Assembly: GCA_950295325.1 (NCBI GenBank)
Contig: OX485804.1
Span: forward strand, 66,440,033 to 66,504,032
Direction of reading: 5' to 3'
Length of the DNA stretch: 64,000 bases
DNA from: Polytrichum commune
Taxonomy: Eukaryota > Streptophyta > Polytrichopsida > Polytrichales > Polytrichaceae
In this document: in pieces, positions 1-64,000 of the stretch
Layout of the letters: each line of letters starts with the position of its first letter
Numbering within the stretch: position 1 is the first letter of the stretch
Position numbers and translations under genes: made by a program
Notes under the pieces: generated by a model
Databases searched by the model: none
What the model was told of the DNA's origin: nothing
The model's input: only the letters and a program-made list of their open reading frames with translations

Positions 1-679
1 ATTTATTTCAATTTTCATCGAGATGGGAGAAAAGTTAAGAATTCAAATGTGCATTTATTTCTATCATTACTTGTAATGAGTTTGTGCCATGTTAGGAGCC
101 CTCAGGACCATAGCTTTCAAACAATTCTTTAAGAGGTTCTCTACATTGATATGTGCAATTAGATTCCTCCACACTCATGTATCGCCATTCCACACTATGT
201 TGAATACATACTACCATAACATTCAATAAATAAAAGTTATAGTGGATGCTATACGGATGAATAAAGAAAGTTATAAGATTTTGTAATATGGTTTTGACCC
301 AAGGTAATTTGCATGGGTAAAGAGGTAGCCTACTTGCAAAGATAATCTAATTGCACATATTAGTCTCTACCAAAAACATCTATTGGTATTTCAATGAGGC
401 ATTGAGGCAAAAACATGTACCTTTTCGAACGTGACCGTTCAAGAAAAAATATACTTGTTTGATCTCATTTATATCACTCTTTTGTGAACATTATGGCAAA
501 CAAGAAGTACTTCCACATGTCTTATAATCAAGTGAATGTGACATCATAATGATGACAAATTTATTTTGATTTTCTGGTTCTAAACAGAAGAAAGACATAT
601 CTTGTTATTGGCATGTTACCACAATGTCAACTATGGTGTGCTTTACCTTGTGAGCTTCTGAGTACGCAAAATCCCCCAA

Positions 680-799
680 GTGCAAGCAGCTCATCTCCAT
701 AGCATAGTATACATAAAGGAGAGGTATTATTCTTCTTTAGTGCAAGTAATTTATCTCCATAGCATAATATACATAAAGGAGAGGTATTGTTCTTCTTTA
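680..799. repeat. Tandem duplication, 60-bp unit, two copies
   Basis: 680-739 and 740-799 differ at only a few positions. Both contain 'ctccatagcata' and 'tacataaaggagaggtatt'. Confidence 0.9.
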
Positions 800-1290
800 G
801 TGTGTACATTTAAAAGGCTATATACTTTTTTTCAAGTAAACGTAGATGCACAAAAGGGGGTTCTTAAGATTTAGAGAAAATTTTGACAATAGATATGTTA
901 GTTTTATCCATTTTATGCTTTCATCCTATTGTTATAATATGATAATAGTCCTAAATAACTACCCTGTTCATTCTTGTCAGGGTCTACATTTGAGTTCTAA
1001 GTTTTTACAAACTGAAGGCTCTTGGAACGCATGTTGCCTCACTCGAGTTATGGTCTTTAGGTTGTGGCTCACTTATTGTGCTCTTGTTTGTGTTTGTTAC
1101 CTTACATCCTATGGATGAAGCAAAATTAATGTTCAATAACTTTCTCATTGGAAAGTGAAAGTGGATTGTATATGTTATAACGCCCTATTTATTTCATGAT
1201 TTATGTTTTTGTATATGTAGTGTGGCATTTATCACATTAAATGAAAATCTTAGTATAAATACATGCATTCATATTCTAGCCTACATATGC
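797..1290. repeat. Dispersed repeat shared with 55,725-55,990
   Basis: Shared ordered phrases: 'tttaaaaggcta', 'aagtaaacgtagatgcacaaaaggggg', 'gtgctttcatcc'-like text, 'tttatttcatgatttat' and 'atgtagtg..acatttatcaca'. Direct orientation, no domain visible. Confidence 0.6.
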
Positions 1291-1299
1291 ATTTATATT

Positions 1300-3000
1300 T
1301 CTCTATAATTTTCTCAGAGGATTTAATTTCACAGAGACCCACGCACGTCATTTAGGTGGGAGCTTTAAATAGAATTTAGAAAAACTTAGCCTAGTACGAG
1401 TAGAAAATCATGACCAATCTCACTATATGTAAGTAGGTCCACAACACTTCATGCACTCAACAATGCAAATCACGGTAGTAAAAAAATGCTCAAATACCTT
1501 GAGGGAAATGGTATTTTCACTTGTTGAAGTTTGTTTTCATTGGCATGGTTGTTTGGCGACAAGATGTTTGGTTACAACATAGCACACAAAACAATGACAC
1601 CGACATTGGTCCACATTGTGCCCAAAAAGCACCTTTCAACTTTGCATCAAACATATTTTAGGCATATCCAAGAATATCCTTCGCGGTTCAAGGCATATAT
1701 AGTGAAAGACGACAAATTTGGCTATATGGCGTGACGTTGAAACCCATGCTCACGTCCATTTGTGCAACAAACATCGTTTGGAGCATCCATGAAGACAAGA
1801 GCAAAACGAGTAGGATAAGGCCGACCCAACTCTACCATGGAAATTTGAAGGTGTAGTAAAGCCTCTTGACGATGCAATTATTCTATTTAGGTGTATTGGT
1901 CATGAGGCCAAAAGTGTATGACAACCGTACATGATAGTTGGTTTTAGGTTCAATGTTGATTTCAGGTATACAGACCTCGTATCAATGAATTCCGTGAACT
2001 TTTCAAAATCTTCATATCATTTTAAAGTGGTATAGGGGTAATGATCGTGGTTAAGGAAAAACACATGCCATAACAATAAGATTGGACTATGTGGTCAAAT
2101 TATAGACACCATTTTGAGATCAATAGGTACCACAGTCAAGAGGGTATGTGTAATCACTCAAAAAATACACATAATCGTCACTTTCAAGTCTGGTATTTTT
2201 TGCATCTCGATTTCATTTTTGAAACTTAAAATGATAACCTTCACGATGGGCATGTGGCAATTGCTAACCAAACGAAAAATTTTCCAATTCAATCCAACGG
2301 TGAAAGTTACTTGTGAGGTTGAACGTGCCCATAGTAGGAGCACATACCTTTAATCGCAAGGAGGTCATACAATTCCATGGTACCTTTATTGTGCACCCAT
2401 ATTAGTTTCCATATTCCAAATTTAAAATAGTGGTGGTAGGTATTTTGTACTCATCGTATGTGTGTACAATGAAAGCAATATTTAGAGTGGATGTTAAGTT
2501 GGTATCTCGATTCACGAGGTACTCTAATGGTTTCTTATGAATTTCATTTTACGTAGTTTGGACACATTCCAACACCGGGAGTTGGTAACTTTGTCTTCAA
2601 TCAAATCGTATTCTTAAATTACATAAAATCATCCTTGTACTTACATTGGAATCCAATATCTACGTTTGCCATCGACATGGGATCACAAACATGTGAAGGT
2701 TGTGTACGTCTATAACTTGTATCTTTGTAGAAGTGTCCGTAGAACTAGACATGTCCTCCAAAACTCCCCCACCTCTTAGTACTTGGCATTTTTGTTGACA
2801 AAACACATCAAAGTGGTGGCTTACATAACACACATTCAGACTGAATGTGAGAAATATCAGGGAATGTTCCGTGGAATACTATCAGTCCCACAGAACATTG
2901 TTATGAATTTGAATAATGTTGTGTTAAAAATGAGACCTGAACCCATATCCCATGCGATCTTTGTGGTTAAGTTGTCTAAATTTGGAATAACTTAGTGCTA
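1300..3000. other. Gene-free AT-rich stretch
   Basis: Only short frames below 80 codons without recognisable domains. No repeat partner was noticed in the window. Confidence 0.5.
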
Positions 3001-3021
3001 GGATGGGTGGCCTCCATAGCA

Positions 3022-3402
3022 CTACACTAAATATGATGTTTACTGTCATATGGTATTTTTACGTCATTATGGTAACTTTTTGGGTGACACTTCTTATGAA
3101 TAAGTATAAACAGAGATTGTCATGGATGATGGATGAGTTTATCCATTGGCCAAAACCATGCCTTCTCTTGTCAGCAACTTGTGATGAAATATTGTCATGG
3201 ATAATGGAAATTTGGATGAAAATTTGCTTGATACGTGATAGTAATTGCACCCCTGTGAACATATAATCCCCCAAAAAATTTACAAGGAATGACAAATAAT
3301 GTTGGGTTAATATTTAGTGTTGGTGACACTATACCACACTTTACAATTAGTATTGAGAAAGACAATCAAAATTGGTGACACTAAATATCATATTCAATGT
3401 AG
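3022..3402. mobile_element. TIR element, CTACACTAAAT family
   Basis: Begins CTACACTAAATATGATG and ends CATATTCAATGTAG, about 381 bp. There is a second internal inverted 'ttagtgttggtgacac' / 'ggtgacactaaa' motif near the right end. No clear target duplication is left (GCA and CTT flank it). No coding capacity. Confidence 0.6.
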
Positions 3403-3639
3403 CTTTTTTGTGCACTATACTATATGATTACCTAATTGTAGTGGGAGATTTTGAATGAACCGGATTTTTCAAACCAACCATGTGGAAACCTAGGGGCCAA
3501 CTCTTGAGGGAGATAGTTGCAAGGCCAGGTTGCATGCGCATGTTCAAGGGATCCGTCATTGAAGGACACAATTGTCTTCAAGGTCTCTATAGGCAGACCT
3601 ACATAATTCCAACACACCAATAACATTCACACCTAATAT

Positions 3640-3990
3640 GTATTTGAGTGGTATGTGGTTTGATGTGGATTTAAGAATGGACACCAAAAATATACGTTTT
3701 TAGAAAAGATTGAACCATGTGTTCAAAAACTACTAACACTTTTAAGCTCAACAATCAACATGATTGTGGAGGGGGGAGGGGGGAGGACCCATATGACCAC
3801 TTAACAAGCACAAGAATCTTCAATTTGATAATGTATAAGATATCTATATGGGCTTCGAATATTGTGAGTTGGTATACGACTATCGTCACGGTTTGGATTT
3901 GGTAATCATCTCGCACAATTATGTGTTTCGTATCCTACGAAAAGTAAGTGGAGAGAGAGAGAAAAAAATATCCAAATAACACGCATCCAC
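3640..3990. repeat. Dispersed repeat shared with 47,725-48,068
   Basis: The two copies share 'ggtatgtggtt', 'aagaatggacaccaaaaa', 'ttttaagctcaa', 'aagatat..atatg.gcttcraa' and a downstream GA tract. Direct orientation. Confidence 0.6.
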
Positions 3991-4963
3991 CTCAAATTTG
4001 ATGATGTCCATTTCCGCTTTCGGAATTACAAAGAAAACTAGAGTACTTAACTCAAAGATGAAGCAACACCATGATTTACGCCGGTGCAACATCAAATTCA
4101 TCTCTTCTTCTTTTTTCTACAACACACCAAGCTCTACCATACCCAACCCGGTTTCCATAGTAAATGAACACCAAGTGTTTACCATATATTCAAGCTCATA
4201 TGTCTCACTTTCATGCATCGTGCATCATGCATCATGCTTTATTCTAGTTTTTGAAAGACTTGAAAGGTGCCCCCCTTCAAACTTTTGGGCTAAAAGTGAT
4301 GGAGAACTCGTGAGAAGATGTGGAAATACATCACCTCTTCTATCTACCCAAAAGCCTAGTGTAGGGATGTACGGTTCATTAATTGTCCTTGGTTGTTGTT
4401 TCAAGGTTTTCCGTGGACCACCCAAAAAAGGAAGTTATAAAGAGCCGTGCACTTGATATGTTGTGAGAAGTGTACATGAGCATATAACAAAAGAGGAGTT
4501 TCTCTTGTTATTTTCCTTTTTTTTCTAGCGGGGTGGGTATGTATGACTTTGTCTATAAACATTCCACCCTAAGGGCCGTTCGACACACAAACCAATGTCC
4601 ATGACTAAGAAACCCTAGTAGTTGAAATGAAGCATGTCGAGGTTATCTCGATGAACTTCCAAACACATTTGTACCCACGAGTCCTCGAGTGTACCATAAA
4701 GCTATATACCAATTTGACCCGGCCCTCGGCCAAACGGCATCTTACCATGTGGGATACTTCCACATCATTATAACATTTAATAATGCAAGTGTTGTCACAT
4801 TTTGATCCAAGTGTCGTGGTCTTCCGAATTGTATGTGGCCATCTCAAAATGGAGCATCATAGAAGAAAGAAAAGGAAAAGAAAAATAACGTCAGTATCTA
4901 GGTACCGGCGTGAATGTGAGCTCGTTGGCCTAATGCTAATCACAATTGTTCGCGATGCAACTT

Positions 4964-5190
4964 AAGGTGTTATGCCTCCTTTGGGACGTGGGCTCTGGTG
5001 GTGTAATAGTTATCACATGTTCATTGAGGGGGGGGGGGATGGGTGTTTGTTTGTTGTTGAGTTTTCTTTTGTTTAGGACGAGGTATGTGAGGTATTTGAT
5101 GGCATTCTTGTGTATATTTTTCACGAGGTTTTTAATGCTTGATTTGGGGATTTTTAGATTGGCAAGGTGCATCACAAATTTTCAACGGTG
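4964..5190 (-). pseudogene. LINE 3' fragment, third copy
   Basis: About 225 bp sharing the terminal 'ttatgcctcc..tgggacgtgggctct' and 'gaggtatttgatggcattcttgtgtatat' with the copies at 54.6 and 26.3 kb. It contains only 3'-end sequence and is interrupted by a G-run. Confidence 0.6.
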
Positions 5191-5199
5191 GTGTTTAGT

Positions 5200-6440
5200 G
5201 GAATTATGGGGCTTTGATTCTTCTACCAGTGGTGTATGATGTGATGATCCTATAAACCTATGCATTGATCTTATTTAAAATTTAACTTTGTGCAAAAAAT
5301 TGATGTGGCATGTTTTAGAAGAAGATAAGGAAATCATATGATCATCATCCATGGGCGCACTCAATGGTAGAGAACCAAAATGACGCGAGTGGGTACTTTT
5401 GACACTCAAATTTAGGTTTTACCATTGATATGAGAAAAGTATAAAGAAGAAGAAAAATGTATGTATGTTAAACCCTCTGCAAATTTTATGTGGTAGAAAT
5501 TAGTATCTATTACATATCGTCATTTATTTTTTATAATTCTCAAAGGAGAAAATGAGACATTGCAGTCCAAACGTTCACATAAGATTTGAAGACCACTCTT
5601 ATTTCATTTTTTCTCATTTTTTTGGGTCAAATGAAAGAATTACAAGTCATTAGATAATATCCCAGTGGGGAGGGGAGGGGGACCCCCGAAATGATCACGA
5701 TAAGTGTAAATAGAAATGTTGTTAATATTAATGCAATTTATTGTTTTTACACAATAGTTTCGCATGTGGAAGTTTTTAATGTGGGCCTTGATGAAAACAA
5801 AGCACCGAGAAAAACCAATATACATCGTCAATTTGATGTCGTGTTCGATCGAATCCATGTAGAGTTACATCCACTTTACATTACGTGAAGTTTCCATTCA
5901 CCCCTCGACTCATAGGCAACTTGGTCCAACTCCGAGGTTTCCACTCCACCATCGTCACGAGGTTCTACTAGAATTTCATGTTCACAAGTCCTCGGTCTCG
6001 TGTGCCAAGTGATCTTAGCTTTTCACTTTTCATTTGTGTTCACGCCACTCAAACTTGAGAAGAGAAATGAAAAGATGAGAAACCACTAACTTCAAGTTCC
6101 GACTCACAACAACCAAAATGTGGGTTTACATATCCTTTCTTGGCCATAGTACACGAGGCCAAAAAAAATTTAAAAAAACATCATCACGGTGCAAAAGCCA
6201 TAGAGGATGTGGGTGGGTCAAGTGGCATCTCTCATTATAACTTGTTTGGATCTTACAAGTAAAAGGAGGAATTCAAGACCGGAAGGGTTATTAGGAAACA
6301 CCTAGTGGAGACTTGTTCCTATATTTGTAGAAAATCCCAGAACGTGGGTCCCTAGACGAGGTCATGAAGCTTTTTCTGAAAAAGGCATCGAGTAACTTAA
6401 ATTTGGGGTAAGTTATTAAAGGTCGGATCGATTTGGTGAC
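5200..6440. other. Gene-free stretch
   Basis: No supported coding region. It holds a short poly-G interrupted segment near 5,665 and otherwise nothing recognised. Confidence 0.5.
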
Positions 6441-6465
6441 TAGCAATGAACGCGGAGAACCGTCA

Positions 6466-7111
6466 CTACACTAAATTTGATATTTAGGGTGACTTACTAT
6501 TTGGAATTACGCAATGCTATATCTATTGACTGTACATCTCATATTTTTTACCAACAAATGTTATATTGGTAGTTTGGACATTATAGAACATTGACAACTT
6601 TACTTGGTAAAAAATTTATTGGCTCTGTCTGTAGGACAGAGACTATGCATCAACTTCTTCGTCTCAAGAGCAAATTTCCTAACCACTTTGTGTTCACACT
6701 TGGAGGTTTCTTGTTCTTGTTATTTTTGGTCCACTGTATTTAATGTGGATGTTATCTATAGTTTTTATATATGTATATATATAAGTGCTCCCTAAAATGC
6801 ATTGAAAGAAATCTAGTTAATTATAGTTATTTCGGTAGTTCTTGAATATTTATTTTAAAAAATTCGGGTGATAAATGAGTAGCTTCAATCCTTGACCCGT
6901 ATTTGAGAAGAAGGTGCACAAAATCCAAGAAAGGTTTGGTATAGTGAATAGCCATGAATTGGCATGAGCAAAGTGGACAACTATAATTGCAGTCTTTCAT
7001 AATAAAGAACAGAGCCTCACGGTTCTACCGTTTTCTTGTTTCAATAGTAAACATATATTACACCGTGTAAATTCAGATAGTAAGTCACACTAAATATCAT
7101 ATTTGGTGTAG
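6466..7111. mobile_element. TIR element, CTACACTAAAT family (646 bp)
   Basis: The left end CTACACTAAATTTGATATTT and right end ATATCATATTTGGTGTAG are inverses. The similarity continues inward over 'agtgtgacttactat' for about 45 bp in all. Flanks are TCA and TTA. The flanking DNA matches a related repeat at about 63,550-63,800 that lacks the element, which supports a real insertion. Confidence 0.8.
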
Positions 7112-7300
7112 TTACAGAAGAACCGGTTGAGTTTGAGAAATAACCAGTTGAAGTTCATGACTTCCGAAAATTTACCGGTCGTTTTAGAGGAATCCATGGA
7201 ATATAGCTCACATTTGTGAAGAAAAACCGAAAGGTCGCAACGTGTGAAACACTAGGATCTTGACCCATTGTGCCCAAAAATCTCCGCCAACACCGGTGAT
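7112..7300. repeat. Dispersed repeat shared with about 63,590-63,800
   Basis: Shared phrases: 'gttgagtttgagaaata', 'gttgaagttca', 'cgtttagaggaatc', 'aaacactaggatct' and 'tgcccaaaaatctcc'. The copy at 7.1 kb is preceded by a TIR element that the other copy lacks. Confidence 0.7.
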
Positions 7301-7559
7301 TAGTAGAGTTAAGTTCCTCGTTGAGGGATGAGACTTGGAACTTGGTCTTATCAAGAATTCGTTACTTGGACTTGTGTTGTGGCCTAACATAACATTAAAT
7401 TCAAATGTACTTTGTTGGTTTAAATGAGGTAGTTGTAAGTGACCTTGCTTATCTTCCACATTCAGTTTGAATCCAACATGCAATTCAGGATCCTATCAAG
7501 TATTCAAGAATCAGTCCAACAAAAGAGGGGATTCCACATAACAACCTTGCAGTATTTTA

Positions 7560-7870
7560 TATGTTATGAACCTTCTAAGTTGGGTTTCAATTTCAAAAAT
7601 TTGGGAAAACTCTAAGATTTAAAAGAGGGTGTGTCCTTGGGACTCACCACTCTAAATCTTGGATCGACCTATGCAAGACTAACTTGGTCCACTCATCCTT
7701 CTATGACAAGTTAGTTGAAGTTGGTATTTCAGCCCAACACCACTCTTTTAATATGTTAATTGAAGCATTGAAGAAAATTTAGGCGACTTTATGAAAACGC
7801 TCTCAAATTCACTTTTTAGCCAACACACCCAAAATCTAGTCCCGAGACTTTACAAATAACTCTAGTGTTG
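7560..7870. repeat. Dispersed repeat shared with about 39,510-39,850
   Basis: Shared ordered phrases: 'aaaagagggtgtgtccttgggac', 'ctaaatcttgga', 'ccatgcaag', 'aggcgacttt', and 'tttacaaataactctaatg'-like endings. No domain recognised. Confidence 0.6.
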
Positions 7871-8254
7871 TTGACCAATTGGATCACATGGTGCTAGAAA
7901 CGACCATTCAAGGCCCCTCACAAAAGAAATTGCATGCATATGCATCTTGTATTTTGCAATACATTTTGAGCATGTCATTGGTCCTCCAATTGAATCATTT
8001 GGAGGAAGAAGGTGCATCAACCATGGCCTCCCATTCTTCCATTGTACTTTGTTGTCATGTGTATAACCACACCTTACACCTTAACCCTTAGTGTCACTAA
8101 GGCTTTATGTATTTTCAAGACGCACCCTCTCAACCACATATTAGGATCGTTCTCAACATCAACTGTAACAATCTCACCCTTTGTTACGTTGTTGTCATAT
8201 GATGAGGATCATAGGCACATTATATCATACTTTTCATAATTTCATAATTTATAT

Positions 8255-8285
<31 letters not shown>
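8255..8285. repeat. (GATA)n microsatellite
   Basis: About seven copies of a four-base ATAG/GATA unit. Confidence 0.95.
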
Positions 8286-8384
8286 CCAATATTATATATT
8301 AATGGGAGATAAAACTAAACCTGAAAACATCAATGCAATATTTATCAAATTTTCAATTGTTATGTGGGGCCATTGCACATGCCA

Positions 8385-8852
8385 ATGTTATTCCTTGATA
8401 ACATACACCCTAACCTCCGTAACATCACCCTCCATAATGTCACTTCCTCTCTTATATCTCAAAACCCTAGAGAACAAATGCTCTCAAATGTAATGTCCCT
8501 CCTTGTTGTCACAGTTGCCTGCCATATATCATAGGTTCGACGTTAAAGTAGTCCACCAAAGACTTCAAACCACACACTTGTACGCATCACGTTGTCATCC
8601 TTGTAATTATCGACATTATTGCAATGTTGACTTCGTATTATTTCAGAATGTCTCGTGCTAAACTGATTCTTTATTATCATGGATCCATTTAATATTGCGT
8701 ATGTCCTTAACATCACGTGCATATTGGGTGCAAGGGCCATGATATTAGAGAGGTTAGAGTGTAGGCCAATGCGTATCCCAAGTCATGCTCAGCTTCAATC
8801 GAAACCGGCCCAGTCGGCTCAACATCTCCCACAAGTGCATTCCCACTGGCAA
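8385..8852. repeat. Dispersed repeat shared with about 34,648-34,989
   Basis: 'ctaacctccgtaacatcac', 'cctctcttatatctcaaaaccctag', 'ccttgttgtcac', 'tgcaatgttgacttygtattattycatgat' and 'aacatcacgtgcat' occur in both, leading into related TIR elements. Together they form a larger ancient unit of about 650-850 bp. Confidence 0.7.
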
Positions 8853-9231
8853 CTACACTAAATAGTCCTATTAGAGTGGGTAGAAAATTAGGATGGAATA
8901 ATTAGCGTGGAGAACACTAATTTTATAATCGAGGTGGAATTGTCATGGTCCCAAGACCCTGGGTCTTCCCCCAAGTCTTCCCTTGATTCTTCATGAAGAC
9001 TTATGATCAACTCATTGAATATAACTTTTAGGGACAAAAGTAGCACAAATTAAAATAATCACCCACATTAATTTCCTAGATTTTGTTTTAATGTAGCCCA
9101 TCTTGCATTTTTATTTATAGATTTAGCATGCATTAAAAAATTAGTGTGGCCCACATCAATTATCATCATGAGAATTAACATGGGCTCTAGAAAAATACTC
9201 TAGCCCATAGTAATAAGATTATTTAGTGTAG
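8853..9231. mobile_element. TIR element, CTACACTAAAT family
   Basis: Begins CTACACTAAATAGTCC and ends GATTATTTAGTGTAG, flanked by a perfect 3-bp CAA duplication. Its relative at 34,990-35,283 shares the interior ('ccttgggtcttccccyaagtctt'). Confidence 0.8.
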
Positions 9232-9574
9232 CAATCCGGAAAGAAATTCTCCCCCTTGGAGGGTTCTAGAATGTAAGAGCTACTTCTAGATATTAGCTTT
9301 TAATCCAAACATCACTTCCCCCCCCCCCCAAAAAAAAAGAAAAAAAGAAGAAAAAGAGTACACAACCACTTTTGGATAATAACTTCCCGTTTGTAATTGC
9401 TATACTCCATATGCCTATTCTTTTGTTCTTTCTAAAAGTGCACAATCACTTTTAGAGATTAGCTTTCGATTTACTTTATTAGACTTCGTACGCCTACTAT
9501 TTTGTTTTCCTAAAAGTTGCACAAGTACTTTTAAAGGTTAGCTTTTATTTTAGAAACAGACTTTCTTTTTGGGT

Positions 9575-9769
9575 CTAATTAGTGTGGGTAACCATTCGGA
9601 GTTACGCATTGCTATAACATTTTACTACGTGTACCATCTTTTTACTCAAATAACATAAATAGTTAGTATGTGCACCAAAGAATATGATATAACTTAATTG
9701 GTAAAAAATGATAATGTCGGCAAGAATTTATAGCAACATGTAACTCTGAATGGTAACCCACACTAATAG
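9575..9769. mobile_element. Short TIR element, CTAATTAGTGTGGG family
   Basis: A 195-bp element with about 43-bp imperfect inverted ends (CTAATTAGTGTGGGTAACC on the left, inverse at the right end). No open frame. A second copy lies at 27,282-27,475. Confidence 0.8.
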
Positions 9770-9966
9770 GACACTTTAGTATAAATGTCCATAGTTATAC
9801 GATGTTTTTCAAGACAATCTTTGTGTATGTATATTTTAAAAACTTGACTTGATAACGTCGCTAACTTCTAGTGAAGTGCAATCAAAGCCCAAATACGAGT
9901 CAATTTTTTTTCTTGGGAATATTTGAAGACTAAAACCAACTAAAGTTGTACCAGAACCCAAGTATC

Positions 9967-10130
9967 ATAACATTCTCAATCAATGTGCGTTCGTTCATGT
10001 GGGCCCCAGGAATATAACCATGGATGTCGCAACCAATGTAAATTATGCCTGAATGTGCACCAGCTGCGGCATCATATGGCAATGTTCTTGGGGTCCACAT
10101 GAACGAACACACGCTGCTTAATAATGTTAT
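9967..10130. ncRNA. microRNA-precursor-like hairpin (candidate)
   Basis: Arms 9985-10031 and 10065-10112 pair over about 47 bases around a loop of about 33. Most differences are G.U-compatible transitions, with only a few mismatches and perhaps one bulge. A weaker pairing extends outward to 9967 ('cataacatt') and about 10,130. The shape fits a young plant MIRNA or a small foldback element; I do not recognise the arm sequence as a known family. Confidence 0.4.
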
Positions 10131-10661
10131 GTACGATGGTTTGAACTTACATAGAATTTTGTAAAGTTGAACCGACCGAATGACATACATATTGTCATTT
10201 ATTGTTGACAAAGATCGGCATTTAAGAAGCTTGGCGGAGGAATAAGGTACAAAATGTAGAAATTATGGTTCCATTTTTTTGTTGCAAATTCAATACTTGG
10301 GCCGCTCGATGGAATGGGGATGGCAAGTCTTCTTAGAAAGTCTCAAGCAACTTGATATTTGGGGCAAGCCGAATGTCTTGAAATTCGATGATTCGTGTAG
10401 TTAATTATGTGGACCTCACACCCATGTACTTGAATCCATGACTTTCTTCTCAACTCTTAGGCCTTCAAAGTCTTGTATGTGTAACCTCTTTTTTGGAGCA
10501 AATTGCAAGTCAATTTTGGTGGTTAGCGTACTTAATTACCATTTTGGACAATCCGTGTATTGAGACTAACCCTCCAAGGTAGTCGAACTTTCATGACTTC
10601 CAAACCGTCAAAGTTTCGAGTTATCCCAAATCCCGCCAAAATTTGGCCAATTAAAGTAATT

Positions 10662-11026
10662 CCACTAAATAATGTATGAAGTGTCGCCAATTCTATTTAT
10701 CTTGCTCGATACTAGTTGAAAATAGCATGTGTAGTGTCAACAACACTACATGTAGTCCTATCAAAATTTATTATTCCTTGTGAAAATTATTGGGCATCTT
10801 ATATTTACAACATTGCAAGTATTGTCACTTACTACATGACAATCCAACCATCCATGACAGTATTTGATCACATAAATGTTAGTATGCTCAATTTACACAA
10901 AAGTGGATGAACTAGAAATAAATCAAGGATGACAATATTTGTGACCTTATTCATAAGCAATGCCATCAAAAAACTTAACACAGTGACATAAAATAGCATT
11001 TAAGACTAACCACAATATTTAGTGTA
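10662..11026. mobile_element. TIR element related to the one in PEPC intron 8
   Basis: The ends CCACTAAATAATGTATG and CAATATTTAGTGTA are degraded inverses. The interior matches 20,496-20,891 in order, including 'ttattattccttgtgaaaat' and 'acacagtgacataaaat'. Confidence 0.7.
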
Positions 11027-11060
11027 CTTAGATCCTCAAACCCTCAAGTAGGGCATGGGG

Positions 11061-11430
11061 TTGGAGATGCCCCGGGCTAGAGCACATCTTCATTCGGTTG
11101 GGCCCCACACCTCCTTCATTGTCCGGTCTTCCTGCCCACGCAGGTGCGTGGGAACTCTTCCCCGTTGGGAACCCCTGTGACAATACCAGGTCACTTAAGA
11201 CAATAAGCTCTTTTGACATGTGAAGGAACTCCATCGATTATTTTGGGAATAATGAAAGTGATGTCAGCTTGAATATTTGTAATTGTGACCATGTATTGTC
11301 ACATCGGTTCCCAACGAGGAAGAGTTCCCATACATGTGCGGACAGGAAGATCGGGCAGTGAAGGAGGCAGGCGTGGGAAGGGCGGGGCCCAGCCGAATGA
11401 AGATGTGATCTAGCTTGGGGCATTGGAGGT
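11061..11430. repeat. Long inverted repeat (hairpin), arms of about 135-145 bp
   Basis: The left arm 11061-11194 and right arm 11285-11430 are inverses at roughly 80-85 percent by eye, over words such as 'acatcttcattcgg', 'gggaactcttcc' and 'tgtgacaata'. The loop is about 90 bp. It is much richer in GC than its surroundings. It may be a foldback transposon or a small-RNA-generating inverted duplication. Confidence 0.75.
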
Positions 11431-11439
11431 GACCTAGTG

Positions 11440-13140
11440 CGACTTCCATCAACCACGTGTCTAGTATGTGTAGTTAAAGTATTTGGTTAGTGTGCTTAAA
11501 GTATTTGGACCAACCGGTTGCTTTGGAACTCTGACCATTTGAGTTTTGTCCTCACTTCCGAGCGAACCCTAAAAGTCTCGAGATACCTCAAATCCGGAGC
11601 ATGCGGGTCTAGCGTAACTTACTACCTAGTTCACAACTCCCAACCACCAAACCCGCCCTAAACTAGACATAACTAAACTAAACTAGTGTGGCTAGGTGGT
11701 GGGGAGGACCGGAGTAGCTACGCTAGGTTTTCCTCTACCTAGCATGGGTATTTTAACAATGCGCCAACCACTTAGGGTTTGCATTTAATTGTCATTTGCA
11801 TGTGCCGTTGCATGGATTTTCGCCACCATTGGTTTCTCACCACTCCTTGCATGCTTCGTCACCCTCGAAGTGAACAATATATCCAAAAAAATCTCAAGGT
11901 GCCTTGTCATGTCTCGATGCCACCATGGTTTGATGTGAATAGTGTGTTATGGATTATTCTTTCCGGTGAGGTGTGTGCGCTTGTGGTTTGAAGTCCATTG
12001 AATTGTAAAATGTAGTGTCTTGCACACTACATTCATCTCTCAATTTTTTGTAAACTAATGTGGTGTTTTTACTATAGCGTGTATCACTTTATATCATCGT
12101 AAGTAAGTCAATGACTAACTTTTGAAGTGATGAAACCCACGTCAAATGAAAGAGAGAGAGTAGTCTTCAAGTGAACAATGTTCTTAAATATCTTAACGTC
12201 CTAGCAGTGCCGTTGGTCATCTTAAACCAATTCTAAGGAGTGCCAGGGAAAAGTGTTAGGCTAGGAATTGTCAACTTTTATTTGTGTGGCTACACTACCA
12301 ATTGACATAACTAGGCACAAAACTAGGTTAGTTAAATTTAACTCCTCTTGTCATAGTTGGTTAGGGAGAAAGCTAGAAAGCAAGGCAAATTATGTTATCC
12401 TTAGCAAAGTATTAGCTCTAGCTAAGCTAGGTGCAGTTGCAAAAAAATGTAGATAACTTAACATAAGTAGCCCTAATCATTGATGCGGTTGAGAACCCTC
12501 TCCCCCCATATAAACCTATGCCCAAAATATGATAGGGATTTTGACACTAAAACCCCCGCTAATTAACAAACAAAAAATGCAAGAGAGTTTAAGTGTCCAT
12601 TCCAAGGTCCACTCATGACAACATACCACTCAAATATAGGTGTCAATTATGAACTAGATAACCATTGAAGCATAGTGAATGATGAAGCCACATGATTGGC
12701 AAGTCATCCACCCACTCGAGTTGTTTATTTGGACATAACCGATCAACTAAAATACAAAATTAGAGTGATGGAGGATACCGTGTCACCGTGGACGACAATT
12801 GTGGTGAAATATGACAACCTTTATGCTTTTGGACGAGCGGTCGGTTACAAAATAATATCCAATGAGAGGAGAGTGGATGATTTGTTGCCCCTGCGGCTCG
12901 TCGTCCTCCTACTTGAGGTGGTTATCAATTATCAACAAATTGGTTCATGAACATAATTTGAGAGTTATAGACGATATTAGCACCTCAACGAATGAAAAAC
13001 TACGATAAATTTTGTTAGATATTGTGCTCTTGGATGAGCACGTGTTTATGTCCACTTGTTTGGTCATGGCCCCAACCACAAACTGTAAAGAATAGTGCAG
13101 AATCTCCTTTTCTAATTCGAGGTACCCTTACTTTGTGTAA
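11440..13140. other. Gene-free stretch
   Basis: The frames at 11,779-11,991 and 12,696-12,950 have no stop, but no domain, codon pattern or splice support. I do not treat them as genes. Confidence 0.45.
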
Positions 13141-13210
13141 TGCACCCCACGTATTTCGGAGTGCATAACATTTTTCAACATAACATTACGTTCCTCTCCA
13201 GCCAACAACA

Positions 13211-14400
13211 AAAGGGCTAGAATCTATCCTTGGGCCTTTACGAGACAACATGTAATGCATTCGGGAAGGGGGGGGGGGGGGTGGGAGTGCATAATGTGGA
13301 ACATGGGCACCCTCATGCATTACTTACCTATTACTCATTTCAACACCTCTCCAACCAATGGAGAGGAACGTGATGCACTCTGAGATATGTGGGTTGCATC
13401 ATGCGAAGCAAGGGACCTCAACTTACAAAGGGAGATTCGGCTTGGGTGTCTCTAGCGTACTTGGCAATGCATTGTGGTGAGTGCATTATGGGGGAACACG
13501 GATGGACATCGAGCCTAGGTGTCCTTATTCCCCATAGAATGCGCTCCCCTTCATGCATTACTACATGAAATGGTGCTTGTCACTTGTTTCACGATAGAAA
13601 GGGCTAGAATATGTCCTTGGGCCTTTATGAAGCAACATGTAATGCATTTGGAGGGGGGGGGGGTTGCATTATGTGGAACACATACACCCTCATGCATTGC
13701 TTACCTATTACGTAGAGACCATATTACACCCTATTACTCGTTTCGAACACCTCTCCATGGGTTGGAGAGGATCGTGATGCACTTTGAAGTACGTGGGGTG
13801 CATTACGCAAAGCAAGAGTACCTCAACTTACAAAGGAAGATTCGCCCTAGATGTTTCCAGTGTAATTGGTAATGCATTATGGGAAGTGCGTTATGGGACA
13901 ACACACGGACATACGGACAAACATGGAGCCTAGGTGTCCTTATTCCCCATAGAATGCGCTCCCCCGAATGCATTACTGCATGCATTGGTGCTTGTCACTT
14001 GTTTAGAGATAGAAAGGGCTAGAATCTATCCTTGGGCCTTTATGAAGCAACATGTAATGCATTCAGAGGGGATGGGGGGGGGGGAATGCATTATGTGGAA
14101 CATGGACACCCTCATGCATTACTTACCTGTTACGTTAAGACCCTTCTACTCATTTCAACGCCTCTTCATTGGTTGGAGAGGAGCGTGATGCACTCTGAAA
14201 CATGTGGGGTGCATTACACCCCGGAAAGGGTACCTCAACTTACAAAGGAAGATTCGCCCTAGATGCTTCCAGTGTAATCGGTAATGCATTATGGGGAGTG
14301 CGTTATGGGACAACACACAAACATGGATGTCCTTATTCCCCATAGAACGCGCTCCCCCGGATGCATTACTGCATGCATTGGTGCTTGTCACTTGTTTAGT
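13211..14400. repeat. Three-unit tandem array (387/415/387 bp) with many ATGCAT words
   Basis: Units start at 13211, 13598 and 14013 with 'aaagggctagaat'. Each contains 'cttgggcctttaygargcaac', a poly-G run, 'atgtggaacatggacaccc', 'cctcaacttacaaagg' and repeated 'aatgcatta' / 'catgcatt'. Open frames inside are by-products of the repeat. The array ends at the GC-rich PEPC upstream block. Confidence 0.85.
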
Positions 14401-15065
14401 GAGCGACTCCCAGTCCTGCTAGCAGCGACACAGCAACAGACAGGGGCATCTAAGTTAATGTCTTCCGAGCCACAGCGAGGGGCCAATCGAGGGGCCAGTC
14501 GAGGCGCTGCAGCCCAGCGCCAGGGAAGGCGAAGGCGAGGGCGTTCGCGGGAGGGCGGGGATCGCGTCAAGCGCAAGCGGAGAATATTCCCCGGACCTCT
14601 GGTGGCGAGGCGACGGGTGGGTGGGTGGTCGGCCCGGCCCGGCCCCCTCGGGCCCTGCGCAGACGAGATGGCCCCGGCGCACCCACCACCAGATGTGTGA
14701 TGGTTGATCATCCCCGTGAGATATGTAGGAATGTTGTAGATCACCCATAGCCAGATACGTCCTCCCTCCGCTTCGCTAATTAATTTATTGACTTAGATCA
14801 TTCCCTGCGCTGCCCTGCCAGCATCGATCGATCGATCGATCGCATGGCCCCCTGGCGCTGCTGCCGTCGTTCCATAAGAACTTAGGAGAGGGAGGGAATG
14901 GTTGGTAATGCACGTCGGTATGTGAGTGGAGGAGAGCAGAGAATCATGAGTGAATTGAATGGATGGGTGGATGGTTGGTAAGGTATGTTGGTTGTGGGTT
15001 ATGTAAGTTTTGGAAGTTACTCGGGGGAAATAACGCTGGGCCGCTGCTGCCAGCCTTGCCCCTTC
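14401..15065. promoter_or_regulatory. GC-rich upstream region of PEPC
   Basis: Base composition rises sharply at about 14,405 where the tandem array stops, with dense CG dinucleotides to about 14,700 and a short ATCG microsatellite at about 14823-14842. Open frames on both strands here have low-complexity Arg/Pro/Gly-rich translations with no domain, so this is read as a promoter-proximal CpG-rich block and not coding sequence. Confidence 0.4.
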
Positions 15066-15961
15066 GAGGGGATAAATAAGGCGGCCCCTTCTGTAACAGC
15101 CCAGGCAGGCGCAACAGACGAGGGGGTGCAGCTGCTATATCGTACTTTACTTACACCTCTCCTCTGAAGAAGAAGTGGTGGTGGACTTATTAGGCATTCG
15201 CATAAATTGGCAGTGCTTGCGTTTGTACACGGGATTACTTTAACAGAAAAAAGAACCACCGGAGTGTGGGAGTTCAGTCGAGTGTCGGAGGCCGCTACGG
15301 TCGTAGGTACTTTTGTTTTTTTTTAAATTTTAATTTTGGTTTTTGTTGGGGGTTATATGTAGTAGGAGGAGGATCCCGAAGAGGGAAGAGAGGAGAGGAG
15401 AGGGGGCTAGCTTTACTTCGATTTGTGGCTTTTGTGTTTCGGCTGCTGGTTGCCTCCAATTTGTCGATATAAAATTGTTGACGTGAAGGATCGTGTGAGT
15501 GCCGGCAGACCCATGACGGACTCGTGATGATGAGGAGGAAGGTAAGCGAAGTGAGCAGTGTGTACGATTCAACCCGCTGACGGATAGGTGGAAGATTCTT
15601 ATTAAGATATTAGTGAGCTTTGGTAATCGAGTAGTAGGCAGTGGGAAAGTGCTTCAAAGGGCTGGTTCTCGGCAGCTGCCGGCTTGCAAGGCCGGGAAGA
15701 AAGACTTTAAGAAAGAAAGAAGGAAGCAAAGAAAGAAAGTAAGTTTGGCTCAAAGTCTGAGCCAGAAATCTAGCCAAGTGTCAGGATTGCGAGTACTGAA
15801 GTAGCGGATAGTTTGGTGTTTGTGGCAGTAAACGGAGGGGGCGGTGTGGAGCTCAAGAGCGGATCTCCTTTGTCTAAGTTAGCTTCAGGAACAGAAACAG
15901 AAACGAGGAGGAGGGGAAGAAGGTAGAGAGGGACATCGGTGGCAACAGAAGAGAGACAGCC
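15066..15961 (+). promoter_or_regulatory. PEPC core promoter and 5' leader (predicted)
   Basis: A TATA-like ATAAATA lies at about 15072-15078 inside a GC-rich stretch, about 880 bases before the ATG. The leader may carry an intron: a donor-like GTAAGC at 15542 and a pyrimidine-rich acceptor ending in CAG near 15888 would remove about 347 bases. The last leader stretch is purine-rich and runs directly into the ATG. The start site and leader intron are inference only. Confidence 0.4.
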
Positions 15962-18900
15962 ATGGCGACTTTACAGAAGATGGCGTCCATCGACGCCCAG
16001 ATGCGTTTGCTGGTGCCCAAGCGGGTGTCGCCAGACGACAAGCTTATCGAATACGACGCCCTCTTGCTAGATCGATTCCTCGACATTCTCGAGGACCTGC
16101 ACGGCAAGGAGCTTAAGGACACGGTAAAATTCATGATCACCACATACCCTTACCTTATATGACACCTCTCCATCCAGGAAGAGTTTGTGCTTTTCTTGAG
16201 TTCGTTGCAGTCTGATTCTTGGGACCTGGGGATGATGTAGTGCATTCTTCGTGAGAATCTTGGACAGAGAACCGAACACTCATGGCTTTGATCCCTCGAA
16301 AGCGCTCACAGTTTCACATCGAATCCGTCCTTGAAACTTGTTCATGTTTTCTTCGTGGCTGGAAAATGTGATGATGGGGTTGTGAGTGGCTGTGGGTTTA
16401 TTGTTGTTGTCGAGAGATCGATGTTAGGGGTCAAATGTGAGAATTTTGGACCTCGATGGAACGGTTATTCGGATGTGAGTGGATGTGGTTTCAATGTTCA
16501 AAAGGTCAATGGTGGGGGTCGAATGTGAGAATTTCGGCCAGAATTGGGCTTAGATAGATGATTTAGTGAGGGGGGGAGTTCTGCTTTAGACTTGGGGATT
16601 ACGTACTCTGGGTTTGGTTTTGCAACGAGAGCATCATCGTCTTGGGAACGTGAAGGGAATTGAATCTGAGGGGAGGAGTGCCGAAATGATTGCAGTAAAG
16701 CTCGAAGAAGGTGGTAAGTACATTTGGAGAGTCCGGTAACAACAAGGAGCTTAGTAGTGTGTCTCTTCAGGTTCCTCAAGAGTTGGGTTTTCTTGCAATC
16801 TGCCACTCAGGTACTGAGACTTAGTGAATGTTGAGTTAGCAGAGTTGAGCATGTTTTTTCCGTGGCTGGGAAGGAAGGTTATGTGGGTGTTTCAACTCAA
16901 GGAGTGGATGTGGATTCATTGTTATCTACAGATCGATGTTGGGGGTCAATGTGAGGTTTTGGGTTAGAATTGGGTATCAAGGAAGTGCTCAACCGGCTCT
17001 CCAGGTTGACTCTCAAGAGTTGGGGTTCCTTGCAATTTTCCACTTAGGAACTCGAGGTGTACTACTTTGTGCTCAAGAATCTCGCACATGGTACTCATGG
17101 CTTTGAGTGGCTAGGTATACAACCTGCTCGCATCCAAGGGTTACTTTTGCGTGTTTTTTCATTGAATTCACCCTGCAAACCTATTCACGGATGGGCAGAG
17201 GATGACATGTTTTTGTGGCTGGAAGGAAAGTTCATGCATGTGTTTCACTCGCAGAGTGGATGTGGTTTCATTTGCTGTTAATAGATTTATGTTGGGTCAA
17301 ATGTGAGAATTGTGATCAGATTTGGGCTTAGGTAGATGGTGTAGTGAGCGGGAAATCCCTGCTCAGCCTTGGGGTGAGCAGTGCTGAAGCAATTTCAAGA
17401 GTGTCCGACCTCACCTTGGTCAAGATGGTGCACATGTTAAGAGTCCTGGTTAGTGAGAGTTTAGACATTGAACTGGGGAAAATGATAGTAACAACTTGTG
17501 ATGCGTTTGTGATGCCGATGCAGATACAAAACTGCTACGAGTTGTCTGGGATGTACTGCAAAACTGATGGCTGCGGTGACATTGAGAAGCTGAATCAGCT
17601 GTCTGACTTGCTCAACAACCTAGATGCAGGTGACTCAATTGTGGTGGCGAGTTCGTTCTCCCACATGCTTAACCTTGGAAATTTGGCAGAAGAAGTACAG
17701 ATGGGGTACCGTCGACCTGGTCAGCACAAGAAGAAGGGAGACATTGGTGATGAGAATAGTGCCTTAACTGAGTCTGATATGGAGGATACGTTCCAGCGGT
17801 TGGTGAAGCAGCTGAAGAAAACTCCACAGGAGATCTTTGAAGCTCTCAAGGACCAAACTGTGGATTTGGTTCTAACAGCACACCCGACCCAGTCCGTTCG
17901 CCGATCCCTCCTTCAGAAGCATTCTAGGTATGTATGGGTGTCCTCAAACATTCCCCATTTTTTTAAAGTATTTCAATTAGTTGTGAACAAGGTGTTGTTA
18001 GCCCATCATCCTTCAGTGGTGTAGTGGGTGTTCTCCCTAGATTAGTATCTTGGAGAGTATACAGTCAGTGAGATTTTTATTTGGCTAGTTCTTTATGTTG
18101 AATCTTGGTAGAGGGAAGATGGCTTTGTTTTAAGATAGGTAACAATGAGGTGTCGACTAATGAGAGCTTGCCACTTGACCATGCTTGGCACACAGTCATG
18201 TAAATGATGACTTTGATTCTTGGATTAATTTTTAAAGCTGGAATAGAGTGAATGTCTTTACACATGCTTAAGAATGCTATGCCCTCCAAGCACTCAATTC
18301 AAAGTCTTTGAAAATCCTGCTGTTTTTTATATAAATCAAGAGCACAATGAGTTGGCCTTTGTTGCTTGTAAGAGACACCATGGTCGCGAGTGTGGTGGCA
18401 TGTCTTTGGATTTCCAAACATTTTGTCATTCTTTTGGTTGTTCAAGGTCTGAAAGTTTGCTTGGAATCGGCAGGATCCGATCGTGTCTGTCACAGATGCA
18501 TCAAAAGGATGTCACACCAGACGAAAAGCAAGAGCTAGATGAGGCCCTTCAAAGAGAGGTATATCCTTGGATTGAGAGCCCTCTTATGCCAACTATGGGT
18601 TGTACTTGATCGAATGCAAGTCAGTCTGCCTAATTAAGTTTAATACGTATCTTCAACTGAATGCTTCGAGTTTTCTCTTGATTCTAGGGAATTACACTTG
18701 CTTTAATGATTTGTGCTGGTATGTTGGACAGATTCAAGCTGCTTTCCGCACTGATGAGATCCGGCGGTCACAACCAACTCCTCAAGATGAGATGCGGGCG
18801 GGTATGAGTTACTTTCACGAGACCATTTGGAATGGCCTTCCCAAGTTTTTGCGACGTGTTGACACTGCCTTGAAGGCAATAGGTGTAAAGGAGCGCCTGC

Positions 18901-21900
18901 CACATAATGTGCCACTTATCCAGTTTTCCTCTTGGATGGGTGGGGATCGTGATGGTACTGTTCACACTCACTGCTGCTGCTTTTTTTTTGGTTGTGAAAA
19001 TTAGGATTTTCAAATGTGACTTTCTGCTGCAGTTGCAAGACATGAACTGGAAGTGTGGGGTAGTACGACCTAGTGGGGATTGTTTTCTGTAGTACAGTAT
19101 CAAATTGTCAATGCAATGCAGTTGGAGAAGTATCCTCATTATGCATTTGAATGTGTCTACCAGGGAACCCCCGTGTTACACCAGATGTCACGAGAGATGT
19201 TTGCCTTTTGGCTCGACTGATGGCATCCAACATTTATTTTGCCCAGATTGAAGAGCTCATGTTTGAGGTTAGCCTATCTCAATACCCTATTTAGTGTTTG
19301 ATTTTTGATGTTGGCATCCTGTGCTGTGATATTCATCCTTCCTGAGTTGCTTTGTCAGTCCAAGGATAGAATTGTAACTTTTCTTGACACAGTGAGTGAC
19401 AGGGAAGTTTGTCATGTTGGTACTTTTTGCAGTTGTCAATGTGGCGGTGCAGTGATGAACTGAAGGAGAGAGTAGTGAAACTTGATTCCCCAGGCAGGAA
19501 GGAATCAAAGCATTATATTGGTACTACCACAAGCCATAAATCAATTGCATTTCATTTTCTCTCCTTGCTAAGATGTTCAGTATGAAGGACTGTCTTTTTT
19601 TTTCATCATCTGACAAGGACTTCACTGAAGCAAAGTTGCATTGTTTGATGGAATTCAGAATTCTGGAAACACATTCCACCTAACGAGCCATTCCGAGTCC
19701 TTTTGGGAGACATGCGAGACAGGATGTATTACACACGAGAACGTATGCGACAGTTGTTGGCCACTGGCAAGAGTGATATTAATGTCGAAGATACTTTCAC
19801 CAATGCACTACAGGTAATCACACAAAGGCACAGCAACTTAGGCCTTCACAAAAACTGGACACTTATCATATGTTGGACTTAACAGACAACAATAGAAGTC
19901 TAGAAGACTGGTCTGATTATCTTACCATACAGATCTGTTACAGGCACTGTATGCCCAATAAATTTTCCAATCAGATGGGGCTAAAAAACTCTCATAGCTG
20001 ACAAAATCTTATTGTATGGATATTTACACAGATTCTTGAGCCATTGGAGCTGTGCCATAGATCACTCTGCGAAACCGGAGACCAGCCAATTGCAGATGGC
20101 AGTCTTTTGGATTTCATGCGCCAGGTGTCTTGCTTTGGACTGGGTTTGGTGAAACTTGATATTCGCCAGGAGTCTGATCGCCACACCGATGTAATGGACG
20201 CCATCACAACTCACCTTGGCATTGGATCTTACCGTGATTGGTCTGAGGAGCAGCGTCAGGTATGTAGTATACAATTATTAGATTGATAAAATTTCAAAAT
20301 GTTTATTGCTAGCAATTTGAAAGGTGATTCCAAAGCACCAAAGTCTGCCTTCTTTGAATCCTGTATGCAAAAGTCAAGTTCTATTAATTATTAGATATTC
20401 TCAAAATTAATATTAGATTTATAGTTTGGTAGTTGTTGGGTCTCATCTTATGGAAACTATTCTATTCATGTGAACGTCTGAGTCATAAGGTGTATCTACA
20501 CTAATAATTGTATTTAGTGTCACCAATACTATTTGTCTTGCTCAATACAGATTGTAAACTGCCTGTGTGGTGCCACTAACACTATATGTAAACCCAAGAC
20601 TATTTATTATTCCTTTTAAAATCTTCTGGGCATTATAGATTTACAATGTCGCAATTACAGCCACTTACTAAATGATTTTTCATCCAAGTTTCAAATCATC
20701 CATGACAAAATGTCATTACAGAAGTGTTAGGATGCAGAATATACAAAACTTCTTTTTAATAATTGGTTTTTGGGTGAGCCAAAATTAATTTGGGATGACA
20801 ACACATGTAATTTTTTTCATGAGAAGTGTCACTAGAAAATTTACCACAGTGACATGAAATACCATATCAACTAATACAATATTTAGTGTAGTATCTTTCA
20901 AATTACAGGTTTTTTACCTGACAAGGCTTTTGTTCCTCCTGTGGAGAGGTCATGACCATTGGTGGAAAATTATTGAGGTGAATGTATAGGAACAATACAA
21001 TTTCAACAATATTGGTATCAAAACTGTAATACCTCTCATATTTTGATACTTCGTAGGTATTAGAAGATGAGAGAATCTTTGTATACCTGAGTTATTATTT
21101 CAGTTGTCATCCTATACAATAGATATACTTGAATAATCTTGTATCTAGATATGAAGTTTTTTGCATGGTATATAGACCCAGATGGTATCAAAAACATGCA
21201 AAATCATCATGATTTGTGCCTTGGTTGTATGGTAATAAATCAAAATGCTATGGTGGAAATCTTTGTTGCAGGAATTCCTTCTGTCTGAGCTTCGAGGGAA
21301 GCGACCCCTTTTTGGTTCCGATTTACCAATGTCGGCAGAAGTAAAGGATGTGCTGGACACCATGAGAGTAATTGCGGAGCTGCCATCAGACTGCTTTGGA
21401 GCCTACGTCATCTCCATGGCTACGGCTCCATCTGATGTTCTCGCAGTTGAGCTCTTACAGCGTGAGTGCCGCATTGCCAAGCCCTTGCGTGTGGTGCCTT
21501 TGTTTGAAAAGCTGGCAGATTTAGAGTCAGCCCCTGCTGCCCTTTCACGTCTCTTCTCAATCGATTGGTACCTCAACCGCATCAACGGGAAGCAAGAGGT
21601 ATGAATGAATGGCCAAGCTCCTCTTTCCTTTATTCACTGCAGCTCTAAAGCATACTCTGTGTAAGCATTTGCATAAGACCCACTCTTTGAAGTGAGCTTG
21701 ATGCAAAATCCGGTAGACCATGAAACATAATCCATTGCATGCCATGTAGGACTCCCATGTGGGTTTGTGTGTTCATTTAAACTTCCTTGGTCCCCTGGGC
21801 CCTTGATCTCTGGTTTAAAGTGGCCCTGAGCAGCATGCTGGGAAAGCGATCACTTGTAGTGTTACAATTATATTCCTGTTGAATTGTTGTTAGAGACATG

Positions 21901-24427
21901 TATCATACTTGCTGCACTCTTTATTAAATGAATAAGCTATGATCTTTGGGGTTCTTGGTAGTGACCAGTGTTGTGCGGGTATGGTCCAAGGTTATGCCAG
22001 TGAGTCATTGTCCAAGGATGTATGGGTAAGGATGTTCATCAATTATCTAGGGATATATAGGTGATAACATGGAATGTTTCAATGGTATATGTGCAGAGAG
22101 TAAGTTGGTATCATTGATATTAGTATTGAAGGATGTGATACTATCCAGGTCAAGTCTTTAGTATTCATGCACATACCTTTACTGATACTTGGGTTGAACC
22201 TAGATACCCAGACAACAACATTGGTATGAATAGCTTCTCATCTGCTGAACTCTTTGTCTTGCAGGTCATGATTGGCTATTCGGATTCCGGGAAGGATGCT
22301 GGCCGTCTGTCAGCTGCTTGGCAAATGTTTAAGGCACAGGAAGATTTAGTGAAAGTGGCGAAGCAATATGGGATCCGTCTCACCATGTTCCATGGCCGAG
22401 GAGGGACCGTCGGCAGGGGTGGTGGCCCTACCCATCTTGCCATTTTGTCCCAGCCTCCTGACACCATCAACGGGTCATTGCGGGTAACGATCCAGGGAGA
22501 AGTCATTGAGCAGTCCTTTGGGGAGGAGCACTTGTGCTTCAAGACGTTGCAACGTTTCACAGCTGCTACGCTCGAGCATGGCATGCATCCTCCCATTGCT
22601 CCAAAACTTGAGTGGAGGAACCTGATGGACTCTATGGCAGTTGCGGCCACTGAGGAGTATCGCTCCTTTGTGTTTCAGAATCCCAAGTTTGTCGAATATT
22701 TCCGGGCAGTAAGTTTATCTTAATATTAAACTGTGGGTTAAGGTCTAATTGTGCACTGTTGTGCCCAAGTATCAAATTCTAAGGGGTTTTAACCAATCGC
22801 ATTTTGACATGTGGCACTTTTGTAGCAGAGTTTGACTAATTGACACCCAACCTGACCCTCATGTAGCATAGTACTCTCCTTGTTGACAAGACAGGATGCA
22901 TTACCAAGGTCTTGTAGATGATCTCCAAGGTAAACATGTTTCATTTAAACACCAGCCTTATTCAGACACCTACTTTGGGTGCAGAATGGTTAATTTTTTC
23001 TCCTAAAACCAATACTTCTAGTATTACCCTAAAGGATTGAATATGACAGCTTGGTGGTGGGGATGGGTAGCCAAGAATTCTATGCTCAGCACCTACCACT
23101 TATATAAAGGCACATCTATATAACCAGCTTAAGAAGATTGCATATATACTCTTTGAAAATCTGTCACAAATTGAGGGGTATTCATTTTAATCTCAATTTG
23201 GATATTTGATGCAGAACTTGAGCAATAAATTTTTGTGGTAAATTGTTCAGGCCACACCGGAGATGGAGTACGGGCGCATGAATATCGGCAGTCGTCCCTC
23301 CAAACGTAAACCTAGTGGAGGCATTGAGTCACTGCGAGCTATCCCTTGGATCTTTGCCTGGACACAGACAAGGTTCCATCTTCCTGTTTGGCTGGGTCTT
23401 GGAGCCGCTCTGAGGCATGCAATCGACACCGACTCCCAGAACCTTGCCATGCTGTGCCGGATGTATGACCAGTGGCCGTTTTTCAGAGTGACAATCGATC
23501 TGGTGGAGATGGTGTTTGCGAAAGGTGACCCTCGCATTGCCGCGTTGTATGATAACCTTCTTGTGTCTGAAGAGCTCAGACCCTTGGGAGACGAGCTGAG
23601 GCGCAAATACGAAGAGACCAGAAACCTTCTTCTGCGGGTATGTGCACCGAAAATTTTACTCACCTTCCATAGAAATCTCCTTGGTTGTTCACATGAACAT
23701 TGATGGTCCCTAATTTGTCATACTTCGTCTCAAACTACAAAGCTTGTGTGCTCAAGACTTCCAAATCTGTTTTAGATCTGTTTTGATCCCCACTGTAAGG
23801 CTATCTCCTAAGCATCCGAGAGGCCCACTGCACAGGCACAAAAGTGTGTATTTGAGCTACGTACTTCCATTTTGAGCTAGTTGTCTCAAAAGTGACCTTG
23901 TCTAGTGCACTTTTCAGATCAGTTGAAAATTAAAGATTTGGGGTTCAGATGTGGCCTTGGATGCATATATTACTCAGAATTTTGATCATCAAACTCACAT
24001 CTGAGTATACGTTGTACACAATAAAGTCTTAAACCCATGAATGTGATTGTAGAAACTGTGTTCTATAGGTCGTACATGGAGCCCCTTAGTCCTTTTGCTA
24101 AGGGTTAACATGGATGGGGTGTGATACATACAGGTTGCGCGGCACTCTGATATTCTGCAAGGAAACCCAACCCTGAAGCAGCGTCTGCGACTGCGAGAGC
24201 CCTACATCACTGCCCTCAATGTTCAGCAGGCGTTCACACTGAAGAAAATGCGTGAACAGAACAGCTGCAAACTCGAGACCAGCCAGCCCGGGTCACCTCT
24301 CAAACCTGTGAAACGTGCAATGGAGTTGGTCACACTGAACCCAACCACTGAGTTTCCACCTGGCCTCGAGGACACTCTCATCCTTACAATGAAGGGCATA
24401 GCAGCTGGTATCCAGAACACTGGATAG
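15962..24427 (+). CDS. PPC: Plant-type phosphoenolpyruvate carboxylase (C3 form), 12 coding exons
   Basis: Catalyses PEP + bicarbonate to oxaloacetate + phosphate in the cytosol, replenishing the TCA cycle. Exons: 15962-16123, 17524-17927, 18474-18558, 18732-18954, 19164-19267, 19433-19520, 19659-19813, 20032-20259, 21272-21598, 22265-22708, 23251-23637, 24134-24427. All joins keep phase and total 2901 nt, giving 966 aa, the usual length of plant-type PEPC. Visible motifs: N-terminal phosphorylation site SIDAQMR with Ser9; catalytic VLTAHPTQ with His174; [11 protein letters not shown] about 596-606; glycine-rich loop [13 protein letters not shown] about 634-646; C-terminal QNTG. Residue 776 is Ala in IFAWTQTR, the C3 state (C4 enzymes have Ser there). 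The start has a good context (acagccATGG). Oddities: the residue at -4 from Ser9 is Gln where an acid is usual, and the region after about residue 890 is diverged. Identity is near certain; exon borders are inferred from GT/AG and phase. Confidence 0.96.
16330..17380. repeat. Diverged tandem repeat inside PEPC intron 1
   Basis: Intron 1 (16124-17523, 1400 bp) is the longest of the gene. Most of it consists of about three diverged copies of one unit. Anchors are a 'catgtttt...cgtggctgg' phrase near 16344, 16850 and 17206, each followed by 'agtggatgtgg' and 'gatgttgggggtcaa'-like phrases. A second shared phrase, 'ctcaagagttgggg', occurs near 16778 and 17012. Confidence 0.6.
20496..20891. mobile_element. 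TIR element (CTACACTAAAT family) in PEPC intron 8
   Basis: A 396-bp insertion between exons 8 and 9. It starts CTACACTAATAATTG and ends with the near inverse CAATATTTAGTGTAG, with a 3-bp direct duplication TAT on each side. The interior resembles the element at 10,662-11,026 (shared words around 'ttattattcctt', 'catccatgaca' and 'acagtgacat'). There is no open frame, so it is a non-autonomous MITE-like element. Confidence 0.8.
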
Positions 24428-25520
24428 AAGGTAAGAATTGAATTTTTGAATGTTGAACTTATGGCATGGATTGTAGAAAGTCCTTGATCAGCACTGATGG
24501 GTTCAATCAATGCCTAGCAAACATAGGGTTGCCATTCTAATCTTCTACTTCTATATCACATAGTTGAAACACTTAAGAAAGTTGGAATATGAGATGAATC
24601 AATGTTGAATTAGCACTGATTTAACCCTAAACGCTAAAGGGTACGCAGCATTCTTGCTTTCAAGAAGGGCATAGGATACAACTAGTGAGATTCTTTTTGG
24701 CAAGGTCTGTAAGTTTAATCTTCGTAGATAGGAGAAGGCTGGGTTTGAATGAGGTGTAACTAATGCATGTAATCAATAGCCTCAATTCTTGAGTTTATTT
24801 TGAAGCTAGAATAAAAAGAGAATGTCCTTGCACATATTTAAGGCTGCTCTGTATGTATAAACATCAACCCTAGCATAAAAGGCTAATCACTTGCATTATT
24901 CCTGAGATGATGAAAACAAGGACGAATAACATCAGCACTTGACTAACCTGGTTAATCTGGTGTTGCACAGGGTTGTCATGGAGCACCCAGACCAACCTTA
25001 AAAATCTGTACACTACTCAACAGCAGACACAGCTGAAGAGAGTGATGGCGCACGAAATCCTATTTTGAAGTTAGACATGTGCAAGCTGCCACTCAAAATG
25101 TGAGATACAAGAGGAAGAGGCTTAAATCGTAGTCACCCTATGATCATTCCCAGTGTCGCGAGGATCCGGATGATGGTACCACAAGGTCATGGATTGTAAG
25201 TTAGGCCAACCAGACCTTGCTTGATCCTCTTTGAGGGGGACGGAATAACTAGGCTCTGAATGTTTCTTGCAAGCATTTCAAAAGCAGGAATGACCCATGA
25301 GTGAGTTGTTTGCTTGCGAGGCTGGCTTGAAAGTTTCTTGTTGGACTTAAAACGTGCGTGTTATCTGCACAAAAAGATATAGAAAAAAGGATCACTTTTC
25401 TGAACTTGTGTGATCATTTTGCCACCAGACAGTGGTTCTTTTCACTTGGAGAATAACAAGGTCACGTATTTGACCAATAAAGTGGTGATGGCACTTTTTT
25501 AGAATCCAAGAGCCTATCAA
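24428..25520 (+). other. PEPC 3' untranslated region, possibly with a 3'-UTR intron
   Basis: A donor-like GTAAGAATTG sits at 24431, only three bases after the stop codon. A plausible acceptor (gttgcacag) lies near 24970, giving a possible 3'-UTR intron of about 540 bp. Its exon junction would be too close to the stop to act as a nonsense-mediated-decay signal. An AATAAA polyadenylation-like signal lies at 25476-25481. All of this is inferred. Confidence 0.35.
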
Positions 25521-26284
25521 CTAGCAAGCTCAAACAATGGCGGAAATGATGTTATCATGTTCTCATGTTACAGACATTAAATATTGGCAAACTTATGTCA
25601 TTGGAAAGTTCTTAAGTTGTGCATAAGTGAATGCTTTGTATGTTTATCAGATTTTGAAGCGTATGCTTTTAGTGGATTTGATGACGATTCTAGTCCCGAA
25701 GCTTGTTGCTTAAGGACAGGTTTTCCCAAGAATTTGAGACATGCAACAAGTTCTGGGACTGGAATAGTTTGCTACAAAATTAAATATGTGGGGAAAATAT
25801 CAATGTAGCAATGTTCCTGACACGATGATTTGTACCAATTTCAAGCATTAAGCACCAATGTTACCATGTGGCATAATAGGATTAGTCAATCAAATCGAAG
25901 TCATTTCCATACATATCTGAATTATGCTGTTTCAAAATACATAATCTTCCTACACTGCTTTGCTTTTGTGGGTCAACCTCAAGTAATGTCCTTCAAATCA
26001 GGTCTTCAAATATTTTGAATCAACTATTCTCCACTGCAGTGGAACAAATGCTTAACTCTTAACTATCCACACTCACAGTCATGAACATTGCCATGAACCT
26101 CATTCTACATTTGGTAACAGCTTATATTGAGATAGACAAGAATATACTTAACTTTGCTGTTGGTCAATGACAATAGTAAAACAGGCGCTTAATAAAATAA
26201 AACAAAAATAACATCTGTGTTTTTGTACACCAAGATGAATGGAGAGCATGTTCTCCCCACCTTGTTCATGTTTTACTAAGCGTC

Positions 26285-26760
26285 AAGGTAAGGTTACTTC
26301 CTTCCTTTTGGGAGGTGGGCTCCTTTGTTAGGTTTTGTGGGAGTTATCTCCCTATGGTGGATCTGTGGGGGTTTGTTCATTGTGGAGTTTTCTATGGTTT
26401 ATAACTAGGTATTTGAGGTATTTAATGGATATTTGGTGGATATATTTCATGGGTTTCTTGATTTCATTTGCAGATATGTTGAGGTTTTTTTATGATTGTA
26501 TTGATTGCTCGTAGATAGTTCCTTGTACTCTTGCCATGATGGTGATGAGGAATTGACATGTGGTTATAGTTGGATGTTTTCCACAATGGCAGTGGTGGGG
26601 AATTTGTCTTGGCAATGTGTGAATTTTATGAATTGGATAATATTTGATGAGGTTGGGGTTAATGGTGGCTGGTTGTAAATGGGGGCACCTAATACACAAG
26701 ATGTTAGGTTGTAGGCGGGTCATGCATGTGCATGAGGTGGAGAGGCATGTGCATTTAAGT
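26285..26760 (-). pseudogene. LINE 3' fragment, second copy
   Basis: The plus-strand text 'ttgggaggtgggctcc' at about 26,305 and 'taggtatttgaggtatttaatgg' match the LINE end at 54.6 kb. The minus-strand translation (LQPNILCIRCPHL, then IKYYPIHKIHTLPRQ) aligns with the RPDILSV and IQFIKFTYCHDRF part of that copy, but PD has become PN. It is degraded and its 5' limit is unclear (possibly to about 27,250). Confidence 0.6.
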
Positions 26761-27281
26761 AATAATTCTAGTACCGTTATATCTTGGGGTCAAGAGTTTT
26801 GATTTCTTGCATTAGTAAGGGTGTAGAATCTCAAATGTTTGTTCCATTGGAATGTAAGTACTATTTGATGAATGGCTTTATTATGACAAGCTATACAAAG
26901 TCCTTTTATGTGTTAGTCCGACTAGTAGATAGTAAATTTGGTCGAGTCTTGATTGCATTGTTTGGACCTAGTGTGGAGTTTGGGTTTGGATGTGTTTGTG
27001 TGATTTGTGCATCAGATATGTTGGGAGCCTTCCAAAAGTGGTTGGATGATTTGTGGTTGATTTAGTCAATGAAGGTCCATTTGTGTATGGGTATTTGGTT
27101 TGGGCAAGAGTTAGTTCAATCTTTGTGTTTTTTATTAACATAAGCATGGTGATTTTAGATTTCTCCTAGATGTCCTCTTGTTGAGACTCCTTTGAGCCAG
27201 TATGGTGTGGTGTGTGCTGCAGGGTTAGGTTTGGCTAGGGAAGTTCCATCATTTGCTAGCCAATCGGTTACACTGTTTTGT

Positions 27282-27475
27282 CTAATTAGTGTGGATTCCC
27301 ATTTGGGTTTACACATTGCTATAATATTTAACCGAGAATATCATATTTTTTTACTCAGATAACATAAGTAGTTCTTATGCACACTACTGAATACAATGTA
27401 ACTTAGTAAAAAATGATCATGTAGGTGAAAAGTTATAGTAACACATAACTCCGAATGGTAACCCACACTAATTAG
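27282..27475. mobile_element. Short TIR element, CTAATTAGTGTGGG family, second copy
   Basis: A 194-bp element with the same ends as 9,575-9,769. The flanks extend the palindrome (GTTTTGTCTAATTAG on the left, inverse on the right), so the true inverted repeat may be seven bases longer here. Confidence 0.78.
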
Positions 27476-27884
27476 ACAAAACAAGGTAGTTCATTTCCTA
27501 TGATGCCAGTGTGTGCTCTACCTTTTCTGTATTGAAGCAGGCACTCACCACACCCAGTGATCATTTCATTCTCTTCAGACACTCTAGAGTGACATCTTCA
27601 TCCGTCCATCAACAGGGTGTCATGTAGACACAAGAGAGGGAGAACATAACTTGAACAGTCTTAAAAGTGAACGTGAGAAGCAGCATCAAGTACTATGCAA
27701 TTAAAGCTGCCAAACGTAGATGTGTTTCAAAGATATGTGAATCAGGCCTTTAGTTGTGCTGTTCAGCCGGGTCTTTCCTAGAAGATGCTAATCACCATCT
27801 CTTTCCGCTTATGTAACCAGTTTGAACTCCAATAAAAAGCACTAACATGGATCACTGCAAACTAAGAACAAGAAACAACATGTC

Positions 27885-27890
27885 TTTATT
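27885..27890 (-). terminator. AATAAA polyadenylation signal of the zinc-finger gene
   Basis: TTTATT on the plus strand reads AATAAA on the minus strand, about 200 bases past the stop codon at 28,093. Confidence 0.45.
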
Positions 27891-28092
27891 ATACACACCA
27901 TGCAAAGGAGTACAACCAAACATACTTGTCATATCAAAAGGAAGAAACTACTAAACCACTTGCCTCACCAAAAGAGAACTTGTACCATAAGTTCTTGAAA
28001 TCACAATATAAAACATTACCATATGAAATTTCACACCACCATGTTGACTTACAGCTTCTGTCTCTGTCTGTTTCTCTCAAACTTATCCAAGT

Positions 28093-31060
28093 TCAATGCT
28101 CCTCATCTGCATCAACTCCAGCAACCCTCAAACTGGGAGATGAGGAGTGCCTGCGAGAACCATTAGAGGCCCTGGCAGTGAAAGTGGATGGGAAGGATGC
28201 TTGAGGATTGAACAAAGTGTGGCCTCCACGGGAATGACCGTCCATTGATTGATGCATTGACACTGAAGCAGGATTCAAAGATGATGTGAAGCTGTTGGCC
28301 TGGAGAATAGGAGGTCGTATGGGAAAGGGGGAAGTAACAGGTGAGTGTCGAGCATCTGCACGATGAGAACCAACAAAAGAGGTAACAGGATTTTCCACCT
28401 CAAAGCCAAGAGAGGAAGGTTTTGTTGTTGGCACCACTAGATTCATATTCAAAGTGTTGCCATGTGCCGCAGGTTGCCTATCGTAATGGATAGTATCACA
28501 ATTGGGATCGGCAGAACTCAGATCAAGGTTGAGATCTGGGGAGGATTTGAAATGATCATGAGATGGCTCATCCACCACATCACGGCCGTTCTTCAACCTC
28601 CGAGCATCATGACAAACAGCGCCAGTGCTATCCACTTTGTGGGATGGCAACAGAGTTACTGAGCTCTGACCTAGCTCACCAGATCCACGGAAATAATCTA
28701 ATGTTCTGCCCATCCCACTAGCATCCTCAAGGACTTCCTTTCCACTTTCAGAACCATTTGCACTGCCATGAGCATCTTCCTTCAGTGAAGTTCCCACACA
28801 AGTCTGTACTAATGCTTGAAACTTGTCATGGTTGTCTGGAATATTTGTCCGTAAGTGGGGATTTGCAGTCAACAGGCGAAGTCTGTCAGAGATTACGCGC
28901 TGCTTGTGCAACTCATTAGTGGCCCTTACAACAGCCTCTCTAGCTTGCATCACAGCAGAACAATTGAAGTCCGGGTGGCCTGCATAAGCTCAAAATCAGT
29001 GTTCATGAACAATTTCGTCTATAGAAACTGCTTAGACATAAGCTACTTATATTGTACACCTTGTAATATATTGAAAATGACCCAGATGAAGATAAGCAAA
29101 AGTGTGCAAAAGTAAATACTGGAACAGCATGCGATGTACCTGGTGGGAATGGCACCCAACCAATATCCAAGTCCTCTCGAGACTTGAGGCAATGCATGAA
29201 CTTCTCAACTGCATCAGCTTTGGAGATGTCATTGCCACCACACCAGAGGACACTAAACCCATTTGGATGCAATTGAGCCATATCTCCAGCTGCGCGTTGA
29301 CGCACAATCTTCAGAAAGTTTTGGACTTTTTGCACAACAGCCTCACGCTTAGCTTCTGATCCATGTAGCAGTGAGTCGATGTCCTCAAAGACTTCAGCTT
29401 GTGATTCTGAACAAGTAGGTGAATTTGCAAACAACAACCACCCTTCATTGAGAACAGATTCAGCGGAGATTTTTAAGTGCCGCAGCACAGGTGCTGCTGC
29501 ACAATCATTTGGGGAAAGTTGCAGCATTATCTCCCTCAGAAGGCCCGCCACAGGATCAGATAGAATTCTGGCCTTATCAAAACAGTACATGTAGAGCTTA
29601 AACATGCGAACTATTGTAGGGCAATGGGGAGGATCTTTGACATTCAGATTGCGATGGAGCGTGATTGCTTGTGCTATTTTCCTCTGCTCTGCATCAGAAT
29701 GTGACCAGGGTCTGGGCGGTACACCTCCAATATTATCAAACGTCAATAAATGTAGCAGTGGAGACCAATGCCAAAGAGCCATTTCCTTGTGCACATGCTC
29801 TCTTGCATCAACCTCATCCAGCATGTCTCTCACATATTTCTCTCTTTTTGATCGAAGCTCTGCCTCAGCTGCTGCCTTCTGCGATTCATATTGGGACAAT
29901 TTTTGCAAATATTGAAGGTACTTCTGCAACGCTGTTCTCTCTTTGTTGCGTGCTTCTAAGTCAGGATGACCCCCAGTCAGCTTGAATCTGCTCGTTGTGA
30001 GTTTCACAGCATTCTGCTCCTCTTCATCTGCATCAGTCTGCAAAAAAAATTGCTTCATGTTCAGAGCATGCACCATGACATCGCCTAGGAAACACAGCAA
30101 AAGAAAGTTAGAAGAATTACAAAAGAAGGTGCTAGACTGTACATATTGACCACTTTCATTGGCGCCAGATCCTCCACATACCTCTCTCTCCATGTACCAT
30201 GTTCCATATGAACTCCGCAAACCGGGTTCAATATGTCCCTTCTCAATAAAATCAGAGAAGGCCTGAAGGAAGGAGTCATGTTTTACATCAGGAAAGTTAC
30301 TTGGTAGCAACTTATATTGCATTAGGTACCAAAGTCCGGGACATGGAACCTCTTCAGGGCATTCAACCTCTGAAGGATCCGGGAACAAGGATTTGGCCTT
30401 ATCCCAAGCCTGCATTTCAACCTGACTCCTTGTCAACTGCATCTGCACCTGCATCTGTCCCTGTTCGACAACTGCAAATTTACCACTTTGAGGATTGCCT
30501 TCCACCTGCTTCTGGTGTGCGTGTGGAAGCTGAATTTCACCATGTGTCTCAGTAGAGTGCTTTTCCCTAGCCTCACGAGCAGAAGAAAACATACCCCGAC
30601 CTTTCAGTTTCTGAGGGCGTATTGTTATAAGCCTATCATCTGCTGCCTCCGTTTCTACCTCCACTTCGTTAGAAGTGTCAGTGTCCCTCAAGGCTACTGT
30701 TGACTTCTTCCTTTTAGCTCTTGAGGGCTTCTTCCGAGGATTCATGTAACCATGTTTGATCAGTATGTCCTCTATCTCACCCCTTTGTCCTTTACCAAAA
30801 ACAGGATATATTTTCAGAGCCGTTTTCCTGCCATCGTTGGTAACTGCAAAACAACCTTCGATCCTGTGAAGGTTCAACTTATTCTTGTCCTTAAATACAG
30901 TCTTACAGTATATGCAGAAAAATGGCTTCCGTCTGGAGCCATTAAGCTCCTTAGACCTTGCAACATGGTGGCATTCGCATGTCAGGTTCTCATACTCGTC
31001 AGTGTCATACTCTTCTTTGTACACTCGTTTGTTCTCCTCCATACGAGTGTGCTTCACCAT
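28093..31060 (-). CDS. Orphan C2HC zinc-finger protein, 887 aa, three coding exons
   Basis: Exons on the minus strand: 31060-30182, 30037-29140, 28979-28093. Introns of 144 and 160 bp have GT..AG borders, and the join gives 2664 nt in phase. Visible features: a single zinc finger C49-X2-C52-X12-H65-X4-C70 in a basic context; a Lys/Arg-rich probable nuclear localisation signal at about 107-119; a Gln-rich stretch before residue 230; a charged, probably coiled-coil segment at about 320-380; a long conserved-looking middle region; and a Ser/Pro/Asn-rich disordered C-terminal third ending in DADEEH. I do not recognise the family. The layout suggests a nuclear protein, possibly a nucleic-acid-binding factor, but this is inference. 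Intron 1 is a multiple of three with no stop, so retention would add 48 residues. Confidence is high that it is a gene and low on function. Confidence 0.85.
30038..30181 (-). other. In-frame, stop-free intron 1 of the orphan zinc-finger gene
   Basis: The donor reads GTATGTGG and the acceptor TTTTTTTTGCAG on the minus strand. The 144-nt intron contains no stop in the reading frame, so retained transcripts would code for a 935-aa isoform with a hydrophobic Phe/Leu/Cys-rich insert. The strong splice signals and the low-complexity insert favour removal. Confidence 0.7.
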
Positions 31061-34000
31061 TTTGACTTGCTCTGCTCACACAAGCTGCAGACAAAAGAAA
31101 AAGTAACAAATCACAACAGATTTCCACAAACAAAACAATTCCTCGACCCTAAACTGGTGATTCATACTTTGATAAAGAGCCAAATCATTTATGATCCTGT
31201 GTTGTGCAAGGTAATAAGCCTCCCTCTGCCACTGAGAATAGAAAACTTACAGCTCACAAGCAACCACCTCCTAAGATAAGCTGAGTGTAAATAATGTTTC
31301 ACAAAACTATATAGTCGCGAACTCCATTCCAGGAAGGTTCATATGGCCTGCCAGCCACAACTGGAAACAGAACAAGCAGGCAGAGACCCAAGCAAAAAGT
31401 GCATTCTGAACTTTGAATTGAGCTAAGGATATGCTCCTATAAGAATGTAGGGAACAAATTTCACCGTCCTCACTTAGCTGCCCAGTTTCAAAAACATATT
31501 GACAATAAGCTAACCTCAAACCTCAATGGCTTCTTAGACCTCCAACTTTCATGCTCAATTCTGTCCTTAAAACAATACTCAAATTCCTCGAAACCATGCC
31601 AATCCATATTGTCTGAAATAGCTGAAGGAAAGGGCAGAGGAAAAGGCTCTTTCAGATGTTGTTGCATTTGTTTGTTGAGCTTCCCTCCACCACCTAACCT
31701 CCCTTCGGACAATTGGGGAGGGAGGGCACTGCACAGCCCTGCCGATTCTTAGCCCCTGGTAACAAAAGAGGACAAACTGGAAGAGATGCAACCAAAACAT
31801 CTCACAAAACATATTGATCCTACGTGTCTCTTGAAGAAGCTTGACTTCCATATCTCTTGTGTAGCAACAAGTATGACAGGCAATTCTGAGACTTGGCATC
31901 TAGAGCTTTAGCCCTGATGTAGATCTGTTCTCACGTAGATGCCATGCAGCTCGTGGCATTCCCTGCTGTTGTGTGTCGAGCCCCACTAGTGTATATCCCT
32001 CAGACCTTTGTGGAAAAACATGCACTGAAATGTCTCACATCATCATCACAACAACCACCGACACTTTTGGGTCACTTTCCAATAACAAATCAAGTTGATC
32101 GCAGGTCCTACAACTGCACTTCATAACCCCATAACCCCCCTCTCATCACTTTTCCCTGTCTCTTTTTTTAACAAAGCACAACACAACTAGGCTTGATTAT
32201 GTTGCGCTCTCCACTCCTTCCAATGCCTGCGCAACCACCAGCGCACTATGAAGACAGATGTTTGTAGTTCCTACGACTTGTGGGATGATGATACTATTTC
32301 GCAAGGCATTGATGCAATGATTCTTCCTCGTACTTCTCTGCTTCTTCCTCCTCCCTTCTTCCCCTTCTCACTTCTTCCTTGCAATGTCCATAATGTGTTC
32401 AGGCTCCTAACTTTTGGGACCGGCCAGAGGAGTGAGTACGACCACTTCCTGGGGTTCTTCGACCGACCCAATCAAAGTCTTTACTACAATTTTGTGCGAT
32501 TGATTCATTAAGACTTTCATCTCTTTATATGAGTCAAATGCAAACCTGTACAATGACACCCATTTCCGCGATCCCCCTGAACAGCTCTCTGCCTTGCGTG
32601 GGTTGCATACAGTTTGTTAACTGAGTTCTTCCATTGCTCTCTTTCTTGAACTCTTCTTGAGAAATTGTCCAAGCAGAATTCCAGCACCACCGGAGGTCTG
32701 CTCAACCCGGCCACTGACCAGTTTGCCCTGCATACTGCAAAACCTAAACCATATTAGGTAGACTTTAAAAAATACACCTCCACTTGCTCCAAAGCGTTGA
32801 TTTTAAACAGCATTTTAACTGTGTTTCGACCTGCCAGGTCTCTTTGAGAAGATGATTTGGTGGCCTTAACAACGCTCTGATATGTGTAAGTGAGCAACCA
32901 ACCAACCACTACACAGCTTTCTCAATTGAGACAAAATGGCAACTGGTGAAGGATATCCATCTGAATAGTAGCAAAGTTCTTTTCAACTTAAACCTCATTG
33001 AAGCCATTGTAGAGCATCACAACGCGAAAGAGTTGAATCAACCCTGATGGACTAAAAGCTTTCTCACAAATAGCTGCCCACTCTTCAACTGATTGCAGGC
33101 ATCATCAATCTTCAAGGGAGCACATAACAGCGATACTCATCCGGTGCCTCAGATCAAGTGATAAATGTATACTGTACACCGAAACCGGGAACCGCGCATA
33201 ATATAATTTCTCCGGCATCATCATATTACACCAGATGACCATCGTTTAAACTAAAGTGTGCAGCAAGACTAAAGCTCGCAACGAAGTAAGTAGGCTTATT
33301 GGATACTTAGTGACGATGATGCAATCGGAAGTTCCAAAATATGCGCATCTTTGCACGAGAGACTGCAGTAACCTCCAGTGCCTCCCCCTCACACCTTTCC
33401 TATCTCCACGTTTAACAACCCTGCCAAAGTTTAAACTTCTTTACAATTCATTGCACATCTCTATGCCTCCAGAAACCATCCATGAAGCAAGCTTCGGTGA
33501 GCCTCATCTCTGCGTGCTATAAACCTACACTAAGTTTACTCGAGTTTATGATGCGAATCTTTCCCACAGCTAAGTAAGACGGAGCACACTGCAATGCGAT
33601 TGTTCACGCACCCTAAGTTAAGCACTCGAGACACGGATAGTCCTCACCATGTCGCAGATGCTCACTTCACGGCACCGATCATCGTCGAGAGAAGAGTTTT
33701 TGGTCACATTTTTGAGCTTGCACCACATGATCCTCTGGGGGCAGCTGCTCAACTCTTCTCTCCTCCTATACCCGAAGAGTAACCTCACAAACAACACACT
33801 GCCAGACGATGATGGTGATGATGATGGGTCGCCAGGAATAAGAGATGATGTGTGTGAGGGATTATTGACCTTGAGCTTCCAGGGCGCGATCGGAGCACCG
33901 GATGAGGGTTTCCCTGCCATCGCCTGCAGATTTCCTCGACTCAACAACATCGAGCTCGGGGCCCGCAAGTTCGACATTCCTCGTCTCCTCTTCAAGGCGC

Positions 34001-34600
34001 CGACGGAACGAGACGGAAAGAGACGGAACGAGACGACCGATCTGGTTTCTCGTCAAAAGGGCTGAGACTCTCCGTCGCCTCCCACTGTGGAGCCTCCGTT
34101 TCCTTCGTCGACCTTGCAGCAAGTTCGATATTCTTCGTCTCCTCTCCAAAGGCGGCGACGGACACTCACGAAGAACGACGATCAGATAAGTTTCTCGTCG
34201 AGAGGACTGTGGGCCCTCGGGGTACTGCGTCGGGTACTGGCACCGGTAGAGAGCTGGTGTTTGGATGGATGTGGATGGTCTTGTTTTCGTCTCTCTGTGC
34301 ATCCTCGCTGCTCGTCCCGTTCTCTGTCTCCCTCACGGACGACCAATGGCACTTCTCGGCCGGGGGGGGGACGGAAACCGTCGGACGAAAACCCGACGAT
34401 CGTTCTGAGCCCCTAGATCTTCGTTGAGAGGAGGAATCCAAAAAGCGAAAGGGATTAGGATGAGTCATGGATGAACTGTTGAGCTGGAGAAAAAGCCGTC
34501 CACTCGGCCAATGGGAGGGCAGGGGGCCGCACTTTAACTTAAACCCTAGGCGCTCCAATCTACCATAATTATTACTTACATTCCTCTTTGGACGTTTGAG
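31061..34600 (-). promoter_or_regulatory. Likely 5' leader introns and promoter of the orphan zinc-finger gene
   Basis: Just upstream of the ATG the minus strand has a strong acceptor (ctttttcttttgtctgcag, AG at 31086-31085), implying that the leader is spliced to an upstream exon. No supported coding exon was seen between 31,100 and 33,600. A CpG-rich block at about 33,640-34,450 is the best promoter and first-exon candidate. The exact exon and start site cannot be seen. Confidence 0.35.
33966..34210. repeat. Imperfect tandem duplication in the GC-rich block
   Basis: A phrase 'gcaagttcgacattcctcg' at about 33967 recurs as 'gcaagttcgatattcttcg' at about 34123. Both are followed by related 'ctcctctycaaggcg..gacgga' and 'tttctcgtc' phrases. 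The spacing is about 156 bp. Confidence 0.6.
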
Positions 34601-34647
34601 CCTTTGATGAGGCGGCTCCATTTGCAAGTTGAAAGCTTGCAACTACA

Positions 34648-34989
34648 CCTTAACCTCCGTGACGTCACTCCCTCTCTTATATCCCAAAACCCTAGGGAAC
34701 AACGGATGTGCTCACTTTAAATCTCCTTCCTTGTTGTCACATATCCCTCCCGTATATCACATATTTTGACATTAAACTAATCCCCTTAAGAACTCTAACC
34801 AACACGCTCGCATGCACCACAACGTCATTATTGCAATGTTGACTTTGTATTATTCCATGATGTCACATGCTACATTAAATTCTTTGTTATCGTGCATTCA
34901 TGTTTACACTACATACCTTCTTAATATCACATGCACTTTGGTTGCCACGTGCATGATATTAGGGAGGTTAGAGTGTAGCAAACTTGCAA
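34648..34989. repeat. Dispersed repeat, partner of about 8,385-8,852
   Basis: Lies directly beyond the GC-rich promoter block of the zinc-finger gene and runs into the TIR element at 34,990. Confidence 0.7.
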
Positions 34990-35283
34990 CAACATTAAAT
35001 GGTCATTTAGTGTGGTCGAAAATTAGCATGGGCAACATTAATGTTCTGGTCAAGGTGGAATTAACGTGGGTCCAAAACCTTGGGTCTTCCCCTAAGTCTT
35101 CATAAAGACTTCCGATTAACACGTTGGATATTGCTTGTAGGATAAAAGTAGTCCAAAGTAAGATAATCACACACGTTGAGTTTCTAGGAAAACAATCACT
35201 ATGACCCACACTAGTTTTCTACTAGATATTTAGCTTGGGTTGACAATTATTATAGCCCACGTCAATAGGATTATTTAGTGTAG
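34990..35283. mobile_element. TIR element, CTACACTAAAT family
   Basis: The left end is mutated (CAACATTAAATGGTC); the right end is GGATTATTTAGTGTAG; both sides carry CAA. It is the partner of 8,853-9,231, and the DNA to its left is also homologous to that left of the partner. Confidence 0.7.
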
Positions 35284-35299
35284 CAATCTTGCAATTCGC

Positions 35300-37070
35300 C
35301 TTGTTTTTCTTCTTCTTCATCATTCAAAATGCTATGAATATTTTGACACGCTCAAAGAGAGTGGGTACAATGTTATGCGGTTACATATTTTTGTTGTTGT
35401 TTCTTATATACTAATGGGTGAGGATATCATTGAAAGAAAGAAAGAATCAAATGAGATAATAGAAGTAAATGAAAAGAGAAATCATGAAACTATAATATCA
35501 TGGGTTTTTGCAGTGGTATGCGTGAGAACCTCAATTGTGTATCAAACAAGTATTGAAGGATTAGGTACCAACTAGGCCGGGTATTTTATACCCATGCATA
35601 TACCCTTTGTTGATACCCATGATGAGCCTAGATAATAAATAGATACTTGTATGGACCGAACCTTGTGCATTCAATAAGTCCCTAGCAATTGCTACATTTC
35701 ACGGCTATGAAGTGCCCGCTTCAATGAAGTGTGCGACAACGTGTTGTGCGCTCACCTAGTAGCCCAAGATCCATGGAAGCAAATCCTCTCAAACCGACAC
35801 GAGAAATTTTGCCTAGTATCTATGAAGTGAGGCCTTTAGTATCCTACTCTGTCATTGAAAATAAGAAATAATGTTTACAAGTTACAATGGAATCTTCAAA
35901 ATTATCAGTATTTTGTCACTTGAAGTACGACAATGAAGTAGCACATTATAAAATCAAATAAAAGTGCATAGAAATTACCACTAGGTATCTCGCATTATAT
36001 TCCCCTTCAATTTCTTTTCTCTTTAGCATCTGACACATGTGAACCCGAGTGAGTTTATAGGAAGCATGCTCCAAAATCACGAACAAGTTTAGATAGATAT
36101 AAATCATCTTCAAGACGGAATACCTGCCATCAATCAGTTGGGCATGCTACGTGAAAACACAACATTTTACATGTACGCAACTTAAATTGGTTTTTTTCTT
36201 TTTCTTTTTTTAATTAGGGGAAGAGGGGAGTTTGATACTTGGAGTGATGAAATGTAATATGCATAAACTAAGGCAAGTGTGCTTAAAATGGACACTTCCA
36301 ACATTCCAATATATGCAGGGTGTTGACAATCCAAGAATACTACCAAGAACACATTAGCAAATCGAAATGACGAACATGAAAGTTGTTCTTGCAATTTTTG
36401 GAATGAAAGTGAATGTCTTATGAATTCTTGAAGTGGTGCTCATAGATATTTTTTTTCTCATATATGTATATATATACACATCAAACTTGAACATGTACTT
36501 GTATGCTAGAAGCCATTTAAGATCACATGCCACTTTAAGACTACATACCTTGAATATTAATGGTTGGGACGTTGATAAGCTCCAATCAAGTACACAATGA
36601 TGCCGTATCAAAACAAGATAACAAGGTGGAGAATGCTCCACACAAGAAAGATCTTCTTATGGGATAAACAAGGTGGAGAATGCTTCTTAATAATGACAAG
36701 TCAAAGAATTCTTGGCTCGGGGCTCACAAAACAAAGCATTGTTTAGTGGCGTGTTCGTAGTAAGCTCTCGGCCCCTTGGGAATCCTTAGCTGCATGCATG
36801 GAGGACATTAGGATGCTAAAGGATACATGTAAGTTACTCTATTTAAGGTATTGAGGGTCAAGCTTGTCACACATGCAACCCTAGACATGCCACATGGGGT
36901 CCATGTAGCATTATCTTGGCAACATAACCCTTTAAAAATATGCGAGAGCTCTTTGTGGCGGAAGGCCGGAGCGAGTTAACAAAAGCATGCACAAGATGAT
37001 GCTCCGCACCAATGAAAAGGCTCCACTCTCCAAACCCTTGACAAAGCCACATTAAAAAAAAAAACACAAG

Positions 37071-37105
<35 letters not shown>

Positions 37106-37740
37106 TTTATGCTAGCCATGATGAGCCTCTTTTTTATCACCATTTGGAGATAATAACCCAAGATAATCTCTATTACTGGGTTCGGCCATTCTTTGAATTC
37201 ACATGCATCCCGACGTTAATAGGGTTTCAAAGTCACCGTGTGTGTGGGTAAAAATTTGACCAAAGTTGGGACCTTTCCTCACTTGAAGTTGGACTCGCAC
37301 ACAAAGAGTCACTCACCTTTTTTTTTTCATAATGGGTGTTGAGTTCTAGACTCGATGTTCATGTTCAATTTATCAATTTCTTCACTTACACGTGTCAAGT
37401 TCAAGTTCAAATGGAAAGAACAAGGAACACCGCATCATGAACATGGTCCATTCGGCTTGACTTTGAATGTCCATGTGAGATATCTAGATGGGGATGTCGA
37501 TTAACTGCCAAGTTGTGGACATTGAGGGGTTGATCACACCAGCCACTTTTGGCACCATCCATTAGCATCTCGGGCTATAATAGTGTGAAAAGTGATGGGC
37601 CAACATTCATTTATGAACATAATCCCCAACAATTTCATAGTTGAAACCGGGCAGAAAGTTTGATGTGATTGGGGCACGAGTTTTTATGATGGGGATGGCA
37701 ACTGATAGATAGTTTACCTGGATAGACTGGATAGACTTCG
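35300..37740. other. Gene-free AT-rich stretch
   Basis: Short frames only, plus AT and CA simple repeats. Nothing else recognised. Confidence 0.5.
37078..37105. repeat. (CA)n microsatellite
   Basis: About 13 CA units after a short CG/CA lead-in and an A-run. Confidence 0.95.
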
Positions 37741-37749
37741 GGCATGTAG

Positions 37750-38598
37750 TGTCACAACCCAAAACCACACTTGGTTCGAAGGTGTCGTTAAGTGGGACTT
37801 ACTGGATTCACAATATTGTTAGACTTGCACAACCAAGGCCATGCACAAGTTAGGCTACTTTCCTTCACAAACTTAAGTGGGGAGCATTATGGCATAACTT
37901 TGATAGGAGGTTACCCAAATCCCGGTACTAACAAGTTTTAGTTGAGAGTCATCCTAACTTACAGTCTCAGGGACATGTCTCAAACACCCTGCAAGCTATT
38001 GTTGTCACTCACTGGCATCAGGGCCCTTAATCAATAGTTTGGGACATGCCCTTGCTAGTGCAAGTTGCTAAGGAATGGCTCCATTGGGATTAGTTGCACT
38101 AGTTGTGGGAGTAGAGGAAGTCCTAAAACATCATGCCACAACTTTACTACCCTTCCCTACCCATATTAACCTTTGGTACTTCATGCACCCCCTACTTCAC
38201 CGTCAAAGAATGGACATCCGCCTCAAAGTGAGGCCAATCACCATTTTTGGGCCTAACTACCCCAACAAAGTTTGATGGGCTATGCAAGCCACATTCTTTG
38301 TCTGATCATGACTTTCTTTACATTGTTGGAAAATACTTGTGATAAGATGTTTAATCATTCAAATTCGACAAGGACTCGATTTTAGGCGCCCCAAAACACT
38401 TTTTGTCGTTTCTAGGAGGCAAAGTGCAACTCGTTTCAAGACACTCCCCACACTTAATACCCTTCACGAGGCTTATTGTGGTCCATTGGCACCTTTGATA
38501 TGGGTAGCCATTGCCTCGTTGCCTTGCAGGAATTGCCGTGACCCTAAGGCCCACCCCCACAAGCATTGTGTCAAGTCGCTCCAACTAGGGGCGTGACA
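37750..38598. mobile_element. Possible solo LTR
   Basis: Begins TGTCACAACCC and ends GGGCGTGACA (TG..CA borders), 849 bp. It is flanked by TGTAG and TGTAA, a near-perfect 5-bp target duplication. The bracketed sequence has the Gypsy-LTR flavour of unrelated plant elements. No primer-binding site or pol follows. Similar text continues past 38,598, so the right border is uncertain. Confidence 0.35.
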
Positions 38599-39141
38599 TG
38601 TAACCTATTATGGACAATGTCATGGGCCATTGCCCTAGGGTGTGGCCAAGGATGTTCTACAAACATATACTCCATTCACTCCGGCCTAAAGAAGATCGGA
38701 GTTCTTCTTCTTCTTGTCACGGGCCTTGGCCCTAAGTGTTACCCCAATCATGACCATAGCATGTTTCTTGCGCGATTGCAACTTCAATAATATGGGCAGT
38801 CCCTTCATTCGAGTATCGATGTAAACCAACCAACATGTAATTAATGCGACTTATTGTATAGTTCACCGTTCTCAACTTTCTTTTGTGTCTTGACATCCTC
38901 CACCCAAAGGTTCTTAGGGTGAATCAAACATTTAGATACATCTTCCTCCTTCGTAATATGTCATATGACAGTCCAACAATTTGTGACATAGTTCTTCAAT
39001 GACATGCATTATATTGTCCCAATAGTATTTAGGTACATGAATTAATGGCTCTTCAAGTGGGCATGGCTCATGGCCACTTGCCACTCACCCAATCCATCCA
39101 GTGACCATTATCTAAAACATATCTCGATCCAAATATGTGAG

Positions 39142-40370
39142 TTAAAATGTACCTAAGTACCTCTCTAGACCTTTATTGAAACTCGATTCAATAGCAAGTA
39201 CACCTCTCTCATGCAAAGAATATTTAGCAAATAGAATAAAACAAGGGATCCACGTGACGACAAAAAGTGAAGTATTCCATGGCCACATAGCTATGAAAGT
39301 GCAAAGTTGTGCTTGTAGAAGTCTGCTTGATGAAGGTTGGTCTCTTATATGTGTGCACACAACCATCTTCGATTTCACAGGCATCCAAGTGTTGCAATAG
39401 AGTTATCCGTAAAGTCTATCAAAGAGGGACAAACTCATGGGTTTGATCCGTCTTTGAGAAAGCCGTCTATTAAGAGCTCGCTAGCTCATCATGCTTTGGA
39501 TCCTATTTTGAAAGTTGGGTGCAACTTTTGGGACCTCCTCTTCCCACCTCTCAAACTTTGAGAGAATTTTAGGATCTAAAAAAGGGTATGTGCATGGGAC
39601 CCATCATTCTAAATCCAAGATTGGCCCATGCAAGGCTGGCTTGGCCCATCCATCCTAATAGGACAAGCTAGAAAGCATTTTCTGCAATAGCCCGACACCT
39701 CTCCTTGTGGATAACAATTTAACCATTATGAAAAGCTTTGGCGACTTTGTGTTAATTCTCATAAACTCATGGTTTGGGACTAAACCCATGGTTTCATCCA
39801 CTTTACGTTACAAATAACTCTAATGACCAACCTACTTGCAAGTCAACTTCCCTACTCACTACAGTTGACTCACAAGTGACACTTCATGTTTGTGGTTCAC
39901 ATGGTTACAGAAAGTAACCAATGTTCAATTGGTATTACTTTAAAAAAAACACATGCATACACATATGATCATGACTTTATATATAAATTGGATATTATTA
40001 GGGTATAATATTTCATAATTCTAAACTATGCTACCAATCATGTTGAGGTACCATGCTAAGAATGTTAATAATTGGATAAAATTAGTGTGAAGTTGGTGTT
40101 GACCCGAATAATGATTTGGGTGTACCAAAATTCTCTTTGCTTGTGATACCCACCAAGTATCAATATTCAACTAGCATCTCAAATTCGATACTAGTTGTAT
40201 AGGCGGCTATTCTAATGCCATTATTGATATTGATACCATGCATTCACCTATGTACCGGTCCAACATTGGAACCGGTGACCAATAGGAGATTGTTTTTTTC
40301 CTCATCTTCAGGTGCCTCCCTTTAAAAAACCCCATCTAATATTGGGACCCCTTAAACCTCTCTTGGGGTT
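39142..40370. repeat. Same repeat family upstream of METTL5
   Basis: A related unit at about 39142-39410 shares 'gggatccacgtgacgac', 'ccatggccacat' and 'gtgtgcacacaacc'. Two further blocks are also shared with intron 2: 'gtttacatggtt'-like at about 39890 and 41795, and 'ggagattgttttttcctc' at about 40287 and 41819, each followed by 'ttaaaaaamcccatctaatattggga'-like text. The order is the same in both places. Confidence 0.65.
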
Positions 40371-40469
40371 GATGTCCCCTCGCAGAATAATAATCTCCCA
40401 CCGGCATGGCGGAACCCTGAATTCCGAAATTGATTTAGGGTTCAGCTCACAAGGAAGAAATACGCGAAA

Positions 40470-40617
40470 GAGGAGACAGAGAGAAAGAGAGAGAGAGAGA
40501 GAGAGTTATTCAAGAAAGATTTTCATCGACAACGAGAGACAAAGAGTGAAAGAGAGAGAGAGAGAGAAGATAGAAACAGACAAGACAGAAATCTGGGGGT
40601 GAGTGACAGAGGAGGAG
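40470..40617 (+). promoter_or_regulatory. GA-repeat 5' leader of the METTL5 gene
   Basis: Two GAGAGA tracts (about 40476-40505 and 40548-40567) lie within 150 bases of the ATG. Plant genes often carry GA repeats in the core promoter or leader, where BASIC PENTACYSTEINE-type GAGA-binding factors can act; that role is inference. No clear TATA box was found. Confidence 0.4.
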
Positions 40618-44724
<4,107 letters not shown>

Positions 44725-45539
44725 CCCTCAAGAGTATTTTAAGTTGTTGAATTTTTTGTTGAAGACATTGTGAGAATCAGCAATTTCAGGTTGACCATGA
44801 ACCTTGGAGGCCTAGGTTCTTCACGAGATTTTATTCTTGCAGCTTCAGAATTCCTTCTGCAGAGGAAAACCCTTCCACCCATGATTTGGAGTGTTTTACT
44901 TGACTCCAAGCATGTGTTGCAGACACCCACCTGGTCGTTTCTGCCACCTTTGACCTAGCCTTCGTTGTTTCTGGTCACATCCTTCAAGTAAAACTTCAAT
45001 GACATGTGGGCAGCTATACTCAGCAGAGTGGGATTGGCTTTAGGCCAGACAGGCAAGCCTCATGGCTACCAGTACCTTACACAAGTGATCTGTGTCAAAA
45101 TGTTGGTCAATTATTGACATCAGGTCGTGATAGAACAAATTTACCATATATGTTGTTCCTTATAGATGTGAAGGGTGCTGTAGTTGAAACTGTTAGCAGT
45201 TCACCAAATTGCCATTTCTAGTCGCTTGGTTTGAGAATGAGTTGTTTGTGTCAGGGCTTTTGTTTCCCAAATGCTGCTCCATGTCCTAGTAGCAGCAGAT
45301 CAACTACATCTGTGAAGACTTTGTATTGCATGTCTCTTTGCAAGCAACAGGCAGGTTGTTGGTGAAATAGTGGAGGCCCTTTATGCAGTGGAAGAGTTTT
45401 GTGGATTTCTAAGCATATCAACCACTGTAGCTTTATGGAGCCAGCTATAGGACTAAAAGCGAAATATATACTTTCTTGAAGTGGGCAATTGTTTGGGACT
45501 TGAAATTCCATTTGTGATCTAGCTTGGAACTCAAATACT

Positions 45540-45545
45540 AATAAA
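45540..45545 (+). terminator. AATAAA polyadenylation-like signal after METTL5
   Basis: The first clear AATAAA downstream of the METTL5 stop, about 815 bases away. The intervening sequence has no supported coding exon and may be 3' UTR. Plant signals are loose, so this is tentative. Confidence 0.25.
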
Positions 45546-45639
45546 CTAAGTAGAAAGCCATCGTGGTTGTTTTATTTGGGCGAAGCAAAGACCAGTCTAC
45601 TGCTTCTAAGGAAAGTCTGATCTGGAAGCTAAGCCATGG

Positions 45640-45667
45640 AGAGAGAGAGAGAGTGAGAGAGAGAGAA
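45640..45667. repeat. (GA)n microsatellite
   Basis: GAGAGA run with one GT interruption, downstream of METTL5. Confidence 0.9.
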
Positions 45668-45799
45668 GGGTTCACAGTTGATGAAATGATGCATGTGATG
45701 TTGAGGAAGTATCCTTGGAGTAAACCACCTTTTTGTAAAAAAAAACTGAATTGGAGTTGTGATGATAAGGTCAAGAGGGTGCAACTCGGAGGGGAGGAA

Positions 45800-47000
45800 C
45801 CAAGAGGTTGAAAGTTGATTTAAGTTACGGTCAGTTCAATAGTAGCACAATAGTAACTTCAATAGAAGGGTTTGAACTTTAGTGATGAGATCATCAAAGA
45901 TGGAATCTATGACTTCATCAAGAAGTTGGTTAAGAATAAACGAATTTTGGAGAACTCCAAATACTTATTGTTCAGCTGTTCCCAACCACTCAAGCTATAT
46001 GTTGGAAGACCTGTATCTACATTCCATTTTCCACTTTCCACTAAGGATTTGGTCAAAATCTGCATCCACATGCCTTGAACATTATTTTCCATTGTTATCA
46101 GATGCATCTGATGTAGACAACAAATGCGGTAGATTCATACATCCTAAAAGTTAATTGTTAAGGATCCTTTGATTTAGGTTTCAAGATTCTGTTGTAGTTT
46201 TGACTTTTCCAATATATGCTGATTTGGATATGAATAACTGATGTTGTTGACAACGTCTCAAATTTTCTTGTGCCGCAAATTTCAAGATTTTTATTGTTCA
46301 AATCTAAAGCATGGTTCTTATGGGTTCTTTACACTGCAAAAACATTGGGCTTTTATGGATGTCACTTAGGTCATGTTGAGAAGTTACACAAGGTGTTAAA
46401 ATATAGGACTATTGGAAGTGACTTAACTCCCAATGACAAATATGAGATGACAAATGTGAAGAATTGGTTCTTGACAATGAATCAAGTTCCTTTGTTGTGT
46501 ATGTTCATTGGAAAAGTGATGAAAAGTTACAAGAGGTCAAAGCAAAGAGTTTTTTAAATGATTGCATAAACCAACCCAAATTGTGTTCATTATTGAACCT
46601 AGAATGGGGTCTACATTCTGAGCACATAGTTTAATCTCACCACAACACATGTCTTTTTTGTGTGTCTATTGTTAGCTACAAGCCTTGTGGTATATTGCTC
46701 AAATACAGGAGTTCTACAAGAAGAGTGACCACATCAGGCCCAACTACCTTGGTATCAGTCAATTGTATTTTAAAAATTAGAATGATGATTTGCACCTAAC
46801 CTTTCAAAGACATGGAGACCAAAACATGCTTTCAAGTTTTTTTTAGATTTTTTAAAGAATATTTTTACTTAAAGAACATGAATTTTAAGTATGCTCAAAA
46901 TTCATTCTCTTACTTATTTTTTGCTCTCTCATAACATGTTTAAAACATTTTCTACAAGTTAAATCTCACTCCTTGGTTAAAACTTCTTAACATTTTTATA
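45800..47000. other. Gene-free stretch, possible decayed element
   Basis: Short plus-strand frames (45,872-46,154 and 46,270-46,557) look protein-like but are broken and unrecognised. They could be relics of a retroelement. Confidence 0.3.
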
Positions 47001-47005
47001 AATGC

Positions 47006-47262
47006 AATTTTCCTCAAAAACCCTTGAATCCATTCTTTGTTACCAAATATATTGTATGTGGAAAGTGATAAGGTTAAGAAGATGATGGAGCTTTTATTAT
47101 TATTTTCATTTAATAAATTTGAACATGTTTCAACATGTAATGTAATTTTCCTCAAAAACCTTTATATTCATTCTTTGTTCCAAAATATAATGTATGTGCA
47201 AAGTGATAAGGTTAAGAAGATGATGGAGTTTTTCTTTAACATGTTTCAACATGTAATGTAGC
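47006..47262. repeat. Tandem duplication, 138-bp unit
   Basis: Two copies start at 47006 and 47144 with 'aattttcctcaaaaacc' and share 'gtgataaggttaagaagatg' and 'acatgtttcaacatgtaatgt'. Confidence 0.85.
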
Positions 47263-47724
47263 TTACATTTAGATAAACAATCCAAAATTCAAGTGACGTC
47301 AATCCTTAGTGGAGTTCTAATAAAAACTTGAAAGAAAATACTCTTAAAAATGTTCTTGATGCATGATCAATGACATTAAACTTTTGTTCCAACTATATGG
47401 ATATGGTTTACAATACATCCTACAATAACTCTCTTTTGGAGCCAACTCCAAGATCTTCATATGGTACCTCTCACCCATCCAATGTAAAAGAAACATTACC
47501 CCCCCCATAGGTTAGTGGCTAAACATCCCAAATAACATCCTAAATACTACTTTGGAGTCTTTGAAACCAATTTGGGTGTCAAATCAACTAAACATGTAAC
47601 CTCCGAACTACACACTATTTCAAGACTTTTATGTTGGATGACAGGTATGCTCTTACGCAATAATTGCCTCTCGTTGGACTTGAGAGTGAGTCAGGGTAAT
47701 GGTGAACGTGCCTAATTTGGTTAC

Positions 47725-48068
47725 TTATCTTAATTGAACACTATATTTGAGGGGTATGTGGTTAGGTGTGACTTCAAGAATGGAAACCCAAAAAACATAT
47801 GTTTTGAACAGATTGTACTATGTGCTCAACAATAACAACCATTTTAAACTCAATACTCAACATAATTAGTGGGACTTATATACAGGTTAATAAGTTAGAG
47901 GATCTTCACTTTGATAGTGAATAAGATATTCATATGAGCTTCAAAAGTTACGAGGAAAACAACTATGACCTTGATTTGGATTTGCTAACCACCTCATACT
48001 AATCTCATGTTTATATCCTAAGAGAAGCAGGGTAGTTGGAAAAAGTAACCATTTAAGACACATGCACC
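47725..48068. repeat. Dispersed repeat directly upstream of the BTB leader
   Basis: The copy of the 3,640-3,990 repeat. It ends where the GA-rich BTB promoter candidate begins. Confidence 0.6.
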
Positions 48069-48069
48069 T

Positions 48070-48120
48070 TAGAGAGAGAAAGGGAGAGAGAGAGAAAGAG
48101 AGAGGGATTCTCTGAGGGCA
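48070..48120 (+). promoter_or_regulatory. GA-repeat tract upstream of the BTB gene
   Basis: Several GAGAGA runs sit at the boundary between an intergenic repeat and the pyrimidine-rich leader, resembling the METTL5 leader. They are a promoter or leader candidate only. Confidence 0.35.
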
Positions 48121-48260
48121 GGAAGAAAGAGAACGGAGAAGTGTTGGGAGACAGAATAATCACTTAAGTGCTCACAATTATTAAGCCTGCTGCTGCAACG
48201 TGGCATCTTGATTCTTCTCTCTCCTCCCTTCTCTCGTTTCTCGTCCCTCGTCTCCGAATT

Positions 48261-49245
48261 GCAGGCGACGACTCACGTTGCTACCAATTCCGAAGCTTAC
48301 GCTTCCTGCTCCTCCTCTTGTTGTAACTTATTACTTCTTCTTTGTCGTCTCCAATACTCCACTACCATCATTCATTGCATTAAGTCCGGGAAACTTAGAA
48401 GAGAAGTAGGCACAGAGAGAGAGAGAGACAATTATTATTTCTATCGCACTTTTCTCATCTCGCCGTCTTCTGTTGTTGTCTGCTCAACAATCATCCTCCC
48501 GCTCGTTGCGTGCTCCATGAACACTAACTTCCTTCCGCTTCTTCTTTGTCTCTTCTTAACGCTCTTACATCTTGCTCCTCGAAATTCTCTTCGTTCCTTT
48601 CGAATAAATTAGGATTAGGATCACAATTGGAGGCCTCTTGGTCCCCTCTTGGTGCGAATTCTCTCTCCCTTCATGATTGGTGTGTGTCTGTGTGTCTTTC
48701 TCTCTCTCCTACTCCCCCTTTCCGATTGACTACCTCGATACTGCCTTGTTTGACATTCGTCTTAGTGCAGTTATTTCCTCTGTTTTGCAGGCGACGACAT
48801 TGCTTTCAATTCTTAAAGTTACGCTTCCTGCTCCTCCTCTTGTTCTACTTCCTTCTTTTATCGTCTCTAGTACTCCACTGCCATCGAATTAAGTTCGAGA
48901 AAAGAATAAGGCCTTTGTTTCTATCGCACCTTTCTCATCTTGCCGTCTTCTGTTGTCTGCTCATCCATCCTCAAGCTCGTGGTCACTCTGCAAACACTAA
49001 CTTCCTTCCGATTCTTCGTCTCTTCTTAATGTTCCCAAACTCTTGGTCCTCGAGATTCGCTCCGTTTCTGACTTTGAATTAGGACTAGGATGAAATTGGA
49101 GGCCTCTTGGTCCCTTCTTAGTGTTGCACCTTCATCCTGCTTTGCGAATTCTCTCTCCTTTTCATGATTGGTGACTCTTTTCTCCTACTGCCGCCCTCCG
49201 ATTGCCTACCTGGATGCCACCTTGTTGACATTCGTTCTTGTGCAG
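48261..49245 (+). repeat. Tandemly duplicated leader of the BTB gene (about 526-bp unit)
   Basis: The phrase 'gcaggcgacgac' at about 48261 recurs at 48787. Both are followed by 'cgcttcctgctcctcctctt', 'ctatcgcac', 'ctcatctygccgtcttctg', 'aacactaacttccttcc' and 'ggaggcctcttggtcc' in the same order. A third partial start ('ttgacattcgttcttgtgcag') lies at about 49225-49245. Each unit carries a pyrimidine-rich tract ending in CAG, so the duplication multiplies splice acceptors. The last leader exon probably begins at 49246. Confidence 0.75.
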
Positions 49246-49278
49246 TTGATTCCAGGGTTGGCACTCTGTTTGCTTACC

Positions 49279-49302
49279 ATGGAGTGGTTGAGTAGGTTTT
49301 AG
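49279..49302 (+). promoter_or_regulatory. Seven-codon upstream ORF before the BTB gene
   Basis: The ATG at 49279 sits in a strong context (taccATGGag), encodes MEWLSRF and stops at 49302, 39 bases before the main start. If the transcript includes it, scanning ribosomes should meet it first and it may lower translation of the BTB protein. Confidence 0.5.
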
Positions 49303-49341
49303 ACATTGGAATCAGCGTTTTTGTTACCGTGGAATTCTCTC

Positions 49342-50205
49342 ATGGCCGTTAAGGGAGGCATGGATAAGGTGCACGAGGCGCCTGATGATCTGCAGGCAGA
49401 GTATTGGTTAATGTTCAGCCAATGCGTTCTCTCGGACATCACGATTGAGACCGAGAATGACACGACACCCGCACACCGGTGCGTTCTGGCCACGATGTCG
49501 CCTGTCTTCAAAGCCATGTTTAGCAATGATATGCAAGAGCAGACCTCGTCTGTTGTGAAATTACCGGACATCAGCACAGATGCTCTTCGAGTATTGTTGC
49601 AATTGATATACTGCGGGCCAGCGGGGGTTGACCACGAATCTCTGCAGAAGCATTGTCTGGAGGTTTTCAGGGCGTGCCACAAGTACAATCTATCGCAGAG
49701 CCGGAAACAGGCTTGCATCGCTGCAGTGATAAGCTCCATCAGCCTAAGCAATTGTAGGGACATCATGGAAACCGCGTACACATACGATGCGATTGAATTG
49801 TCGGAAGCATGTAAGTCATTTATTGTTGAGAATCTTCAAGCTCTTCCAAAATTTATGGGGACTATCATCTGTACCTTGAATCTGGTAACCCTCAATTCCA
49901 GTATCTACTCCAAAACAGCGGAGGTACATCCCATGAAGGTGTGGAGTGCAGGGACTATTGACAACATCAAAGCGGACATCAAGAACGTTCTTCAATGTTG
50001 TGAGCGAGCACGGCTTCACATTCGTGTTTACTTGAAAGCAGGAAGTTGGATAGATTTTGACGACAATGCCAAAATCTCAGACATTCTTGAGTCCTTGTCT
50101 GACAGTGACACGAAGATAACCGTTGAGGTTTTCCATCGCCACTCTCGAGAGTACTATGGCATGTTGAAGCTTGGTCCCGAATTGGTCGATGAATGTGATC
50201 AGTGA
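49342..50205 (+). CDS. BTB/POZ-domain protein, 287 aa, single coding exon
   Basis: The first in-frame ATG is at 49342 (MAVKGG); the open frame extends a little upstream without an ATG. A BTB/POZ domain at about residues 29-130 is of the SPOP-like kind: SDITIE, then HRCVLATMSPVFKAMF (Asp32 and His45 at the conserved positions), LPDIS and LLQLIYCG. A BACK-like helical segment follows to about 170. The C-terminal 115 residues (IRVYLKAGSWIDFDD, ITVEVFHRH) are not recognised and look unlike a MATH domain. BTB proteins of this type dimerise and hand substrates to CUL3 ubiquitin ligases in nucleus or cytosol; this role is family knowledge, not seen here. It stands alone, with a GA-rich duplicated leader and a short upstream ORF. 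Confidence 0.88.
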   Translation: MAVKGGMDKVHEAPDDLQAEYWLMFSQCVLSDITIETENDTTPAHRCVLATMSPVFKAMFSNDMQEQTSSVVKLPDISTDALRVLLQLIYCGPAGVDHESLQKHCLEVFRACHKYNLSQSRKQACIAAVISSISLSNCRDIMETAYTYDAIELSEACKSFIVENLQALPKFMGTIICTLNLVTLNSSIYSKTAEVHPMKVWSAGTIDNIKADIKNVLQCCERARLHIRVYLKAGSWIDFDDNAKISDILESLSDSDTKITVEVFHRHSREYYGMLKLGPELVDECDQ

Positions 50206-51105
50206 CATAAGAACGACATTTGCTTGAGTGGAAACTTGGAGCAAGGATGTCGCTGGTCTTTTAGCAGGACTGCCTCCAGTTACCAAATCGGCAGCTGAGT
50301 GAACTTTAGACATAGGTATACATTGGTACACGTTGTTACAATTTGATACAATGTGTTGATTCTCATAGAAATACAAACAAGAAAGGGCACATTGGGAATG
50401 TTATCACTATCAATACCATTTGTACATGGGGTTACTGATTTCCGTTAGAATGCCAAAAAAACCACTGATTCTCAACAACAATATTGCTATATCCTCTTGA
50501 TTGCCACACTTTGCGAGTCGGGACTTCTTAATCAGGTATTCAACAAAGAGATTCTATTCCTCCACTGCAGTAGATGAGGCACATGCTTTAACTTCATCTT
50601 TCTTAGATAAAGTTTTATTTCTCATGTCCAGGATAGTGAATGGATCGTCCCTTTTGCTCAAGTGAATTATGTTGTCAGTCTATGTGTTGTAGTGCCTAAC
50701 CTAACGTATGTTCAACAATATCGCAATGCTCTCTTTTCCCTCTTCCCGCTCTATCACTTTCAGAAGCTATTTTATTTTGATTCTGGATTGCATATAGGGT
50801 CAGACCTGAGCCTTTTCTTGTTGATTGTTGCATCGGAAATGCAGTCTGCTACTGTGGTCTGAAATTCATCTAAGATCATATCGTGATATCTTTATTGGTG
50901 TTTGCAGCTTACCCGCCCACCAGTTGCTGAGCCGAGGAAGTGTTATTGCAGGCATCCAAGAGAGCTCTACTCACTGATTCCAGAGCCTGAATGAGGTAAA
51001 CTTGCAGCAAGAGTGAGGCAGTTGAAAGAGTTCTTCTGAATTTATTTCCCATATTGTTGTTGTGTTGAATATGCCGAGAATTTTGTGAAGGTGGTAAGAC
51101 TTTGA

Positions 51106-52520
51106 TGACAAAGTTGTTATGTTTTGTTGCAGTCGGAGGATGTATCATTTTATCTTGACACATTGAATATTAGCATGGAATGTGGATTCTGATCGAAAAT
51201 CAACTTTTATGCCCTTGCATGATACATTCACTGTAAGTTTGTCTTGTCCTGGCATGTTACCGCATTCTCTCAGTTGTTCAATTAATGTTTCAGATTACGA
51301 AGACAATGTCCTATATTCTGTTGGATAATTTTTCTGGTGCTACTGTGCTGTAGCCATAGGACGGTTTATGATATGTAACATGGTACAGCTGATTGGAACT
51401 AAAATTTCACCGTTAATACTTGCATAATAGACCTTTCCAAAATGTGGATGTTGACTGCAAGAGTGTTCTTATCTCCTTGTTGCAGCGTGCAACATACTTC
51501 ATCTCAACCTACTTTCAAAGACTTTGTGGATTCTAGTTTCGGAATGCCATCCTATTGGGCTTATCTCAAAGCTAAGGTTCAAACAATGTTGTGGCGGCAT
51601 GTATAATTTGGAAAAACCTCATAAGTAGAAAGTCGCTGTGGTCACCATCTCAATTGAGCTATTGTTACTTGAAATTTTGACATTTTCCATCCCTTCTGTA
51701 CAAAGATATATATATATATATTTTTAATAATAGATTTAAATAAAATTATAAATTTAGTGTTAGTTTTTTAGTTTTTCAACTAGGTGGTTGACCTTGATCT
51801 AGAAATTTGGGGTGATGAGGTGTACTTTATCAGCAAACACCTACATGAAAGGATGTGTATTTCATCTCAATAAGAGTGTCGAATTGTGTGGAGAGGACAG
51901 AGGAAGGATTTGAGAGGTCTGGCAGACCTACATAGCCATGGAGATTCTACTTGGTAATGTGGCCAGATGGACACCAATCTCCAGTGGCAACTGCCATTGA
52001 GTTGGCGAGGTGAATCTGACAGGGACTAACACTTCTGCCACACGAAGGACTGATGCTCGGCCTCTGGGTTGGGGAAATCCTCAAGAGGTCACTGTGTCAT
52101 CCAGTGTGGTTGACGATCCTCTAAAGGTTGAATTCAGACTTTCGATAGTATGTTTATGAGTAATTCCTCCTGAGATTTCAACTCGTCCAACCCCGGTATG
52201 GATGTATAGTTTCTGCAAATTTGTGTAGGTAATTTGATCGGGAAATGATGTTCCAAAGCTCCTTCTGTAATTCGTCAAATGGTCAGGAATGGGGGGCATG
52301 AGACCTTGGAATGGCCCTGACTTTGGAGTGAAAAATTTGCACAATAATTTTCTGGGAAAGTATCCCTGCTGACCCATGGAAAGAATTCTTTAGTTTGACA
52401 ATGAAGCCGCAATCTGCAAATTTTTGGAACTATGTGCCCAGCTAGATTACCACCCCAACGAAACAGATCAAAGTCTGATTTATGTAAGGCCTGTTCCCCA
52501 CAGCTTGTCAAGAGATAAAC
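51106..52520. repeat. Segmental duplication, copy A (direct, about 1.4 kb)
   Basis: Begins near 'gacaaagttgttatg' and runs to 'gttccccacagcttgtcaag'. It matches 57,706-59,085 almost throughout, with small indels, at roughly 85-90 percent by eye. It starts about 0.9 kb after the BTB stop and may include BTB 3' sequence. Both copies keep 'gcatggaatgtggattctga' and 'ggtgctactgtgctgtagcc'. A short minus-strand frame in both translates with VEISGGI/IEISGGI, which may be a decayed exon; no family recognised. Confidence 0.85.
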
Positions 52521-52549
52521 ATAAGGAGATAAACACATGGTGCCCTTTC

Positions 52550-54280
52550 TGTCGTGTGTGGTTCCGACCTATGTGTGGACTTCTATCACTCTAATCCCAT
52601 TTATTATAATCTCTTGTGAAGCTCAAGAGTTTGGCAAGTAGTCAAGACAAAGTCTGGGGTAATGTCTTTGAGTAATTGCATAGTCTTTAATTGCTATGAA
52701 TTATGCTTGCAATAATCTCTTAATCAACTTACGACCATCATGCAAGTCTTCACAATTGTAGTCACCACCTTCATCTTCCGGTGGACGTGACAACTTGTCT
52801 TAAGAATCATCTACATAGGTCAACATAAGAACAACACATCAACAAAATAGGCTATAATCTTTATTATATGTTGTAATCTATTTTGGGTGGTAAAATAATA
52901 TTCATTGGATACAAATTTGCTCTGATGAGGTAAAGTCTTCCTCCCTTCAAGGTAATGTCTTTGGCATCTTATAGCCTGCACATTCTATGATTGGCCTTGT
53001 GACCTTTGCATGTAGACTCATTGCCTTTTCTGCCAATTGCAAGGGGCAATAGACTTATTTGGCTATATTCTTCTCTCCACACTTACCTCATGGTAATGTC
53101 TTTCACTTACTTGGCTATCTCCCAACCTAAGTCTTCGCTATGGTCTTTCATATTCCAATGCTAATGACTATTCCTATCCTAGGCTCTCTTGGTATGTTCA
53201 CTTTCACTTATTCATATTCCATTGCTAATGACTATGCCTATCCTAGGCTCTCTTGGTATGTTCACTTTCACTTAGACTATTTGCCTTCCTCTCTTCACAA
53301 GAGAGTTACCCTCTCTTAAGACGACTCTTTCATTCTTCCTACAGAGGCTATCGCCTTTCTTCCAACAATTTCTCATCACTCTCCTTTACATGCTAAGTGA
53401 ACAATCATACATGGCCATTGCCTAGAATTTTGTCAATTTATTTTTTCTCACTCTTGCCCTTAACGATCTCACAATCATTCTGCATCCCAGGCTATCACCA
53501 AAATTTCCCTAATCAACTTTTACATTGGCTCTCCTAGCCTTTAAAATTTCACTTCCTTGTTGACATGTTAATGCCTTCCATGCCCTTGATTCCTTGACAG
53601 CTTTCTCAATCACAATTCTCATTATATTTAGTCTTCGTGTTTGGGCCAACTAAAGCAAAAAACCAAGGAAGTTTTTTTAATGTAATCTTAGATACAAAAG
53701 TTAGCATCCCTTTTAATAACTAAGAGAGAGAGAGAGTGAGTGAGTGAGCGAGTGTGTGTCCATTCACTCTCACGTCAAAATTCGATAAGAAAATGTAGGA
53801 GTCCAAGTCACTCAAATCCATCAACCTACATCTATTCTCAAGACGTACTTGGGATTAATCCTATCAACTATACCATTGACCTCCATCCTTGAGATTTGGG
53901 GTTAAATAAGCCTATTGCTTTGCAATGTTGAGACTATGCATGATTCTACATATGAAAATAGCATGCCTTCTATACTAATATCCTCTTCTTTGTAGAGTTG
54001 AGAGGGGAGAAGGTGGTTATAGTCAACAACCGACTTGAAGCAGCAATAGCCTTCTAGTCCTATTATGAATGACAATCTAACTACCATGTGTTGGATGAAA
54101 GACATAAAACTTGAAAATTGCATGCTTCAGCCATGCTATAACAAAAATTAATGGCTCACAATAGGGGATGCTTTTAAGAAGCCTAATAGCATCCTAGCCT
54201 TAGGAGTTGGAATGAGCACCCTCTAAGACACTAAGACACTAAGACACTTGACGCCCGTATATGATACCAGCGTGAATGTG
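52550..54280. other. Gene-free pyrimidine-rich stretch
   Basis: Long C/T-rich plus strand with the 64-bp tandem duplication and a GA/GT simple repeat near 53,725. No coding region supported. Confidence 0.5.
53147..53274. repeat. Tandem duplication, 64-bp unit
   Basis: 53147-53210 and 53211-53274 differ at two or so positions. Both end 'ggtatgttcactttcactta'. Confidence 0.92.
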
Positions 54281-54287
54281 AGCCCAT

Positions 54288-54543
54288 ATCACTATATTCG
54301 TTAACTGGAGACTTTTTCATGATTTGGAGACTAATAAAAGACTTCAAGTCTCATATTGTGTTTAGTGCATGTTTTGATTATGATATAGATACTTATTATA
54401 TTTAGAAATATATATACTCCTCATGCATGAATATGTAGAAAGGTCATTACCAATGTTCTCCACATTCACAATATTGCATCCCAAACTATGAGTAAAGTTT
54501 ATTTTGAGACTTTCCAAAGTCTTCAATTAACGAATATAGTGAT
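54288..54543. mobile_element. Short TIR element (ATCACTATATTCGTTAA ends)
   Basis: A 256-bp element. The left end ATCACTATATTCGTTAA and right end TTAACGAATATAGTGAT are perfect inverses over 17 bases, continuing imperfectly ('ctggagacttt' / 'aagtcttcaa'). It is AT-rich inside with no open frame. Confidence 0.75.
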
Positions 54544-54585
54544 CCATTGTCCAAATGCTTAACACGGCGGGCCGTGTTGTAGCAT

Positions 54586-55430
54586 GAGGATTTATGCCTC
54601 TATGGGAGGTGGGCTCTATTGGTTTGTTTTTAGTCCCTTTTGTTTAGGGAGGTGTGATAGTAGCTTGTTTATTTTCAAGTTTCCTTTTGTTGAAGACAAG
54701 GTAAGTAAGATATTTAATGGCATTTTGGTGTATATCTTTCATGAGTGTTTTAATGTTGGACTTCGGGATTTTAAGGTTGGTTAATTTGTTAATGGATTGT
54801 TCATGTATAGCGCCTCTTATGCCCGCTGTGATAGTGATGAGGGGGTTCGTTTTCCATCCTTGTTTTGTATGCTACTAATTAATGGGTCATATTTGGCGTG
54901 TTTGAGCGTGAGGGCTTGTTCGGGGAATCTGTCATGACAGTATGTGAATTTAATGAATTGTATTGTGTGTGTAGGTGCCGGTAGTAAAGGTGTTGGTGTG
55001 TGGTTTGGGGCTCCTAGTACACTTAGTATATCTGGTCTTAACTTGGCTTGGCATTGGCAATTTGTTTGTGGACATGTACATTTTATGAGCCATTCTGGGA
55101 CGGTTTTTTCTTGGTTCATGTTGTTGAGGTTGCCTGCATTTGTTAGTGTGTAGAATCGAGTGTGTTTGTTGGCTTGTAATGTTTGAGTGATGAGGTGTAC
55201 TGTTTTATTGCGGCGAGCAATTCTTAAGCCTTTTAGATAGGGATGTTCACACAAGGATAGTAGGTGTGGCCTTGTGTCTCTGTCATTTCTGTGGCATAAT
55301 GTGCAGTTGGGGTTTTGAAATTTGAGAGGCCAAAAAATGTTTTTTTTTGTGATTACCCATGTATTGTGAGCACCCTCTACCTTAATATGATTCAAACTTT
55401 GAGGAACTAGACTCATGCAAACTGAAATTA
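54586..55430 (-). pseudogene. LINE 3' part with restriction-like endonuclease remnant
   Basis: Minus-strand frame 55416-54817 (199 aa) reads as the C-terminus of an R2/CRE-type non-LTR retrotransposon polyprotein. It has a CCHC finger C-X2-C-X9-H-X4-C at about residues 38-56, then RRNKTVHL (usually RHN in related elements), RPDILSV, and IQFIKFTYCHDRF with AKYDPL. This matches the PD..(D/E)..K layout of the restriction-like endonuclease, but the expected acidic residue seems to be Lys, so it is probably inactive. The reverse transcriptase core is absent (5' truncation). Its 3' end is shared with the copies at 26.3 and 4.97 kb. The family call is from pattern memory. Confidence 0.7.
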
Positions 55431-55724
55431 TTGTTTGTACATATGTCGAGGCATTTCGTATAAGGTAGATGTGCTTAATTTGGATACTTTTCTCTTTGCA
55501 TCAACTTCTAGTAAGACATAGAACACGCAATTAGCATGCATTGAGATAGCAAATCCAAATTGTGCATATAGCCATTTGCCTCAAGATTTTTAGAGCTCAT
55601 TTTGAATATGTTATTCATTATCAAAGTGAAGATTGAATGTACGAACTAGTGTGAGTGAAGAAAGGGGTATAATATGAGGCATTAGCGTACATAGTTTACA
55701 TAATGGATCTAGATATTGTTTTTC

Positions 55725-55990
55725 TCTAGTGTGTAATTTTAAAAAGGCTACCAAGAATTTTGAAGTAAAGGTAGATGTACAAAAGGGGGCCCTAGGTTTA
55801 GAGAAAAACATGATAGTGCTTTCATCCAATTTACATTTTCATCTATTATAGTCATATGCTGAACGTCACCAATGACTTGTATATATAATAAAATCCTCTT
55901 TATTTCATGATTTATATCTTGTGTATGTAGTGGAGACATTTATCACATAAGATTGTGAAGATTACTGCAAATACATGAGTTTATTTTAGC
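55725..55990. repeat. Dispersed repeat shared with 797-1,290
   Basis: The partner of the repeat at the left end of the window, in the same order but more compact. Confidence 0.6.
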
Positions 55991-56340
55991 CTATTATTAG
56001 TACATGAAATGCTATTTCATGAGCAGGCTCATGTGAGCCTACTCATGAGACTTGGTTTGTCTATCTAAGAGTCGGGGTGTTTATCTAAGACTTTGGTTGT
56101 TTATTGTGGCCCAAGAACCCTCCATGACCAAAATTATTATTATTATTTTTTTTTTTTGGGGGGGGGGGGGCAAATTCAGGCAATTCATACAAAACATTGA
56201 TTGTTGGTGAAATTCTTAAGGTTATACATTTGAATTTTTAAAATGATAGCTCACTAAATTTCATTTTAACATGAGGGTTAAAAAATGCCTCTCTTTATCT
56301 CTTCTCATTTATGCGGTCAATGCTCTGATGAATTGGGAAG

Positions 56341-56840
56341 CTTGATTTGCGAGGGGAGGCCTAGCATGTGGGAAGGTTGGCTAAGGAGGTTGAAAATGAG
56401 GTCAAAATGGAAGTGTTATTGCCGGTGATCCCATTTTGGGGCTCAAAACGACACTCCAAGACTCTTGGAAAGGTGAGAAAATGCTGAGATTAATATTTTA
56501 TTTGAGATTTTGAGATTTTTTTCTAGGTGATTTTAATGATGAGCAATCCAAATTGATAATATTTGTTCTTTGTATTTTTGGAAATTGTTTATGTAGTTAG
56601 TGCTCACGTCAAGCAATGAGCTTGATTTGTGAAGGGAGAAGGGGACACCAAGCCTGTGGGAAGGTGGGATGGGGAGGTTGAAAAGGAGACAAGAATGGGA
56701 ATGCTTTTGTTGTAGTCCCATTTTGGGGCTCAAAAGGACACTCCAAGTCCCTGGAAAGATGAACAAATGCTAGAAATGATATTTTTATGAAATATCTCAA
56801 AATCTTTTTAGGTGGTTGTAATGATGGGCACTTTAAAATG
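56341..56840. repeat. Tandem duplication, about 280-bp unit
   Basis: Copies start at about 56341 and 56621 ('cttgatttg'). They share 'tgtgggaaggt', 'cccattttggggctcaaaa', 'gacactccaag' and 'ggaaagatga'. Confidence 0.8.
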
Positions 56841-57705
56841 TGCACATTAGGAAAATAAAAAATAAAATTTTGAATTGGTTATATAAGGAGAGTTCACCTC
56901 CAAATTACCTATATTTAGACATCGCCTTCTCCCCATCAACCAAGATTCAATTTCGAAGTTCAATGGCCATAAGGAATTTCATAGTGTTTACTCTCCAAGG
57001 TGCTTATCTAGGGAGAGCAGAGCCCACCTGAGCAGTCACGTCCATTACGTTGTGCTTTATTGGGTTTACTAAAATTTCCATTTCATTTTTCCATAATAAA
57101 CTATTTCACTCAGATCACCGCAATCAACCCAAAAAACCACAAATCACGCAATTGAAACCTCGCCAAATAAATTCCCACAACCAGTGAGCATGCCGAGAAG
57201 TAGATGAATTTTGCACCGGGATCTTGACCTTTAGCAACAGAGGCCATGCGAGCTAGATGGATTTGATCTTCGACATTTAAGGATACTAATTCCGAGTGGG
57301 TGTCTATGAATGAAATTCAAGTCATGTGTACAGAAGATATTTTGATAGCCTCAAGACATCACCATGTTGAAATCGAAATACTGAGCTGGATTCCATTCAC
57401 CTCGAATTCCCACTTGCAATGCGACGGACCCTGTCATCTGACATTTGAGTTGTCGTTATTTTCTCTCTGTTTGTTTTGCATTTTCTTTGTTCTCTCATCT
57501 CTGCGAGAAAAACACTCTCCAAGGATTTGCCAGTCTCCGCCTCCAGTGTCAAAGGAACTCGAAATTTTGCAATAGCAGTGATTCGATTCGCAAGAGGTGG
57601 TCGATAATCGAAGAAGAACAAGAAGCCTCCGTTTAAAAAGGAGCCAACCCCGCCCGACCTACCCTGCCCACGATTCTTTGAAATTCGTCGTGGTGCAGTT
57701 ATTTC

Positions 57706-59085
57706 CGGCAAAGTTGCTCGGTTTTGGTGCAGTCTGCGGATGTATCGTTCTATCTTGCAAGAGCCCATGGCTTGACTCATTGAATAATGGCATGGAATGT
57801 GGATTCTGATTGAAAATCAACTATTATGCCCTTGCATAAAACATTCACTGTAAGTTTTTCTTGTCCTGGCATGTTGCCGCATTCTCTTATCAGTTGTTCA
57901 AAAAATATCTCGGATTTTGAAGACGATGTCCTATATTCTGTTCGATAATACTTTTGGTGCTACTGTGCTGTAGCCATAGAACAGTTTCTTAAAATTTACG
58001 CCTCAATATTATGATATGTAACTGATTTTCTGATTAGAACTAAAATTTCACCGTTGATATTTGCAAAATAGATCTTTCCAAAATGTGAATGTTGACTGCA
58101 AGAATTCTCTTATCTCCTCTTTGTTGCAGCGTGCAAAAATGTTCATCTCAACATACTGCAAAGAATTTGTGGATCATAGTTTCCAAATGCCATCCTACTG
58201 GGCTCATCTAGAAGGTTAAGGTTCGAACAATGTTATGTCGGCATGTATATTTGGAAAAACCTCATAAGTAGGAAGTCACTGTAGTCACAATCATGATTGA
58301 GCTATTGTTACTTCACACCTTTGATATTTTCCATCATTCTGTATAACGATTTGTTTTTTTGTTAAAAACTAGGTGGTTGACCTTGATCTAGAAACGCCTA
58401 TATGAAAGGTTGTGTATTCTGTCTCAACAACAGTGCTGAATTGTGGTGTGGACAGAGGAAGGATTTGAGAGGTCTTGCAGACCCACATAGCCACGGAGAT
58501 TCTACTTGGTAATGTGACCAGGTGGACACCGACCGACCTCCAGTGGCAACTGCCATGGAGTTGGTGATGTGGAACTGACAGGGGCTAACACTTCCGCCAC
58601 ACAAAGCACTAAATCATGCTCGCCCTCCGGGTTGGGGGAATCCGCAAGAGGTCATTGTGTCACTCCAGTGTGGTGAACGATCCTCCAAAAGTTGAATTCA
58701 GAGTTTCGAAAATATGTTTATGAGAAATTCCTCCTGAGATTTCGATTCGTCTAACCCGGTAGGGATGTATAGTTTCTGCAAACTTGTATAGGTGTTTGAT
58801 TGGGCCGAATGATGTTCCCGAAGCTCCTTCCGTGATTTGTAGGGTGGTGGAGAATTGGGGGCATGCATGAGACCTTGGAATGGGCCTTACCTTGGAGTGA
58901 AGAATTTGCAAAATAGTTTTCTGGGAAAGTATCCCTGCTGACTCATGGAAGGAATTCTTTAGTTTGACAATGAAGCCACAATTTGCAGATTTTTGGAAAC
59001 ATCTGCTCAGCTAGATTACCATCCTAACGAAACAGATCAAATTCTGATCTTAATAAGGCCCGTTCCCCACAGCCTGTTACAAGAT
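57706..59085. repeat. Segmental duplication, copy B (direct)
   Basis: The partner of 51,106-52,520, shifted by about 6.6 kb. The flank just upstream (57,670-57,705) has a 'gtgcagttatttcc' phrase also found in the BTB leader near 48,768. Confidence 0.85.
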
Positions 59086-59451
59086 TTTTTGAATACCGAT
59101 TGGATTTTTTGTTAAAGTAGGATGTTGGTGATTTTTAGATCTCCCACCCCAACATACCACAGGCCGTTACAAACCAGAACCCTTATATGGCCACTGTTTT
59201 ATAACCTGACAGCTTGCCCCACCGAATTTTGTTTTGGTTAGGAAAGTGGGCGTCTTGCTGTTTGAAAAGATGGACGAGTAGTGATTTATATTCGAAACCG
59301 AATGGAAGAGGTGGAGAAATGGATGAGAGAGGGAGAAACATTATATTTAACATGGTTTGGACCTAATGGATATTTAAAGCATCTTGCATACAACAGAGCA
59401 GGAGGTTTAATTGATAAATAGTCCTGCTCTATTTTGTAACAGGTTGTGGGC
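59066..59451. mobile_element. Possible TIR element (CCCACAGCCTGTTACAA ends)
   Basis: CCCACAGCCTGTTACAA at the left and TTGTAACAGGTTGTGGG at the right form an inverted pair with one mismatch. The left end overlaps the end of a segmental duplication whose other copy (near 52,497) also has a related CCCCACAGC word, so the boundary is uncertain. Confidence 0.4.
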
Positions 59452-60475
59452 AGTGTGTAATTTTTGACAAAGTTTTTGCAAGTTTTTGACATTTTAGAAG
59501 AAAATGTAGATGTCAATTGACATTCATTTTTGTGTTTAAAAATGTGACGTGACGCTTTGGATTTGAAGTTGAACGCCAAATGAAATTTGTCAAACATACC
59601 CATTGGTTGTGGGTTCCCCTATATGTAGTAGATATCTCTAGATATTTTTGGGACAGAAGAATAATTATAATTATAGGACCTTGTAGTGAATGCAAACATA
59701 TAATACATTGACGATGGTGTGATGTGATTCAACCATTTTGATTTTTCTGTCACTTGAGTCTTCAGTGTCGAAGCGCACATTCCCTGGTGAGCGCTGATTG
59801 ATTCTTCTTTCCAGGATAGACAGCGATGAGCTTAGGTTCTAGCTCTGTGTGATCATGTGCAGGAAACCCGACAACTTCTTGTCATCACTACTGTACATGT
59901 ATAACCAATTTCTCACGTGCATTTTGTGTATGTCTTTGTACACAAAAAAATCTCACTATCCTCCCGGCAGCTCCGCCTATCCTCTATCCACCTCAGTGAC
60001 GCGGACCCTCTACCTTTGCAATTTAGTTACCACCTCCTTTAATTCTAGATGCACCGCATGCATTCCAACAATTTCATCAGGGTATTATGAACGAGTAAGA
60101 CGTGAGAACGTCCTATCGGCTATGCAAAGGGCTTTGAACATCATTGTGTCTTTGTCTTCAGTCAAGAGTCTCTCATATTGACGTAGCTTGAAAGAATGCA
60201 TGGATATTCGTGGGATTCTTGAAAAACGATTTTTGCAGGAAGCTTACTTGTGCGTGAATTGAAAGCACCCTGCACGATTTTCTGGTCAAGACAGCAGCCG
60301 GCAAGGCCCCTCGCAACAGACGAAGGGGTACCGTAGACCAGGACTCTCTATTCCGACCCCAAATCTTTCCACGTGTCGCTCCCACACTTGTTGAGATTTG
60401 TCTAGAATCCACCTGGCAACTCCTTCCCTAGCACTTGACTAAACACTAAAGTGCCCTCTACGGTGCCGAAAGGAT

Positions 60476-60482
60476 TATAAAG
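60476..60482 (+). promoter_or_regulatory. TATA box of the S-protein-homologue gene
   Basis: TATAAAG lies about 135 bases before the ATG and predicts a start site near 60,510 and a leader of about 105 bases. A CACGTGTC G-box/ABRE-like word lies about 105 bases further upstream (about 60370), suggesting possible stress or ABA control (inference). Confidence 0.6.
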
Positions 60483-60616
60483 GAGATCAGTGCATTCTAG
60501 CACCTGCATAAATTGAGATCATCAAATCTCTCTATAACTCCTACTCCATCCCCAGGGTTTTACTTTTGTAGACTATACACTTCTTTGCACAGATTGAATT
60601 AGTACAGGGCTCGAAG

Positions 60617-61006
60617 ATGGATCATGCAATATTTCTCATGAGGATGATGGTCTTGGCCTTAGTGACGTTGTTGTTGGTGGTGGAAGGAGGGTGGTGCAAA
60701 GACCACGCGACTATTGTGAACAAGATGGCCACCGCAACACTGCAAGTGCACTGCCACTCGCGGGACAACGATTTGGGAGTGCGGTGGTTGGTGCCCAACC
60801 AGGTGTATGTGATCTCGTTCCACCACAACATCTGGGGCACCACGCTCTACAGTTGCGACTTCGACGCGCCGGGCCACCAAACCAAGAGCATTCATGTGTA
60901 CGAGGGATATCTGGTGCCGGATCGCCAGGTTTGGTGCACTCAGTGCACTTGGACTGTCACCGACACCACTCTCGATTGCGATGGCTTCCTCGACTACTCC
61001 TGGTGA
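60617..61006 (+). CDS. Secreted S-protein homologue (plant self-incompatibility S1 family), 129 aa
   Basis: A single exon with start MDHAIF. A signal peptide is evident: hydrophobic stretch at about residues 8-22, probable cleavage near 27 after GGWC. The mature part shows the S1-family pattern: VNKMATATLQVHCHSRDNDLG, then WLVPNQVYVISF, an LYSCDF segment, and a C-terminal CTQC...W...DCDGF. The cysteines HC, SC, C..C fit the family's conserved disulphide set. S-protein homologues are small secreted proteins: poppy S1 proteins are pistil self-incompatibility ligands, while most others have unknown roles. The gene has its own TATA box and no related neighbour. The family call is from pattern memory but is strong; a specific role should not be assumed. 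Confidence 0.88.
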   Translation: MDHAIFLMRMMVLALVTLLLVVEGGWCKDHATIVNKMATATLQVHCHSRDNDLGVRWLVPNQVYVISFHHNIWGTTLYSCDFDAPGHQTKSIHVYEGYLVPDRQVWCTQCTWTVTDTTLDCDGFLDYSW

Positions 61007-61272
61007 CGACGATCAACCTGCTGCTTAATCAATTGCGAGTCACATTCATATATGCTTCTATATGTATGGTCATCTTAATTGTGACCCATCGATCGGCTGG
61101 ACGACAGTTTTCGATCCTGTGGCGAGACATGCGCCAGGATCATGATAAGCGTCGTCGTCATGATTCATGTGCTAGCTACGTCGACCATGCAGAGAATTAA
61201 GGACTGGAATTTGAGCAGTTGCTTACAACAATGTGATTTCCTGCAAGTTCATATATGACTCATGTACAGACA

Positions 61273-61638
61273 GGATATCAATAAGGTTGAGGCATCTGTG
61301 ACCCATAAAATAAGAGAGTTTGACATCTGTTTAGGAGGAGTAATAGTGGAGAATTTTTTCTTGCAAAGGGAAACTAATTCTAAGGAGAATGCCCCCCCAA
61401 AAAAATTGAATTTTTTTATGAGTATGAAAATTGTTACAAATTTTGAAGTGGTAAAGTTAGAGTAACACATAGTTGATCTATAGATTTAACCCATAACTGT
61501 TCATTTGAATTCTAATGCTTGGTTATGACAGTTGTCAAAAGTCTTATGAGAATAGTTAATCACAAGCCGCCACCACATAAACTTTAGCTCTGTTCACCTA
61601 AAAATATATAAATCTCATCCATGTTGACATGACATGAG
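61273..61638. repeat. Local direct duplication, copy 1
   Basis: Shares 'aaggttgaggcatc', 'gtaaagttagagtaacacat' and 'atctcatccatgttg' with 61,878-62,235. It is about 600 bp upstream of that copy and begins roughly 270 bp after the S-protein-homologue stop. Confidence 0.85.
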
Positions 61639-61877
61639 CCTTTGTGAAACACGCAATGCACCATGATGTATTTTATCATAGAGAAATTTCCACCGCAGTG
61701 TTTAAAGTACCAATACACGGCCCGTGCTAACAGGAGCTAAGCTAGATTGAATTGAAAATGCTAAGCTTAAGACTGCCAACTGCAAGTATTGATTCCATGG
61801 CGACTAAGCTTAAGTAGTGAAGTTGACCTAAGCCAGAAGTTAGAACAAAGTTCTTCTCTAGTTTTGTTCTACCTTTA

Positions 61878-62235
61878 AGGTTGAGGCATCATAACCGATA
61901 AATTAGGAGAGTTTGCATCTGTTTAGTAGGAGTAATAGTGAGGAATTGTTTTTCTTGTGAAGAGAAACACATTCTAAGGAGAATGCAAAAATAAATAAAT
62001 GACTAAATGAAATCATGAATATGAAAATTGTTATAAACTTCAAAGCGGTAAAGTTAGAGTAACACATAATCAATCTGTAGGTTAACTCATAACTGCTCAT
62101 CTAAATGCTCATTCGTGGTTGTGACAGTTGTCGAAACTCTTCTGAGGGTAACCAATCACGAGTTGCCACTACATAAATCTTAACTCCGTTTGCATTAAAC
62201 ATATAGATCTCATCCATGTTGGCAATGCATGACCC
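61878..62235. repeat. Local direct duplication, copy 2
   Basis: The partner of 61,273-61,638, diverged at about 15-20 percent by eye. No coding frame is kept between the two. Confidence 0.85.
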
Positions 62236-62239
62236 TAAT

Positions 62240-63540
62240 GAGTGGTTATATAAACCTAGTTGACTATACATGCCTCGACCTTAGGACTCTCCTAGGCTAA
62301 GTTAATAGTAAGTAACCATTACAAGAGTTTCTAAAAGTATAGTAGAGGCACCTATTCCCGATCAGGACCCCATCGGCAATCTATAGGGTACCAAAATTTT
62401 GATTAGCTAGGATTCAATTTCGATCAGGCCAAAACAAATAGTGCCATGACACATGTCCTAGTTTGAGTGCTACAGTGAGAAGGAGTGACCGGTTAAAATG
62501 AGCAGTTATGGCATACTCTAGACATTGATAATATCTTTAGGGCAACTTTTGGCTTCAAAAATTCACAATAATTTCAATTTAAGGAATAAAACTACCGAAA
62601 ATTTTGCACCACCTTATACTTCTTCAAATTAGCGCAAAATCTCTAAAGTGATTGGTTATGGGTGTCTCTACTCTACCTTGGAAGCTTACACTTGGTATAT
62701 ATCTAATGTAAAGTCAATGCTTCAGTCTGCCACTTTCTATAGATGACGCCCTGTACTAATCAGTCAAGAAGTATTAGACTTCTCAGACTGGTTACATAGA
62801 GGCTTTCTAGAAAGTTCCAGTGAGGTGGTCATATCAGCAGTTATATATGGTGCCAATATTGATTTGAAACTCTATCCATGAGCCTCTTTATAAATAGACC
62901 AAAATACAGAGTGAAACACAAAACCCATCATGAATGCACCATATTATATTGCTGTGACCCGTTGTACTAAATAATTATCAATTCATTTTTTTAATCCCTA
63001 AAAGCCTTCTTTTAAATGAACAATGATGTTTAATCCCTAAAGCTTGTGGGTTTTAGTTTGAATCAAAGATGTATTATAAAGTATGATTTAGAAGTTTTCT
63101 TTTGTGTTGGCATACAAGAGAAAATTTTAGGGAGTTAAATTTTAAATCACATTTGTGCGGTTGGAATATGAATCTTTATCCTTGGTCTCCACCAGATCAT
63201 TTTATAAGTATTTTCCTTCAAAAAATGATAAAAATTCCAAGGTGTATCGAAATCACTTGATCTTTGATACGATAGGCTAAAAGTTTGAGTTGCATAATCT
63301 ACTGGAAAAGACAAAAAACATTAATGTCACTATTATTGTTACTTTCCCAAAATAACTCATTTGGTAAGAAGGGAATAAAACTAAGGATTTCAATCACTTC
63401 AAGGTCCATATCTTAGAGCCATTGAATATAGAATTTCGATCCATTTGCTCTAGATGGCGCGAAACTTCATTAAAAAGTTTGCCTTAAAACTCATATGTAT
63501 TTTTGAAAAAGCCCACAACCACTTTTTGGCTTCTTGGGCA
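62240..63540. other. Gene-free AT-rich stretch
   Basis: No open frame above 60 codons and no repeat partner noticed. Confidence 0.5.
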
Positions 63541-63549
63541 TTTAGGAGT

Positions 63550-63800
63550 TGAATCATGTTCTAACCAATGAACAGGGAGACCTAACCGCTAGTTACAGAT
63601 GAACCTGTTGAGTTTGAGATATAGCTGGTTGAAGTTCAAGACCTCAGAAAAATCACCGATCGTTTAGAGGAATCTATGGCATATACCTCACATTGATAAA
63701 GAAAAACGCGAAGATCACAGCATGTCATGTAACCAGTTGAGCTTGGAAACACTAGGATCTCAATCGATTATGCCCAAAAATCTCCCTGGACACTGGTCCT
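63550..63800. repeat. Dispersed repeat, partner of about 6,440-7,300 without the TIR element
   Basis: 'caatgaacagggagaccta' runs directly into 'ctagttacagatgaacc', whereas in the partner a 646-bp TIR element separates the two flanks. Confidence 0.7.
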
Positions 63801-64000
63801 GAGAGAGAAAATGTCGATGCTGCAGCAGTACGTCTGCTTCTGAATGGTACAATTATGCATAATTTCAACAAACGCACTGAAATATTGAGTTTGCAGCATT
63901 TTCTCAGTTAACTGTAAATTGCTTGTAATGCATTACACATGGTGAAACGATTAACAGATGACTAGGTATGCTTAGTTTTGAATCTGGATGCTGCTCTAGG

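Follow-up and report, generated by a model that had tools for sequence, protein, structure and literature searches.

A solitary zinc-finger gene of Polytrichum commune, most likely domesticated from the accessory gene of a Mutator-like transposon

Introduction

In the maize transposon MuDR, the gene mudrB and the transposase gene are arranged convergently. In the part of the literature available to us, mudrB is described as the second gene beside the transposase of this Mutator-like element (MULE), with a function that is unknown (PMC6446971). VANC, an accessory protein of VANDAL MULEs in Arabidopsis, binds short motifs and strips related elements of silencing marks (PMC5735166, PMC10398659), and its targets evolved via tandem repeats in noncoding DNA (PMC5735166). 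KIU forms of the VANDAL accessory proteins bear an Ulp1 domain (PMC13317346, PMC6117577). MULEs have also given rise to plant genes: MUSTANG and FHY3/FAR1 were domesticated from them and are without terminal repeats (PMC3435246).

Here we analyze a gene in a stretch of 64,000 nucleotides (the window) from Polytrichum commune (assembly GCA_950295325.1, contig OX485804.1, positions 66,440,033 to 66,504,032). We conclude that a Mutator-like DNA transposon most likely gave rise to this window gene, which would be its accessory gene (ORF-B), domesticated and kept for the plant's own use; to this reading we assign a probability of roughly 0.7. As with MUSTANG and FHY3/FAR1, domestication would have started from a MULE, and terminal repeats are lacking. 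In contrast to those genes, which derive from transposases and carry MULE and SWIM domains, the window gene would derive from an accessory gene and lacks any transposase domain. As a domesticated transposon gene it would belong to a kind that is already known; its source, an accessory gene and not a transposase, would be unusual.

Results

The window gene lies on the minus strand and comprises three exons. Exon 1 (31060-30182) encodes residues 1-293 and is followed by a phase 0 GT-AG intron (30038..30181). Exon 2 (30037-29140) encodes residues 294-592 plus one base, and a second GT-AG intron (28980..29139) separates it from exon 3 (28979-28093). Donor sites read GTATGT and GTACAT, acceptor sites TTTTTTGCAG and TTATGCAG; all four are canonical. 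Splicing yields 2664 nt with an open frame of 887 amino acids and a stop, so that the exon joins of the first-pass annotation hold in coordinates, strand, and splice sites. Because an in-frame stop lies upstream, the ATG at 31060 is the first Met of this frame.

Exon 1 specifies a finger module, a basic patch, a Q-rich linker, and the beginning of a conserved pre-core. Exon 2 encodes a coiled coil and the core domain. Exon 3 has a brief conserved beginning and continues, up to the stop, as a low-complexity tail rich in serine and histidine, with no Ulp1 domain. The finger ligands (30851..30916, minus strand), read directly from the sequence, are spaced C49-X2-C52-X12-H65-X4-C70. Profile matches of the N-terminus to the PDB were nearly all C2H2 fingers, and the zf-C2H2 Pfam model, with its two His, did not reach the cut-off. 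We read the finger as a C2HC variant of the C2H2 type, with Cys70 as last ligand in place of the second His, as had been described before. The basic patch PRKKPSRAKRKK (residues ~108-119; 30704..30739, minus strand) is a possible nuclear localization signal. A long helix at residues ~320-392 (29741..29959, minus strand) was the sole confident part of the protein in a single-sequence AlphaFold model (pLDDT 60-91) and fits a coiled coil. The core ends in the motif REDLDIG, which sequence alignment places at residues 579-585 (29162..29182, minus strand). The order proposed earlier (finger, basic patch, Q-rich linker, coiled coil, globular region, tail) agrees with the sequence and with the helix model. 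The protein also looks nuclear, as had been remarked, and such a location may be presumed from these features.

Searches for a named family gave no placement for the protein or its core, in line with the initial reading. In Pfam, nothing reached the cut-off with the window protein; the top match was DUF4187 (E 0.0043; 17.3 versus the 29 bits needed), and MULE transposase and SWIM domains were absent. Nor did any Pfam family exceed the cut-off for the core set or the Ulp1 set. A PDB sequence search with the window protein returned no convincing chain, and the core likewise gave no sequence or profile match. AlphaFold models computed without an alignment reached pLDDT 46 and 38, too low for a fold search of the core. 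Viral and bacterial/archaeal collections held no core relative, and we found no description in the literature of a MULE accessory family with this finger and core.

Relatives were abundant within the genome itself (408 Mb in 64 contigs, nearly all of it in the seven largest). At the DNA level the window gene is single-copy, as judged with exon 2 as query. A protein search with residues ~290-560 recovered 48 further loci at 24-31% identity (E down to 1e-21), and the exon 1 protein matched ~140 stretches at ~130 places, several of which covered the entire finger module. The gene had been called an orphan. This description does not stand: between ~50 and ~130 sites of its own genome hold homologues of the finger module and long globular region, and in every case whose surroundings were read these homologues belonged to Mutator-like transposons. 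The window protein is at most ~30% identical to any of them.

The window protein and its relatives have in common the finger ligands, DKN/LKxYP, WxWSP, PWxH, CP, and REDxDIG. Both the finger-module motifs of the ORF-B family (EY...DKN...H and LKxYP) and its core motifs are present in the window protein, which keeps most of the positions in finger and core that do not vary among the transposon relatives. Among MULE relatives, the Cys pair and the His of the finger are invariant, and the final Cys is retained at a spacing of 4-5 residues. Within REDLDIG, the residues R, E, D, I, and G do not vary across the four aligned MULE families; a further family, E, has HREDLDIG. The MULE relatives also have a candidate GT donor (assigned, like all ORF-B donors here, from consensus and reading frame) of equal phase and within ~two codons of intron 1, just after a WY motif. 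The equal phase and near-identical place speak for descent at the DNA level. The position of intron 2 differs from that of the candidate second intron of MULE ORF-B.

Were the window gene an ordinary plant C2H2-type transcription factor, its C2H2-like finger would be expected, and its likeness to MULE genes would come from that finger alone. However, the core matches independently of the finger, at E values down to the minimum given above, and the REDxDIG motif and intron phase match MULE genes as well. The core alignment refutes this explanation, and we regard its probability as negligible.

The surroundings of representative loci were examined over 10-30 kb. The relatives sit in repeated units whose copies are 94-99% identical; where the ends could be placed, a unit measures ~12-13 kb. 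Family C units are bounded by terminal inverted repeats of 80 bp, which are 94-95% alike, and are flanked by 9-bp target duplications (GTACACTTA, GAGGTGGAA). Facing repeat pairs enclose eight ORF-B copies, and the spacing is 11.1-12.4 kb in six of the eight. A MULE transposase domain lies 4.7-6.0 kb away at 13 of the 49 transposon-type loci (~0.4 expected by chance), convergent with ORF-B in every case. One exon of the transposase gene matches the Pfam MULE model with an E of 1.2e-5, just under the cut-off, which was passed at several ORF-B loci when the model was searched genome-wide; the next exon encodes a SWIM-like C-x-C...C-x-H. Those relatives whose surroundings were read are thus ORF-B accessory genes, carried by Mutator-like elements with a MuDR-like layout. 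The window gene had been put forward as an undescribed factor with no connections; given relatives that are accessory genes convergent to a transposase, it is better read as transposon-derived.

At least three families (A, C, and D) have an ORF-B whose 3' portion shows the His-Asp-Gln-Cys pattern known from Ulp1 proteases; Ulp1/SENP structures were matched with a best E of 4e-6. Family E (L069, G000:C5:26496000-26505000, and >50 other places) has the finger, the core, HREDLDIG, and a convergent SWIM-type transposase, and no Ulp1 is visible in its ORF-B. Since Ulp1 is present in A, C, and D and not seen in E, it does not define the ORF-B family as a whole, and its absence from the window protein need not mean loss, as family E also appears to be without it. 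Homology extends to the transposases, which are related to one another in A, C, and E. From these sequences, transposase and ORF-B thus seem to be an old pair, apparently travelling together since before the three families split.

Other features of the transposon loci were recorded. Tandem repeats with periods of ~57-bp and ~350-bp lie upstream of ORF-B in families B and A (family B, L026, oriented, ~2000-3100; family A, G000:C6:39256000-39285999, offsets ~10000-10980). The same C6 interval contains, at offsets 2506-4088, sequence ~89% identical to the mid region and Ulp1 of family D; this family D-like piece and the element of family A are separated by a few kb, so that elements of two families adjoin there. 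A locus at C2:64.169 Mb was considered as a full-length second gene and rejected: its frame contains a stop, and it belongs with family C as an old relative.

A search of the window found no Ulp1, transposase, or known terminal repeat. Around the window gene we detected neither terminal inverted repeats with a 9-bp target duplication nor convincing bracketing inverted repeats, and the closest MULE-domain match, among the matches listed, is 1.47 Mb off. The 5' flank is unique; the 3' flank holds dispersed repeats that are unrelated. At 27269-27488 is a MITE-like foldback repeat of ~220 bp, with 81-bp arms that are 75% complementary; its copies in the genome number at least 30. At ~26190-27235 there is an older dispersed repeat with copies on contigs C1, C2, C3, and C5 at 68-76% identity. 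The window also contains ordinary plant genes on the plus strand, namely PEP carboxylase exons (17332-22720; Pfam E down to 1.4e-71) and a BTB/POZ frame (49303-50202; E 1.4e-20).

As all relatives read in context are transposon genes, the window gene might itself be all that survives of an old MULE lineage, its frame still open through luck or because it inserted recently, and have no host function. Against this stand the missing transposase, protease, terminal repeats, and bracketing repeats, together with the lack of a close relative anywhere in the genome. A tree built from 49 rows of the core placed the window row alone on a branch of 1.81 and all others in young clusters (median end branch 0.017). 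Simulated neutral decay of 0.05 substitutions per site broke the frame with a stop in 199 of 200 runs. That so lone and strongly diverged a frame is intact suggests that it has been kept by selection, and we consider a functionless remnant quite improbable.

A second solitary gene, at 22.246 Mb on contig C3 (G000:C3:22245500-22248600, L070), is intact as well, with a 499-codon frame in its finger exon and a 354-codon frame in its core exon. Its closest genomic relative is ~31-34% identical, and among the matches listed no MULE-domain match lies near it. A tree of finger and core placed the C3 gene with family E and the window gene with families A-D (100/100), as a lone long branch at the A-D base; a clade of the two solitary genes was rejected (p-AU 1.5e-79). 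A previous tree that had only family E as outgroup put the window row inside A-D (97/99). Given these differing positions, and a rooting that relies on very long branches, the exact place of the window gene relative to A-D is unsure.

A lone branch at the base of A-D would also fit a host ancestor: an old plant gene, from which both solitary genes descend, would have been picked up and multiplied by MULEs, with the transposon copies derived. Transduplicated Ulp1 sequences and host genes are indeed known in MULEs (PMC13317346). However, because the solitary genes form no clade and transposase and ORF-B co-occur in A, C, and E, two captures would be required, each from a different paralogue and both into the same convergent place beside homologous transposases. 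Two domestications are simpler, since transposase and ORF-B seem to have been paired since before the families split. We therefore hold capture from a host gene to be unlikely, and the C3 gene is, by its sequence, possibly a second domesticated gene.

Discussion

The window gene has the marks of a domesticated gene: it is single copy, it lacks detectable features of transposition, and its frame is intact. Under our preferred explanation, a MULE ORF-B with finger, coiled coil and core, and REDxDIG would have turned into a host gene, leaving a copy without detectable transposase, protease, or terminal repeats. The protein would be located in the nucleus, dimerize via its coiled coil, and contact DNA through its single finger and basic patch. 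Its present role may be that of a transcription or chromatin regulator.

Comparison with described systems informs what such proteins might do. The ORF-B relatives resemble VANC and KIU in being MULE accessory proteins, some with Ulp1 (PMC13317346). Families A and B have tandem repeats 5' of ORF-B, as VANC targets do, a likeness of layout only. By analogy, MULE ORF-B proteins may act as VANC and KIU do, in sequence-specific anti-silencing. VANC differs in having DUF1985/DUF287, whereas the window protein is without Ulp1 and outside any transposon. DUF1985 had no Pfam match in the window protein or the core set, and its best match genome-wide (E 0.95) was below the cut-off; membership in the VANC family via DUF1985 is not supported. 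In its position as second gene beside a MULE transposase, ORF-B recalls mudrB as described in the text available to us. The window finger and core are not part of that text's description of MURB, with which we compare the window protein by description only.

A plausible special case is that motifs bound by the MULE proteins would also be bound by the window protein, which, being protease-free, would act as an antagonist of those proteins. In its fullest form, which we offer as a tentative and rather doubtful proposal, two MULE clades each gave the plant an accessory protein as a host gene, and the protease-free protein may compete at the same DNA motifs, restraining MULEs or regulating host genes.

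Known Mutator-derived plant genes come from the transposase, and a gene derived from an accessory protein would be a different source of regulators. The window gene would offer a handle on the role of MULE accessory proteins, a question that has stood since mudrB and has been partly answered by VANC. The same organism contains young related elements that show facing repeats and target duplications and retain many intact frames, and the paired transposon protein can be compared there with its putative domesticated counterpart.
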